Positions 1 through 44,832 of a stretch of DNA of 44,832 bases are shown one piece after another. This DNA is from a virus, in the IMG/VR virus record IMGVR_UViG_3300043449_001145, positions 1-44,832 of that record. The stretch is one strand, 5' to 3'. How positions within the stretch are numbered: position 1 is the first letter of the stretch; each line of letters starts with the position of its first letter. The notes below the pieces were generated by a model that worked only from the letters and a program-made list of their open reading frames with translations, was not told the DNA's origin and ran no database searches. Both the position numbers and the translations under genes were made by a program.

Positions 1-127
1 TAGTTAACAACGGATGTTTTACGACCGGATTTGATGCGCCGTTTATTGATATGATCGGCGTTTTGCGGCATACGACTTCGCCGGGGCTTTGGGTCCAGAT
101 GCTTGGCCGGGGAACGCGCCCCGTCTG
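1..127. repeat. Terminal direct repeat, left copy (circular overlap)
   Basis: These 127 bases are identical to 44706-44832. The repeat lies inside a helicase gene, and the reading frame leaving the right end continues exactly into the frame entering the left end. It is therefore most simply an assembly overlap of a circular or circularly permuted genome, not a biological terminal repeat. A length of 127 equals a common assembler k-mer size (inference). Confidence 0.97.
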
Positions 128-797
128 GATGCGGGGTTTTGACCTTACCACAAGGGAAGGGCGGCTTGCGTGCATTGCGGCGGGCGTTCCAAATTGCCTT
201 GTTCTTGATTTCGCAAAGAATACGGCGCGACTTGGCCCAATCAACGACGTTAAAAAGCCCGCGCCGCGCGGCAAGAAGGGCGACGCGCCCGGCGACGCGC
301 CCGCCAAGTCTTGCGAAGTTTGTTTAGCTTACAATCACGCAAGCGCCCGCCATTGCTGCGAATGCGGGGCTGAATTTGTCTTCCGCGTCAAGATTGCTCA
401 AACCGCAGCAACGGACGAATTGATTGCCGGAAGCGATCAAGCGGTTGAACCCGTCGAAGAATGGTTTGACGTTGAAACGGTAACATATTCGAAACACGTT
501 CCGTGGAATGGCAAGAAACGGGGTTTGTTCAACCGCGCCGTTCCATCGCTGCGCGTAACTTACAATTGCGCCGGGGTCCGTGCGTTTTCGGAATACGTTT
601 GTTTCGAACATGAGGGACACGCGCGCGCCAGCGCGGAACAATGGTGGCTTGAAACCGTCGCGGCCCCGTATGCAGAAAACAAATTGCCGGATTCCGTCGA
701 TGAAGCCTTGCGGCTTGCGGATCGTTTGCGGCAACCCGGAAAAATCCGCGTTTGGATCAACCGCAAAAACCCCCGCGTAATGTTCCGGGAATTCTAA
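1..797 (+). CDS. SF2 DEAD/DEAH-type helicase, C-terminal part (continues from 43805-44705)
   Basis: This is the 3' part of the helicase gene whose start is at 43805. Joined across the circle (43805-44705 plus 1-797) the protein has 565 residues. This part holds the second RecA-like domain, with motif V-like TTGFDAP and motif VI QMLGRGTRP (about residues 333-341). A likely zinc knuckle follows, CxxC near 405-408 and CCxC near 419-422, and then a C-terminal region I do not recognise. SF2 enzymes of this type use ATP to move along or unwind nucleic acid. The neighbouring recombination nuclease, ssDNA-binding protein and polymerase suggest a role in phage replication or recombination. The stop is 3 nt before the next ATG. 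Confidence 0.93.
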   Translation, partial: VNNGCFTTGFDAPFIDMIGVLRHTTSPGLWVQMLGRGTRPVWMRGFDLTTREGRLACIAAGVPNCLVLDFAKNTARLGPINDVKKPAPRGKKGDAPGDAPAKSCEVCLAYNHASARHCCECGAEFVFRVKIAQTAATDELIAGSDQAVEPVEEWFDVETVTYSKHVPWNGKKRGLFNRAVPSLRVTYNCAGVRAFSEYVCFEHEGHARASAEQWWLETVAAPYAENKLPDSVDEALRLADRLRQPGKIRVWINRKNPRVMFREF

Positions 798-800
798 ATC

Positions 801-1025
801 ATGAACGCCAACGAACCCAAATTGACGCCCGAACAATCGCGCGCGCTTTCCCAAGTGATTGCCCGAACGGTTGAACTTGTGGTTGCCGCAAGCGGCTGGA
901 ATCGAACTTGCCTAACGTGCGCCCACTTCAACGAAGCCGCCGAACTTTGCACGCTTTACCAAGCCCGCCCGCCTGCGCGCGTGATTGTTGAAGCTTGCCC
1001 GGCATGGGCCGGGAATCCTTTTTAG
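801..1025 (+). CDS. Small four-cysteine (probable zinc-binding) protein
   Basis: This 74-residue protein has an N-terminal helix rich in Glu, Arg and Val, followed by Cys37, Cys40, Cys50 and Cys66, the spacing of a zinc ribbon or small Fe-S site. The CxxCxxF start of the cluster resembles the extra cysteine cluster at the C-terminus of the nuclease at 42969-43805 (CRTCHF). Both lie in the same rightward operon, flanking the helicase. The ATG is 3 nt after the helicase stop and has no Shine-Dalgarno, so translation is probably coupled. The function is unknown; protein binding or DNA binding are possible. Confidence 0.75.
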   Translation: MNANEPKLTPEQSRALSQVIARTVELVVAASGWNRTCLTCAHFNEAAELCTLYQARPPARVIVEACPAWAGNPF

Positions 1026-1051
1026 CCCTAGGGTTTGCGGGTTTTTTGCTG

Positions 1052-1109
1052 AATGTTGAAAAAAGATATTTACAAGCCCGCCAAATTCTGCGAAGCTGCG
1101 CCCGTCATG
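1052..1109 (+). promoter_or_regulatory. Conserved start module, copy 1 (promoter/operator candidate)
   Basis: An imperfect TGTTGAAA lies at 1053-1060, TTTAC at 1069-1073, then 12 nt, TTCTG at 1086-1090, then 16 nt and the ATG at 1107. Six other gene starts show the same order with nearly the same spacing. The last 23 nt (1089-1111) are identical to 5425-5447. No ordinary -10 box is visible, so a phage-modified promoter, a protein operator or a near-leaderless start are all possible. Confidence 0.55.
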
Positions 1110-1610
1110 AATACCGCAACCGATCAACTCGCCGTCCCGTCGAAGCTCAAGCTTAGACAAGTTTTCAAAACGCCCTTTGCCAAAATCGAAGGGCAACCAG
1201 TTGAAAACAGTCCGGGCGTTTGGTTCAAGCGCATCCTTCCAAACGACTGCGCTTATCCGGTCACGGTCGCAACCCATCACGGAATATTGAAGGTTTACCG
1301 TGGAACCGCAACTTGCCTTTCTGATTTGGGCGTTTTGCAAACCGTCGATTATATGGCGGCGGAATCAACAACCTTTGTTGCAACCGTAAATTATAAAAGC
1401 GAAGCCGGGGTTAATTACGTTTCAGTTTTTACGTTTTCCAAAGCTAACGCTTTGGCTAAGCCAAATTGGCATTACGTTAAAACAACTTTCAACATCGGCA
1501 ACGACGGTTGTTATAACCAAATTGTCCGCCACGAAAAGACCAACAACGCCGAAGCCAAAATTTTGATGGAATCGTTTTCTGAAAGCAACGCCGTTTGCAG
1601 TTGGTCCTAA
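1107..1610 (+). CDS. Hypothetical protein, 167 aa
   Basis: I chose the ATG at 1107 rather than an upstream alternative start because it sits at the fixed position of the conserved start module and shares a 23-nt identical start region with the gene at 5443. The protein has no recognisable domain. Its middle is rich in beta-strand-type residues (Val, Thr, Tyr) with aromatic residues, and it has no signal peptide or membrane segment. It lies between the helicase operon and the histone-like gene and probably has its own promoter. It may be an accessory host-takeover protein, but nothing in the sequence proves that. Confidence 0.7.
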   Translation: MNTATDQLAVPSKLKLRQVFKTPFAKIEGQPVENSPGVWFKRILPNDCAYPVTVATHHGILKVYRGTATCLSDLGVLQTVDYMAAESTTFVATVNYKSEAGVNYVSVFTFSKANALAKPNWHYVKTTFNIGNDGCYNQIVRHEKTNNAEAKILMESFSESNAVCSWS

Positions 1611-1648
1611 TTTCTCGCCCCCACAAACAACAAACCGAATAAAACAAG

Positions 1649-2326
1649 ATGGCAACCAAGCCCGCTAAAAAAGCCCCGGCAAAAAAAGCCCCGGCGAAGA
1701 AGACCGCAGCCAAACCGGCAGCAAAGAAACCCGCAGCCAAGCCCGCTAAACCGGCAGCCAAAAAGCCGGTTGCGAAGAAAGCCGCAAAACCAGCCCCCAA
1801 AGCCCCAGCAAAGCCCGTCAAGGCTGCCGCTGCGCCCAAGGGCAAACCTGCCGCCAGCAAGCCCGCAGATGCGCCCACGGGCGCAGGAAAGCGGGAAATT
1901 AAGAATGGCGTGGCCCGCCCGCGTCCGAATTCTATTGCGGCCCAATTGTGGGCGATTGCGGATGATTTGAAAGCGAAGCTTGGACGCCCCCCGGCACGCT
2001 TCGAATTCCGCCAAGCCTGCGAGGGGAAAGGCTTCGTTTCCCATACTATTAGCTTCCAGTTTCATTTCTGGCGGACCTTTAACAGCATTCCGGGCCGGGC
2101 ATTGGGAATCTATCCAAAGCGCAATTCCTTTGAATTGAGCGTTCCAACGCCATACGTCCGCAAACGCGACCAAAAGGAAGCCGCCGAACCTGCCAAGGCT
2201 GCCAACAAGCCCGCCAAAGCTTCCAAGCCTCCGGTGGAATACTGCGCGCCGCCGGAAGGTGAGGACGAAGCGCAAGCGGGCGTTTCGTCGCGCCTTAGCA
2301 AAGCTTCCGCGCAAGCGGCGAAATAA
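1649..2326 (+). CDS. Histone H1-like basic protein with central DNA-binding-like domain
   Basis: The protein has 225 residues. Residues 2 to about 71 are almost pure Lys/Ala/Pro repeats, as in bacterial H1-like (Hc1/AlgP-type) tails. A compact domain follows at about 82-150, with the pattern QLWAIADDL, GRPPARFEF and HFWRTF. It resembles a small domain in other phage and plasmid proteins that ends in a Trp-Arg-(Lys)-Phe signature; I infer DNA binding. A second Ala/Lys/Pro stretch runs to the end. A role in coating phage or host DNA is likely but unproven. The start context is an A-rich leader, and a perfect hairpin (2347-2373) follows the stop. Confidence 0.8.
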   Translation: MATKPAKKAPAKKAPAKKTAAKPAAKKPAAKPAKPAAKKPVAKKAAKPAPKAPAKPVKAAAAPKGKPAASKPADAPTGAGKREIKNGVARPRPNSIAAQLWAIADDLKAKLGRPPARFEFRQACEGKGFVSHTISFQFHFWRTFNSIPGRALGIYPKRNSFELSVPTPYVRKRDQKEAAEPAKAANKPAKASKPPVEYCAPPEGEDEAQAGVSSRLSKASAQAAK

Positions 2327-2346
2327 GCGAAGCGGCAAAACAAATT

Positions 2347-2373
2347 CCGCCGGGGTTGGAACCGCCCCGGCGG
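2347..2373 (+). terminator. Perfect 9-bp GC hairpin after the histone-like gene
   Basis: CCGCCGGGG at 2347-2355 pairs with CCCCGGCGG at 2365-2373 around a 9-nt loop, followed by AAACTTTTCT. The T-run is short and interrupted, and the next ATG (2389) is only 15 nt away. It could therefore be a weak terminator, an RNA-stabilising 3' end, or a structure affecting translation of the next gene. Confidence 0.6.
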
Positions 2374-2388
2374 AAACTTTTCTAAACA

Positions 2389-3366
2389 ATGTTGGAAACT
2401 CTAAAATTCGTTCGCGCGGCAGTCTGTAAGACCGGCCAACAAAATCCGGCCTTTATGCATTTCCGCATTACCGGCGGCACGGTTCAGGCGAATAATGGGC
2501 GGCTTGCCATGCAAGCGCCGTTAGCAACGGATTTGGATTGCACGCCGCACGCGGGGCAATTCCTGCGCGCAATCGCAGCGTGCGAAGATGTTATTTCCTT
2601 GCATATGGAAGCCGGGCGGCTGGTTGTCCGATCCGGCAAATTCAAAACGCACGTTGTTTGCTGCGACAACGCAAGCTTTCCGCGCTACGTCCCAACGGGC
2701 GCAATTTACCCAGTCCCGCAACCCATCCTTCCCATTCTCGAAAAGTTGTTTCCCTTTGTGGCAACCGATGATCGGCAGCCTTGGGCGTGCGGCGTTTATT
2801 TCGTCAATAATTCCGCGTTCGTTACCAATTCAATAACCATTGTCGAACACTGGTTGCCGCTCGCTTTCCCGGTTATCGCCAACATTCCCCGCGACGCCAT
2901 CGCGGAACTTTTGCGGCTGCGCCTTGAGCCAACCGCAATCCAAGCTTGCGCCCATGCTGTCACGTTCCACTTGCAAGAAGGCGCTTGGATAACTTGCCGC
3001 CTGTTGGACTACAAATGGCCCAACGTCCAAGCCATCTTCGAAACCGCGAGCAAATCAGGCGCGGCAATGATCGGCGCAAGCCAATTGGAAACATTGCTAA
3101 ACGACGTTGCGAAAATTGAAAAGTTCGTTGATGACTTGGGCGCGGTCCATTTCCACAATGGGCAGATTGCAACGGTTCCCCTTGGCGAACCCGGAACGTT
3201 TATTGATTGCCCGGCTTCGCCCGGCAAAGGTATCTTTCGCGCGGATCAACTGGCGGCGCTTCGCGGCGTTGCCGATTCCATCGGGTTTGACGCATACCCC
3301 GCGCCGGTCCCGTTTTATGGGGGCGACTTGCTGCGCGGGGCAATGGTAGGGTTTAAGGGGCGCTGA
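2389..3366 (+). CDS. Probable divergent DNA sliding clamp (beta-clamp-like)
   Basis: The protein has 325 residues. The N-terminal third follows the pattern of bacterial DNA polymerase III beta subunits: an opening helix (LETLKFVRAAV), then beta strands with a turn like NGRLAMQAP, then a helix and the strand pair LHMEAGRLVVRSGKFKTH. The middle and C-terminal parts show similar helix-strand alternation, so two or three clamp-type domains are possible. It is encoded 2 nt upstream of the family B polymerase, which fits a processivity factor. I assign this from pattern and context; a structure comparison would decide. The ATG has no Shine-Dalgarno and follows a TTCTAAACA leader just after a hairpin. 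Confidence 0.6.
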   Translation: MLETLKFVRAAVCKTGQQNPAFMHFRITGGTVQANNGRLAMQAPLATDLDCTPHAGQFLRAIAACEDVISLHMEAGRLVVRSGKFKTHVVCCDNASFPRYVPTGAIYPVPQPILPILEKLFPFVATDDRQPWACGVYFVNNSAFVTNSITIVEHWLPLAFPVIANIPRDAIAELLRLRLEPTAIQACAHAVTFHLQEGAWITCRLLDYKWPNVQAIFETASKSGAAMIGASQLETLLNDVAKIEKFVDDLGAVHFHNGQIATVPLGEPGTFIDCPASPGKGIFRADQLAALRGVADSIGFDAYPAPVPFYGGDLLRGAMVGFKGR

Positions 3367-3368
3367 AT

Positions 3369-5342
3369 ATGGAACTTCAAGGTTTTTTCTGGAACGTTGA
3401 CCCGTTCAAAAAAGCGAGCGAAAAGCGCACGCCACCGGCCCCAACATGGCTTGAAGATGATTATTTGCCGGGATTGGAGGAAGCACGGGCGGCACGCTTC
3501 CAAATCATGAGCGAAGCGGATTTGGAAATTGCCGCTGCGCGCGGGGAGCAACTTGTTTGTGATATTGAAGTTTTTCCAAATTACTTTTTAGCCGCGTTCT
3601 GCAACATGGAAACCGGCGCGGTTTGGTTTGCTGAATTTGATTCGTCCGGCTTTGGAATGTTGATTGACCCGGAACGCGCGCGGCTGCATTGGATTTTGCA
3701 TAACTTCGAAATTGTTACCTTTAACGGCAACTCTTTTGACGTTCCGTTGCTGGCGCTTGCGTTGGACGGTCGAACCTGCGGGGAAATCCATCATGCGGCG
3801 CAAATGATTATTCAGCAAGAAATCAAGCCTTGGCAGGTCTTGAAGGCATTCAGCGTTGAACCGTTGGAAATCAACCATATTGATTTGATTGAAGTTTGCC
3901 CGCTTCAAGCATCTTTGAAAATCTATGGCGGGCGGTTACACGTTCCCAAAATGCAAGATTTGCCGTTTCAACCGGAACGGAACTTGTCGCCGGATCAAAT
4001 TGATATTGTCCGCTTCTATTGCGTGAACGACCTAACAACAACGGCGTTTGTTAACGTTGGTCTTTCTGAACAAATCAAAATCCGGCGCGGAATGTCCGCT
4101 AAATATAATCTTGATTTAAGAAGCAAATCCGACGCGCAACTTGCGGAAGCGGTAATTAAACACGAATTGCAAAAGCTGAACGGCTACAAGATAAGCGCGC
4201 CAGAAATCGAACCGGGAACATCTTTCGTTTACAACGTGCCGCCTTTCATTTCGTTTCGCTCGCCTCAAATGCTGGCGGCGCTGGATGCCGTGCGCCGGGC
4301 GCGCTTTGTGGTTAGCGAATCCGGTTCACTCATCAACCCGCCCGAATTGGAAAGCCTCAAAATTGATTTTGGCGGCGGGGTTTATCGGATGGGCATTGGC
4401 GGCTTGCATTCGTCGGAGGAAAAGACCGCGCACGTTTCAAACGCTGAATTTAAGATTGTTGACCGTGACGTTGCGAGCTATTACCCGGCAATTATTCTTA
4501 ACCAAAAGCTTTACCCGCTGCATTTGGGCTTCGACTTCTTAACCGCGTATCAATCGCTTGTTTCCCGTCGCCTTGATGCGAAGCGGAACGGAAACAAGGT
4601 TGAAGCGGATATGCTCAAGATTGTTATTAATGGAAGCTTCGGCAAATTCGGTTCGAAGTGGTCCGCGCTTTACGCGCCGCACCTTCTTATCCAAGTAACA
4701 GTCACGGGGCAATTGTCTTTGCTTATGATGATTGAAAGACTGGAAATGGCTGGCGTTTCAGTTCTTTCGGCAAATACGGATGGAATCGTTTTGCGATACC
4801 CGCGCGCGATGGAACAAACGTGTTTGGAAATCGTGCGCCAGTGGGAAATCGAAACAGGATTTGAAACGGAAGAAACTGAATATTCCGCGATTTATTCCCG
4901 CGATGTTAATAATTATATTGCCGTTAAGCCCGATGGCAAAGCGAAGACAAAGGGCGCTTACAACATTCCCGAAGGCATTTTCCGTTTCCACAAGAACCCG
5001 ACGAACCTGATTTGCGTTGACGCTGCTATTGAATGGTTGACCAAGGGAACCCCGGTTGCTGACACAATCCAGAATTGCCGCGATTTGCGCCGCTTTCTAA
5101 CCGTGCGCGCCGTGAAGGGCGGCGCAGTGAAAGACGGCGTGTTTCTAGGCAAAGCGGTTCGTTGGTATTACTCGACGCAAACCGGCGGGGAAATCGTGTA
5201 TTCCTCAAGCGGCAACAAGGTTCCAAAAAGCGACGGCGCGCGCCCCTGTATGCAGTTGCCCGACACGTTCCCGGATGACGTTGATTTTCGCCGGTATGAG
5301 GGTGAAGCGGTTGAAATCCTGCGGGAAATCGGGGCAATCTGA
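3369..5342 (+). CDS. Family B DNA polymerase with 3'-5' exonuclease domain
   Basis: The protein has 657 residues. Exonuclease motifs are ExoI CDIE (64-67), ExoII FNGNSFD (118-124) and ExoIII FYCVND (216-221). Polymerase motifs are A DVASYYP (367-373), B K417 with NGSFGKFG (421-428) and C NTDG (469-472). Motif C has Asn where many family B enzymes have the first Asp of DTD, while the second, catalytic Asp is kept. The stretch near GGLHSSE (344-350) is also typical of this phage group. I see no terminal-protein-priming insertions. It is the replicative polymerase, next to the putative clamp, with the primase encoded on the other strand. AAGGGG about 10 nt before the ATG may act as a Shine-Dalgarno. 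Confidence 0.95.
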   Translation: MELQGFFWNVDPFKKASEKRTPPAPTWLEDDYLPGLEEARAARFQIMSEADLEIAAARGEQLVCDIEVFPNYFLAAFCNMETGAVWFAEFDSSGFGMLIDPERARLHWILHNFEIVTFNGNSFDVPLLALALDGRTCGEIHHAAQMIIQQEIKPWQVLKAFSVEPLEINHIDLIEVCPLQASLKIYGGRLHVPKMQDLPFQPERNLSPDQIDIVRFYCVNDLTTTAFVNVGLSEQIKIRRGMSAKYNLDLRSKSDAQLAEAVIKHELQKLNGYKISAPEIEPGTSFVYNVPPFISFRSPQMLAALDAVRRARFVVSESGSLINPPELESLKIDFGGGVYRMGIGGLHSSEEKTAHVSNAEFKIVDRDVASYYPAIILNQKLYPLHLGFDFLTAYQSLVSRRLDAKRNGNKVEADMLKIVINGSFGKFGSKWSALYAPHLLIQVTVTGQLSLLMMIERLEMAGVSVLSANTDGIVLRYPRAMEQTCLEIVRQWEIETGFETEETEYSAIYSRDVNNYIAVKPDGKAKTKGAYNIPEGIFRFHKNPTNLICVDAAIEWLTKGTPVADTIQNCRDLRRFLTVRAVKGGAVKDGVFLGKAVRWYYSTQTGGEIVYSSSGNKVPKSDGARPCMQLPDTFPDDVDFRRYEGEAVEILREIGAI

Positions 5343-5388
5343 AAAAAATTTCCTTGTTGTTTCAAGGGTTTCCGGGGTTTTTCGAAGA

Positions 5389-5445
5389 TTGTTAAAGTTT
5401 TTTCTTGTCGTCCGGGTCGGATCGTGCGAAGCTGCGCCCGTCATG
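5389..5445 (+). promoter_or_regulatory. Conserved start module, copy 2 (promoter/operator candidate)
   Basis: TTGTTAAA at 5389-5396 is preceded by GAAGA. After 8 nt comes TTGTC at 5405-5409, then 12 nt, TCGTG at 5422-5426, then 16 nt and the ATG at 5443. It fills the 100-nt gap after the polymerase gene. Its box spacing equals that of copies A and C on the other strand. The 23 nt around the start are identical to copy 1. Confidence 0.6.
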
Positions 5446-5748
5446 AAAAACAAATCGTTCCAAACTTCACTTCGCGAAATCTTCACCCCAGCTTATGATA
5501 TGACGATTGACCGCCCTTATACCGGCAATCATTACGATTATTGGGTAAGCTTTTTTCGCAACGGCGATTCGGTCACGGTCAACCATCACGGTTGCCAAGG
5601 TCTTGCCCCGGTTCGTCCGTTGCTCAAATCTGAAACCTATTCGATTGAAGGGTTGCTTTCGGGTTTGATTGCCCAATGCCAAGATTTGGGAGTTGCCTTT
5701 GATTGCGTTGACGACTTGCCCGAAGGTTTTTCGCTGCCCATCCAATAG
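5443..5748 (+). CDS. Hypothetical protein, 101 aa
   Basis: I chose the ATG at 5443 because it is fixed by the start module; the longer in-frame extension would run back into the polymerase gene. The protein is soluble-looking and acidic at the C-terminus, with aromatic residues near 31-38 (YDYWVSFF). No domain is recognised. It has a start region identical to that of the gene at 1107 but no clear protein similarity, so the start module appears to have been duplicated separately from the coding part. A perfect hairpin begins 5 nt after its stop. Confidence 0.7.
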   Translation: MKNKSFQTSLREIFTPAYDMTIDRPYTGNHYDYWVSFFRNGDSVTVNHHGCQGLAPVRPLLKSETYSIEGLLSGLIAQCQDLGVAFDCVDDLPEGFSLPIQ

Positions 5749-5753
5749 GCAAG

Positions 5754-5780
5754 TTCGCCGGGGTTCGATCCCCCGGCGAA
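5754..5780 (+). terminator. Perfect 10-bp hairpin with T-loop-like loop
   Basis: TTCGCCGGGG (5754-5763) pairs with CCCCGGCGAA (5771-5780). The 7-nt loop TTCGATC matches the TPsiC-loop consensus of tRNA. No tRNA body surrounds it. It lies between a stop at 5748 and the ATG at 5794. The coding-strand hairpins at 31508-31532 and 33447-33469 have the same core and related loops (TCCGATC, TCCAATC). Confidence 0.6.
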
Positions 5781-5793
5781 AATTCTAAACAAG

Positions 5794-5991
5794 ATGAAAA
5801 TTAAAATAACTCAAACCGTTGAAATCGACCCGGCCAAATGGGCGCTTGAATACGGAGTTGACCCGAAAAACGTTCGGGAAGATGTTCAATCGTATTTTAA
5901 AGGCTGGTTTCAGCAACAAATCAACGCCCTTGGCTTGCAGCCGGATAACGCGCCCGGCGGTCTTCAATGCCCCAGCCTAAAAGCCCCTTGA
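5794..5991 (+). CDS. Hypothetical protein, 65 aa
   Basis: This short protein begins with a beta-type segment (KIKITQTVEI) and continues with an amphipathic helix (residues about 14-46) and a proline-rich tail. No family is recognised. It is the last gene of the rightward block. The ATG lies 13 nt after the hairpin in a TTCTAAACAAG leader without Shine-Dalgarno. It has typical codon use for the window, and a real gene is likely from the tight packing. Confidence 0.65.
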   Translation: MKIKITQTVEIDPAKWALEYGVDPKNVREDVQSYFKGWFQQQINALGLQPDNAPGGLQCPSLKAP

Positions 5992-6065
5992 CGGCGGCGG
6001 GCGTTTAGCCCATGCTTCCAAGCGTCCGAAGGCTTTTGCGGGTTGTTCGGCGCTTCATGACGAAC

Positions 6066-6113
6066 GGGCCGGGGTTGCGTTGGGTTTCGAGTTTCCCAAC
6101 AAAGCCCCGGCCC
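6066..6113. terminator. Large two-part hairpin between convergent blocks (likely bidirectional terminator)
   Basis: GGGCCGGGG (6066-6074) pairs with CCCCGGCCC (6105-6113). Inside, GTTGGG (6079-6084) pairs with CCCAAC (6095-6100) around TTTCGAGTTT. It sits between the rightward stop at 5991 and the leftward stop at 6120. There is no long T-run on either strand, so termination may need a factor. The rest of 5992-6119 shows no gene. Confidence 0.65.
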
Positions 6114-6119
6114 AATCGT

Positions 6120-9100
6120 TTACGGAATGGTTGCTTCGGCTGAAAGCGTTTCTTCCGGCCCCCAAACGTCAACCACGCCGACGCGCCAATAAAATGGCCG
6201 CACGGGGGCCGCAATCGTCGCGTCTGGCGTTTCCCGCGTCGCAATGAGGTTTCCGGGGCCGGGCGTGAATCCGGGCGTTGTGGACCCATAAACGCGGAAT
6301 TCCTTTTCGTCGCCTTCCTCCGGGGCATAAGTCCACGTTGCGGGGTAGTTGTCGCCGGTCGGCGCGCCCACGGCAAGCGATGTTGGCGCGGACACTGGCG
6401 CGGGGTTGGTTAGGCTGATTTCTAGTTGTGGACCGTCGCCGCCGCTGTTGTAGGCTGAAACCTTGAAAACCAGCGTTCGACCCGTGCCACCGTCCGCCGT
6501 ATAATCATCAAAGGAATAATCCGCGCGCACGGCTGAACCGGGTTCGATTTCCCGCAGCATGGAAGCGCCCGCCCAAACTTCAACAAGATAACCGCTTGCC
6601 CCGCTAACTGCCAGCCATTTGGCGGTTGCAGTCAGCCCAACGAATGGGCTTTGCGTTGTCGTTTCCGGCGCAGGCGGAACCGCAATATTGCTTCCCACAA
6701 GGTAATTTTCGCTTGTGGTCCAAATAACGTTTCCGTTCAAGGAGAATGGCGCAACGCGGGCTTTCAGCGTGCCTAAGTTGCTTCCCAATTCAACCGGCGG
6801 CGCGGCGTAATTGCCCGCCGGGTTCCAAGTGTCGCCGTCATCATAGGAAACTTGGAGGACGTAAGACGCAGCGCCCGCGACCGGCTGCCAATCAATATAA
6901 ACGCGTTCAGCTTTTTCGGGAACTGGCGCAACCGTGACCCATCCAACCGCCGGGTTGGTTTTGTTCTTGATGACGGATTTTTCAAGCAACGTTCCCGGCA
7001 ACGTGTCTTCGAACCCGTAAACTTCCGGCGCGTAATTGACGGCGCGAATTTCAACCGTTTGCTCATCTAGCGGTTGAATTCCAACAACCTTTGCAAGCAT
7101 GGCCCAAACATCGGCAACGCCGAACGCAAAAAGCGGCGGAACCCTATCGGTCGAAAAATCCAAATCGGCTTCCGGGTCACTTTCTAAAATAACTTTGTTC
7201 GGGGCGCTGCCGGGCGTTACCGTAATCGGCAACCCGTTCAACGCGCCGTCATCGCCACGGATTGCTAGTTTGTGGACAATCAGGGCCGAAGCGAACGAAA
7301 CTTGTTCCGAAAGCGTCATTTCGCGCGTTTCAGGGTCATAATCAAGAATGATACCCCCTTGGCCCATTCGGATTGTGTCGTGCGTGATTGCGATTAAATC
7401 CATAAACGCCGGAATATGCCCTTCTAAACCTGTTTGAAAAACAATCGTTTTTCGCTGCAACTCGCGGCGTGCTTGAATATACAAGCCTTCTTGATAAGCC
7501 TTTGCCCGGCTTGTGCATCCGGGGAATTTTACGCGGTCAAGGTTCAGCCCATCACGACCCGGCAAAACGCAATTAACTTCTTTCGTTTTCCAAGTGTCGG
7601 CGTCCGTGTATTCAATCGTTACCCCGTCGAATGGCTGGAAATCGAACATTTGAAGATTCTTTTTCAAAGAACCTTTAATGATGTTATGTTGATTAAATAC
7701 CCCTGCGGGCAAGCTTTGGGGAACATCGCGAACCGCCGAAATAAGCGAACCCTGCGGAATGGGCAAAGCGCGCCCAACGCGAAGCGCCATTTTCGCAGCC
7801 TCCCAAACGGACAGCGGGGAATCAAAGACCCAATCAAACCAGTCTTCTCGCGTGTCGTAGGTTTGCGCCAACGCGTAAAACGTAGGCAAATCAAGAAACT
7901 CATCCGTTAGCTTTGCGCCGTAGGTGGATCGAAAAATATCGCAAGCCGCCCAAACAGGATTCCGGGTTGCCACAAGCGGACCCCATCCGCCGCCCGGCGT
8001 CCAAGTTGACAACTTGCGCGTGCAAATGACGTTGAAGCTTTTTGAACTGCTATCGTTAAGGGAATTTGTCGCAAGGGCTTTCATTGCGATCATTGTAACG
8101 TTCCCGAACGTTCCAAGATTCTTTGAATAACCTTTGACCGTTTCCCAATAAACTTGCGATGCGATCTTGGTAGAAGCGGGCCGGTCGGTAATGCGCTGGC
8201 CCCGGACCTGATAGCGCCCCGCCGGAACGTCAATAGAATAGGTAATTCGTTGCGGCGTATTGTCCTGCCGGGTGATCGTTGGATTCGCGAGCGTTTCCCA
8301 ATCTGCGCCATCCACCGGCAAACCATCCGCGCCAATTTCGCGATATTCGAATTTGAGTGTAACGGAATAACTTCGCAAATTGCCTTTCTTCGAAAGACTG
8401 TAAAGCCCTTGAGGCAATGAAACATCAACCGCCAAGCGATGAATGGGGTTTTCAAATTCATTAACAACGAACGGACCCGAAACCGCGAACCCGTCTTGAT
8501 TCGGTCCCAATAGTTCGATGTTGGAAACTTCCGCCGCCGTGTAAACGGCGCTTTCAATCAAAGAAACCGTTGAACCGGGCGGGACAATCTCCAATTCAAC
8601 TTCGGTAAAATCGCTTGTTGGCGTGTCGTCAAGTTGCGTCGCTTCAATATCAAATTCGCCTTGCCCAAGGCAAAAAAGGGAATATTGAAATTGTTGATTT
8701 CCAATATATTCCGAATAAGGGCGGCAAGCGTAAGTTGGCCAATGACGAACGCGGCCAAATGGAACTTCGATAGGTTCCCCCGGACGGAATCGGTTGGTTT
8801 GGCCGCGCAGGGTATAAACAGAATCGCCGGGCGTCGTGTCGCCGGGAATCTTCGGGTCCGGCATTAGCAGATAAGCGGCAATGCCCACAAGGACGCCCAC
8901 GACAAGCGCAACGATCAAGATTGCTACCCCTTGCGGAACGTGAACAAAGGCGGCAACGTCGCCCGCAGCAAAGCGCACGGTTTCCCATTCCGCGCGCATT
9001 AAAATGCGTCCGTTAAACTGTAAAACTGTCGGGCGGTCAAATTCCACGAAGTCCGGCCCGAAGTGTTCTTGCAGCCACTCGCGCGGCGTCGTCCCAATTT

Positions 9101-9167
9101 CTGCCGGAAAGCGTTGAATATCTTTGAGCGGTTCAAAAGGGTTTAGAATAAAAACAACTTGGGACAT
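6120..9167 (-). CDS. Tail tip / host-attachment protein (lambda J-like)
   Basis: The protein has 1015 residues, and its position at the end of the tail operon after DUF1833 and NlpC/P60 proteins is typical of J-like central tail proteins. A hydrophobic segment at about 80-102, as found in J-like proteins of this group, follows a short N-terminal domain. The middle shows tip-attachment features. From about residue 770 on there are repeated segments of fibronectin-III type (for example DWQPVAGAASYVLQVSYDDG and the later KWLAVSGASGYLVEVW). It should form the tail tip and contact the receptor. It ends the leftward block, just before the large hairpin. Its ATG overlaps the preceding stop by one base (TAATG). 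Confidence 0.9.
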   Translation of the reverse strand: MSQVVFILNPFEPLKDIQRFPAEIGTTPREWLQEHFGPDFVEFDRPTVLQFNGRILMRAEWETVRFAAGDVAAFVHVPQGVAILIVALVVGVLVGIAAYLLMPDPKIPGDTTPGDSVYTLRGQTNRFRPGEPIEVPFGRVRHWPTYACRPYSEYIGNQQFQYSLFCLGQGEFDIEATQLDDTPTSDFTEVELEIVPPGSTVSLIESAVYTAAEVSNIELLGPNQDGFAVSGPFVVNEFENPIHRLAVDVSLPQGLYSLSKKGNLRSYSVTLKFEYREIGADGLPVDGADWETLANPTITRQDNTPQRITYSIDVPAGRYQVRGQRITDRPASTKIASQVYWETVKGYSKNLGTFGNVTMIAMKALATNSLNDSSSKSFNVICTRKLSTWTPGGGWGPLVATRNPVWAACDIFRSTYGAKLTDEFLDLPTFYALAQTYDTREDWFDWVFDSPLSVWEAAKMALRVGRALPIPQGSLISAVRDVPQSLPAGVFNQHNIIKGSLKKNLQMFDFQPFDGVTIEYTDADTWKTKEVNCVLPGRDGLNLDRVKFPGCTSRAKAYQEGLYIQARRELQRKTIVFQTGLEGHIPAFMDLIAITHDTIRMGQGGIILDYDPETREMTLSEQVSFASALIVHKLAIRGDDGALNGLPITVTPGSAPNKVILESDPEADLDFSTDRVPPLFAFGVADVWAMLAKVVGIQPLDEQTVEIRAVNYAPEVYGFEDTLPGTLLEKSVIKNKTNPAVGWVTVAPVPEKAERVYIDWQPVAGAASYVLQVSYDDGDTWNPAGNYAAPPVELGSNLGTLKARVAPFSLNGNVIWTTSENYLVGSNIAVPPAPETTTQSPFVGLTATAKWLAVSGASGYLVEVWAGASMLREIEPGSAVRADYSFDDYTADGGTGRTLVFKVSAYNSGGDGPQLEISLTNPAPVSAPTSLAVGAPTGDNYPATWTYAPEEGDEKEFRVYGSTTPGFTPGPGNLIATRETPDATIAAPVRPFYWRVGVVDVWGPEETLSAEATIP

Positions 9168-9577
9168 TATCGCAAACGGTAAAAGGTGAAGTTTTGAATC
9201 CCCGACGCCCTAACGGATGGGATTGATTGGAACAAAACGCCGGAACCTTGGCGAGCGTGGAAAATGCCGCCGCCGTCCGTGTCCAACCAAAGCCCGACGT
9301 GCTCAACCCTACGCCCGCGCGACATACCAACCGCGACAAAGTGACACGGTTCCGAAATTGGTTGCCAATGGGCTGCAATTTCGCTTTGGGCGTTCTTGAG
9401 CATTCCGGCAAGCCCGCTTTGTTCAACGCCCGCATAGGGGCAAAGCTCAACGCCGCGCCGGGCCAAATAGACGAACCGCAGCAAGCCCCAGCAATCGAAC
9501 GCATCCGGGCCACAAGCGCCCGAAACCCAAGGCTTGCCCATCAAGCGCACGCAAAAGGCTATATCCTCACTTTTCAA
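9167..9577 (-). CDS. NlpC/P60-type tail tip peptidase
   Basis: The protein has 136 residues. Cys29 in GPDAFDCWGL is the expected nucleophile, and His93 in VEHVGLWLD plus His107 supply the rest of the NlpC/P60 active site. Such proteins sit at the tail tip and cut cell-wall peptides during DNA entry. It lies between DUF1833 and J-like genes, the usual order. The ATG overlaps the previous stop by four bases (ATGA), so translation is coupled. It is distinct from the lysis enzyme at 10464-11105. Confidence 0.88.
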   Translation of the reverse strand: MKSEDIAFCVRLMGKPWVSGACGPDAFDCWGLLRFVYLARRGVELCPYAGVEQSGLAGMLKNAQSEIAAHWQPISEPCHFVAVGMSRGRRVEHVGLWLDTDGGGIFHARQGSGVLFQSIPSVRASGIQNFTFYRLR

Positions 9578-10074
9578 AGCGGCGGAAAGCGCGGGCTTGA
9601 ATAAAGTTCCGTAGGAAATTTAAGGTTCAGGAAATCGACCGGCGCGGCCCGCCCGCTAACTTGCGCTTCGGAAACCGAAACGTCTTTTAAAAATAGACGC
9701 AACGGCGGGTCCATTAGCGGCGTTTCCAAATCCGTTGACAAATACGGGCGATAATAGATTTCAACCGGCGCGGGGAACTGCATGGCAGCCTCGCAAAAAT
9801 CCGAAACTCGGTTGTTCGCGTTGTCCATTGTCAAAGTCAATTCTTGCAAGCCGCCGTCATCGGTCGCCGGAAGATTGAAGCTAAACGCGCAAGCCCGGAA
9901 TTCGATAAACTCGCCTTCCGGGTCGGTTTTAATCATCTTATGGAAATACCCTTGGACAAGGTAAAGCGGTTCGCTCATTGATTCATGCCGCAATTCCAGC
10001 GTATGAACATGGGACACTTGCGCGGGCGCTAAAGCGTAAGCTTCGACAAGCGCCGGGTGAAGATTGGGATTCAT
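9574..10074 (-). CDS. DUF1833-family tail protein
   Basis: The protein has 166 residues. The opening NPNLHPALVEAYALAP followed by HTLELRHESM and the hydrophobic LYLVQGYF segment match the DUF1833 family of minor tail proteins, which are encoded before NlpC and J-like genes. It is thought to be part of the distal tail. It overlaps the NlpC/P60 gene by four bases. No unusual feature is seen. Confidence 0.85.
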   Translation of the reverse strand: MNPNLHPALVEAYALAPAQVSHVHTLELRHESMSEPLYLVQGYFHKMIKTDPEGEFIEFRACAFSFNLPATDDGGLQELTLTMDNANNRVSDFCEAAMQFPAPVEIYYRPYLSTDLETPLMDPPLRLFLKDVSVSEAQVSGRAAPVDFLNLKFPTELYSSPRFPPL

Positions 10075-10080
10075 TCGGGG

Positions 10081-10467
10081 CTAATGATGCGCCTTTGGGC
10101 AATTGACCCGGCGGGCGATGTTACGAATTTCTTCCGCAAGTTCCCGCTGAACCCGGTTGCCTTCGGCAATGATTTGTTCAAGGCGGGTTGAGTGCTCGCG
10201 GTTTTGTGTCAAAAGCTCGCTTGTCAATTCGTTGTTACGTTGGGCCAACGCGTTCCGCTCAAGCTGCGCGGCGGCTTCGCGTTCGTCGCGCGCTTCTTGC
10301 AACTTTTCTTCCCGCTTGGCAGTCCAACGCGCTAGAATAATAAACAAAGCCATTCCAACTAAACCGATCCCCCATTTTTCCGCGATGCGTTCCCAAAAAG
10401 GCGCATCTTCAACGGTCATTGCCACAATGGAAGAAATCGGAATCACGGCTTGGAAAAGGTCTTTCAT
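10081..10467 (-). CDS. Membrane-anchored coiled-coil protein (i-spanin-like)
   Basis: The protein has 128 residues. One transmembrane segment lies at about 33-48, followed by a long charged coiled coil (about 50-120) rich in Glu, Arg and Gln. This is the build of an inner-membrane spanin (Rz-like), which spans the periplasm and disrupts the outer membrane at lysis. It overlaps the endolysin gene by four bases, which supports a lysis role. No small separate Rz1-type lipoprotein gene is evident; the lipobox-like segment in the protein at 11143-11577 might serve. A structural role in the virion is an alternative. Confidence 0.6.
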   Translation of the reverse strand: MKDLFQAVIPISSIVAMTVEDAPFWERIAEKWGIGLVGMALFIILARWTAKREEKLQEARDEREAAAQLERNALAQRNNELTSELLTQNREHSTRLEQIIAEGNRVQRELAEEIRNIARRVNCPKAHH

Positions 10468-11105
10468 GCGACGGCGCGAATGAATTTTCTAACGGAGGAA
10501 ATGGGACGGGTTCGGCGATAAACTCCGTCGCCTTCGCGGCTGCCGCTGCCGTCCGTATTGCCTTCGATGGTTTCGATAACGTCACCCGTGACCCCAACCA
10601 CAAGGCCAACGTGCGAAGCGCGGGCAAGGGTGAAAACGTCGCCCGGCTGCGGGTTGGACACGAAGGAAACCCCTTTGCCGTGGTTTGCCTTGGCCCATGT
10701 CTCAAAGTCATAGGCAACCGGCGATGTTGGCAAGGTGAAGCGCACGCTTCCTGCGCCAATCGCTCGCGCAGCAACAAAGAACAACCAGCAGATAAACGCC
10801 GCGCAATAAGGTTCGCTGTTGGCGTATCCGCCCGGGTAGCTTGTTGCCTTCCAATATTTCGCAATTCCCGGCCCTAGATTCTTGCTTGTTTCTCTAATGC
10901 CGACTTCCTGCCCGGCAGCTTCAACAAGAACTTTTCCAAACTTGTTTGACCCGCTGCAATCCGCTTCAAACGCCGCAATTGCCGCAAGGGTCTTCGGCCC
11001 CAAATCCCCGTCAATTAACCCGTATTTTGCGGGAGGCGGGCCGAAGTCAAAGCCGAGTGCCTTTAACCCTGTTTGAATAAGAAAAGCTTTGGCGTCCCAA
11101 CCCAT
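10464..11105 (-). CDS. Endolysin: peptidoglycan-binding domain plus CHAP/NlpC-like catalytic domain
   Basis: I chose the ATG at 11105 (213 residues) over a TTG at 11141. Residues about 7-50 look like a PG_binding_1 domain (IDGDLGPKTLAAIAAF). The catalytic part has Cys101 in PYCAAFICW, His165 in ASHVGLVVG and the polar EGNTD near 181-185, which fits CHAP/NlpC-type amidases or endopeptidases. It has no signal peptide, so it should need a holin. It is flanked by a membrane protein (11143-11577) and a coiled-coil membrane protein (10081-10467), forming a lysis cassette embedded within the tail genes. Confidence 0.88.
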   Translation of the reverse strand: MGWDAKAFLIQTGLKALGFDFGPPPAKYGLIDGDLGPKTLAAIAAFEADCSGSNKFGKVLVEAAGQEVGIRETSKNLGPGIAKYWKATSYPGGYANSEPYCAAFICWLFFVAARAIGAGSVRFTLPTSPVAYDFETWAKANHGKGVSFVSNPQPGDVFTLARASHVGLVVGVTGDVIETIEGNTDGSGSREGDGVYRRTRPISSVRKFIRAVA

Positions 11106-11142
11106 GCCGCAAAGGTTGGGAAACCTTGCCTTTCCGGTCAAG

Positions 11143-11577
11143 CTATTTGGCGGGGATAACGTAAGTTGAACTTACGCGCAAACCGTTTGGGCTTTGATAG
11201 CTGCCGGAAATTCCCCGTTCGTCGCCTTGGATGGAAACGACGCCCCCGCAGGAAACCAGCGAAAAGCTTAACGCCGACAACGCCGCAAAAATCATTATTA
11301 ACGGCAATGTTTTTCCTGCGTCTTTATAACTGCCATCAAGCGCGCCATTATCCAGCAAATCCCCGAAGATGTTAATTGCCGGTTTCATTGCCAACAGGAA
11401 AACCGCCACGGTTCCAATTTTGGCAGCGATGGCGTCCGGCAGCATTTGCAAGACGGCGACGGTTTCCGGCGAAGGGTAGGCCAACGCGGCGGCGAAAATC
11501 CCGAAAAGTTGAATGATATTCAACAGGATTGACACAAAGGGCGAACGCCCTTTTAGCGGTTTGGTTTCTTGATTCAT
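11143..11577 (-). CDS. Holin-like membrane protein with internal lipobox-like segment
   Basis: The protein has 144 residues. Hydrophobic segments lie at about 14-33, 48-68 and 90-110. The third ends in SFSLVSCGG, which reads like a lipoprotein cleavage box (LVSC) although it is internal. A soluble Ser/Gly-rich tail follows. It is the gene before the endolysin, so a holin role is likely. A holin fused to an outer-membrane-spanin-like end is possible but speculative. The leader is A/C-rich (ACAAACAAACC) and contains AAGGA 8 nt before the ATG, one of the better Shine-Dalgarno candidates in the window. Confidence 0.65.
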   Translation of the reverse strand: MNQETKPLKGRSPFVSILLNIIQLFGIFAAALAYPSPETVAVLQMLPDAIAAKIGTVAVFLLAMKPAINIFGDLLDNGALDGSYKDAGKTLPLIMIFAALSALSFSLVSCGGVVSIQGDERGISGSYQSPNGLRVSSTYVIPAK

Positions 11578-11606
11578 TGTTTTTTCCTTGGTTCGTGGTT
11601 TGTTTG

Positions 11607-13178
11607 TTATGGCAAATCCCGCAAAATTTGGCGGGTCACTGTGAACCGCAAACGTTGCGAGGTTGATTTATCAAACGGCGTGTTAAACGTGATTTGAACA
11701 AAGGAAGTTCCGGTTGTAGTTCCCGCCGAAAGAATTTGTTTAATCCGCGTCGCTGCGGTTCCGGTTCCCGAATTGCGCGTTAGCTGCGTCGTTTGTTTCC
11801 AGTCGGTCGAAGTTGAAGCGTTCGTTGTGGAAACCGAATCAAACGTAAACATGGAACCCGTCACGGCAGGGAATCCGAAAGTTGTATCATCAACAACCGC
11901 TTTTGCGTTGGCTTCGTTATAAGCGTATGTTGCCGTATTCGACAGCGCCAAAAGATAAGTTGCCGTTGAACTACGACGAACAAATTTAACCGTTATTCCG
12001 GGATCGCCCCCAATTTGCGCCGGTTCCACTGCTGGCCCGGTAATGGCGCTTGTAATGCGCGCAACTGAACTTGAAACCATTGAAGCAATGGTTGCCAATC
12101 CAAGCGAATTGAAATAAGTTCCCGGCGTCGCAAGCCGAACGTATCCGCTTGCGCCCATTGCGCCGGGGTTGGCTGCATTGGTAATTGTGAAGCTTGTTGA
12201 CGTTGGAACGGTCGCAACCGTGAACGTTCCGTTATAGGCGGAAACCGACGCGCCAGAAATAACAACTGAATTTCCGACGCTCAAGCCGTGCGCGGATGAA
12301 GTGTTAATTGTAAAGGTTGTGACTGTTGAACTTGCCGACGAAATCGCAAATTGCTTCGGAATGACGCTGCGAAGGTCCAACTTGTCCCCGGCCAAAAAGT
12401 GAGTTGCCGCCGAAAAGGTAACGTCAACCGCCGTTCCGCTCCCCGAAATGGTAAGCATGGAATGCTTTTGCGGAATCCCGGTTGATTCGCTGCCCAATTC
12501 GTAAATTTGCGACCGGCCCGAAATGGTTTGCGTGACCGTGTAAGAAAACTGAATTTGATCGTCAATTTCAATGGAAACCGGGCTTGGGAGTTTAACGCGG
12601 CAAAGGGAACTAAGAATGCTTCCCAAGCTATAAGCCGACGTTGCCGACGCGAAGTTGACTTGGAACGTGGTTGTTCGCGTGCTTGCGGTATCGTTGTAAA
12701 CGTCCGAAGTCGTCGTTATTGTCGAAGTCGATTGAACCGCGCCAGACGTTGAAGAAACGCCAAACCCGTTAACAATGAAGCGCCGCAACGTTCCGCCGGT
12801 AATCGTGCGCGAAGGACCGGAAACGGTGATTTGCGTATCGGAAACGCGGGTTAGAACGTGGCAACGCTCGCCAGTTGAAAATTTCAGTTCGTTCCCGATT
12901 TGCGACGGCGAGCTTGGGAAAGTCCCGGTTCCGGTTGCGCGGGTAATCGTGTTTCCCGTTTGGTCCCAAGTTCCGTCTAAATCTTCGTAACTTTCGGCGT
13001 TAGATGTTTGGGTGTAAAAAAGCGAAATCGTCAAATCAAGCCCCGCATCCGTGCGGATACCTGAATTCAAAATGATATTTGGAAAGCTTCCCAAATCATG
13101 CTTAACCTTACCATCTTTACCGATGACGCGCAGCCAATTAATCTTGCCGCCAACCTTTTGCGTTAGTTCAATATTCAT
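11607..13178 (-). CDS. Tail/baseplate-associated structural protein, 523 aa
   Basis: The composition is strongly Ser/Thr/Ala/Gly with few charged residues and many short beta-type segments, as in phage surface or fibre proteins. A segment around FTINTSSAHGLSVGNSVVISG resembles a small beta module seen in tail proteins (inference). It lies between the distal tail protein and the lysis genes. The ATG follows a TTAAAACATG context. I do not recognise a specific family; a decoration or distal tail role is most likely from position. Confidence 0.7.
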   Translation of the reverse strand: MNIELTQKVGGKINWLRVIGKDGKVKHDLGSFPNIILNSGIRTDAGLDLTISLFYTQTSNAESYEDLDGTWDQTGNTITRATGTGTFPSSPSQIGNELKFSTGERCHVLTRVSDTQITVSGPSRTITGGTLRRFIVNGFGVSSTSGAVQSTSTITTTSDVYNDTASTRTTTFQVNFASATSAYSLGSILSSLCRVKLPSPVSIEIDDQIQFSYTVTQTISGRSQIYELGSESTGIPQKHSMLTISGSGTAVDVTFSAATHFLAGDKLDLRSVIPKQFAISSASSTVTTFTINTSSAHGLSVGNSVVISGASVSAYNGTFTVATVPTSTSFTITNAANPGAMGASGYVRLATPGTYFNSLGLATIASMVSSSVARITSAITGPAVEPAQIGGDPGITVKFVRRSSTATYLLALSNTATYAYNEANAKAVVDDTTFGFPAVTGSMFTFDSVSTTNASTSTDWKQTTQLTRNSGTGTAATRIKQILSAGTTTGTSFVQITFNTPFDKSTSQRLRFTVTRQILRDLP

Positions 13179-13181
13179 GTT

Positions 13182-14669
13182 TTAACTTAGATCAAAAATT
13201 GGCGCGGCAAAAATTCCGGTTGGCGTGTCTGCTGTCAGTGAACCTAAATCTTCCAGAACCGCAAGCATATCTAAAGACGGTTTGGCAAATTCTCCCGTTG
13301 GACTATCGCCCGGCAGCGTCCCAACATCCAGCAAAGGCGCGCCCATATAAAACGCGGGCGCAGCAAATGCGCCGCTTGGCGAATCGCTGGCGGATACTGT
13401 GGCAAGGGTATCGTGCAAATCCAGAACGGGCGTTTCAAAGGAACCTGCGGGACTATCGCCCGGCAATGAACCTAAGTCGTAAAGGTAAGGCTGCCGCGTT
13501 ATCAGGACGTTTCCGGGACCAATGACCAAAAGCCCAAACTCCGGGTTTAAGTTGTAAATATGAAGCTTGATTGTTTCTCCCGCGTCGGGGTTGACCACAA
13601 AGAACTTGCCCGCCGCGTCCCGCATTTTCCGCGTGGCGTTGACTTCAACCGTTGGCCCATAATACAGGGGGAACGGTTGCGCTTCGGATGGGGTGAGCGC
13701 CTGCGGCGTGATTCGTTCAAGTTGGCCCGAAACTTGGAAAGTATCGTGAAAAATATAACTTTCCGAAAACTTCGCCTTTGCGAACCTAACAAGAACGGGC
13801 GCAAACAAGCCATCAACGGGCAAATCAATCCAAAATGCCAGCGTCCCATTTTCTAAAGTTGTATAAAAGAAATCTTGGAACGTCTTTAGTTGGGCCAACG
13901 TCATTTGCCAGTTTGCCGAATGCGTCCGGCTTGCCGTTTCCCCCTTGGCATATTGGCGCGGGTGGCCGCCGTCCATATCCAACCGCGCAACATCCTGTCG
14001 GGCTGAAAGCTGGAAGGTTCGGTTGACGCCCGGCAGGCTTTCGGGCCATTCCTGCGGCGTGTATGGTGGCAGCGGGTCAACGTCTTCCGACGTTATTAAA
14101 ACATCGCCCGCGCCTTGATTGACAATTCCGAAATAAATATAACTTTCGGGCGAATTGGGGGGATAAACTCGCAAAGTTGTTTGAGATTCTGCATCCGGTC
14201 GCGCAACTAACAACGCGTTGCGATGGGCCAAGCTCAAATTTTGCGATTCTGCCGGGTCAATGGTCAATCGGACCCATTGGGGAACCGCTGGCGTCCTATT
14301 GATTGCCGCACCTGTTAAAACAAGTTTTTCAATCTTTGCGTTAACGTTCCAATGCAAGACGCCGCTATGCGTTGCGGAATAATCACCATCAACAAAACGG
14401 ACCGGCTGCGCCGAATACCCTGAACCATCCGGCAAGTTCAGGTTAAACGTTAGGACGCCCCCGGCCAAGGTTTCCACAAAGAATGCTTCAAACGCGGCAA
14501 GTTCGCTTTCAGTGAGCAACCACGCAACCGAATAGGTTTCAAGCGCAGTTGCGAACCGTCCCGTTTGTTCAATCAAGCCGCCTTCAATTTGGGTTCGCGC
14601 AACTGGCGAATCAGACGCGCCGGAAAGCGTAACCGTTGGCGGCGGAATGGTGGCGGGGAAATCAATCAT
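13182..14669 (-). CDS. Distal tail protein with two related domains and C-terminal repeats
   Basis: The protein has 495 residues. Two segments resemble each other: about 25-100 (RFATALETYSVAWLLTESEL, then FEAFFVETLAGG) and about 235-300 (SRTHSANWQMTLAQL, then FQDFFYTTLENG), so the protein is internally duplicated. The last ~100 residues hold four tandem copies of a short motif of the form GDSPxGxFxxPxLDL. It follows the tape measure gene with a four-base overlap, where distal tail or baseplate hub proteins lie. It is likely a tail tip component; the repeat tail may mediate assembly or display. Confidence 0.75.
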   Translation of the reverse strand: MIDFPATIPPPTVTLSGASDSPVARTQIEGGLIEQTGRFATALETYSVAWLLTESELAAFEAFFVETLAGGVLTFNLNLPDGSGYSAQPVRFVDGDYSATHSGVLHWNVNAKIEKLVLTGAAINRTPAVPQWVRLTIDPAESQNLSLAHRNALLVARPDAESQTTLRVYPPNSPESYIYFGIVNQGAGDVLITSEDVDPLPPYTPQEWPESLPGVNRTFQLSARQDVARLDMDGGHPRQYAKGETASRTHSANWQMTLAQLKTFQDFFYTTLENGTLAFWIDLPVDGLFAPVLVRFAKAKFSESYIFHDTFQVSGQLERITPQALTPSEAQPFPLYYGPTVEVNATRKMRDAAGKFFVVNPDAGETIKLHIYNLNPEFGLLVIGPGNVLITRQPYLYDLGSLPGDSPAGSFETPVLDLHDTLATVSASDSPSGAFAAPAFYMGAPLLDVGTLPGDSPTGEFAKPSLDMLAVLEDLGSLTADTPTGIFAAPIFDLS

Positions 14670-17164
14670 GCGCGGCGTCCTCGCGTGAGGTTATAGGTTG
14701 ATTCAAGCGCCTTGGCAACTCCGGTTCCCCCTTTGGCAATGTCATTCGCGACCCCTTCGCGAGCTTTGCCAATGATGAATTCAACCAATTGCCGGTCGCC
14801 CTGTTGGCTGCGGCGTTCGGTTACTGGTTCGCCGCTCAAGTTAACAATGTTGACTTCAACGCTTGGCGCATTGCCTCCGTTCGCCGCGCCGCCCATCCGG
14901 TCCCAAGTAGATTGCGCGCTTGTGACAAGCGCCGGACCCCGGACAAGTTCCGGCCCGGCTTCGCCCACAAGACCGACTTTGCCGGGCGGAATCAAGCCGC
15001 CAATGGCGTAAGCGCCGGAATAACTATCGTCCGCGTTTTTGATGCGCGCCACGTTGGCCAAGCCCGCCGCAATAGCCGCAGCCGCCGCCGCAGCGCCCAA
15101 CGCCGGGCCGACAATTGGAATCCCGGCTAGCGAGCTATAAGCCGACGTTGCCCCTTCATAAGTCTTGATTGTGGTTTGCGCGATGGCGGCAGCCTTGGCA
15201 ATCTTTGAACCTTTTTTGCCAAAGACCGAAGCAATTTGCGACAGGTTGCCGAAGAAGTCCGCCGCCAGCCCCAAAGCTTCTTTATTGCGTTCGGTTTCAT
15301 GCTTTCGCATTGCCGCCGTATGCTGTTGTTCCGCTTCGCGCAGCATTCGCAGTTTTTCGGCTTCGGTTACTTCCGTCGCGCTCAAAATGATTTCTTTGCG
15401 CCGGTCGTAACTTTCTTGGAGAATGCGTTCTTCTTCCGCGAAAGCTTCAAACATTGTTTCTGGCGCTTCCTTGAGCTTATCAAGGCGGCGCATTTGTTCT
15501 TCTTCCCATTTATCAGTCAAGGAAAGTTCAAGCTGCGCTTGATATTCGGAACCTTCGCGGGTGTTTTTCTTGATGAGTTCCAACCGCCGCGCGTAGGAAC
15601 GGGAAATGAGCGTTTCTTGATCTAACAAAGACTTTTCCAACGCTTCCCATTCGGATTGTTCCGACGATTTACGCCCGCTTTTTTTGTCCTTGCCGCCGGT
15701 AACTGTGGAACCTTCGCCCGTTCGATATTTCGCCAAACGGTCCGAACGGTCCTTTGCGCGCTTTTCAAAATCTGCGTCAAGCTTTTCGCGGCGCGCGGCG
15801 GCTTCGGCTTGTTCCGCAATAGATTGTTCAACCGTTCGCGTAACTTCTTTTTGATAATTATTAACTTGCGCGGCGCTGTCCTGCGCGTTAATTTTGAGTT
15901 TGTCCCAAGTGTCCGCCCATTTGTTTTTGACCCTTTCCGCACCTTCCTTTCCGGCATTTTCAACATTAGCAAAAGCTTCTTTAAATCCGTCGATTGCCGA
16001 TTTTTCGGAAAATGGATTAAGGGCATTGCCCATCGCTTTTCCGGTTTCCCAAGCAAGCGTTACTAGGGTATCAAATGCGGCGCTTAGGGTTTCAGTTATA
16101 GCGGCGCCAATATCAACCGCAGCGTCAACCAAGGAATGCAAAGCAACGGCGGCAGATTGAATGTTTGCCCGCGCTACCAGCAAGAAACCTTGCATGGAAT
16201 TGGAAAGATTATCATAAAGGCCATTCCCCGTTTCCTGCCCCGCTTTGGAATGTTCGTTAAACAAATCGTTCAACATTTCCAAACCGCTTCGAACGTCCGT
16301 AACGTAACCCTCAAACGCAGCGCCCCACGCGTCAATTTCGGCTTGAACCTGTCCCGATTCAATTTGCGCGGTAATTTCCGCAACCAAGTTTGTTACGTCC
16401 GTTAGAATGCCTTTTACAACATCGCCAAGCCCGGCTTCGCCGATTGTGGCTTTCAAAACGTCCCATGCGTCCGCAAGATTGGAAATCTTGCCGTTCAATG
16501 TATCCATCTGGCGGGCCATGCCGCCGCCGAAATTCTTTTCCCCAAGTTCAATAAAGTATTTCTCAATTTCATTAATACTGTTTTTAACTTCGGTCTTAAT
16601 GCCCCGGAAAGTAAAAGTGACAGTATCGCCAAGTTTTTCCGCGCGGATGCCGAACCGCTTCAAATTCTCGTATTCGCCAGCGGTCGCGTTGCTGACAGCT
16701 AGAACCATATCCGACAGGCTAGCGCCCATGCTTGAAGCGGTATCACCATAAGCCCGCAAAGCGCGTTCGGATGGCGTCAAACCACGGTTAACCAGCGAAA
16801 TAAAAGCGTTCGTTGCTTGCTGCAAATCGTAGGGCGTTTGGGTCGCAAAGTCTTTGATTGCTTCAAACGCCGCCGCCGCATTTTCTGCCGAACCTGTCGC
16901 CGTAATAAGCTGGGCGTTCAACTGTTGAAATTGCGCTGTCGTTTCGACAATGGATTTTAACAAATGAATTGAAGTTGCAACCACGCCAACGCCACCCGCC
17001 AAAGCCAAAAGTTTATTAAGAACCGCAGACGCGCCGCTTCCTAAGCCTTCAATTGATTTTTTAGTTTTTGTGCTGACTTGTTCAAGATTCCTTAACCTTG
17101 ATTCCGCCTTATCAACCGAATCGTAAAGGATTCGGATTTGTAAGCTTGTAATGTCTTCGGTCAT
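14666..17164 (-). CDS. Tape measure protein
   Basis: The protein has 832 residues with the mixed make-up of tape measures: an N-terminal coiled region, hydrophobic helices near 50-70, a long Glu/Arg/Lys-rich coiled coil at roughly 480-640, and an Ala/Gly-rich hydrophobic segment near 700-730. The C-terminal AYAIGGLIPPGKVGLVGEAG segment is common in tape measure proteins. It sets tail length and may help DNA enter the cell. At the usual ~1.5 angstrom per residue, a tail near 120 nm is expected. It is directly downstream of the frameshifted chaperone genes, with a four-base overlap. Confidence 0.92.
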   Translation of the reverse strand: MTEDITSLQIRILYDSVDKAESRLRNLEQVSTKTKKSIEGLGSGASAVLNKLLALAGGVGVVATSIHLLKSIVETTAQFQQLNAQLITATGSAENAAAAFEAIKDFATQTPYDLQQATNAFISLVNRGLTPSERALRAYGDTASSMGASLSDMVLAVSNATAGEYENLKRFGIRAEKLGDTVTFTFRGIKTEVKNSINEIEKYFIELGEKNFGGGMARQMDTLNGKISNLADAWDVLKATIGEAGLGDVVKGILTDVTNLVAEITAQIESGQVQAEIDAWGAAFEGYVTDVRSGLEMLNDLFNEHSKAGQETGNGLYDNLSNSMQGFLLVARANIQSAAVALHSLVDAAVDIGAAITETLSAAFDTLVTLAWETGKAMGNALNPFSEKSAIDGFKEAFANVENAGKEGAERVKNKWADTWDKLKINAQDSAAQVNNYQKEVTRTVEQSIAEQAEAAARREKLDADFEKRAKDRSDRLAKYRTGEGSTVTGGKDKKSGRKSSEQSEWEALEKSLLDQETLISRSYARRLELIKKNTREGSEYQAQLELSLTDKWEEEQMRRLDKLKEAPETMFEAFAEEERILQESYDRRKEIILSATEVTEAEKLRMLREAEQQHTAAMRKHETERNKEALGLAADFFGNLSQIASVFGKKGSKIAKAAAIAQTTIKTYEGATSAYSSLAGIPIVGPALGAAAAAAAIAAGLANVARIKNADDSYSGAYAIGGLIPPGKVGLVGEAGPELVRGPALVTSAQSTWDRMGGAANGGNAPSVEVNIVNLSGEPVTERRSQQGDRQLVEFIIGKAREGVANDIAKGGTGVAKALESTYNLTRGRRA

Positions 17165-17526
17165 GTTTCCGGCGGTTGATTGATTGCTGAAAAGTGGGCA
17201 AAGGAAATTGAGCGCAAAGCTTTAGCCTCATGCGCCGCAATTTCCCTTCCAGTAAGTTCGGCCCATGCTTTGATTTCGCCGAATGTTAACCGTTCGCCGG
17301 TTTGGATTTCAAGATACCATTCCCACAAATGCGCGACCGCCGCCGGAAGTTCCGGCAATACAAGTTCGGGGTGATTGTATGCCGGATCGCTTCGGCGGCG
17401 GGATTTTTCAACTTGTTCCAAGCTTTGCCGTAAAGATATTTTAGAACCTTTGGCGGCGGGCCGGTTTAGCTGGAAGATTTTTGCGGCGTAGGCATCAAGC
17501 CGTCTAAGGGCGTTCTGAAAAAAAAA
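17161..17526 (-). CDS. Tail assembly chaperone, -1 frameshift extension (GT-like)
   Basis: This frame has no ATG; its first usable start is a TTG at 17421. It is open without a stop back to a run of nine T (coding strand) at 17518-17526, where it lies in the -1 frame relative to the upstream gene. A -1 slip there gives a 262-residue fusion with the first ~144 residues of the 17466-17948 product. This is the conserved lambda G/GT-type arrangement before a tape measure gene. The fusion would recruit tape measure and tube protein. The stop overlaps the tape measure ATG (ATGA). The end given is the slip site, not an initiation codon. Confidence 0.85.
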   Translation of the reverse strand, partial: FFFQNALRRLDAYAAKIFQLNRPAAKGSKISLRQSLEQVEKSRRRSDPAYNHPELVLPELPAAVAHLWEWYLEIQTGERLTFGEIKAWAELTGREIAAHEAKALRSISFAHFSAINQPPET

Positions 17527-17948
17527 CTTCGGCGGCTGGCGAATTTGTCAACTTCGGCGGCAATCTGCGGCGCTTCGCGTAAGAAAGCTTTGACGTTGGC
17601 CGGGCTGCATTCTTGTGGAAATGACCAGTCGGCAACAAGTGCCGTTAGCATTTCAAGCGTGGCGTCTAAAATCGCTTCGTCGCGTTCGTCTTCATCCAAC
17701 AAAGCGATTTCGCCCGTCCGCCTTTCCTGCCGCGCCTTTGCCCGTCGGAACAAATCCGAGTCAATGCCGCGAACTTGTAACCAATGCGCCGTCAAGCGTC
17801 CGTCCGGGGCATATAGGGGGATTCTATGCCCTTCGTTAGCCCTTTCCCGCGTTAGAAACGCTTCCATTGACGGAAGTGGCAATTCGGGCTTTTGGGTCTT
17901 TGCGCGCGTTCCCCCCGTCCGGGGAGTTTTCTTTTTTGGTTGGGCCAT
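17466..17948 (-). CDS. Tail assembly chaperone (G-like)
   Basis: The protein has 160 residues with a basic N-terminal tail and a helical acidic middle (EIALLDEDERDEAILDATLE). It lies between the tail tube and tape measure genes, the usual place of the tail chaperone. Near the C-terminus the codons AGT TTT TTT TTC encode SFFF over a T9 run, which is a slippery site. Most ribosomes should end at 17466, a fraction shifting to the GT-like frame. The leader is AC-rich and includes CCAAGGAA about 12 nt before the ATG. Confidence 0.85.
   Translation of the reverse strand: MAQPKKKTPRTGGTRAKTQKPELPLPSMEAFLTRERANEGHRIPLYAPDGRLTAHWLQVRGIDSDLFRRAKARQERRTGEIALLDEDERDEAILDATLEMLTALVADWSFPQECSPANVKAFLREAPQIAAEVDKFASRRSFFFRTPLDGLMPTPQKSSS
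17518..17526 (-). promoter_or_regulatory. T9 slippery site for programmed -1 frameshift
   Basis: Nine consecutive T on the coding strand fit the heptamer T TTT TTT in the zero frame of the G-like gene. Slipping back one base moves translation into the frame ending at 17161, and the total becomes exactly 263 codons including stop. The absence of an ATG in the downstream frame and the conserved genome position both support use of this site. Confidence 0.85.
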
Positions 17949-17990
17949 GTTATTTAGGTTCCTTGGGTTTGGTTTGCTCGCGCGTCCCGA

Positions 17991-19163
17991 TTATGCCGCC
18001 GGGATTTTGCGAATGATGATATTTGACCCGCTTACGGGGTCCATAATGCCCTGAAAGGGCATTGAAAGGTTGATTGACCCTTGGCCGGAAACGTCCGGTT
18101 GCCCGCCCGTAAATTTGAAGCGGGGAATTTCAAAGATGTATGAATTGCCGTCGCCGTCGGGCATTTCAATTTCCAACGAAGTGCTTTCTTCGTTAATAAA
18201 CTTTTCAAGGAAAGTTGAATCCTCAAAATAAACCGTTGCCGATCCGGTCAAATTGCTTCGACCGATTGAAGGGCGGCGCGTGAATTTGCTGCCAACGACG
18301 TTCCGCATTTCCAACCCGTTTTCAAGGTTAATGGAAAATTCAGTGACTTCGGCAACAGGAGTTCCGCCGCTAGTAAGCGCCCCCGTGAATCCATCCAGCG
18401 GGGCCGAAGTCGTGGCAGCGGCAAACGTTGCGCCGCTAGGGGCGGTTTCCGCTGGGGCAATGCCTTCCCGGCCCATTACGCCAAACTTCGCCGAAACCAT
18501 CGCATTTGCCGCGACAGCGAGCGAAAGCGAGTTGAATTCAACCCCGTTAAACAAGTGATATGGCTTTGCGGTTTGGTCCGTGAAATGACGCAGGATTGAA
18601 AAGCTGCGCCGGGTCGTTCCAGCCTTCAAAACCGTTTCGGTCGTTTCGATTTTGTGGCCGGACGCGGCGACTTCATCAACCAGCGTTGCCGGGCTGCCGT
18701 CCGCAAGGGTAACGGTAATTTTTCCAGCCGCGACGCTCGCAATACGGAAAGTTCCGTTGTTGTCGTCAAAGTTGCTTGCCGTGATAAGGTCGCCGACTTC
18801 AAACCCAGCAACTTCCAACCCGTCCGCCGAATCATTAAACGACGAATCCGACGCCGCAACGCTGATTGTTGAAGCGGTCTTTGTGGCTTTCGGGGTCCAC
18901 GTTCCAAGCGTTACCGCTTCAAGAAAATCATCAAAGGACGCAAAGGAAAGTTCAGTTGCCAGTTCCCCCGCAACGCTGATTGTTCCAAGGCGGAAATCCG
19001 AAATCTGCCGATCCGGGCGCAATTCCTCACTTTGGAGAGAACCGCGTTGGACCCCAAGCGTGCATCCGACGTGACGAATGCGCTTGAAGGCTGGGCTGGC
19101 GGGCGTTTCGCCGAAAGTGGTTTCGGCGACGTAGTGGGCGGCATGGCGGGCTGAATCAGACAT
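17991..19163 (-). CDS. Major tail tube protein
   Basis: The protein has 390 residues. Its start (YVAETTFGETPASPAFKRIR) and the strand-rich body match phage tail tube proteins. An inserted module at about 100-175 (STISVAASD ... GDLITASNF ... GTFRIASVAAGKITV) is a beta-type domain often carried by such tubes and probably decorates the tube surface. It precedes the chaperone and tape measure genes as expected. It should polymerise into the tail tube. Confidence 0.85.
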   Translation of the reverse strand: MSDSARHAAHYVAETTFGETPASPAFKRIRHVGCTLGVQRGSLQSEELRPDRQISDFRLGTISVAGELATELSFASFDDFLEAVTLGTWTPKATKTASTISVAASDSSFNDSADGLEVAGFEVGDLITASNFDDNNGTFRIASVAAGKITVTLADGSPATLVDEVAASGHKIETTETVLKAGTTRRSFSILRHFTDQTAKPYHLFNGVEFNSLSLAVAANAMVSAKFGVMGREGIAPAETAPSGATFAAATTSAPLDGFTGALTSGGTPVAEVTEFSINLENGLEMRNVVGSKFTRRPSIGRSNLTGSATVYFEDSTFLEKFINEESTSLEIEMPDGDGNSYIFEIPRFKFTGGQPDVSGQGSINLSMPFQGIMDPVSGSNIIIRKIPAA

Positions 19164-19222
19164 TGGATTTGATGGTTATTGTTTACGGAGTGAGGCTTTC
19201 AGAAAAAACGCGCTTTGTCTAG

Positions 19223-19621
19223 TTAGCTTTCGGCAAGTAATGGCGCTTCCGGCCAATGCGAATCCAAACAATAAGTTAACACAAGTTCCGAAAGAATCGG
19301 CAGCGCCGCCGCAATTGGGCCATTATTGAGCGAATCGCTAAGAAGATCGGCGCAAACATATTTCAAACCGTCCGCACCTGCGCGCGGCGCAACTTGTCGA
19401 TGCGTCGGCATGGCTGCATTTAGGGCGGCAACTTGTTCGTCGCTTATGGGCATCCACCATCGCGCCAAATAGGCGGTTTGGGCTTCGTGAAAAGATGGGT
19501 TTGGCATCAAAGCGCCTGTCAAAACCGCGCGTTCATAATCAGACAACGCGGACCAACTGCGCGGATTGGCGCGGATAGCATCGCCAACGGCAATAACTGC
19601 GGCTTGTTGTTCTGGCGTCAT
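19223..19621 (-). CDS. Hypothetical tail-associated protein, 132 aa
   Basis: The protein has 132 residues and a mainly helical pattern, with Trp-rich stretches (NPRSWSALSDYERAVLTGAL, LARWWMP). I do not recognise the family. The ATG overlaps the stop of the lectin-like tail protein by four bases, so the two are made together. It may be a fibre chaperone or small fibre subunit; the evidence is position only. Confidence 0.65.
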   Translation of the reverse strand: MTPEQQAAVIAVGDAIRANPRSWSALSDYERAVLTGALMPNPSFHEAQTAYLARWWMPISDEQVAALNAAMPTHRQVAPRAGADGLKYVCADLLSDSLNNGPIAAALPILSELVLTYCLDSHWPEAPLLAES

Positions 19622-20427
19622 GGGATCGCGGCGGCGATTGCCGCAATATAATTATTAATTCTTGTTTCAAGGTTTGCCAATGATGGAATTGCGCTTCCAA
19701 TATGGTAATATGCAAGCCGCGCATCAACGAAGCTAAACGCGTTATCCGGAATTGCACAAAAAATATAATTGATGTCAGAATTAATGCCGTCGCTATTTTG
19801 CGAAGCCGTGGCGGAAGTCCCCGCTTGCCTTGCTGAAATGCTGCCACTTGTTGACCGGGAACCCGCTAGGAAACCAGTTGTCGCGCCAGAAAGAACTGGC
19901 GTTGTCAGCCCTAGGTTATTTCGGCGCAAGCGAACGAGAATTTGGTTCGTGCTCCCGTCAGTTCCTAAATAAGTTAAACCAAGTCCAGAAATCGAACCGC
20001 TGCCAATGAATCCGCGCGTGTTTGCGCTAAGGGTGTTCACCTGTGAAATGTAAACGCCAACGCTAAAGTTGTTTTGAGTTGTTGTATTATTGGCATAACC
20101 CGTGTTAAGATATTTAGTTGAAGCGTTGCCCTTCAAACCTGTTTTGCGGTCATAATCACCACTAACAAAATTAAATGCCGTTGGGTTTGCGCCACGCAAA
20201 GCAACCAACGCGCCCGCCAACGTGCGCGGCCCTGCCATTAAACAAATTTGCCCAAGTGAATTCCAAGTTCCATCCGCCTTGCAGCCCACAACGAAATTGT
20301 GAATTGCCATTTTAACGGCGGTTTCTAGCGTTTGACCGTCCGCCGATTGAACCGCCGCAATATATGTTTTCGCGTCCGTGTCGAAGTTGATTCGCCCCCG
20401 GCTAGAACTGACAACATCCAAAAGCAT
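19618..20427 (-). CDS. Tail fibre/receptor-binding-like protein
   Basis: The protein has 269 residues. The segment FDTDAKTYIAAVQSADGQTLE, followed by GCKADGTW, LAGPRTLAGALV and FNFVSGDYDRKTGLKG, is a pattern I recognise from phage structural proteins with a lectin-like (jelly-roll) fold near tail fibres. The rest is Ser/Thr/Asn-rich. It lies with an Ala-rich fibre gene (20430-21716), so host attachment is likely. It is encoded between the tail terminator and tail tube genes, which is an unusual place. Confidence 0.7.
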   Translation of the reverse strand: MLLDVVSSSRGRINFDTDAKTYIAAVQSADGQTLETAVKMAIHNFVVGCKADGTWNSLGQICLMAGPRTLAGALVALRGANPTAFNFVSGDYDRKTGLKGNASTKYLNTGYANNTTTQNNFSVGVYISQVNTLSANTRGFIGSGSISGLGLTYLGTDGSTNQILVRLRRNNLGLTTPVLSGATTGFLAGSRSTSGSISARQAGTSATASQNSDGINSDINYIFCAIPDNAFSFVDARLAYYHIGSAIPSLANLETRINNYIAAIAAAIP

Positions 20428-20429
20428 AA

Positions 20430-21716
20430 TTAAATCAAGTTCCAGACGTTTGAAGTTCCAGAACGCCGCAACGCAAAGGTTGAATTCTGAACAAGCGTTG
20501 AAACGGCGGAACTGTTGCGAAGGCTAACCCCAAGTCCAAGCGTAATCGTTGGAATGGCGGTTGTCGTGATTAGAAAATAAATCAAGTCACCATCCGCCCA
20601 AGTGACCGACGATTGGGGCGGAATGGTGATCGCGCAGCCGCTTGCGTTGGTTAGTTCAATAAACTTCCCGGAATCCGATTTTGCTAGGATTCTTGCCGTT
20701 GTTGATTCGGTTATTGTCGTTGGAAGCGCCAACGCTGCGGAAGCTGCCGCGTTTGTTGCGCTTGTCGCGGCTGCGTTTTGACTGGCAGTTGCGGCGGTTT
20801 GGCTTGCTGCCGCCGCGTTGGCGCTTGTTTGCGCTTCGCTTGCCTTGGTTGTGGCAATTCCGGCTTGAGCGGTTGCCGTGTTTTTACTGGTTTCCGCAGC
20901 CGTAGCGGAAGCCGCCGCGTTTGTCGCCTCCGTCGCCGCAGCGTTATTGCTGGTTTCGGCAGATGCCGCGCTTGCTTCCGCTTCGCTTGCTTTTGTGGTC
21001 GCAATTCCCGCTTGTTCGCTTGCCGTTGATGCGCTGTTGTAAGCGTTCCCCTCGCTATCTGCGGCGGCGCTAGCGGCGTTTTCTGCGGCATTCTGCGCAT
21101 TCCCGGCTGCCGTTGCGTAATCGGCTGCATTGCTGGCGCTGGTAACGGCAGCCGCCGCCGAATCCCCAGCATTCCCCGCCGCCAGTTCCGCCGCTTCCTT
21201 TGCCGCTTCCGCGTCCCCGGCGCTAATAGCGGCATTGTCGGCGCTGGTCGCTGCGTTGGATTCTGCGGTTTGCGCGCTTTCGAATGAGGTTTGCGCCGCG
21301 TTGGCTGAATTGGCCGCGTTGGTTTCACTGGTTGCGGCGGCGCTTGCGCTCGCTTGCGCTGCGCCTGCTGCGCTCGCTGCGTCGTTGGCGCTGTTGGCCG
21401 CATCGCTGGCGGATTCTTCGGCGCTCAAGCGCGCCGCTTCAACGGCTGCAATCCACTCCCCTTCCGTGCCTTCGAAGCCATAAGCAACCGCAATTTCATA
21501 GGCGCTTTTACCCTTTAGCGATTCCAACCATTCTTCAACGGTTCCTTCAAAACCCGCTTCAACGGCTGCATCATAGGCGCTTGCCCCCGTGTCGCCCTTC
21601 ATCACAAGCCGCAGTTGTTCGGGCGTGATATATCCTTTCGCGTTGCCGGTTTTTGCGGCAATTCGCGTTAGTTCAGTGAGCGAAATATTTTGCCCGGTGA
21701 AAGACGTTCCTACCAT
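20430..21716 (-). CDS. Alanine-rich tail fibre protein
   Basis: The protein has 428 residues. The N-terminal part has two copies of a motif of the form GxSAYxxAVxxGFEGTxxEW (about 43-92), known from phage fibres and often next to collagen-like segments. Residues about 92-335 are a low-complexity Ala/Ser/Asn/Thr helix, including a repeated AGIATTKASEA, expected to form a trimeric coiled coil. The C-terminal ~95 residues are a beta-rich head. It is probably a trimeric side fibre or spike stalk. The repeated DNA could recombine and vary stalk length. Confidence 0.8.
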   Translation of the reverse strand: MVGTSFTGQNISLTELTRIAAKTGNAKGYITPEQLRLVMKGDTGASAYDAAVEAGFEGTVEEWLESLKGKSAYEIAVAYGFEGTEGEWIAAVEAARLSAEESASDAANSANDAASAAGAAQASASAAATSETNAANSANAAQTSFESAQTAESNAATSADNAAISAGDAEAAKEAAELAAGNAGDSAAAAVTSASNAADYATAAGNAQNAAENAASAAADSEGNAYNSASTASEQAGIATTKASEAEASAASAETSNNAAATEATNAAASATAAETSKNTATAQAGIATTKASEAQTSANAAAASQTAATASQNAAATSATNAAASAALALPTTITESTTARILAKSDSGKFIELTNASGCAITIPPQSSVTWADGDLIYFLITTTAIPTITLGLGVSLRNSSAVSTLVQNSTFALRRSGTSNVWNLI

Positions 21717-22174
21717 AGAACCGGATCATTAGTTGTCCACGTTACCAAGTCAACGACGTTGCGCGGAAAGCGAGCTTCAAAAGATATTGAAACCGAATAA
21801 CGATAAAATCCATCAACCAAGTTTCCCGCGCCAATTCGTCCGCAATTTTTGATTCTGACATTCAAGAAATCCCGTTTGATTCGCGTTCCGGCTGCAAAGA
21901 CTGAACGCAAGGCAAACAAATCGTCTTCAATCCCTTCCTTTCCGCGACCGGCATTAATATTTATATCAATTTGAACAAGCCCGGTAATTTCGTCTTCGCC
22001 GTCAAGGCCAAGCGTTGCGACTTCGGGAACGTTTGGCAGGAAATGAAAGCCGAACCATTTTGCCCAGCCCTTGGGTTCAAAGGGTTGATTTTCAAACGCA
22101 GTTACCCCAGCCGCCGCAGGAATGGCGGCTAAAAATGCGCCCCGCAAGACCCGTTCCAAATCGCTTTCAATCAT
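21710..22174 (-). CDS. Tail terminator (DUF4128-like)
   Basis: The protein has 154 residues. The sequence IESDLERVLRGAFLAAIP, then FENQPFEP, then GLVQIDININAGRGKEG fits the DUF4128 family of tail terminator proteins, which cap the tail tube and join it to the head. It follows the HK97-gp10-like gene with a four-base overlap. In many phages the tail tube gene comes next; here three fibre-type genes intervene. Confidence 0.8.
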   Translation of the reverse strand: MIESDLERVLRGAFLAAIPAAAGVTAFENQPFEPKGWAKWFGFHFLPNVPEVATLGLDGEDEITGLVQIDININAGRGKEGIEDDLFALRSVFAAGTRIKRDFLNVRIKNCGRIGAGNLVDGFYRYSVSISFEARFPRNVVDLVTWTTNDPVLW

Positions 22175-22605
22175 GATTTCATCTTTCGAAGTTCGGTTGA
22201 AATGATCCGCTTAACGCGTTCAGTATTGCGCCGGACCATACCGGAAGGGGCTTGGCGGCTATGCCCTTCGTATTCGATTCGGTAAGCGTAGGGAAGCGAG
22301 TTCGAAAGCCAAAGAACGCTTTTGCGGTTGGCAGATTCGCACGTTGAAAGAACCGCAGGAAGCGCGCGAGCGTGTTCTGTGCTTTCATCGGTCGTTGTAT
22401 CCGCAGATTGAAGCGAACAACGCCAATTTGCACGCAGCCTGCCGCCAACGTAACCTTTTGGCGGCGAAGATTTCCACAAATCAGGATTGCCGACCGGAGT
22501 ATCGCGAATGACTGCCGAAAACGTCTTGATGCCAACGGCGCGGATAAGCCTGTCGGCGCGTTCAAGCGTCTTTCGCGCAAATTCGTTGAAATCCATTTCG
22601 GCCAT
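22171..22605 (-). CDS. HK97 gp10-like head-tail/tail completion protein
   Basis: I chose the ATG at 22605 because it lies just after the stop of the preceding gene; a longer reading would overlap that gene in another frame. The protein has 144 residues. The pattern with TPVGNPDLWKSS, GGRLRANW, SNSLPYAYRIEYEGHS and QAPSGMVR is typical of gp10-like proteins in the connector cluster. It probably takes part in joining head and tail. Confidence 0.85.
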   Translation of the reverse strand: MAEMDFNEFARKTLERADRLIRAVGIKTFSAVIRDTPVGNPDLWKSSPPKGYVGGRLRANWRCSLQSADTTTDESTEHARALPAVLSTCESANRKSVLWLSNSLPYAYRIEYEGHSRQAPSGMVRRNTERVKRIISTELRKMKS

Positions 22606-22610
22606 GACCG

Positions 22611-22997
22611 TTAAACTTGAACAATCCCGATAAAATAAATAATGGGCGTTTCTCCGTCCGGTTCCAGCGGCGTGCATCCGATAACCTGCCAGTTTGCGCC
22701 GTTGATGGTTACAATATCAAGCGGGCCGGGTTCAAAAGGAACGCCGCTTGCGGCTGCAAGCAAAGTGCAAGCCTTCCCTTTAATTAAAGATTCTTTAAAC
22801 GAATCATCAAGACCCGAAAAAATCATTCCCTTATAACGGGGAAGTTTGACCGCTACAATTTGCCCCCTTAGCGGTTCACCATCGACGGGCAAGCCTTGTT
22901 CGTCATCAAATGCCGTCACTGCGCGCGATATTTCGAAAGCCCTACCGGCTTTTGAAATTGTCCGCAATGCGGATTCGGCGCTTTGCTTGTAACTCAT
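22611..22997 (-). CDS. Head closure / head-tail joining protein
   Basis: The protein has 128 residues, with an N-terminal helix and then a beta-rich body containing ALTLL-type and DIVTINGANWQVIGCTPLEP segments. The latter resembles head-tail joining and stopper proteins, in which a beta barrel plugs the portal. It lies between the DnaT-like adaptor and the gp10-like gene, the expected place. The assignment rests on context and pattern. Confidence 0.7.
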   Translation of the reverse strand: MSYKQSAESALRTISKAGRAFEISRAVTAFDDEQGLPVDGEPLRGQIVAVKLPRYKGMIFSGLDDSFKESLIKGKACTLLAAASGVPFEPGPLDIVTINGANWQVIGCTPLEPDGETPIIYFIGIVQV

Positions 22998-22999
22998 CG

Positions 23000-23500
23000 C
23001 TAAAACCTTTCAACGCGCAAGCCTGCGCCAGTGCTCAAAAGCGGTTCAAGGAACGCAAGGGCTTTGGTTAAGAATGGTTGCGGGGAACCCCCCGCGCCGG
23101 GCTGGTATTGGGTTTCGATAACGTCAATTTTTTCCCGGATGATTTCCCGCCCCGTGCCAGTCGGCATCAAATCAAGACCGTTGGCGGCTTCGATAATCAA
23201 TTGGCATTGCGCGTTTTTGAGCGCCTGCGGGATTGTGGTAATCGGAACCGCCCAACCATCTAAAACAACGTCTTTTCGGGGCCATGTTAACGCTTGAATT
23301 TCAGGGTCAACCTTTGACCCTTTGAAGCGTGCCGCGAACGTTTCGAGAAAGTCGGCGGCAACAACTGCAGCCGCTTCAACCGCTTCGTCCGATTCGGGAA
23401 GGTTGGAAGCACGCGCGGCGGCAAACGCGCGTGCTTCCGCAACGCTAACGAAAGAATTAGCCCCCGTGACCAAGGAACCATTTTCGACAACAAGGGCCAT
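23000..23500 (-). CDS. Head-tail adaptor (DnaT-like family)
   Basis: The protein has 166 residues. The opening LVVENGSLVTGANSFVSVAEA and the helix-rich part with LTWPRKD match the phage family annotated as putative DnaT-like ssDNA-binding protein. In phage genomes this family is found in the connector cluster and is better viewed as a head-tail adaptor. The stop lies 2 nt before the next ATG. Confidence 0.8.
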   Translation of the reverse strand: MALVVENGSLVTGANSFVSVAEARAFAAARASNLPESDEAVEAAAVVAADFLETFAARFKGSKVDPEIQALTWPRKDVVLDGWAVPITTIPQALKNAQCQLIIEAANGLDLMPTGTGREIIREKIDVIETQYQPGAGGSPQPFLTKALAFLEPLLSTGAGLRVERF

Positions 23501-23540
23501 TTTGCGCGAGCGTTGAAGGTTATTAAACTAAATTGCCGCG

Positions 23541-23945
23541 TTACAGGTTGGCTTTGTAAAGCTCAACAAGCTTTTCCGTTTTCGTGCGTCCGTGGTAAGC
23601 GATGCCCGCAGCGTCCAGCGCAGCGCAAAGGGCTTCCCGCGTATCCGGCGCGCCCTTTGGCAAGCCGATGGCGTTAAGCTCAACTTCGCCGCCTTCCGTT
23701 GGCTTTGCGCCACCTTCCGCGACCGATCCGGGAACCAATGCGCCCGCGTCCGTATAACGTGGGCAATTCGCATAATGCGGCGGAACCTTACCGGCGACCC
23801 CCGTATTCGGTTCGATGTTTTCAACCGGGGCGTTTGCATTGCGGAACACGACGCGGCAACCCGTGGCGGCGGCAATGCTGCGCGCGGCTTCCCTGTGGGC
23901 TTGCAAGACGATTCCGACTTGAACGAAGAAAAGAATGAGTTTCAT
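23541..23945 (-). CDS. Small protein with C-terminal HeH/LEM-like domain
   Basis: The protein has 134 residues. It begins with a hydrophobic segment (LILFFVQVGIVLQA), continues with a Pro/Gly/Asn linker that contains two Cys, and ends with a helix-extension-helix domain (about 100-134, TREALCAALDAAGI ... KTEKLVELY). Such HeH/LEM domains occur in phage head-proximal proteins downstream of the capsid gene. The exact role is unknown; DNA or capsid contact is possible. A terminator after the capsid gene lies just upstream, so its expression may be lower than that of the capsid. Confidence 0.7.
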   Translation of the reverse strand: MKLILFFVQVGIVLQAHREAARSIAAATGCRVVFRNANAPVENIEPNTGVAGKVPPHYANCPRYTDAGALVPGSVAEGGAKPTEGGEVELNAIGLPKGAPDTREALCAALDAAGIAYHGRTKTEKLVELYKANL

Positions 23946-23973
23946 GACTTGATAATTTAATTATTCGATTTTG

Positions 23974-24009
23974 AAAAAAGCGGGGCAGCCTTGTTAAAGA
24001 CTGCCCCGC
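23974..24009 (-). terminator. Intrinsic terminator after the major capsid gene
   Basis: On the minus strand GCGGGGCAG (24009-24001) pairs with CTGCCCCGC (23988-23980) around a 12-nt loop, followed directly by six T (23979-23974). It lies 33 nt after the capsid stop. It would make capsid mRNA more abundant than the downstream connector mRNA, or stabilise the capsid transcript's 3' end. Confidence 0.88.
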
Positions 24010-24041
24010 AAGGCAATGTTGATGTTTGCGGGGCTGGTTGT

Positions 24042-25013
24042 TTACTTGCTTTCAACAACGACGCCCGCAACGTCCTTGTCCGAACTGGCGTATTTTTCCC
24101 AATTCGTGCCAGTTCCAAGCGCCGCAGTGGTCGGCGATTTGCCGCCGTCGGTCTTGTTCCAAGCAAAGCCCTTCACGCCAACATTGTAAGACCATTCGGA
24201 TTGGATAGTGCGTTCAATGTTTTCCGTTCCGTTGCTGGTTTCAATGTTCTGCTCAAAGTCGCCGTTATCCATAACGGAAACCGCGCCCGTAACAAGGGCC
24301 AGCGAGTAATACGAATTTTCGCCTTCCGTAATGCCGTCAACGTTCACAAGGTCCGGGGAATCCGTCATAATAATAGGACGCCCCCACGGGTCCGAAAGAA
24401 CGTTAACCGTGCCGAAAGTGAAAAGCTTTTCGGCGTTGGTAAGGTTCGCTTCCCAAAGGTCAAAGACCGGCTTGGAATGCGTCACAATGCACGACAGACG
24501 GCTTGCACGGTCGCCGAACTTGGCTTGCGCGCTATTGAGCGCCAGCCACGAAAGTTTAGCGGCGGTTCCGTCAAGGTAAGTCGCTTCGCCGTTCTGAACA
24601 AGCGCCGCGCGAACTGCCGAAATACCGACGTTCAACATATCCGCCAGCATTTCAACTGCGAGCTGTTGACCATAAACAACGGCTTGTTCCTTCGGGTCTT
24701 TCAGAATCCAGCGCATCCGCGAAGGCGGAATATTGACCGGCGGGGTTCCGGCGGCAACCTTGACGGAAGTATCTTGCAATTGCTCAAGATCAATTGCCGA
24801 AACCGAACCGCTTCCGTAAGCGTTGCGGCGGCGAACAAGGCCTTCCATCCGCTTCCAGAAAGAACTATCCGAATAATCGCCGTCGTTTGGCTTGGCAACA
24901 AGCGCAAGCGCCCCACGGGTCGCCCCGTTGAACAATTCCGTTTGCTGTTGCAAAACTTCGGTCATGGACGCTTTCGCATACTGCGAAAACACTTTCAATG
25001 CATTCAGGGACAT
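24042..25013 (-). CDS. Major capsid protein
   Basis: The protein has 323 residues and follows the scaffold gene. Features of HK97-fold capsids of this group are visible: a helical start, the RRRNAYGSG segment, a long central helix region (QQLAVEMLADMLNVGISAVRAALV), then the HSKPVFDLWEANLTN stretch and VLSDPWGRPIIMTDSPDLV. An A/C-rich leader without Shine-Dalgarno precedes the ATG and a strong terminator follows the stop, both of which fit high expression. Confidence 0.88.
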   Translation of the reverse strand: MSLNALKVFSQYAKASMTEVLQQQTELFNGATRGALALVAKPNDGDYSDSSFWKRMEGLVRRRNAYGSGSVSAIDLEQLQDTSVKVAAGTPPVNIPPSRMRWILKDPKEQAVVYGQQLAVEMLADMLNVGISAVRAALVQNGEATYLDGTAAKLSWLALNSAQAKFGDRASRLSCIVTHSKPVFDLWEANLTNAEKLFTFGTVNVLSDPWGRPIIMTDSPDLVNVDGITEGENSYYSLALVTGAVSVMDNGDFEQNIETSNGTENIERTIQSEWSYNVGVKGFAWNKTDGGKSPTTAALGTGTNWEKYASSDKDVAGVVVESK

Positions 25014-25061
25014 AATTTAATGTTGGTTTGTTTTTTGGAACGAAGCAACAAGCCTAACGCT

Positions 25062-25778
25062 TTAATCTTCTTCCCCGCCAACGACCCCTTTTGCCTCAAG
25101 GCGGGCGATCAAATCGGCGGGTTTGGCGTTTGCTGCGTCAAACTTGTCATCAACAACCGCGCCGGACCCGCCGCCCGCAGTTGGCGCGCCGGACCCGCCG
25201 CCCGCGCCTTTAGTTGCGATAAGTGAACTTTTAAGTTCCCCATCAGTCAAGAATTCTTTTTTCAGGTCTTCGACTGAAAGCGCAGATGCCTTGCCGTCCT
25301 TGGACAGAACGCGAACAATCGGTTGACCTTCCACAATTTCAGCCGTCAAGCGTTCCTTGATGAAGGTTTTCGCAAGCGCCGGGGAAACGAACATTTTTGC
25401 CAAACCTTCAATTTCTTTGTTAACGGCGTCTTGCTTCAAGCGTTCAGTCGCTTCGGCTTCCTTTGCCGCCAAAGCGTCCTTCGCTTCCTTAAGCTGCCGT
25501 TGATAATCTTTTTCAATGGCTGCGAAATCGCCAGTTGAGCGGGCATCTTCAAGCGCCTTCTTGCGCGCGGCTTCGATTTCCTTAGCCTTTTCAGCCTCAA
25601 AGGTGGCAAGCTTGGCTTTGATCCCCGCCGCTTCTTCCTTTTCCTTTTGAAGCGCGGTCTTTAACCCCGTTGCGGATTCTTCGCCGTTGTCGTATTCGTC
25701 CGGGTTGGCCGGGTTGACGTTAAACGACGCTTTCAACGAAGCCGGTAAAGCGTCGTAAGTTTCTTTATTGATTTTCAT
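25062..25778 (-). CDS. Capsid scaffold protein
   Basis: I chose the ATG at 25778 (238 residues); an upstream reading would overlap the previous gene and is less likely. The N-terminus (KINKETYDALPASLKASF) and a long Glu/Lys/Ala coiled coil at about 40-125, followed by a helical region and a Gly/Ala/Pro tail, are typical of phage scaffolds, which guide capsid assembly and are then lost. It lies immediately before the capsid gene. The leader is A/C-rich (ACAAACAAACAGACAACC) with AAGGG about 10 nt before the ATG. Confidence 0.85.
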   Translation of the reverse strand: MKINKETYDALPASLKASFNVNPANPDEYDNGEESATGLKTALQKEKEEAAGIKAKLATFEAEKAKEIEAARKKALEDARSTGDFAAIEKDYQRQLKEAKDALAAKEAEATERLKQDAVNKEIEGLAKMFVSPALAKTFIKERLTAEIVEGQPIVRVLSKDGKASALSVEDLKKEFLTDGELKSSLIATKGAGGGSGAPTAGGGSGAVVDDKFDAANAKPADLIARLEAKGVVGGEED

Positions 25779-25812
25779 TTGGTCCCTTGGTTGTCTGTTT
25801 GTTTGTTGTTTA

Positions 25813-27213
25813 TCAAAGCCCCGCCTTTGCGAATGCGCCGGGTTCAATCTGGCGCATTTCTTCAAGGGTCAAAGCTTCAAAGTCGCGGCCAATATTCAAT
25901 TCCGCAAAGCGTTCAGCAGTCAAGCCCCCATCGCGGAACAACTTGGCGCGCGATGGGCCAAGCGCCGCATCCTGAAAATCCGCAGGTTGGCGCTTGAGCC
26001 AATCAAAATAATTTTCGTCTGCCGGGGCATAACCGGGATTTGGCCCGCCGCTGGCGCGCGTTGCGCCTTCGTCCAAAAAGTCAAATTCAGAACTTAGAAC
26101 TGCAACCGTGGTTGACCGGCAGTTGGGGTGAATCGGCGGCATTGGCCCTTTGCCCGGTTCAAAACGCTTTCCGTCAAGGCTTTTGCATTGCGCGGTTGTT
26201 CGCCGGTCAAGCGTGGAAAGCCATTGATATTGTTTAACCAAGTCAGAATTGCTTTCCCATACTTCCATACGGGCAGCATTCGCAACGTGCTGCGTCGCCG
26301 TTTGAATGACTGTTGCGGCGTGCTGTCGCGATACTTCAAGCACGCCATCGGCATATCCTGCCGCCTTGGTTCCCACAACCTCCCGAACCATTTCCGAAAC
26401 CGTCCGCCCTTGCGCCCATCCGCGCTGAACAATGTTTGCAACGCGCAACGCGTCCCGTTCTGGCCATTCATTGACAAACGGGAAAAGCATTTCCCCGGTG
26501 GCTTGAATTGGATTTTCAACCGCCGCTTGATATGCAAGCTTCGCCGTCGGGGTATTGAAACGAATTGCGGGCATGGCAAGTTCCCCGATCTTAACAACCT
26601 TGGTAACTTGTAAGATTCGGTTTTGCCCGCTCGCGTCGTATTCAATGAAGGTTGCGTTAATCTCCGTCGCCCCGGCGCGTTCGGCTTCGGTCAACCTATG
26701 CCGCCCATCTTGCAAGGTATAGACTGCGCGCCCTGTTTCCGGGTCAATGTCCTTAGTTACGACAATCGGCTTGATCGTGCGGGCAAGGGCGTTTGGGTCT
26801 TTGGCTTCCGCAAACTGCCCGCGCCAATAATCAATTGATTTGTCCCGCATTCCGTCACGTTCGAAGCGCAGCGCCGCCGAACTGATGGCGGGCAATGGGA
26901 ATGGGCTTGCGATGGTCCTAAGGTTGGCAACCTCAAACCGGGCCGAATATTCAGCAAGCCCCGGCATTTGCCGCAAAAAGTCGGTCATTGCGGGCGCGGT
27001 TACTTCGACCATTGCGCCCCGTAACTTGATGAGTGCCTTTTGCAGTTCGCGCCGGTCCAAGTCTTGCAAATTGTCCGCCTCCAATGCCCCTAGGACGGCG
27101 CGCACGCGTTCGCGCAAGCTAGCTTGGACGCCGCGCCAGTTGCGAACGTAACCGGCTTTCAGGCGCTCTAAATAGACCTGTTGGCGGGTCGCTAAATCAA
27201 TCGGCGTTGCCAT
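25813..27213 (-). CDS. MuF-like head protein with inserted ParB-like domain
   Basis: The protein has 466 residues. The C-terminal half holds the SPP1 gp7 / Mu F domain (about 295-375), with QYQWLSTLDRRTTAQCKSLDG and the PPIHPNCRSTT signature, the class of minor head proteins packed inside capsids. Residues about 145-195 insert a separate segment, IKPIVVTKDID ... LQDGRHRLTEAERAGATEI. Its DGRHRL motif is typical of the ParB/sulfiredoxin fold. It lies between portal and scaffold genes as usual. The insertion may be a DNA-binding or enzymatic module carried with the head. Confidence 0.87.
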   Translation of the reverse strand: MATPIDLATRQQVYLERLKAGYVRNWRGVQASLRERVRAVLGALEADNLQDLDRRELQKALIKLRGAMVEVTAPAMTDFLRQMPGLAEYSARFEVANLRTIASPFPLPAISSAALRFERDGMRDKSIDYWRGQFAEAKDPNALARTIKPIVVTKDIDPETGRAVYTLQDGRHRLTEAERAGATEINATFIEYDASGQNRILQVTKVVKIGELAMPAIRFNTPTAKLAYQAAVENPIQATGEMLFPFVNEWPERDALRVANIVQRGWAQGRTVSEMVREVVGTKAAGYADGVLEVSRQHAATVIQTATQHVANAARMEVWESNSDLVKQYQWLSTLDRRTTAQCKSLDGKRFEPGKGPMPPIHPNCRSTTVAVLSSEFDFLDEGATRASGGPNPGYAPADENYFDWLKRQPADFQDAALGPSRAKLFRDGGLTAERFAELNIGRDFEALTLEEMRQIEPGAFAKAGL

Positions 27214-27216
27214 CGG

Positions 27217-28701
27217 TTAAACGGTTGGCGCGGGTTGCTGTTGTTTTTGTTGCTGCAAACGCATTTGTTGATCCGTTTGCGCCTTCAATTCAGCTTGCGC
27301 CTTTGCGAAGTCGTCTTGCGCCTGTTGGTCTAGTTGGTCCTTGGCGTCTTCGTCGTCAAGGTATGCCCAACCGCCGGTTTTGAGTTTGTCGCGCGCTTCC
27401 TCAAACGTGATTAGATTGGCTTGATACAACGACAAAACCCCTTGCGCTTCTTCCGGCGTCATTCGGGCAATGGCAAAATCTGTGTTAAGCTCAAACAGAA
27501 TTTCTTTGTCCGGGTCGGCAACTTCGATGTTTGCAAAGTCGGCAGCCGCCCGGAACGCAAACGCATAGGCGGCGGAAACGTTCTTACAACAACTTGCCAA
27601 AATCGAACTTTCCGAAGCTTCGCTAATGCCCGCTTCCGTGGCGGTTTGCTGAACCTGCCGTTTTTCCACAAGCTTTGCTCCAAGCGCCATCATCAACGCT
27701 TCCTTTTGTTCCATTGCCGCCTTGGGTTCCGGGTTCGGCGCAATTTGCAGCAAGCCCGCGCTTCCGCCTTCCGGCAGCGGAATACACGCGCGAGAACCTA
27801 GCATGATTTGCCCTTTCATCTGGCGTTCAATCCAAGCGTCAGAAAGGCCCGTGATATAGGGCGTAGGCTGCCCAAGCATAAACGTTAATTCTTCATAATC
27901 AGCAGAATTCCGATAATGGGCCAAGTTCAGATTGGCAATATCCAACAAAAGGGGTTTCTCAACGTCGGGCGAATTGGATTCCGCGCCGATGAAAACGCCG
28001 GGAATATAATTGAACGGTTCGCCCTTTCCATTTTGCGGCGTGATTCGCTCTAATGGCGCGGCGTCCTTGCGGTAAATTTCTTGAACGTAAACCCCGCCAA
28101 CAAGCTTTAGAACGCGATATTGCGTTTCAAGCTTCGCTTCAAAACCATCATCCGAAGAAACAACCCGTTCCCGGATAACAACAAGGGCAAGCTTTGTCTT
28201 CGCCCCTTCCGATTCAACGCGCCAATTAATAACGTCTTCCGGGCCGCAAAGGATGAGCTTTGGCCGGATGTTTTGCGCTTCCATTTCCGCAATCGAAACC
28301 GCGCCATTCGTGCGCGGATAATCCACCCAAAGGAAAGCGCGGGAAAACCCTGTCACGAAGCCAAGCGCCTTCTTGCTTTGCTGGATGGCTGACACGCCCC
28401 CGCCGTCAACGTCGTTAAGCCAAGGTTGCATTGCGTCCGGTATCGTTGCGACTGGATCAATCGCAAAGCATTGGCCAACTAAGTTCCCTTGCGTCCTAGC
28501 GGTTGCGCCGTGGAAAATGGCCCGTTGCAAATATGCCTCATAGCGAGCCGAATTTTCCGCGCTTGCGTCCGATTTGTTCGGCTTGGGCAAGTATTCCGTG
28601 CGCTTCTTCTTGATCGCGCGTTGCCCCGCCAAACAATCCGCAATCAGTTGATAATCTTTTTCAACTGCCGCAAAGTCCGGGTGTTTGCTTTCTACTGGCA
28701 T
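27217..28701 (-). CDS. Portal protein (DUF4055 type)
   Basis: The protein has 494 residues. The order of ARYEAYLQRAIFHGATART, DGGGVSAIQQSKKAL, AFLWVDYPRT, EDVINWRVE and the TATEAGISEASESS segment fits the DUF4055 family of siphovirus portals. The C-terminus is a Gln-rich coiled coil (LQQQKQQQP). It forms the DNA gateway and follows the large terminase gene by 1 nt. Confidence 0.9.
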   Translation of the reverse strand: MPVESKHPDFAAVEKDYQLIADCLAGQRAIKKKRTEYLPKPNKSDASAENSARYEAYLQRAIFHGATARTQGNLVGQCFAIDPVATIPDAMQPWLNDVDGGGVSAIQQSKKALGFVTGFSRAFLWVDYPRTNGAVSIAEMEAQNIRPKLILCGPEDVINWRVESEGAKTKLALVVIRERVVSSDDGFEAKLETQYRVLKLVGGVYVQEIYRKDAAPLERITPQNGKGEPFNYIPGVFIGAESNSPDVEKPLLLDIANLNLAHYRNSADYEELTFMLGQPTPYITGLSDAWIERQMKGQIMLGSRACIPLPEGGSAGLLQIAPNPEPKAAMEQKEALMMALGAKLVEKRQVQQTATEAGISEASESSILASCCKNVSAAYAFAFRAAADFANIEVADPDKEILFELNTDFAIARMTPEEAQGVLSLYQANLITFEEARDKLKTGGWAYLDDEDAKDQLDQQAQDDFAKAQAELKAQTDQQMRLQQQKQQQPAPTV

Positions 28702-28702
28702 A

Positions 28703-30253
28703 TTAACTTGAATATTTAGTTTTAATCGAACGGGACAGTTTGCGCGAATTGTCTAGAACCCGGTAACGCAATTCGTCTTGTAAGTGGTCTTCCGTGTCAG
28801 TGTCAACGTCGTCGGGGTTATCTTCATCGCGGGGCGTATCGGGCAGGAACTTCCTCGCATACTTACAAGACTTTGTAAAATACAATCCCGGACCTTCCCC
28901 GGTTAAGGAATTTTGCAGCAAGTCACGAATAAGTTGCCAACCGTTTTTGCGACTTCCTGCGGATTTATCCGCCGGAATCCATCCAATCCCTTCTTCCGCC
29001 ATCTTGCTTCCGATTGTGGCAACATCCTTTTCGCGGGTTTGGAAAATCTGCCCGTCCGCCGGTCCATCCGCAGGGATAACGGAAATAACCTTGTTCTTTA
29101 TTAATTCCATTTCCCTTTCCATGATGCCAGCCGCGATTTCCGGCCCGGACATTCTCAAACCGTCATTGATGCCGCCGCTTGTCCCATACCATTCAGCAAA
29201 GCGGATGATCGAACCCTTGCGCGGGGTAAATTTTTGGCCATTGTTAAGAATAACCGTTTCACCATTGGCGACAGCATACCAGCCAACGCTGAACGGGTGC
29301 GAGCTTCCCCAGTCAAACGCCCGGTCAACATACCAGCCCGCAGGAATTCGGAAATCATCAATAACGTGAATCGCTTCTTTCCAAAGATCGTTAAACATTC
29401 CCCCGGCGCGAATGTTCCAATCGCCAAGCAACCAAGCCTTGCGACGTTCGGGGTCCGTTTCGTTTTCAAGGGTCGCGATATATTCCGGCGCAAGATAGAT
29501 GTTTTCTTTATATGTCCCGAAAAGCCGCACCTTCGAACGCGTGACGTTTTCGCGCTGTTTCGTGCGCGGGTTGAAAATGTTCGTTGTTGTTTTAACAATT
29601 TCGCCCGGTTCGCCCACGTCAACAAATTCATCCTTAACCCATGAATGGCCCGGACCCCACGGGTTAGTTGTTGAGAAGATTTGCAAGGGCAATTCCGGCA
29701 GCGGCTTTCCGTCCGGGGTCCGATAAGTGCCGTCGGCATTTTTTGGCGTATGCAGTTCGGGCAAAAAGCCGGAACGGTTGCAAGACTTCATCAAATCGTA
29801 AATCTTGCGATTCGGATACTTTGTTAATTCATTCCAGCCAATCCACGGGAATTCTTGCCCGTGAAATTTCATATAATCCGATTCCCGTTTAATCTGCCGG
29901 AAAAACAAAACCTCACCGGTTGGCCAGCGCCAAAAATAATCACCCTTTGACCGTTTGAATTCTGCGCCGTCGGCAAACGCGTAAAAATGCTTTTCCGATT
30001 TGGCAATAATATCATCAAGATTCTTATACTCGCGATCAAATATAATTCCGCGAAGAAACTTGCCGTAACCCATGCCCACAAGGGAACGGAAACGCATCAA
30101 CTGCGCGTCGGTCTTGCCGGGGCCGCGCGAACCATCATAAAGAATTTCATTGCAAGGACACGTTACGGCAAGGGATTGGCTGCCGGGAATGGCCCGCCAA
30201 GTAATTTCCACTTCTTCGCCGTCTAACACGGTCCTGTCATCCGCCGCAATCAT
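28703..30253 (-). CDS. terL: Terminase large subunit
   Basis: The protein has 516 residues. The ATPase domain has a Walker A GSRGPGKT (41-48). The usual Walker B position reads PWIGWNELTKYP (about 136-147), with Asn where the common form has Asp. The coupling segment is STTNPWGPGHSWV. The nuclease domain shows FDWGSSHPFSVGWY, ADGPADGQIF and EDHLQDELRYRV, the expected acidic residues. It cuts and pumps DNA into the capsid. It overlaps the small gene upstream by four bases. The Asn in Walker B is worth checking against relatives. Confidence 0.93.
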   Translation of the reverse strand: MIAADDRTVLDGEEVEITWRAIPGSQSLAVTCPCNEILYDGSRGPGKTDAQLMRFRSLVGMGYGKFLRGIIFDREYKNLDDIIAKSEKHFYAFADGAEFKRSKGDYFWRWPTGEVLFFRQIKRESDYMKFHGQEFPWIGWNELTKYPNRKIYDLMKSCNRSGFLPELHTPKNADGTYRTPDGKPLPELPLQIFSTTNPWGPGHSWVKDEFVDVGEPGEIVKTTTNIFNPRTKQRENVTRSKVRLFGTYKENIYLAPEYIATLENETDPERRKAWLLGDWNIRAGGMFNDLWKEAIHVIDDFRIPAGWYVDRAFDWGSSHPFSVGWYAVANGETVILNNGQKFTPRKGSIIRFAEWYGTSGGINDGLRMSGPEIAAGIMEREMELIKNKVISVIPADGPADGQIFQTREKDVATIGSKMAEEGIGWIPADKSAGSRKNGWQLIRDLLQNSLTGEGPGLYFTKSCKYARKFLPDTPRDEDNPDDVDTDTEDHLQDELRYRVLDNSRKLSRSIKTKYSS

Positions 30254-30471
30254 CCGCGCAAATCCTTTTCAACATCATCAAGCAAGATATTTGCGGCCCT
30301 GCGGAACCAGTCAACCCCTTCAAGCTGCGTAATATTAACCGAACGATAAACAAGCGGGGAGCGATCAAAGGCACAAATCAGAAGATGGGGAGTGTCGCTT
30401 TTTTGCAGTAATTCGGAAGCCTCATGAAAAAAATCCCGCGTTCCGACTTGCGGCGGCCCTTCGTCGCTCAT
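30250..30471 (-). CDS. Small protein between terminase subunits, 73 aa
   Basis: A small acidic protein (73 residues), partly amphipathic (HEASELLQKS, HLLICAFDRS, WFRRAANILLDDVEKDL). It overlaps both the small and the large terminase genes by four bases (ATGA), so all three are translationally coupled. The family is not recognised. A packaging accessory role is possible from position only. Confidence 0.7.
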   Translation of the reverse strand: MSDEGPPQVGTRDFFHEASELLQKSDTPHLLICAFDRSPLVYRSVNITQLEGVDWFRRAANILLDDVEKDLRG

Positions 30472-31145
30472 ACGTCAAGCACGGTTGATGTTTTAAGCGC
30501 ACGTTGCGAGGCTATCGCTTGCGCTTCCCAATTGACGATTGGTTCAGCGACGAACATAATTCGCCGGACCTGCGGTTGATCTTCCTTTGGCTTGGGCGTT
30601 AGCATTCCAAACATCTGCGCCAATTTGGACAGCGCCGCAATCCGCGTTGAACTGTTGGACATGGCGCAGCCGCTAACGACGGAATCGGGCCGGTTGGCTT
30701 CCTCCCAAAATTTCGCGGCAATCTGCCCTTGATTAACAACCGATTCAAGGTTGGCGGCTTTCTGGATTTCCAGCAAATAAAGTTGGGTGAATGCGTTGCC
30801 TAGCTCAAGGCGGGCGGTATCGGGCGCAGTAATTTCAGGGTATCCCATCCGCAGCGCCGCCCGATAAGGGTTATAGTCCTTAACGTATTCATGCACGAAA
30901 GCCTTGTGCCTTGCCACTTCGTCAAAGGGCAGGTTGAACTTGATTGCGAATTCCTCGCTTGTGATGGCGGGATTTTCGGCGCGTGCGGCCACAAGCAAAG
31001 CCGCTTGCGGGCCGGGCGCTTTCGCCTGTCCTCGCTTGCTTCGTTTTCGTTTTTCCTTCGTTGGGGACGATTTCGGCGCAGCCTTCGCAGGCTTGGCCGC
31101 AGGTTTGCCCCGCTTTGCCGCAGCGGTTGCCATAGGCGCACGCAT
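30468..31145 (-). CDS. Terminase small subunit
   Basis: The protein has 225 residues from the ATG at 31145; a second ATG at 31133 is equally possible. The first ~45 residues are a Lys/Ala/Pro-rich basic tail. A helix-turn-helix-rich domain follows, with HEYVKDYNPYRAALRMGYPEIT and RLELGNAFTQLYLLEIQK, the pattern of small terminase DNA-binding domains. It recognises the packaging site. The basic tail resembles the histone-like protein's tail and may add non-specific DNA binding. A terminator lies upstream at 31188-31217. Confidence 0.83.
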   Translation of the reverse strand: MRAPMATAAAKRGKPAAKPAKAAPKSSPTKEKRKRSKRGQAKAPGPQAALLVAARAENPAITSEEFAIKFNLPFDEVARHKAFVHEYVKDYNPYRAALRMGYPEITAPDTARLELGNAFTQLYLLEIQKAANLESVVNQGQIAAKFWEEANRPDSVVSGCAMSNSSTRIAALSKLAQMFGMLTPKPKEDQPQVRRIMFVAEPIVNWEAQAIASQRALKTSTVLDV

Positions 31146-31187
31146 ACCAGCAACGGCGCAAGGCGGGCAAGGTTTATTTCGGAACGC

Positions 31188-31217
31188 AAAAAAGCCCGCA
31201 GGCGCTAACCTGCGGGC
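31188..31217 (-). terminator. Intrinsic terminator upstream of the structural operon
   Basis: On the minus strand GCCCGCAGG (31217-31209) pairs with CCTGCGGGC (31202-31194) around a 6-nt loop, followed by six T (31193-31188). It separates the small accessory genes from the terminase operon, so the structural genes probably have their own promoter in 31146-31187. I see no clear promoter boxes there. Confidence 0.9.
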
Positions 31218-31246
31218 GTTCTAGCGCAACCTCGCGCAAATGCGGG

Positions 31247-31489
31247 CTATCCTAGCAAGCTTTGCAATTCTTCGTTTGGCACGGCTTTATCGTTCCGGCG
31301 GGCGCTGACTTTGTATTTGTGACCGCCGCCTTGAAGGCTGCGCCCAAAGCCCGTAACCGTGAAAACGATTTCCCCGAAATAATAAACATCGGGCGCGCCT
31401 TTGTGAACGTAGGTATGCCCGAAACGGCGGGTATGGATGGCTTGCCCGGCGAAATAAGCTAGGTTGAATTCTGGCGTTTGGCGTTTCAT
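31247..31489 (-). CDS. Hypothetical protein, 80 aa
   Basis: This 80-residue protein is beta-rich and basic, with many Tyr/Phe/His residues (HTYVHKGAPDVYYFGEIVF). No family is recognised. The ATG follows a perfect GC hairpin (31508-31532) in a CTTCTAAAACATG context without Shine-Dalgarno, and an intrinsic terminator follows the stop. The gene could be an exchangeable accessory gene. Confidence 0.65.
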   Translation of the reverse strand: MKRQTPEFNLAYFAGQAIHTRRFGHTYVHKGAPDVYYFGEIVFTVTGFGRSLQGGGHKYKVSARRNDKAVPNEELQSLLG

Positions 31490-31507
31490 GTTTTAGAAGG
31501 ATTGGAA

Positions 31508-31532
31508 GGGCCGGGGGATCGGACCCCGGCCC
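31508..31532 (-). terminator. Perfect 9-bp GC hairpin with TCCGATC loop
   Basis: GGGCCGGGG and CCCCGGCCC form the arms. On the coding (minus) strand the loop is TCCGATC, similar to that of the hairpins at 5754 and 33447. It begins 8 nt after the stop of the 31541-31891 gene and ends 18 nt before the next ATG. No T-run follows, so it may be a transcript-end or processing structure rather than a standard terminator. Confidence 0.58.
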
Positions 31533-31540
31533 GAAGATGT

Positions 31541-31891
31541 TTACTTTGCGAATTTGGCAGCGTAGCGGGCGCGAGTGGATTCGATGCGCTTTGCAATAGC
31601 GGCTTCCATTTCTTCAACCGTCTTGAAGTAGGAAGAAGGCTGACTTGCGCCAAATTCAAAACCGTTGCGCGTTGCCTTCATACAAACATCAAAATATTCG
31701 CCCACGCTGTCAAAGCCAAGGCAAGGGCATTTCGCATCTTCCGGCGCTTCGACAACAAGAACGGGGCGAATCCTGATTGAAAGGCCAAGCTTGCGGCCCT
31801 TCTCGTCAACCAAGTTGAAATCCGCATCGCGTCGGATGCTTTCGCCGTTGATCTTAACTTGCGTTCTAAGTTCGTTCGAGTTGTTTTTCAT
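31541..31891 (-). CDS. Hypothetical protein, 116 aa
   Basis: The protein has 116 residues. The N-terminal half is strand-rich (ADFNLVDEKGRKLGLSIRIRPVLVVE), and the C-terminal part ends with a helix of Glu/Ala/Arg (VEEMEAAIAKRIESTRARYAAKF). It has Cys in KCPCLGF. No family is recognised. It is preceded by a good copy of the conserved start module and followed by a GC hairpin, forming a one-gene cassette. Confidence 0.7.
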   Translation of the reverse strand: MKNNSNELRTQVKINGESIRRDADFNLVDEKGRKLGLSIRIRPVLVVEAPEDAKCPCLGFDSVGEYFDVCMKATRNGFEFGASQPSSYFKTVEEMEAAIAKRIESTRARYAAKFAK

Positions 31892-31944
31892 AACGACGCG
31901 AAATTGACAGAAAACCGGGGGAACGTCAACGCCATTTTTAACAA
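31889..31944 (-). promoter_or_regulatory. Conserved start module, copy D (promoter/operator candidate)
   Basis: TTGTTAAA (31944-31937) is followed after 7 nt by TTGAC (31929-31925), 12 nt, TTCTG (31912-31908), 16 nt and the ATG (31891-31889). It is preceded by GAAGA as in copy 2. With TTGAC as a -35 box, transcription would begin only a few bases before the ATG, but a -10 box is not evident. Confidence 0.62.
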
Positions 31945-31969
31945 TCTTCGAAAATAATTTTCGGGGCGC

Positions 31970-32428
31970 TCATTCGGTCAAATACCGTTCCAGAATCGCG
32001 ACAGCTTCGCGCCAGCCGTGAGCAACCGCCCAACCGTAACCGTCCGCGCGAACCTGTCGCCCGAACGCTTCTTGCGCTTCGCTAGTCGCCCCGGATTTGG
32101 CTTTGATGGCTTTCCCCCGCTTCCCGGTCCGCTGGTTTTGCGGATGCGTGGGGTCGCGTTTTAGTTCGATATAAAGCCCCGCGCAGCCATGCCGGGGAAG
32201 CGGCAAGAAAATATCAGCAACGCCCGCTTGAATGCCGATTTGCTTTGCTCGCGCGCCCTTCACGGCATCCGTGAAATTTTGGTTCGTCGCATACAGTTTG
32301 CAACGCTTCGTTTCGGCGTTGTAGAAATGCGGGAACCGGCGGCGCGTTTCGGCTAGGTTGGCCCAACAGAAAAGCGCGCCTTGCTCGCCAAACTCGGAAC
32401 CGCTTCGGGCTAGGTCTTCGGGTTTCAT
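31970..32428 (-). CDS. VRR-NUC-type nuclease
   Basis: I chose the ATG at 32428 (152 residues), just after the preceding gene's stop, rather than a TTG at 32446. The VRR-NUC features are GVADIFLP, then LYIELKRD (catalytic Glu and Lys), then SEAQEAFGRQVRADGY and the closing helix ILERYL. Such phage nucleases are structure-selective and may cut DNA junctions or act in replication. It is the last gene of an overlapping mini-operon starting at 33165. The ATG context is CTTAAACATG. Confidence 0.85.
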   Translation of the reverse strand: MKPEDLARSGSEFGEQGALFCWANLAETRRRFPHFYNAETKRCKLYATNQNFTDAVKGARAKQIGIQAGVADIFLPLPRHGCAGLYIELKRDPTHPQNQRTGKRGKAIKAKSGATSEAQEAFGRQVRADGYGWAVAHGWREAVAILERYLTE

Positions 32429-32430
32429 GT

Positions 32431-32691
32431 TTAAGAGTTTCGCCAAGTTTCGAATTCAGCGCATTCCCTCGCGTATGCCTGCGGGTTGGCTGCGATCCAA
32501 GCTTTTTCTTCCGGGGTCATGGCGCGCGCTTCGATCAAAACGCGGTCTTCACGCCAGTAACCCATTTGCCGGGCGCTGATGGGGAATTGCCAAAGCCTGC
32601 GCCCCGTGTATTCGCAACGCGTTTCCGGGTCGAAGGCTGGCCCAAGCTCGCGCGTTACCTTGGTTGTTACGGTTACGGGGCGGCGCTTCAT
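32431..32691 (-). CDS. Hypothetical protein, 86 aa
   Basis: This 86-residue protein is basic with Trp residues near 34, 46 and 65. The C-terminal part is helical (MTPEEKAWIAANPQAYARE). The family is not recognised. The ATG overlaps the stop of the 48-residue gene upstream (ATGA), and its stop is 2 nt from the VRR-NUC start, so it is translated with the nuclease and may assist it. Confidence 0.7.
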   Translation of the reverse strand: MKRRPVTVTTKVTRELGPAFDPETRCEYTGRRLWQFPISARQMGYWREDRVLIEARAMTPEEKAWIAANPQAYARECAEFETWRNS

Positions 32692-32834
32692 GGAATCCTA
32701 AAAGTCCCGTGGGCGAACTGTAATTTGAAAACACGTTTAATGCGGGCAATTTGCCGCGCAACCTCGCGAGCGTCACGCGCAACGCTAAAGCGCCGTTCCC
32801 GATTGCCTTTTGAAAGGATGATTAGCGTTTTCAT
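32688..32834 (-). CDS. Small basic protein, 48 aa
   Basis: A 48-residue reading frame, rich in Arg (RERRFSVARDAREVARQIARIKR) and predicted helical in the middle. The real-gene case rests on exact four-base ATGA overlaps with the genes on both sides. The strong positive charge suggests RNA or DNA binding, but this is inference. Confidence 0.65.
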   Translation of the reverse strand: MKTLIILSKGNRERRFSVARDAREVARQIARIKRVFKLQFAHGTFRIP

Positions 32835-32986
32835 TCTTCCTCGCGTCTTTCGCGTTCTTCATCGCAGCCTTGGCAAAGGAAAAAAACGCCGCACGAACCG
32901 CACAAATCGCAAAGCGCCGCGCCGCAATCGTGGCATTCATTATCGCCCAAACAATCTGCCCCGCAATCTTCGCAAGCGTCGTTCAT
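32831..32986 (-). CDS. Cysteine-rich mini-protein, 51 aa (zinc knuckles)
   Basis: This 51-residue frame holds ten Cys in repeated CxxC-type pairs (CEDCG, CHDCG, CDLCG, CQGC), followed by an acidic/basic helix (DEERERREEE). It should bind two zinc ions, like a tiny double zinc ribbon. Four-base overlaps (ATGA) with the genes before and after support translation. The function is unknown; a regulator of host proteins or a nucleic-acid binder are candidates. Confidence 0.7.
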   Translation of the reverse strand: MNDACEDCGADCLGDNECHDCGAALCDLCGSCGVFFLCQGCDEERERREEE

Positions 32987-33165
32987 TCTTCAATTGAAAT
33001 GTAATTTTCAACGATCTTAATTCCATTTTCTTGATGCGCGCGCCGGTCAACCTTGACGCGATGTTTTCCGTGAAAAGCGCGCAACTCATCCAAGGCGCGC
33101 TTTTTCACTTCAAGCCAAAGTTCAGAACCGGCGATTTGGACAAGGTAGTAGCTGCGAGTTTTCAT
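32983..33165 (-). CDS. Hypothetical protein, 60 aa
   Basis: A 60-residue protein beginning KTRSYYLVQIAGSELW, with an Arg/Lys/His-rich helix in the middle and a strand at the end (IKIVENYISIEE). It starts the chain of overlapping genes 33165 to 31970 and is preceded by start module copy A. The family is not recognised. Confidence 0.7.
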   Translation of the reverse strand: MKTRSYYLVQIAGSELWLEVKKRALDELRAFHGKHRVKVDRRAHQENGIKIVENYISIEE

Positions 33166-33219
33166 GACGGAAAAGAAATGGCAGATTTGCGGCGAATGGG
33201 CAAGAAAAATCTTAAACAA
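33163..33219 (-). promoter_or_regulatory. Conserved start module, copy A (promoter/operator candidate)
   Basis: TTGTTTAA (33219-33212) is followed after 8 nt by TTGCC (33203-33199), 12 nt, ATCTG (33186-33182), 16 nt and the ATG (33165-33163). The TAA of the first box is also the stop codon of the preceding gene, so the module begins inside the end of the upstream coding region. Confidence 0.6.
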
Positions 33220-33385
33220 GTTTGAGCTTTGGATTTTTGGCAACCCAAGCTTCAACAAACGCGCGGTCAAAATCCGTTGCGCTGAACTGCGCGGCAAGGA
33301 ACCTGCCGCCCGGCTTGCGGTCTTGAAATTGGACGAAATGGGTTCCGTTCGCGGTTTGAATGGTGACGGGGCGCGGTTGCTTCAT
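33212..33385 (-). CDS. Hypothetical protein, 57 aa
   Basis: I chose the ATG at 33385 (57 residues) over a TTG at 33412 because of the module distance and the codon. The protein is beta-rich at first (VTIQTANGTHFVQFQDR) and ends with a helix (FDRAFVEAWVAKNPK). The family is not recognised. It is a one-gene cassette with its own start module (copy B), and its stop codon lies within copy A of the next gene. Confidence 0.65.
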   Translation of the reverse strand: MKQPRPVTIQTANGTHFVQFQDRKPGGRFLAAQFSATDFDRAFVEAWVAKNPKLKLV

Positions 33386-33434
33386 GCGCGGAATCTGGCA
33401 GATTTTAGGCAAACATCAAGCGAAAATTAAACAA
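33383..33434 (-). promoter_or_regulatory. Conserved start module, copy B (shorter spacing)
   Basis: TTGTTTAA (33434-33427), 7 nt, TTGAT (33419-33415), 11 nt, ATCTG (33403-33399), then 13 nt to the ATG (33385-33383). Its spacing is 1-3 nt shorter than in the other copies, so it is the weakest fit. ATCTGCCA is shared with copy A. Confidence 0.5.
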
Positions 33435-33446
33435 CTTCCAGGATTT

Positions 33447-33469
33447 CGCCGGGGGATTGGACCCCGGCG
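33447..33469 (-). terminator. Perfect 8-bp GC hairpin with TCCAATC loop
   Basis: CGCCGGGG and CCCCGGCG form the arms; the coding-strand loop is TCCAATC. It begins 15 nt after the stop of the 33485-33733 gene. There is no T-run. It closes the cassette that starts with module copy C and precedes module copy B. Confidence 0.55.
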
Positions 33470-33484
33470 GGCGCGCTTGGTTGT

Positions 33485-33733
33485 TTAGACGTAGCGGTTG
33501 CGAATCAAAAAGCTTGTCAGTTCGCCCCAGCTTCCTTCGCGATATTTGCCACCTTGCGGCCAAACGTAATAAACCGTTTTACCGTCCCGGTAAAGCTCGC
33601 CGATCATGGCGTCGGCTGCGTCAAGTTGCTCGCCCATCTTGTCCCAAGCGCGGTCCTCCGCTTTAACGCGGCGGTTGTCGCGCGCGTCCCATTCACGTTG
33701 AATCTTTTCGTGTTCGCTGAGTTTGTTTTTCAT
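33485..33733 (-). CDS. Hypothetical protein, 82 aa
   Basis: An 82-residue protein with a charged helical first half (SEHEKIQREWDARDNRRVKAE) and a second half with Tyr/Trp and Gly (VYYVWPQGGKYREGSWG). It lacks a membrane segment and no family is recognised. The ATG position is fixed by start module copy C. It forms a one-gene cassette closed by a GC hairpin. Confidence 0.68.
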   Translation of the reverse strand: MKNKLSEHEKIQREWDARDNRRVKAEDRAWDKMGEQLDAADAMIGELYRDGKTVYYVWPQGGKYREGSWGELTSFLIRNRYV

Positions 33734-33787
33734 GACGCGGAAGGGATCGCAGAAAATGCCCCGCGCGTCAATCCCCAATTTTAACAA
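33731..33787 (-). promoter_or_regulatory. Conserved start module, copy C (promoter/operator candidate)
   Basis: TTGTTAAA (33787-33780), 8 nt, TTGAC (33771-33767), 12 nt, TTCTG (33754-33750), 16 nt, ATG (33733-33731). The TAA in the first box is the stop codon of the membrane protein gene upstream. With copy D this is the clearest example. Confidence 0.62.
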
Positions 33788-34026
33788 TCAGCGAAAAAAG
33801 CGAAAAAAGACGGCAGCAAGGCAATCAGCGCCGCAGCCGAAACAATCAGCGGCGGCAGGATTGCCAGCGGGTGAACGTCAAACAAGATACCCGCAGCGAC
33901 GCCCACGCTGCCAATCGCGGCAGCAACGCAAGCGCGCCGGTCGCGTTGGTTGCGTTTGCGCCGGTCATAGCGCCGGGCGGTTTCTTGAATATAACGAACT
34001 TCGTAGGGATTTACGGTTTTTTTCAT
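33781..34026 (-). CDS. Small two-helix membrane protein, 81 aa
   Basis: The protein has 81 residues. An Arg/Lys-rich cytoplasmic start (YDRRKRNQRDRR) is followed by two hydrophobic helices (about 32-49 and 54-77). The build is like a class II holin or a superinfection/defence membrane protein, but it is far from the lysis cassette, so an early accessory role is more likely. The ATG overlaps the preceding stop (ATGA) in a CGTCATGA context. Confidence 0.68.
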   Translation of the reverse strand: MKKTVNPYEVRYIQETARRYDRRKRNQRDRRACVAAAIGSVGVAAGILFDVHPLAILPPLIVSAAALIALLPSFFAFFADC

Positions 34027-34310
34027 GACGTTTTGATTTTGGCGTTTTCGATCTTGAGCGGTTCCCCGTTCAAAAATTGGCAAAGGGTGGCAAGCGCAAG
34101 CTGCCGCGAGTTTTTGGGCGACGGGAGGAAGATCAACCACGAAAGCGAACCTTCGACAAGTCGAACAGTTGCTTTGTAAACGGTCCCAATCCCTGCGCGT
34201 GCAGCGGTCCCGGTTGAATGGTATTCAATTGAAACAAGTTTCGTTTCAACCTTCTTTGCCCGTCTAAGCTTGAGCGCAAGCGCGCGTTGCTGAATTTCCG
34301 TTAGAGTCAT
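34023..34310 (-). CDS. Hypothetical protein, 95 aa
   Basis: I chose the ATG at 34310 because it overlaps the preceding stop by four bases (ATGA). The protein starts with a basic helix (TLTEIQQRALALKLRRAKK), followed by beta-type segments (KLVSIEYHSTGTAAR, TVYKATVRLVEG) and a final helix. The family is not recognised. It is the middle gene of the three-gene unit 34780 to 33781. Confidence 0.66.
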   Translation of the reverse strand: MTLTEIQQRALALKLRRAKKVETKLVSIEYHSTGTAARAGIGTVYKATVRLVEGSLSWLIFLPSPKNSRQLALATLCQFLNGEPLKIENAKIKTS

Positions 34311-34780
34311 TGGTCGAAGGTGTAATGTCTGCCGCAATCCGGGCAAGTTCCGATTTCGCCGGATAGCGCGTGCGGGTAGTCCTGCGATTCAGTTGGTCGC
34401 ATGATTCCCATTTGCCAATCAACATCCAACCGAATCTTCCTTTCCACAATCAGCGGCTTACGACTTCCGCAGCCGCAGGATGCATCCGGCCCAAGTTCGA
34501 CCGGCGGCGCGTCGGCGTGCTTTTGATTCTCCGCAAGAAGGCGCGTGACTTCCTCGCTGATTGTTTCGCGCCCTTGGGAAAGGCGCAACCTGTCCACAAT
34601 GGCGCAAAGCGTTTGTTCTAGTTCGGAGAACGCGACCAGTTCGAAGGAATCAACCGCGTGATGTTTCCGAACGCGAACTTGAAACTTCCAATTGGAACGC
34701 GGACGAATTTTGACGGAACAACCGTTTTCCAGCAATTCCGCGATCAGCTCCCAAATCACCTTGTTTTGATGAATTTTCAT
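34307..34780 (-). CDS. Hypothetical protein with two cysteine pairs, 157 aa
   Basis: The protein has 157 residues. The N-terminal half is a mixed strand-helix domain; the C-terminal half carries CGCGSRK and CPDCGRHYTF, so four Cys (with a long spacer) likely bind zinc. It lies directly next to the iteron array (34784-35061), and three repeats overlap the -35 area of its likely promoter (TATAAT at 34846-34851). An origin-binding or regulatory role is an attractive guess, but no replication-initiator family is recognised. Confidence 0.68.
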   Translation of the reverse strand: MKIHQNKVIWELIAELLENGCSVKIRPRSNWKFQVRVRKHHAVDSFELVAFSELEQTLCAIVDRLRLSQGRETISEEVTRLLAENQKHADAPPVELGPDASCGCGSRKPLIVERKIRLDVDWQMGIMRPTESQDYPHALSGEIGTCPDCGRHYTFDQ

Positions 34781-34783
34781 TTT

Positions 34784-35061
34784 TTAACCGAATTAACCTT
34801 TTGGGCATTTTTTGGTTAACGCCGCAAACCGTTGAAAATAAAGGAATTATATAAATCTATTAACCTATTAACCTAATTAACCCTTTTTAGGGAAAAAATT
34901 TCGCTCGCCTTCCGCGCGCGCGTGAAGCGGCGCACGCGAGGGTTTCTGAATGGGTCTTTTTTCTTCAAAACTGGTTAACAGGTTAAAATCCGTTGTAAGT
35001 CGTTGAAAATCAGTTAGTTACACTGCTAACCCGACTGGTTAACGCTTGGTTAACAGGTTAA
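34784..35061. other. Iteron array with central hairpin: candidate replication origin
   Basis: The hexamer TTAACC occurs at 34784, 34793, 34860, 34868 and 34877. Its complement GGTTAA occurs at 34814, 34973, 34981, 35037, 35048 and 35056. The left half is mainly TTAACC and the right half only GGTTAA. A hairpin (CGCGTG 34919-34924 with CACGCG 34933-34938) lies almost exactly at the centre, and 34781-34900 is A/T-rich. Repeat spacing inside groups is 8-11 bp. It is the longest gap without a full gene (34781-35038), and the end of the 35039-35329 gene runs into it. A replication origin or a regulator's operator array are the main options. Confidence 0.6.
34846..34851 (-). promoter_or_regulatory. 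-10-like TATAAT overlapping the iteron array
   Basis: On the minus strand TATAAT lies 66 nt upstream of the ATG at 34780. The region where a -35 box should be is occupied by three iterons (34860-34882) and has no TTGACA match. Transcription from here may therefore depend on, or be blocked by, the iteron-binding protein. Confidence 0.45.
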
Positions 35062-35329
35062 CGCGACAGAACTGGCGGATTTCCGAAAAGGCCCATTCCC
35101 GCCAAATCCCTGCCGGAATCAACTTGCGCGCGCACGCTTGAGCAAAGCGACGGACGCGAACGCGGATTGCAAAACGGCATCCGCGCGGGCTGAATGTCAG
35201 ATAAACCGCAATCGCGCGCCCGTAGCGCAATCGCTGGAATGCTCGCCGGTAGAACCGCAGGACAACCAAGGTTGCGCCGGGCCGGTATTGTGGAAACGCT
35301 GAAACGCGTTCGGATGGTTTGGTTTTCAT
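35039..35329 (-). CDS. Very basic hypothetical protein, 96 aa
   Basis: The protein has 96 residues with about 20 Arg and several Phe/Tyr (RFYRRAFQRLRYGRA, RVRVRRFAQACARK). No family is recognised. The last codons and the stop lie inside iteron repeats, so the gene end and the array share sequence. The ATG has a CTTAAACATG context, 12 nt after the preceding stop. It may bind nucleic acid, but a spurious frame in a regulatory region cannot be excluded. Confidence 0.5.
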   Translation of the reverse strand: MKTKPSERVSAFPQYRPGATLVVLRFYRRAFQRLRYGRAIAVYLTFSPRGCRFAIRVRVRRFAQACARKLIPAGIWREWAFSEIRQFCRVNLLTKR

Positions 35330-35341
35330 GTTTAAGAAAGG

Positions 35342-35587
35342 TTAGCCGATGCTCACGGAATGGAATTTGCCCATTTCGTCAATCCAGCAATAAAACAATG
35401 AATCGAAAGCCACGCAGTAACCCGCGACGCTTTCAAGCGTCTTGCTAAGGTCTTCGGCGTTGGTTGCTTCGCCGTGGTCTAGATGACGGCGGAAAGCGGA
35501 ACCCTTGGAAACGCCCCACGCAGCCCAAGGAAGATTTCCCGCCGCGCGGGTAGTGGCTGCGAATTCCTTCCAGTCGAATTTTTTCAT
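35342..35587 (-). CDS. Hypothetical protein, 81 aa
   Basis: An 81-residue protein opening with KKFDWKEFAATTRAAG and having a likely helix-turn-helix-like stretch (WAAWGVSKGSAFRRHLDHGEATNAEDLSKTLE, split here only as a description of 24-55), then a strand-rich end (YCVAFDSLFYCWIDEMG). It may be a small DNA-binding regulator, at low certainty. It follows the 35608-36054 gene with 20 nt between. Confidence 0.65.
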   Translation of the reverse strand: MKKFDWKEFAATTRAAGNLPWAAWGVSKGSAFRRHLDHGEATNAEDLSKTLESVAGYCVAFDSLFYCWIDEMGKFHSVSIG

Positions 35588-35607
35588 AATGTTTTTAGGT
35601 TTGGAAA

Positions 35608-36054
35608 TTAAGCAACAATCGAAAAAGCGTTGCGGCGGTTGATGGCGTTAAATTCCCGCATGATGGCTTCCGGCGACATGGCCAAAAGCATTTGCCGCGT
35701 AAACCCTGCCGCAAACATGACTTCAAGCGCGGCTTTGGCTTCGTCCACAAGGGCCGCAGGCGCGACAGGTGCGGCGGCTTGGGTTGGAGTGGGCGCGGGC
35801 GTTTGCGGGACCGTGGCGGGCGCTGGCGCGTGCATTGTTGGGGCCATGCTGAACTGACCAAACGGAAAACAGTATTCCGAACCGTCTTCGCGTTTGAAGA
35901 CCTTCACGGTCTTGATTTCGCCGCAACCCAAATCAAGGGTTACGCGGGCAGCGGTCCGCTTGATGACGGTTGCGGTAAAGACGCAATCCGAATCGCAAGC
36001 CGAACGGGCGGAAAGGTTTTGACCGGCGGCGAAGGTGTTTGCTTGGTTGCTCAT
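35608..36054 (-). CDS. Hypothetical protein with Ala/Pro linker, 148 aa
   Basis: The protein has 148 residues. A beta-rich N-terminal domain (VFTATVIKRTAARVTLDLGCGEIKTVKVFKRE, given here as about 25-56) is followed by an Ala/Pro/Thr linker (about 72-98) and a helical C-terminal domain (EAKAALEVMFAAGF to the end). The first domain looks like a small OB- or barrel-type fold. It is preceded by start module copy E. The function is unknown. Confidence 0.68.
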   Translation of the reverse strand: MSNQANTFAAGQNLSARSACDSDCVFTATVIKRTAARVTLDLGCGEIKTVKVFKREDGSEYCFPFGQFSMAPTMHAPAPATVPQTPAPTPTQAAAPVAPAALVDEAKAALEVMFAAGFTRQMLLAMSPEAIMREFNAINRRNAFSIVA

Positions 36055-36108
36055 GACGCCGCAAAGATGTTTGATTTTTTCCCGATTGGCGAGAAAAAAC
36101 TTCAACAA
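36052..36108 (-). promoter_or_regulatory. Conserved start module, copy E (promoter/operator candidate)
   Basis: TTGTTGAA (36108-36101), then GTTTTTTC identical to that in copy 2, TCGCC (36092-36088), 12 nt, ATCAA (36075-36071), 16 nt and the ATG (36054-36052). The third box deviates, but the overall spacing is the same. It lies between the primase stop (36148) and this gene's ATG. Confidence 0.52.
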
Positions 36109-36147
36109 TCTTTCAAAAGCCCGATTTTTCTAGGGCTGGCGGGCGCG

Positions 36148-38403
36148 TTACCAAGCCGGGCCGGGGTAATAAATCGGCGCTTTCATGCCGAATTCTGTTT
36201 GAAGCTGTTGGAGGGGGACCATTTCCAGAACCTCACGGCGGACCATATCGCCCAACAAATCAGCAAGGGCGCGAGTCGGCCCGCGCCGGTCGTTCTTGAA
36301 GCACGCCAAACGCCGCGCGTAGATCGTGAAAAAAGCCGCCGGGACGACTTGGGAAGAAAGAAGCGCCTTCGGGCAGCGATGGGCAAGGCGCTGTTTTTCC
36401 GTGAGCGTCTGGAAGTGGGCAAACAGTCGGCGAATTTCGCTTTCTTGTTTCGCTTCGCCGGTCCCAACGTCGCCCGATGAAAAGCGCCGCATCATGTCCC
36501 CAATTTCCCGGCGGATGATTCCAACCGCCCACAAGGCAACGCCCGCGTCAATCGTCGGCGCATGGATGTTGACGCCGACGGCAACCAGCGCCGCAAGCTT
36601 GAGCGCCTTTAGATGCGCCCGGTTCCAAAGTTCCGCCTCCGTGTCAATGGCGGTTGAATTGATCTTGAAATCGGCTTCGGCGTTGAGCTTGTCAAAAATG
36701 GCTTTTGCTTCGGCGCTCATCGAAACCGGGCAACAAGTATGATGCTGCGCCGTATTGACGGCAACCGTGACCAATTCGCCAAAAGCCTTGACCAGTTCAG
36801 GCGCGGGCGGATGGAATGCGTTTGGGTTCGGGTCCGGGCGCTGCCCGTGATATTCGATGATCGTAAAGCGCGGAATCAAACCTTCGGCGATATGCGAAAC
36901 GTCCAGCCCGTTAAAGAATGTTTCCGGGGTCGATTCGCCCAAAATCGTAACGTTGGGCGCTTGGACTAGGCGCGTGTTTTTGTCGCTGTCGGAATAGACG
37001 CTTGAGCGAAGAACCTTTGTAAATCCGCTTTTGGCGTAAATATCAAGCAAGACCCGGCGCAGCATCAAAAGTGGTCCGGGCGCGTTGGGGTCGCAAATCT
37101 GTTGCAGCGTCAACCCCACTTCCCCAAGCACGGAAACGAAACATGGGCGCGAATCCAGAACCTTTACCAAGGCTTGACCCGACGCAAACGCAGCCGGTCC
37201 CATAAAGTCGTCAACCATCGGGATATTCTGGCGAACGGCTGCAACTAGATTGTCAATGCCGGTTGCCGCGCCTTCCTTTCCGCGTCCCGTCTTCGCAAGA
37301 AGCATAATATATTGGTTAAGACCCGTTCCGCTCACGTTGTAGGAACGCGCACAAATTCCGGCGCAAAGGGCGATTGATGCCGCAAGAGCGACTTCGGGAA
37401 CCGGGCGAATTGCGCTTGAAAGAATGTAATCCGCAACCTGCCCAACCAACCCCGGCGGGAAGGAATACTTTGAAACAGGTTGCGAGAAATCCGGCACGGG
37501 TTCGGCTTCCGGCGCTGGCGGTTCGCTTTCGATTTGTGGCAATTGGGAAATGTCCACAAGGGGCGCTTCGCGTTGGCGAATGCGCTTCAAGCTGCGATTG
37601 ATATAAACATCATTTCGCGTCGCCTTCGGTCGCTGGCCCAACGCCGTTTGTCGGAACATCCGGCGCACCTGTTCATTGCTGCGCGTATAAAATGCGAGCA
37701 TTGAAATCAACGCAAAGTCGGCTTCCGATTGGGAAGGGTATCCAAGCGCGTTAAAGTTGCCTTCGCAAAGTTTAACAAACTTTTCAGCATTCCCCGCGCG
37801 CGTCGCCATCTTCCAGATTTGAGCATCTTCTAAAATCGGGTCTTCTTCGACCAGTTCGCCCGCTTCGTCAGTCAAGCGCCCCATCTGCGAAAACATCGCG
37901 TCAAGCAAAGGCTGACAGTCGGCAACGGGCGCGTTTTTAATCACGTTGCCCGTGAAGATCATATAACGGTCGCAAGAATAAATTTCCACCTTGTCCCGCC
38001 GCACGCCGCAAGGAATGGAACCCTTGACGACAATATGAACGCCGCGCCCGCTTTGGGAAACTTCCGCGTAAGTGTCGAATGCGTCAAAAATCGCTTGATG
38101 ACGTTCCGCCCTTTCTTGCGCTAGCGGATAATCCGGGTCGGTTTCCAGAATGCGCGATTTCTGCCCTTTAACGTTGCGTTCAAACGGATCGTCCAAGTCT
38201 ATCACGCAAAACGGATCGTTCCGCCCTAGGATAAAGCCGACGTGCCGCATTCCGGCTTGGATCGCTTCGGCGAATGTTCCGCCCGTTGTGGGGTCCGCTG
38301 GGTCCGCAAGTTGTCCGGTTCGCGGGTTGATGGGCTTTTTGTCGGAACCTGCCGCCACCCATTGCGGAAGGGCGCGCAGTTCTGCGGGAATATTTTCAAT
38401 CAT
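36148..38403 (-). CDS. PrimPol-type primase with C-terminal helicase-like (DUF3987-type) domain
   Basis: I chose the ATG at 38403 (751 residues), 11 nt after the preceding stop; a longer in-frame start would overlap that gene. The PrimPol core has VIDLDDP (Asp69, Asp71), SGRGVHIV (His123) and EIYSCDRYMIFTG (140-152). A helical primase C-terminal domain follows (about 195-275). The C-terminal half has a Walker A-like AKTGRGKE (371-378) and later LGEVGLTL and EGLIPRFTI, as in DUF3987-type ATPases. It should make primers, and perhaps unwind DNA, for the family B polymerase. The Walker A last residue is Glu, not Ser/Thr, so ATPase activity is uncertain. Confidence 0.88.
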   Translation of the reverse strand: MIENIPAELRALPQWVAAGSDKKPINPRTGQLADPADPTTGGTFAEAIQAGMRHVGFILGRNDPFCVIDLDDPFERNVKGQKSRILETDPDYPLAQERAERHQAIFDAFDTYAEVSQSGRGVHIVVKGSIPCGVRRDKVEIYSCDRYMIFTGNVIKNAPVADCQPLLDAMFSQMGRLTDEAGELVEEDPILEDAQIWKMATRAGNAEKFVKLCEGNFNALGYPSQSEADFALISMLAFYTRSNEQVRRMFRQTALGQRPKATRNDVYINRSLKRIRQREAPLVDISQLPQIESEPPAPEAEPVPDFSQPVSKYSFPPGLVGQVADYILSSAIRPVPEVALAASIALCAGICARSYNVSGTGLNQYIMLLAKTGRGKEGAATGIDNLVAAVRQNIPMVDDFMGPAAFASGQALVKVLDSRPCFVSVLGEVGLTLQQICDPNAPGPLLMLRRVLLDIYAKSGFTKVLRSSVYSDSDKNTRLVQAPNVTILGESTPETFFNGLDVSHIAEGLIPRFTIIEYHGQRPDPNPNAFHPPAPELVKAFGELVTVAVNTAQHHTCCPVSMSAEAKAIFDKLNAEADFKINSTAIDTEAELWNRAHLKALKLAALVAVGVNIHAPTIDAGVALWAVGIIRREIGDMMRRFSSGDVGTGEAKQESEIRRLFAHFQTLTEKQRLAHRCPKALLSSQVVPAAFFTIYARRLACFKNDRRGPTRALADLLGDMVRREVLEMVPLQQLQTEFGMKAPIYYPGPAW

Positions 38404-38414
38404 GTTTGCGGGTC

Positions 38415-38636
38415 TTAAAATTTCTTGCCGGTAATCGCTGAAATAAGGAGTTCGACGCGTTGAACCGACGGGGCTTTGATTTCTCCGGCCCGGAACTTTC
38501 TTAGCCACGAAATTGGAAGGCGCGTTGCAAGGTAAAGTTCTTCGAGGCTTCGCGCCTTGGCGAGTTCAAGGGCTAACGGATAAAGCTTGCCGCCGGGCAA
38601 TTCTTGTTTCCTGATTTTTTTCTTGCGGCTGGGCAT
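38415..38636 (-). CDS. Small helix-turn-helix (XRE/Cro-like) DNA-binding protein
   Basis: The protein has 73 residues. A basic N-terminus precedes a Cro-like domain (about 20-70): LELAKARSLEELYLATRLP, then ISWLRKFRAGEIKAPS, then VELLISAITG. It is transcribed away from the recombination genes; its start and the 38699 start face each other over 62 bp. It is the best candidate for the switch between the two blocks. It is very short and lacks a separate dimerisation or cleavage domain, so it is unlike a CI repressor. It is the first gene of the leftward block, upstream of the primase. Confidence 0.72.
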   Translation of the reverse strand: MPSRKKKIRKQELPGGKLYPLALELAKARSLEELYLATRLPISWLRKFRAGEIKAPSVQRVELLISAITGKKF

Positions 38637-38698
38637 GATTTGGAAAATAAGGGTTCATCAATCCGGCAAGCAAGCCGAAAAATCACAACCCGCAAAAC
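38637..38698. promoter_or_regulatory. Divergent intergenic region with nested dyad (operator candidate)
   Basis: This 62-bp gap separates the two oppositely transcribed blocks. It contains GGGTT (38651-38655) and AACCC (38687-38691), and within them CGGC (38664-38667) and GCCG (38674-38677), both pairs centred on about 38671. This could be the site of the adjacent helix-turn-helix protein. No clear -35/-10 pair is seen in either direction. Confidence 0.4.
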
Positions 38699-39283
38699 AT
38701 GAGCAAGCCAACAACTCTAACGGAAGCCGAAGTTGAAAAGTTGTTTAATGAACTTTCCAACCTTGAAGAATGGGTTGACCCCAAACCGGACCCGACTATC
38801 TGGCCCCCGCGCGGATGGGAACCGCATCCAACGGAAGCGGGCTTGCTGGTCCGCGTTGTTACCGAAGACGACTTGCGCGAAGAAATTTTTGGCAGCGAAC
38901 AAAAAACCGAATGGCTGAAATGGGCGCGCGCCCGGATTGAGGAAATCAAACGCCAGCTTGCCGAAACGTTTTTTCCGAAAGCCAAGGACGAAGGAACGCA
39001 GCGAAAGACAAAATGGGGCTTCGTGGTCATGCTCAAAACCGGCTTACAACGAAAGTTCGATTTGCCCGCGCTTGCGCCAGTCATCGAAGACGCGCAAGCC
39101 TACGCGAAGAAGAAAAAAATCAACGTTGACATTGAAACGAAAATTATTAATTGGCAACCGAAGCTAAAGCTTGCCGATTTCCGCGAACTTCCGGCGGACC
39201 TTCAAAAGCGCATTGAAAACGCGTTGATTATTACCCCGGAAAAACCCGTTTTCGAAATTACCCGCGTTCAAAGCGAAGATTAA
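38699..39283 (+). CDS. Recombination-module protein, 194 aa
   Basis: The protein has 194 residues. Residues 35-63 carry WPPRGWEPHP, then LLVRVVTEDDLREEIF, a motif also found twice in the ssDNA-binding protein at 40224. The rest is helical (WLKWARARIEEIKRQLAE) and then strand-helix with many Lys. Position before a Sak4-like ATPase and a DUF669 protein suggests it works in phage recombination or replication, as similar small proteins precede Sak4 in other phages. No enzyme motif is visible. It is the first gene of the rightward block. Confidence 0.75.
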   Translation: MSKPTTLTEAEVEKLFNELSNLEEWVDPKPDPTIWPPRGWEPHPTEAGLLVRVVTEDDLREEIFGSEQKTEWLKWARARIEEIKRQLAETFFPKAKDEGTQRKTKWGFVVMLKTGLQRKFDLPALAPVIEDAQAYAKKKKINVDIETKIINWQPKLKLADFRELPADLQKRIENALIITPEKPVFEITRVQSED

Positions 39284-39295
39284 AATTCAAATCTC

Positions 39296-39451
39296 ATGAA
39301 AAATTTCCTTGTCTGTTTGACGCTTTGGGCGCATGGGTGGCGGCGCTGCAAATTGCGCGACGGTTCGCGCGGTTGGCGCAAACAAGTTTCGCAAAGCCTC
39401 ATCCGTTCCGGCGGAACCGCATTCGCCCTTTCAAACCTCACGCGTCGCTAG
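39296..39451 (+). CDS. Possible small peptide, 51 aa
   Basis: A reading frame of 51 residues (ATG at 39296, TAG at 39449-39451) fills the gap before the ATPase gene, whose ATG begins 1 nt later. It starts with a hydrophobic stretch (NFLVCLTLWAHGW) and is Arg/Lys-rich afterwards. No family is recognised. The tight fit supports translation, but its composition is not typical of the neighbours, so it may be only a leader region. Confidence 0.35.
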   Translation: MKNFLVCLTLWAHGWRRCKLRDGSRGWRKQVSQSLIRSGGTAFALSNLTRR

Positions 39452-39452
39452 A

Positions 39453-40175
39453 ATGGCCATTGTTTACACAACCACCGATCAGTTGGCGATTGCCCACGGC
39501 GTCAAGGGCTGCATCTATGGCAACGCGGGAACGGGAAAAACCTTGCTTTGCGCGACTGCGCCGCGCCCGTTGATGATCCAAGCCGAAAACGGCACGCTTT
39601 CATTGACCCGCGCGAATATTGAAAGGGTTTTCGGGGTCGGAACGCCCGGCGTCACCTACTCAATTCCCGTTGCTCAAATCAAGACGGTTGAAGACTTTGA
39701 AAAGGTGTATAACGATCTTTTCCAGCCGCAAATCTGGCATTCGTTCGATTCGCTTTATATTGATTCGTTTTCCGAAATCGTTGAAGCGATTTTGAAACAT
39801 GAACTTGCCACAAACAAGGACGGTCGGATGGCGTATGGCGAAATGGCGGAACGCGCGATTGAATGGTTGAAGAAGTTTCGCGACCTTCCCGGCAAGAACG
39901 TTTTTGCCACCTGCGAACAAGGGCTTTCCAGCGATACCGGCTTAATGGGTCCAAGTATGCCGGGCAAAATGCTGGATCGGAAAATTCCTTATTTGTTTGA
40001 TGAGGTTTTGCAAATTTGCATCGGCGAAGACCCAACGACCAAACAACCATTCCGGTTCCTTCGCACGCAATCCGACTTGAAGAATTACGCCAAGGACCGA
40101 AGCGGCGCGCTTGATCCACGCGGCGAATATCCTTCTTTGACAAACATTATTAGCAAGATTTCCGCCGCTTCCTAG
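39453..40175 (+). CDS. Sak4-like RecA-fold ATPase (AAA_24 family)
   Basis: I chose the ATG at 39453 (240 residues); a longer in-frame reading would enter the preceding small frame. Walker A is YGNAGTGKTLL (about 21-31), with Walker B-like SLYIDSFSEI near 100. The FATCEQ stretch and the RFLRTQSDLKNYAKDRSGALD end are typical of phage Sak4/AAA_24 proteins. They assist single-strand annealing recombination with an SSB. It lies directly before the DUF669 ssDNA-binding protein gene. Confidence 0.9.
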   Translation: MAIVYTTTDQLAIAHGVKGCIYGNAGTGKTLLCATAPRPLMIQAENGTLSLTRANIERVFGVGTPGVTYSIPVAQIKTVEDFEKVYNDLFQPQIWHSFDSLYIDSFSEIVEAILKHELATNKDGRMAYGEMAERAIEWLKKFRDLPGKNVFATCEQGLSSDTGLMGPSMPGKMLDRKIPYLFDEVLQICIGEDPTTKQPFRFLRTQSDLKNYAKDRSGALDPRGEYPSLTNIISKISAAS

Positions 40176-40223
40176 CGACTGAAAACCAAACCAAAAACAA
40201 GAAACCAAAAACAATCCGCAATT

Positions 40224-41150
40224 ATGAGCGAAAAAAATACGGCGTTGACCTTCGACGCGTCCCAAGTTGAACCCCAGCGCCCGATGGATGTTATTCCGGC
40301 GGGCTGGTATTCGTGCGAAATCACGGACGCCGAAGTTGTGGCAACCAAGGGCCGCAATCCCGGAACCCGTGCCAACTTTACCTTTTCGGTATTGGTTGGG
40401 GAACACAAGGGCCGGAAGATTTTCGGCGGAATCAACGTCAAGAATTCCAACGCGCAAGCGCAGGAAATCGGGCAACGCGAGCTTTCGGCAATCTGCCACG
40501 CGACCGGCATTATTGCCGTCTCGGATCTTCGCGTTTTCATTGGCAAACAACTTCAAGTCAAAGTGAAGGTTCGCAAGCCAAGCGATGAGGAAGTTGCAAA
40601 GGGCTATGAGGAACGCAACGAACCAAACGGTTTCAAGGCGCTTGAAGGTGCGGTTTCGGCTGCCACCGGCCCGGCCCCGTTTGTTCCCGGCGTTCCGGCT
40701 GCGCCCATTGCGCCAGCCGCCCCGGTTGCTGCGGCGTTTCCGCCTGCCGATTGGGTCGCGCATCCAAGCGCCCCCGGCCATTACTACAAGGGGCGGGAAG
40801 TTTTGACCGAAGCGGAATTGCGCGCGCGCTTTGCGCCCGTTGCTGCCGCCCCGGTCGCGCCGCCTGCGCCCGTCGCGCCCCCGGTTCCGGCTGCGCCTGC
40901 GGTCGTTGAATTCCCGCCCGCCGGTTGGGTTGCCCATCCGTCCGCGCCGGGTTGGTATTACAACGCCGCAAACCCGGCGGAAATGCTCACGGAAGCCGAT
41001 TTGCGCGCCCGTAGCGCCGCGCCTGCGGTTCCGGCCATTCCTGCCGCCCCGGCGCTTCCTGCGGTTCCTAGCGCGCCTGCCGCGCCTGCCGCGCCTGCCG
41101 TGCCAGCCGTCCCGGTTGCCGGTTCCGTCCCGCCTTGGAAGCAAGGCTAA
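40224..41150 (+). CDS. DUF669-type ssDNA-binding protein with repeated Ala/Pro-rich tail
   Basis: The protein has 308 residues. The first ~145 match DUF669 phage single-stranded DNA-binding proteins (FDASQVEP, IPAGWYSCEI, GRKIFGGINV, LSAICHATGI). A long Ala/Pro-rich tail follows with two copies of a WVAHPSAPGxYY ... LTEAxLRAR motif (172-203 and 230-263). It ends in VPPWKQG. The tail is twice the size of normal DUF669 proteins and may recruit partners. The leader 40176-40223 is A/C-rich and unstructured, which suggests high expression. An intrinsic terminator follows. Confidence 0.9.
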   Translation: MSEKNTALTFDASQVEPQRPMDVIPAGWYSCEITDAEVVATKGRNPGTRANFTFSVLVGEHKGRKIFGGINVKNSNAQAQEIGQRELSAICHATGIIAVSDLRVFIGKQLQVKVKVRKPSDEEVAKGYEERNEPNGFKALEGAVSAATGPAPFVPGVPAAPIAPAAPVAAAFPPADWVAHPSAPGHYYKGREVLTEAELRARFAPVAAAPVAPPAPVAPPVPAAPAVVEFPPAGWVAHPSAPGWYYNAANPAEMLTEADLRARSAAPAVPAIPAAPALPAVPSAPAAPAAPAVPAVPVAGSVPPWKQG

Positions 41151-41159
41151 CCCCTAACC

Positions 41160-41197
41160 AAGCGGGGCGCGTTTCCCCCGGCGCGCCCCGCTTTTTT
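41160..41197 (+). terminator. Intrinsic terminator after the ssDNA-binding protein gene
   Basis: AAGCGGGGCGCG (41160-41171) pairs with CGCGCCCCGCTT (41182-41193) around a 10-nt loop; the following T-run is 41192-41197. It is a strong, typical Rho-independent terminator and should reduce expression of the downstream MazG-like and later genes relative to the SSB. Confidence 0.93.
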
Positions 41198-41224
41198 CTT
41201 CATTATCTAACTTTTTTTTTCGTC

Positions 41225-41860
41225 ATGAACTCCGTTTCTTTGCCCGAAGGTTTCCGCCCGTTGACTGCTGCCGAGTGGTCGGGTGAAACTGCCATTCCTT
41301 CCGATTCCAAAGTTATTTTTTGGGACGAATCGCGTTGCGTTTGGATTTTAGCGCCGGAAGATTGGCAAAAACGCGCTAAGATACTTGCGCTGCCGACGCT
41401 TTACACGAATGCGCCGCTTGAACAATCTGCGCCGCCGCTTAACCTCAAGGGCTTTGGCATGGCGTCGGACGATTTCATTGCCAGCTTCAACTATCTTTCT
41501 TCTTTCCATCATGAAATTATGATTGGGAAGGGCTTTTGGAATGGCGAAGAAGCGGTTGAAAAAGCTTTGATCGAAGCCGGACGCGCGGACCTTGTGGAAA
41601 TCACCCGCGCCGCATTTGACGGGCAAAAAATCGCCCTTCAAGCGTCGGAACTTTCGGAAGCCTTGGAAGGGCTTCGGCACGGTAACGGACCGGATGACAA
41701 AGTGCCGCAATTCAGCGCAGCCGAAGCGGAATTTGCGGACGTGATTTTGCGTTTGATGGATCACGCCCATAAGCGCGGCTGGCGGCTTGCTGCCGCCGTT
41801 GTCGCCAAGCTTCAAATGAACGCCACGCGCGCAGCAATGCACGGCGGCAAAAAGTTCTAA
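41225..41860 (+). CDS. MazG-like NTP pyrophosphohydrolase domain protein
   Basis: I chose the ATG at 41225, after the terminator (211 residues). The C-terminal half has the all-alpha pyrophosphohydrolase pattern: Glu142, Glu145 and Glu148 in SELSEALEGL, then Glu169 and Asp172 in EAEFADVILRL. The first half is a separate domain with Trp/Asp-rich segments (SKVIFWDESRCVWILAPEDW) not recognised. MazG-like enzymes hydrolyse NTPs or (p)ppGpp and are common in phages. The ATG sits in TTTCGTCATGA, like the 3' end of the conserved start module. Confidence 0.82.
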   Translation: MNSVSLPEGFRPLTAAEWSGETAIPSDSKVIFWDESRCVWILAPEDWQKRAKILALPTLYTNAPLEQSAPPLNLKGFGMASDDFIASFNYLSSFHHEIMIGKGFWNGEEAVEKALIEAGRADLVEITRAAFDGQKIALQASELSEALEGLRHGNGPDDKVPQFSAAEAEFADVILRLMDHAHKRGWRLAAAVVAKLQMNATRAAMHGGKKF

Positions 41861-41862
41861 CA

Positions 41863-42129
41863 ATGGAAGCCATCGAATTTGACGGGGTGAACGCTCATAT
41901 TGGGGAAGGACAGGCCCAATATAAACCGCTTCCGGCATTTTTTGGCCCAATTCCCGTAGGCGACAACGGGAACAATCTAGACGGGATAACTTGTTGTTTT
42001 AAGTTGTCGCCGGAAGAATTGGCCGAAATCAACCGAACCGGAGTTGTCTGGCATACCGTCTTGACCTTCGGAATGCCTTTGCAGCCGCAGCATATGACAG
42101 TTTTGCGTCCCAAATGGATTCCCGAATAA
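41863..42129 (+). CDS. Hypothetical protein, 88 aa
   Basis: A soluble 88-residue protein with an acidic start (EAIEFDGVNAHIGEGQAQY) and a beta-rich end (VWHTVLTFGMPLQP). The family is not recognised. It begins 2 nt after the MazG-like stop and overlaps the next gene's ATG by one base (TAATG), so it belongs to the same operon. Confidence 0.68.
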   Translation: MEAIEFDGVNAHIGEGQAQYKPLPAFFGPIPVGDNGNNLDGITCCFKLSPEELAEINRTGVVWHTVLTFGMPLQPQHMTVLRPKWIPE

Positions 42130-42317
42130 TGAAAAACGTTCTTTCAAACATCGCGCAAACGTCGCCCGGTTTAACTGCTGGCGAATTCGAACGGATTTAC
42201 CGGGCCAAGCATCCGTTAGGTTCCGGGCTGACTTCCGACAATATCCGGCAAGGGTTTGACCAATATAAACAACTTGCGCGGAAGATCGCTAGGAACGCCA
42301 AAAACCGTAAGCAATGA
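42129..42317 (+). CDS. Hypothetical protein, 62 aa
   Basis: I chose the ATG at 42129, which overlaps the preceding stop. The protein is helical and basic at the end (YKQLARKIARNAKNRKQ), with TAGEFERIYRAKHPLGSGLT in the middle. It may bind nucleic acid, but no family is recognised. It overlaps the next gene by four bases (ATGA). Confidence 0.65.
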   Translation: MKNVLSNIAQTSPGLTAGEFERIYRAKHPLGSGLTSDNIRQGFDQYKQLARKIARNAKNRKQ

Positions 42318-42601
42318 ATATCAAAGTCAGCCGAGAATCGGAAGACGGTTTAGAACTTCGGGAATGGCATTTTTCGCTAGTTCCGGGTCGCGAAGACCAA
42401 CTAACTTTCGAATTTCTGCGCTTTGATTTATGGCGGCGAAGTTCCGCAGCCGATGGCGTCCCGTGGGATTCCCCGCCGGACAAGTGGCGACCCATTGACT
42501 TGTTGGGGCGGTTTTCGATTAAGGAAAAGCCGGACGTTCCCCAATCGGTTATTGAGGAAGCAAAGCAATGGATTCTGTTAAAAACTAAGTTCAAAATCTG
42601 A
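42314..42601 (+). CDS. Hypothetical protein, 95 aa
   Basis: A strand-rich 95-residue protein (NIKVSRESEDGLELREWHFS, then LTFEFLRFDLWRR) with a helical C-terminal end (VIEEAKQWILLKTKF). The family is not recognised. It is linked to the preceding gene by a four-base overlap and precedes the DUF3310 gene. Confidence 0.66.
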   Translation: MNIKVSRESEDGLELREWHFSLVPGREDQLTFEFLRFDLWRRSSAADGVPWDSPPDKWRPIDLLGRFSIKEKPDVPQSVIEEAKQWILLKTKFKI

Positions 42602-42609
42602 ACATTATT

Positions 42610-42972
42610 ATGCAAAACACAAGACAAGCGGGCGGCGCTCATTACCGCAAAGGACGGGTTCAACCTTGGGATTTGATGCGAAGCATGGAAACCAGCGGCA
42701 ACGCCCACGTTGACGGTTGCCGCTGCGCGATTATTAAATACGCGTTTCGCAAGAAGGGCGATGAACACAAAATGATTGATGATTTGCGGAAAGCGGCGCA
42801 TTATGCCGAAGAAGCGGCGCAGGCTTTGGGCGAAATGCTCGCGGCCCGCAATCAACCCGAACTTCCGTTGACCGGCGGCAGCATGGGCGAAGGGGATATG
42901 CCGGACGATACTTGTTCAATTTGTGACGGCGGGCCGGGGAATAACTGCGCTTGTGTTTGCCCGAAAGCATGA
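42610..42972 (+). CDS. DUF3310-like protein with C-terminal cysteine cluster
   Basis: The protein has 120 residues. GGAHYRKGRVQPWDLM and later IIKYAFRKKGDEHKM with DDLRKAAHYAEEA match the DUF3310 (SaV-like) family, small phage proteins of poorly known function often near nucleotide genes. The last ~25 residues contain CSICDGG and CACVC, a likely metal site not typical of the family. It overlaps the nuclease gene by four bases (ATGA). Confidence 0.8.
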   Translation: MQNTRQAGGAHYRKGRVQPWDLMRSMETSGNAHVDGCRCAIIKYAFRKKGDEHKMIDDLRKAAHYAEEAAQALGEMLAARNQPELPLTGGSMGEGDMPDDTCSICDGGPGNNCACVCPKA

Positions 42973-43805
42973 AGGCGACGAAGACGCTTGCGGCAATAAA
43001 TGCCAAGCTTGAAGCGACGCAGGACCGCAGCCACCGGGCGCACCTTGGCGCTTCCATTTTGGGCGGGTCATGCGTGCGCGCGGTTTGGTATTCGTTCCGA
43101 TGGGCTGCCCGCGAAACGTTTTCCGGGCGGATGCTTCGACTTTTTAATCGTGGGGAACGCGAGGAAGCGCCTTTGTTGAACTACCTTAGCGCCATCGGCT
43201 GCAAGGTTTGGCCCATTGATCCGGCAACGGGTAAGCAATGGCGCGTAAGCTTTGCGAACGGACACGGCGGCGGGTCAACGGATGGCGTCGCGATGGGCAT
43301 TCCTGAACTTGGGCCAAACGTCCCTTTTCTGATTGAATGCAAGACCCATAACGACGCCAGTTTCAGAAGCTTGCAAAACGAAGGGCTTTGCCAATCAAAA
43401 CCGCAGCATTTTGGCCAGATGCAAATTTATATGCACGGCTTGGAATTGCCTGCCGGTTTATATATGGCGATTAATAAAAATGATGATGATTTGCATTTGG
43501 AAATTGTCCAGCCAAACCCCGGATTTGCCGCAACGTTGATTGACCGCGCGGAATTTGTGGTTGATGCGGATTCCCCTCCCCAAAAGATTAACAAAAGCCC
43601 CGGATATTATGTTTGTAAATTCTGCAAGTTCCGGGACATTTGCCACAATGAGGAATTGCCCGAAGTGAATTGCCGCACCTGCCATTTTTCCAAACCGATT
43701 GAAGGCGGGAAATGGTTTTGCGCGAAATACGGTTGCGAATTGAGCACGGAACAACAAAGTTTCGGCTGCCACGAATACAAATTGAAAGGCGGGTTTTTCG
43801 ATTGA
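42969..43805 (+). CDS. PD-(D/E)XK nuclease, Cas4/RecB-like with Fe-S cysteines
   Basis: I chose the ATG at 42969, overlapping the preceding stop (278 residues). Nuclease residues are Asp105 in STDGVA, Glu123 and Lys125 in IECK, and the QMQIYM helix (150-155). Cys35 in GGSCVRAVWY plus Cys216, Cys219 and Cys225 have the pattern of the Cas4/AddB 4Fe-4S cluster. A second cysteine cluster (235, 238, 251, 256, 267) follows. It probably resects DNA for Sak4/SSB-driven recombination. It overlaps the helicase ATG by one base (TGATG), so nuclease and helicase may work as a pair. Confidence 0.88.
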   Translation: MKATKTLAAINAKLEATQDRSHRAHLGASILGGSCVRAVWYSFRWAARETFSGRMLRLFNRGEREEAPLLNYLSAIGCKVWPIDPATGKQWRVSFANGHGGGSTDGVAMGIPELGPNVPFLIECKTHNDASFRSLQNEGLCQSKPQHFGQMQIYMHGLELPAGLYMAINKNDDDLHLEIVQPNPGFAATLIDRAEFVVDADSPPQKINKSPGYYVCKFCKFRDICHNEELPEVNCRTCHFSKPIEGGKWFCAKYGCELSTEQQSFGCHEYKLKGGFFD

Positions 43806-44832
43806 TGAAACCGCGCGATTATCAAGCGGCGGCGGTTGCGTCCTTGTTTGAATACTGGACCAACGCCAGCGGAAACCCAATCGTTGCCCTTCCGACGGGA
43901 ACCGGCAAAGCGTTGATTATTGCGGAATTCATGCGCCAAGCGTGGGCGTTATATCCGGGAACAAATATCATTTTGATAACTCACGTCAAGGAATTAGTTG
44001 AACAAAACTTTGCGACTTTGTTAAAGGTTTGGCCGACTGCGCCCGCTGGCATCTATTCCGCAGGATTGGGGCGAAAAGACATAAACCGCCCGCTTACCTT
44101 TGCGGGCGTCGGTTCATTGTTAAAGGCGGCGCATTACTTCAAGCCCGATTTAATCCTTATTGATGAATGCCATACAGTCAGCCCCAAGGAAACGACAACT
44201 TACCGAAAGTTGATTAACTTTTGGCAGGCGCAAAATCCGTTCTTAAAAGTCGCGGGGCTTTCCGCAACGCCGTTTCGATTGGGGCAGGGAATGCTTGTTG
44301 AACCGGGCGGGATTTTCTCGGATATTTGTTTTGATATGACCCAAAGGGACGCGTTCAACTGGTTCCTTGAACAAGGCTATTTGAAACGACTTATCCCAAA
44401 AGCAACGGCGACGGAATATGATATTTCCGGCGTTCATATTGCAAAAACCGGAGATTATAACATGGCCGAATTGCAAGCGGCGGTTGACAAAGACGCTTTG
44501 ACGCGTGCCGCCGTTGCTGAAATGATTGCGACAGCGCATGACCGCGAACACTGGTTGATTTTTGCCGCAGGCATTCAGCACGCCGAACACGTCGCGGCAA
44601 TCTTGGTTGAAAACGGAATTTCTGCGGTTTGTGTTCATTCGAAAAGCGGCGAAGCGCAACGCGACGAAGCGGTTGCCGCTTTCAAAGCCGGGAAGATTCG
44701 CGCGCTAGTTAACAACGGATGTTTTACGACCGGATTTGATGCGCCGTTTATTGATATGATCGGCGTTTTGCGGCATACGACTTCGCCGGGGCTTTGGGTC
44801 CAGATGCTTGGCCGGGGAACGCGCCCCGTCTG
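43805..44832 (+). CDS. SF2 DEAD/DEAH-type helicase, N-terminal part (continues at 1-797)
   Basis: This is the 5' part of the 565-residue helicase; it is open at the window end and continues in frame at base 1. Walker A reads PTGTGKAL (30-37), with Ala36 in place of the usual Ser/Thr. Motif II is DECH (120-123) and motif III is SATP (153-156). The RecA-like domains and the later motif VI place it in SF2. It overlaps the nuclease stop by one base. The Ala in Walker A could weaken Mg-ATP binding or be tolerated in this subfamily. Confidence 0.93.
   Translation, partial: MKPRDYQAAAVASLFEYWTNASGNPIVALPTGTGKALIIAEFMRQAWALYPGTNIILITHVKELVEQNFATLLKVWPTAPAGIYSAGLGRKDINRPLTFAGVGSLLKAAHYFKPDLILIDECHTVSPKETTTYRKLINFWQAQNPFLKVAGLSATPFRLGQGMLVEPGGIFSDICFDMTQRDAFNWFLEQGYLKRLIPKATATEYDISGVHIAKTGDYNMAELQAAVDKDALTRAAVAEMIATAHDREHWLIFAAGIQHAEHVAAILVENGISAVCVHSKSGEAQRDEAVAAFKAGKIRALVNNGCFTTGFDAPFIDMIGVLRHTTSPGLWVQMLGRGTRPV
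44706..44832. repeat. Terminal direct repeat, right copy (circular overlap)
   Basis: Identical to bases 1-127. Removing one copy gives a circle of 44,705 bp in which the helicase frame is intact (codon 301 spans the join). Biological genome ends cannot be derived from this sequence. Confidence 0.97.

Follow-up and report, generated by a model that had tools for sequence, protein, structure and literature searches.

Stacked accessory gene units with promoter-like fronts and T-loop-like hairpins in the genome of an uncultured bacterial virus

Results

Organization of the units

The window analysed here comprises 44,832 nt of an uncultured bacterial virus (IMG/VR record IMGVR_UViG_3300043449_001145, positions 1 to 44,832). 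A sequence-only reading had placed four start modules (C, B, A, and D), their genes, and two GC hairpins one behind the other between 31508 and 33787, and all of them were found at these positions on the minus strand. The whole window contains seven front modules, of which E, F, and G lie outside this region. The features are as follows:

33734-33787, minus: module C; box 1 TTGTTAAA (33787-33780) holds the preceding gene's stop; -35-like TTGACG (33771-33766), 17 nt, -10-like GATCCC (33748-33743), 9 nt, ATG 33733
33485-33733, minus: front gene of C, 82 aa, phrog_16256 (unknown function)
33447-33469, minus: hairpin C, 8-bp stem CGCCGGGG, loop TCCAATC; module B is next
33386-33434, minus: module B; TTGTTTAA, -35-like TTGATG (33419), 16 nt, CAGATT, 6 nt, ATG 33385
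33212-33385, minus: front gene of B, 57 aa, no hairpin behind
33166-33219, minus: module A; TTGTTTAA holding the stop of gene B; -35-like TTGCCC (33203), 17 nt, CATTTC, 9 nt, ATG 33165
31970-33165, minus: five genes behind module A (33165-32983, 32986-32831, 32834-32688, 32691-32431, and 32428-31970), the last phrog_824, resolvase-like
31892-31944, minus: module D; TTGTTAAA, -35-like TTGACG (31929), 17 nt, CAATTT, 9 nt, ATG 31891
31541-31891, minus: front gene of D, 116 aa, no family
31508-31532, minus: hairpin D, 9-bp stem GGGCCGGGG, loop TCCGATC; ATG 31489 is 18 nt on
31247-31489, minus: gene behind hairpin D, with homologues behind another hairpin (L322) and directly behind a module (L377)
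31194-31217, minus: ordinary intrinsic terminator, GC stem and TTTTTT; closes unit D and precedes the TerS site
31134-31170, minus: TerS promoter-like site of the same layout; TTGCCC, 18 nt, TATGCG, 7 nt, ATG 31133
36055-36108, minus: module E, after the primase, before gene 36054-35608
5389-5442, plus: module F, before gene 5443-5748
5754-5780, plus: hairpin F, 10-bp stem TTCGCCGGGG, loop TTCGATC; ATG 5794 is 13 nt on
about 1053-1106, plus: module G; TTTACA, 17 nt, GAAGCT, 9 nt, ATG 1107
2345-2375, plus: fourth hairpin, 11-bp stem TTCCGCCGGGG, 9-nt loop TTGGAACCG; ATG 2389 is 13 nt on

The TAA of the first box had been read as the stop codon of the gene before in modules C and A, which is exact in both cases (33783-33781 for the gene preceding C and 33214-33212 for gene 33385). 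The genes behind module A had been described as an overlapping chain; four of them overlap by 4 nt and the fifth begins 2 nt beyond, so the term is slightly generous. The proposed succession of module, gene, and hairpin describes units C and D, as well as F, but not A and B, which have no hairpin. The idea of a common terminator-like back end did not hold, as a T tract follows only 2 of the 42 related hairpins, and the next ATG lies directly behind hairpins D and F with no module in between. Two of the three window hairpins are internal to a transcription unit.

The front modules share a two-box layout

All seven modules consist of a -35-like box, 16 to 17 nt, and a -10-like box that ends 6 to 9 nt from the ATG, with spacings chosen by eye; module B is shorter than the others. 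Modules G and F have TGCGAAGCTGCGCCCGTCATGAA in common, and a stretch of module D, TTGACGTTCCCCCGG(T/C)TTTCTG, was found again ahead of a different gene in the related contig L007. A regular expression matched six sites in the window, whereas 200 dinucleotide-shuffled versions gave 0.04 on average and never more than 1, a post hoc comparison since the expression was derived from the copies themselves; it missed module G, whose -35 is TTTACA. In 12 copies picked by eye from relatives (six in G024, four in L377, and one each in L003 and L007), the spacer is 17 to 18 nt and the -10-like box lies 4 to 10 nt from the ATG. From phage to phage, it is the arrangement of two boxes 16 to 18 nt apart that persists, not the sequence adjacent to the ATG. 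U-tract terminators stand just ahead of modules in G024, L377, and L007.

The -10-like boxes of G024 and L377 are mostly nearer to TATNNT, and those of the window are poor (GATCCC, GAAGCT). A promoter scan with the E. coli consensus called none of modules A to E. Two pattern scans of IMG/VR for the exact module returned 21 and 35 stretches, mostly coding or in AT-rich genomes, so the front in its exact form is not widely repeated. Among these matches, L208, L213, and L253 resemble real promoters, of which only L208 also had the expected spacing to the ATG. Judged by its layout, the front module reads as a putative promoter with an almost leaderless mRNA.

With regard to the host, a PVC-group MAG (L084, TerL 80%) contained few sites of the module layout in the sampled contigs. 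In two MAGs, the promoter pattern at 6 to 9 nt from ATGA gave 4 and 2 matches with CATNNT and 6 and 1 with TATNNT, as compared to none at 18 to 21 nt (CATNNT pattern only); these matches are too few to identify a host. The hairpin model found nothing in the same two MAGs at E<=0.01.

A family of T-loop-like hairpins between genes

In the entire window, just three hairpins combine a 7-nt loop with a stem of 8 bp or more, and each is a member of a single family, whose GC stem closes with a G-C pair on the loop TYC[ACG]A[CT]C, a sequence close to the tRNA T-loop. The hairpin stretches have predicted energies of -15 to -22 kcal/mol. The fourth hairpin has a different loop and follows the second gene of unit G. 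The T arm of tRNAs carries a 7-nt loop of the form T-T-C-R-A-N-Y closed by G-C. Loop positions 1, 3, and 5 and the closing pair agree with this rule, while the C at position 2 (two of the three window hairpins) and the C at position 4 (TTCCATC loops) do not.

Hairpins like these recur across many unrelated viral contigs, where they occupy the gap from one gene's stop codon to the next ATG and read in the sense of the genes: both codons lie on the loop strand in 46 of 59 clusters and on the opposite strand in 5. The median gap from stop to stem is 8 nt and from stem to ATG 19 nt (41 of 42 representatives each), and in many cases the next ATG follows within 9 to 30 nt, which leaves no room for a promoter. 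The outer stem pairs, which were not pre-selected (columns 7/29 and 8/28), covary, with 18 cells changed on both sides; over the whole stem there are 39 such cells, a value reached in none of 500 shuffles. The closing pair is G-C in all 42 representatives, which was partly imposed by the search. The loop is also present in 12 of 18 non-pre-selected 7-nt-loop hairpins of the intergenic type and in none outside that context, as counted with a loop pattern that had been widened earlier in the analysis. The hairpins of L003 and L377 were reached via TerL and primase rather than by the hairpin search.

When hairpins with this loop are counted down to a stem length of 6 bp, the window has three, G024 four, and L377 one, and all eight lie behind the first gene of a module unit. 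This placement is not shared by a weak TTCCATC hairpin near L377:9827. Two elements, in L357 and L341, combine an acceptor-like stem, a GGT stretch, and a T arm, with covariation in the acceptor-like and T stems.

The small number of T tracts rules out intrinsic terminators as the identity of the family. Ordinary tRNA genes are ruled out by ARAGORN, which found no tRNA in the window and none over the retained related hairpins; just 3 of 84 exact pattern matches fell inside tRNA-Lys genes. None of 4227 Rfam families matched the window or nine hairpin-bearing loci at the gathering threshold, and we recognized no earlier description of these hairpins in the open-licence literature, covered mostly at the level of titles and the beginnings of abstracts.

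Front genes turn over at shared sites

G024 is collinear with the window (TerL 73%, primase 69%, 1015-aa tail-tip protein 65%) and carries modules at the same sites, namely behind the primase, the 657-aa polymerase-like gene, and gene 801, yet its front genes there are non-homologous to those of the window. L377, likewise collinear (primase 74%), carries three modules behind the primase, and its front genes differ as well. Among 19 front genes from the window, G024, L377, L003, and L007, only gE of the window and of L007 are alike (E<=0.01), and the content of the same sites is absent or different in G024, L377, L003, L007, L009, and L012. The claim that such units are easy to insert or lose was mostly borne out, as collinear relatives keep the modules, and often the hairpins, at the same sites with non-homologous front genes. 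This comparison supports the view that the units behave as exchangeable cassettes.

The joints vary in position. L328 and L339 are identical through the hairpin as far as the ATG, beyond which their genes differ, while L301 and L321 differ up to the hairpin and are alike after it. The downstream gene is kept together with the hairpin while the upstream gene differs in three pairs (window/L322, L281/L315, and L281/L330); the reverse is seen in L328/L339 and, by eye, for gE in L003/L180.

The cargo itself gave few clues. No front gene matched a Pfam family, and there was one weak PADLOC match and weak PHROGs matches. The protein of gene C has one relative (58%), in a 347-kb viral contig. In chain A, the phrog_824 gene and gene 32691-32431 are shared with relatives while the other genes vary; tblastn with phrog_824 returned no relatives.

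The expectation that breakpoints gather at the hairpins failed over all loci and held only after one large structural group was left out. Over all 80 loci, 14 of 1643 breakpoints fell within 40 nt of a hairpin as compared to 24 expected at random, and thus, there is no overall enrichment. In 36 of these loci, the flanking genes are one structural pair, where hairpins persist without gene change. Once these 36 were removed, ends within 30 nt merged, and the end-room rule relaxed, 13 of 117 breakpoints lay at hairpins as compared to 2.7 expected; this test was designed after the all-loci result, its loci are few, related, and dominated by L279, L282, L286, L304, and L306, and it cannot tell hairpins apart from ordinary borders between genes.

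Discussion

In our view, small exchangeable units are probably stacked in this region, each with a near-leaderless promoter front, with T-loop-like RNA hairpins and with genes swapped at fixed sites. Each module would act as a sigma-70-type promoter, and since the -10-like box ends 6 to 9 nt before the ATG, the 5' end of the mRNA would fall within about 0 to 3 nt of the ATG. Such a promoter, joined to its start codon, would be a portable start independent of any neighbour's ribosome-binding site, with the A/T-rich box 1 as a possible UP-like element or operator. The hairpin behind the first gene of several units is read as an RNA element whose most likely role is to mark off the first message, which would be highly expressed, on its 3' side and to protect or process it there. 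In phages of this group, gene swaps would take place at fixed sites and join close to the ATG or the hairpin, which replaces the front genes and leaves the frame in place. What the sequences display directly is the geometry and orientation of the elements, the covarying stems, the conserved loop, and the change of front genes at shared sites; promoter activity, the transcription start, the role of the hairpin, and the route of recombination are inferred from these.

The tight packing of the genes, and the overlap of modules A and C with the preceding stop without a terminator in between, would also suit one fixed operon with internal hairpins, whose modules serve translation as start-associated signals, like those of cluster K mycobacteriophages, and are not promoters. 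The conserved ATG end CGTCATGAA and the scarcity of Shine-Dalgarno-like sequences (8 of 61 genes in a loose test) point the same way. However, what is kept between phages is the box layout, the modules open units rather than every gene, and U-tract terminators lie directly ahead of them in relatives; we therefore regard this alternative as unlikely. It is somewhat less doubtful, but still improbable, that the hairpins are terminators or attenuators closing small units, as in classical morons. Their stems are GC-rich and stable, they come after the first gene, and a new module stands immediately behind hairpin C and the L377 hairpin. On the other hand, the near absence of T tracts, the ordinary U-tract terminators in the same genomes, the many ATGs too close for a promoter, and a fixed loop for which a terminator has no need all speak against it.

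The short gaps on both sides of the stem would fit a hairpin that aids translation of the next gene, or insulates it from the terminating ribosome, by filling the space between two footprints, and the pairs that keep the downstream gene with its hairpin agree with this. Since the upstream gene can be the one kept, and a putative promoter rather than a start lies behind hairpin C and the L377 hairpin, we take this role to be possible at best. A DNA-level site of site-specific cassette exchange, like integron attC, would account for the joints at the hairpin in L301/L321 and L279/L282, but it is very improbable given that the loop is read on the gene strand, that the L328/L339 joint lies at the ATG beyond the hairpin, that the stem varies freely by paired changes, and that hairpins remain where genes are unchanged. 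Within the favoured reading of stacked exchangeable units, a bolder and tentative proposal is that the T-loop hairpins and the L357 and L341 elements are tRNA mimics serving as punctuation, at which host RNase P, RNase Z, or their relatives might cut or cap polycistronic messages.

Parts of this anatomy resemble known systems. In leaderless promoters, such as those of Actinobacteria or lambda PRM, the -10 box lies just before the ATG; the window modules are alike in this, with poor boxes and a start deduced from spacing. In mitochondria, tRNAs punctuate transcripts. Similarly, the elements described here would lie between genes of one transcript and are tRNA-like, most fully in L357 and L341, but the window hairpins correspond to a T-loop-like hairpin only, and cleavage there is putative. 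RNase P cleavage of phage and bacterial mRNAs has been reported (PMC11143913).

The units are also like morons in being small, sporadic genes with their own promoter-like front between conserved genes, and morons are described for the lytic phage SPP1 as well (PMC6316719). Unlike morons, most window units lack their own terminator (only unit D ends in one, after its second gene), several are stacked, and they share a promoter-to-ATG module and the T-loop-like hairpin. The start-associated sequences of cluster K are repeats of unknown function that lie beside the starts of some genes from different families; roughly half have an inverted repeat immediately upstream (extended SAS) (PMC3203893). 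The window fronts similarly stand beside starts of unrelated gene families. However, the cluster K element is one fixed 13-bp sequence, GGGATAGGAGCCC, which was absent from the module sequences, while the front is a two-box layout of changing sequence; and the window hairpin mostly follows a gene rather than preceding an SAS, with the loop and not the arms conserved.

Together, the locus offers a concrete anatomy for plugging accessory genes into phage genomes: a start-bearing front, a hairpin marking the first message, and exchanged cargo. The hairpin motif, present in many unrelated viral contigs and without an Rfam match in the loci searched, can be both searched for and tested. If the hairpins are indeed tRNA mimics, phages would use a punctuation principle otherwise known from mitochondria, and combined with near-leaderless promoters, this would make each accessory gene a self-contained plug-in.

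Start modules share a promoter-like layout

The sequence-only reading had described stacked units of front module, small gene and GC hairpin. We found that its coordinates for modules, genes and hairpins, together with the two stop-codon overlaps, were all correct, confirming the observation as a whole, while the number of modules in the window rose from four to seven (E, F, and G added).

31508-33787, modules A to D
36054-35608, minus strand, gE, the gene behind module E
33447-33469, minus strand, hairpin C
31508-31532, minus strand, hairpin D
5754-5780, plus strand, hairpin F

The seven modules were aligned by hand. Their -35-like hexamer, which reads TTGACG in both C and D and TTGCCC, TTGATG, TCGCCA, TTGTCG, or TTTACA in the others, lies 17 nt ahead of a -10-like hexamer (16 in B), which is followed after 9 nt by the ATG (6 in B). 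Box 1, TTGTT(T/A/G)AA, was present 7 to 8 nt upstream of the -35 in six of seven modules, and module G carries TGTTGAAA at the approximate position. The module pattern, itself derived from the copies, occurs six times in the window as compared to a mean of 0.04 in shuffled sequence. The same layout with different sequences was found in the collinear relatives G024 (six copies) and L377 (four), and once each in the further relatives L003 and L007; the -10-like boxes of the six G024 modules are mostly TATTCC, TATTAC, and TATCAA. TerS of the window also has this layout (TTGCCC, 18 nt, TATGCG, 7 nt, ATG). Transcription from sigma-70 promoters begins about 7 nt past the -10 box; thus, given the module spacing, it would start at the ATG or just ahead. 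Speaking against this reading, a scan with the E. coli consensus promoter called none of the five modules A to E.

A perfect palindrome, TTGATATATCAA, which may be an operator, overlies the -35 of three G024 modules (L367:7145, L367:10650, and L366:15554). A possible regulator is encoded at window 38636-38415 by a 73-aa gene that has a 64% relative in G024. Modules F and E have GAAGATTGTT(A/G)AAGTTTTTTCT in common (window 5374-5416, plus strand, and 36081-36123, minus strand), which is the longest among the inverted repeats reported in the window. Separately, a repeated element, GAAACGACGATTAGCCCCAAGACTGGGGCGCAATTATTGACAGAACG, precedes several ORFs in contigs of the PVC-group MAG G001.

A T-loop-like hairpin recurs between viral genes

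Hairpins C, D, and F share the stem end CCGGGG/CCCCGG and have TTCGATC, TCCAATC, or TCCGATC loops. A pattern scan of viral_contigs with CCGGGGTYCRATCCCCCGG returned 84 stretches, and only 3 of the matches collected as loci were tRNAs. Over all loci collected by then, we counted 74 non-tRNA hairpins in which a T[TC]C[AG]AN[TC] loop sits on a stem of 6 bp or more, 20 of which lack the scanned core; seven control loops with comparable degeneracy gave 1 to 6 hairpins each. After grouping into 59 clusters, a stop codon no more than 40 nt ahead of the hairpin and an ATG no more than 45 nt behind it were found on the loop strand in 46 clusters and on the other strand in 5. In the 42 representatives used (17 clusters were excluded by eye), the stem covaries, the median distances are 8 nt from stop to stem and 19 nt from stem to ATG, and a T tract is present in only 2. 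Among intergenic-type hairpins with 7-nt loops, taken from whole viral records without selection by pattern, 12 of 18 carried T[TC]C[ACG]A[ACT][CT], a pattern widened after TTCCATC had turned up; in the same records, this loop was not found outside the intergenic-type context. Rfam gave no match at gathering score for the window and nine hairpin loci. In a large phage group (L278, L280, L319, and relatives; 36 of 80 loci, assigned by stem sequence), the family hairpin lies between two conserved genes of about 290 to 330 and 120 to 150 aa.

Contigs L357 and L341 contain a more complete version, in which the T arm is accompanied by a 5-bp acceptor-like stem and a GGT stretch. In an eight-row alignment of these elements, 93% of cells pair and 19 are changed on both sides, covariation reached by 0 of 500 shuffles. 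At L357:1489-4557 (viral contig 3300020045_017667), seven tRNA-like elements, one degenerate, run between small genes; each precedes an ATG, and none is called as a tRNA.

Some joints between relatives lie near modules and hairpins

Hairpins C, D, and F each lie behind the first gene after a module, as do four in G024 (L367:5540, L367:6789, L366:10327, and L366:15109) and one at L377:6838. In L003, a hairpin follows gE, whose front lies beyond the contig end. A fourth window hairpin (2345-2375, 9-nt loop) stands behind a second gene, and a weak TTCCATC hairpin near L377:9827 has no module directly ahead.

The proposal that such units are gained and lost like morons was examined by comparison with relatives. 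G024 is collinear with the window across structural and replication genes. The site behind the primase holds module E and gE in the window, three modules in G024 (front genes of 167, 119, and 96 aa), and three in L377 (97, 83, and 83 aa); no two of these front genes are alike. The front genes also differ after the polymerase-like gene (F in the window, L366:10887 in G024) and after gene 801 (G and L366:15519). In L003, the gE homologue and hairpin are followed by genes of its own, and in L007 gE stands behind a module-D-type promoter among different neighbors. The relatives L009 and L012 showed no modules or hairpins in the stretch matching 31508-33787. In L377, a homologue (43%) of the gene behind hairpin D follows a module; the homologue in the virus of L322 (53%) follows a different hairpin. 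At the nucleotide level, L328 and L339 share a hairpin and diverge from the ATG behind it, and L301 and L321 have their joint at the hairpin. Thus, individual cases give good support for cassettes whose joints lie close to modules and hairpins; the breakpoint statistics were mixed. Overall, the original interpretation is partly supported.

Genome setting and proposed working

The window, a virus record of IMG/VR, probably represents a complete circular map of ~44.7 kb, because a 127-nt direct repeat is present at both ends. Its siphovirus-like gene set comprises TerS, TerL, a DUF4055 portal-like protein, a tail-tip protein, and a primase-like protein with an NrS-1 polymerase domain. INPHARED held no near DNA match, and all TerL relatives there were below 60%. 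A noncoding stretch rich in GGTTAA/TTAACC repeats (34790-35040), conserved among relatives (L003:1400-1710, L007:110-420, and L377:8480-8860), is probably a replication origin. A large GC stem-loop between two converging gene blocks (6061-6118; weak hairpin-model match, E 0.01) is perhaps a terminator.

Judged from sequence, a promoter ending at the start codon would let an incoming gene be expressed at any landing site, and such self-starting fronts would act in a phage hardly using Shine-Dalgarno sequences (8 of 61 genes in a loose test). Read as RNA in the gene sense, the hairpin would sit just beyond the spaces of the terminating and initiating ribosomes; its possible roles there are capping of the first message, cutting of the transcript, or separation of two translation events. 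Processing by tRNA enzymes may be the most interesting option because of the T-loop-like loop and the fuller L357 and L341 elements; RNase P is known to cut some phage RNAs and mRNAs (PMC11143913). The overall picture is of moron-like cassettes that combine a distinct front with a new, recurrent hairpin of RNA-like character.

Follow-up and report, generated by a model that had tools for sequence, protein, structure and literature searches.

The window analysed here is a viral DNA of 44,832 nucleotides (IMG/VR record IMGVR_UViG_3300043449_001145), in which 11 exact TTAACC/GGTTAA sites are crowded into 278 bp (34784-35061), out of 34 occurrences in the whole window. On the plus strand, TTAACC starts at 34784, 34793, 34860, 34868, and 34877, and GGTTAA at 34814, 34973, 34981, 35037, 35048, and 35056. 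These exact matches confirm the count, the coordinates, and the mirrored halves described in an initial annotation of this DNA. Such crowding is far above chance: when the whole window was dinucleotide-shuffled 200 times, no stretch of 278 bp contained more than 4 hexamers, and 5000 shuffles of the local 450 bp likewise yielded at most 4. The spacing of 8-11 bp within groups (8, 8, 8, 9, 9, and 11 bp) and the A/T-rich left half (70 % A/T, the centre having 49 % and the right half 61 %) were likewise recovered. Read on the minus strand, which is the direction of the primase gene, the array consists of three TTAACC, 56 bp, two TTAACC, a centre of 96 bp, three GGTTAA, 46 bp, one TTAACC, 21 bp, and two GGTTAA. 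The features are as follows, L numbers designating relatives that share the primase or, further below, contigs found by the repeat pattern:

34784-34798, plus strand: left distal pair, two TTAACC; a counterpart pair lies in the same place in L126 and L183 (primase direction)
34814-34819, minus strand: single inverted site (GGTTAA on the plus strand), likewise in L001, L126, L127, and L183
34820-34859, no strand: A/T-rich stretch (68 % A/T), TTATATAA, candidate unwinding element
34860-34882, plus strand: left inner cluster, three TTAACC; position conserved in L001 and L127
34883-34972, no strand: central gap between the mirrored inner clusters, with a GC-rich middle and A/T tracts on either side
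34973-34986, minus strand: right inner pair, GGTTAACAGGTTAA; the identical 14-mer occurs in L001
34996-35006, minus strand: IHF-like element, TCAACGACTTA, between the right inner and right distal clusters
35037-35061, minus strand: right distal cluster, three exact GGTTAA sites
36148-38403, minus strand: primase-polymerase/helicase, the proposed initiator, with NrS-1-type PrimPol, helix-bundle, MCM-like AAA+, and C-terminal winged-helix-like domains
38415-38636, minus strand: 73-aa helix-turn-helix (HTH)-like protein, directly upstream of the primase

Other features ascribed to the locus fared less well. Whether it is the largest non-coding stretch of the window is uncertain, as a possible 96-aa ORF on the minus strand (35039-35329) would enter the right-hand sites; the end of this ORF overlaps the right-hand repeats, and its DNA bears a weak likeness to a small ORF preceding the array in L001. 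The central 6-bp hairpin (CGCGTG at 34919-34924, CACGCG at 34933-34938) does exist, but the array centre folds no better than its shuffles (z -0.29), and the stem is absent from L001 and L127. As fold energy was no better than that of shuffles in the window, L001, L127, or L126, the hairpin was discarded as an origin feature. The cumulative GC skew, suggested as a check for an origin, has its minimum at 33.1 kb, but the curve is flat from about 30 to 42 kb, making so broad a minimum uninformative.

The primase gene lies about 1.1 kb from the array, at the distance originally given. Its product belongs to PHROG 3022 and carries the NrS-1 helix-bundle domain. The ORF as listed spans 36148-38508 (786 aa, GTG start at 38508) and overlaps the HTH gene at 38415-38636. 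Since residues 1-33 are disordered in the structural model and the L001 primase starts at an ATG equivalent to residue 36 (window position 38403), the true start is probably 38403. Residues 31-308 match NrS-1 PrimPol in the PDB, and in Foldseek searches with the predicted structure (mean pLDDT 89.8) the best match of the N-terminus was again NrS-1 PrimPol, while the AAA+ part was closest to MCM proteins. The C-terminal domain (residues 685-786) is predicted to be compact (pLDDT 91.5) and resembles a winged helix; Foldseek against the PDB returned no significant match for it (best E 0.2), many of its weak matches being winged helices.

The array is retained in the nearest relatives sharing this primase. 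In L001, whose primase is 75 % identical over the alignment, 12 exact sites occupy the syntenic counterpart of this gap, 2.1 kb past the primase gene, and the array DNA aligns block by block, with aligned blocks in common also in the central gap (34883-34972), although the adjacent protein is just 29 % identical. L127 (primase 66 % identical) has the GGTTAA word in the same layout 178 bp past the primase stop, and the gene following its array differs from that of the window. L126 (primase 70 % identical) is devoid of TTAACC/GGTTAA hexamers and instead contains GGTAAAC 12 times, at a distance of 3.6 kb past the primase gene. The arrangement is close to that of the window: three inward sites and a reversed one, 44 bp, two sites, a centre of 98 bp, three opposed sites, 68 bp, an inverted site, 21 bp, and two sites. 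Most array-bearing relatives have the array 0-200 bp past the primase stop; in the window, L001, and L126, small genes spanning 1.1-3.6 kb lie between the two. In relatives the array goes with the primase gene and not with the neighbouring gene. Neither of the neighbours initially suggested as DNA-binding partners (34307-34780 and 35342-35587) accompanies the array, as was seen for 34307-34780: its homologue was found in L001 alone and is absent from the array-bearing L126 and L127, and it was accordingly rejected as an array-linked factor.

To extend the comparison, the post-primase region of the other primase relatives was scanned for any repeated 7-mer. Strong arrays, mostly of 7-bp words other than that of the window, were present in 19 of 66 post-primase stretches against 2 of 280 control stretches (Fisher p 3e-13), and 21 of 66 loci had their best cluster at the primase stop, where 2.5 would be expected, figures that describe the pattern and are not a preregistered test, as words and hits were picked per locus after looking. 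Both control stretches that passed have their exact sites on one strand only and resemble coding repeats. The strand statistics are independent of word choice: excluding the GGTTAA group, 58 of 60 pairs of neighbours within 13 bp shared a strand, and 23 of 28 pairs flanking a gap of 60-110 bp were on opposite strands. This layout, with same-direction sites about 8-12 bp apart, recurs over about 20 words. The words of the arrays include TTAAACA (L183), GGGAACA (L138), TGGAAAT/TGGGAAT (L154, L152), GGGAAAT (L128), TGTAAGT (L162), GTTTAAT (L170), and ATATACT (L193). Arrays also occur in isolated phages, namely Pseudomonas PSASB_03, Stenotrophomonas Bhz54, and Variovorax VPv64 (all with GGGGATA, as in L144 and L181), Achromobacter phiAxp-1 (GTTTTCGG), and Escherichia Halfdan (TATAAGG). 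That related phages maintain the same layout with different words suggests that the word and the protein reading it change together.

The array is not found in all relatives. In 54 of the 80 regions tested the score was below 8.5 and no array was called, and phages of the Kakheti25/KL1 type have, in place of a detectable post-primase array, a terminator-like hairpin and a small gene. Either some relatives lack the feature or degenerate arrays escape the method; relatives without a called array may hold their origin elsewhere or use degenerate sites. Possible displaced origins were seen in two primase relatives, L002 (2722-3033, eight ATTAAC upstream of the primase) and L173 (17841-18145, 12-13 GGGTAC 6.5 kb downstream of it). 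In four records of Pseudomonas phage PSV3 (L212 is its clone NODE_2), the match to the primase is broken up among several ORFs, reflecting frameshifts or sequencing errors. An IMG/VR motif scan with three GGTTAA sites listed mostly unrelated contigs; among the DNA-pattern matches listed, L037 (4431-4780), L048 (2659-3000), and L008 (11489-11840) contain 15-20 TTAACC/GGTTAA hexamers per 350 bp. A search for the host via prophages gave no close relative among 84,980 species genomes.

Two further elements accompany the arrays. An A/T-rich region adjoins the repeats in the window, in keeping with the composition of its left half, and TATATAT is enriched in the relatives, where it was found in 33 of 79 post-primase or array regions against 2.5 expected. 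The motif TCAAnnnSTTA, which fits the core of the IHF consensus, was present in 14 of 30 array-bearing regions and in 8 of 49 others, compared with 31 of 1241 random windows. Its enrichment extends across the family, including some loci without a called array, of which L139, L140, and L190 each have two copies.

Taken together, we consider it likely, on comparative sequence grounds, that the array is the replication origin of the phage and that its repeats are iterons for the primase-polymerase/helicase encoded 1.1 kb away. The repeat cluster is far above chance and lies in or beside the replication gene block, and it is conserved with the initiator gene in L001, L126, L127, and others. The original proposal of an iteron array and probable replication origin is thereby the reading best supported by comparison, through the linkage to the primase, the fixed layout, the changing word, and the TATATA and IHF-like enrichment. 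Readings outside replication agree poorly with this comparison. Operators controlling the flanking genes would suit the position between two minus-strand genes, and repeated regulator sites are common in phage control regions; such a role is nevertheless very unlikely, as the neighbouring gene varies among relatives with the same array while the primase is constant, the arrays of other loci adjoin unrelated genes, and a search of the array region for a sigma-70-type promoter-like site found none. Still harder to credit is a packaging (pac/cos) or partition (centromere-like) site. Both processes use repeat arrays elsewhere, but the terminase large subunit gene (28703-30253) is about 6 kb away from the array, which follows the primase and not terminase or par genes in relatives, and no par gene was recognised among the genes searched.

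As to what reads the array, the strongest candidate is the primase-helicase itself, which the initial annotation had named merely as a landmark, and by analogy and predicted fold its C-terminal winged-helix-like domain would most likely be the reader. Covariation does not single out this domain, since word similarity correlated equally with primase identity for the PrimPol, helicase, and C-terminal domains (rho about 0.3 alike; 0.15 for the C-terminus as a partial correlation given the helicase); a special covariation of the word with the C-terminal domain, in excess over the other domains, was thus rejected. The 73-aa HTH protein is a rather unlikely alternative, whether the sites would serve it as operators or it would bind the origin as an accessory factor. 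A homologue precedes the primase in 80 of 92 loci, making the protein roughly as constant a companion of the array-primase unit as the primase itself, and in some database records it is annotated as a transcriptional regulator or HTH DNA-binding protein. However, its putative recognition region (WLRKFxxGxxxxPSVNRVQ) is much alike across words as unrelated as GGGGATA, TGGAAAT, GTTTAAT, and TAGGACG, which argues against it as the specificity factor, and in L204 the array is present while the HTH protein was not detected. The protein could instead read the more constant TCAAnnnSTTA element, for which IHF or another bending protein may equally be considered. We also think it improbable that the repeats serve as single-strand start sites for the PrimPol domain and not as duplex binding sites. 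The primase N-terminal and helix-bundle domains do match NrS-1 PrimPol, which begins synthesis at 5'-TTTGGTTA-3' (PMC8718748); this sequence has GGTTA in common with the iteron and one exact copy in the array (34811-34818), and a mirror placement of start sites would yield opposed first strands. Nonetheless, relatives closer to the primase of the window than NrS-1 use quite different words, for which reason the GGTTA match may be chance; furthermore, the spacing of about 8-12 bp and the strict strand clusters resemble protein binding to duplex DNA, eleven start sites exceed the need, and TTTGGTTA itself is not enriched in the window.

For the iteron origin, we envisage that the primase-polymerase/helicase would bind the iterons, most likely via its C-terminal winged-helix-like domain, and that the mirrored sets of sites around the gap of about 90 bp would load two facing hexamers of the MCM-like AAA+ domain. 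The A/T-rich stretch would melt, the clusters may be drawn to each other by a host bending protein at the IHF-like site, and the PrimPol domain would then make the initial primers from which two forks move outwards, giving bidirectional replication. Beyond this, and only tentatively, we propose that in these phages one polypeptide of PrimPol, MCM-like, and winged-helix domains would suffice to recognise its own mirrored origin, to open it, and to prime it, the family having diversified into many words that are mutually incompatible on a geometry that is fixed. Possibly, the geometry is fixed and the words diverse as primase and array must change together, with exclusion of co-infecting relatives or satellites.

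By its anatomy, the array may work like the origins of staphylococcal islands. In SaPI, Rep uses its C-terminal domain to recognise an iteron origin that immediately follows its own gene, and it appears to do so as a pair of hexamers; the repeats bound by SCCmec Cch2 likewise lie just past the gene of that protein, and SaPI5 Rep unites primase and helicase domains (PMC7581432). Short iterons directly downstream of the gene for a self-loading AAA+ initiator-helicase would be common to SaPI (SaPIbov1, SaPI5), the putative origin of SCCmec Cch2, and the present array; this placement is also seen in the phages, and the analogy would extend to a C-terminal reader. In contrast to these islands, the carriers here are tailed phages that have DNA polymerase, SSB-like, and recombination genes of their own; their proposed initiator has the order NrS-1-type PrimPol, MCM-like AAA+, and winged-helix-like domain, and distal and inner clusters with an inverted single site over about 20 words are shown for this phage family only. 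Origins of the lambda type and those of iteron plasmids have an iteron cluster beside an A/T-rich stretch, often with IHF. Their repeats are direct and their initiator (the O protein in lambda) is without helicase activity, whereas here the clusters are mirrored and the proposed initiator is itself primase and helicase. Satellite phage P4 combines primase, helicase, and origin recognition in the alpha protein, which reads short repeats (ori, crr), and its origin consists of two separate sites kilobases apart. The phage described here has one array instead. Alpha is a primase-helicase fusion (PMC7145576), and the P4 origin-binding domain was not among the listed Foldseek matches of the primase C-terminal domain. 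NrS-1 PrimPol shares homologous N-terminal PrimPol and helix-bundle domains with the primase of the window and has a C-terminal hexameric AAA+ region (PMC7102993). This region has been described as SF3-like, whereas the AAA+ domain of the window is closest to MCM in the PDB search. Moreover, NrS-1 lacks an array, its genome having just two copies of the start sequence (PMC7102993).

In the open-access literature that was searched, no account of iteron arrays linked to the primase was found for these phages. New are the phage family, the combination of PrimPol and MCM-like domains linked to an array, and the fixed layout with many words. To our knowledge, most tailed-phage origins are unmapped, and the comparison predicts an origin beside its initiator across an entire family of phages, with cultured members among those of Pseudomonas, Stenotrophomonas, Variovorax, Achromobacter, and Escherichia. 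With the same spacing built from different words, natural array-primase pairs lend themselves to exchange, by which origin-initiator specificity becomes testable, as do replication incompatibility between related phages and double-hexamer loading by an MCM-like bacterial helicase.

Elsewhere in the window, the product of 1649-2326 (plus strand) has a long N-terminal tail rich in lysine, alanine, and proline that resembles histone H1 (KPAAKKPAAKPAKPAAKK), and 40224-41150 (plus strand) encodes a DUF669 SSB-like protein with a long proline/alanine-rich tail and two copies of the motif (F)PPxGWVAHPSAPGxYY.
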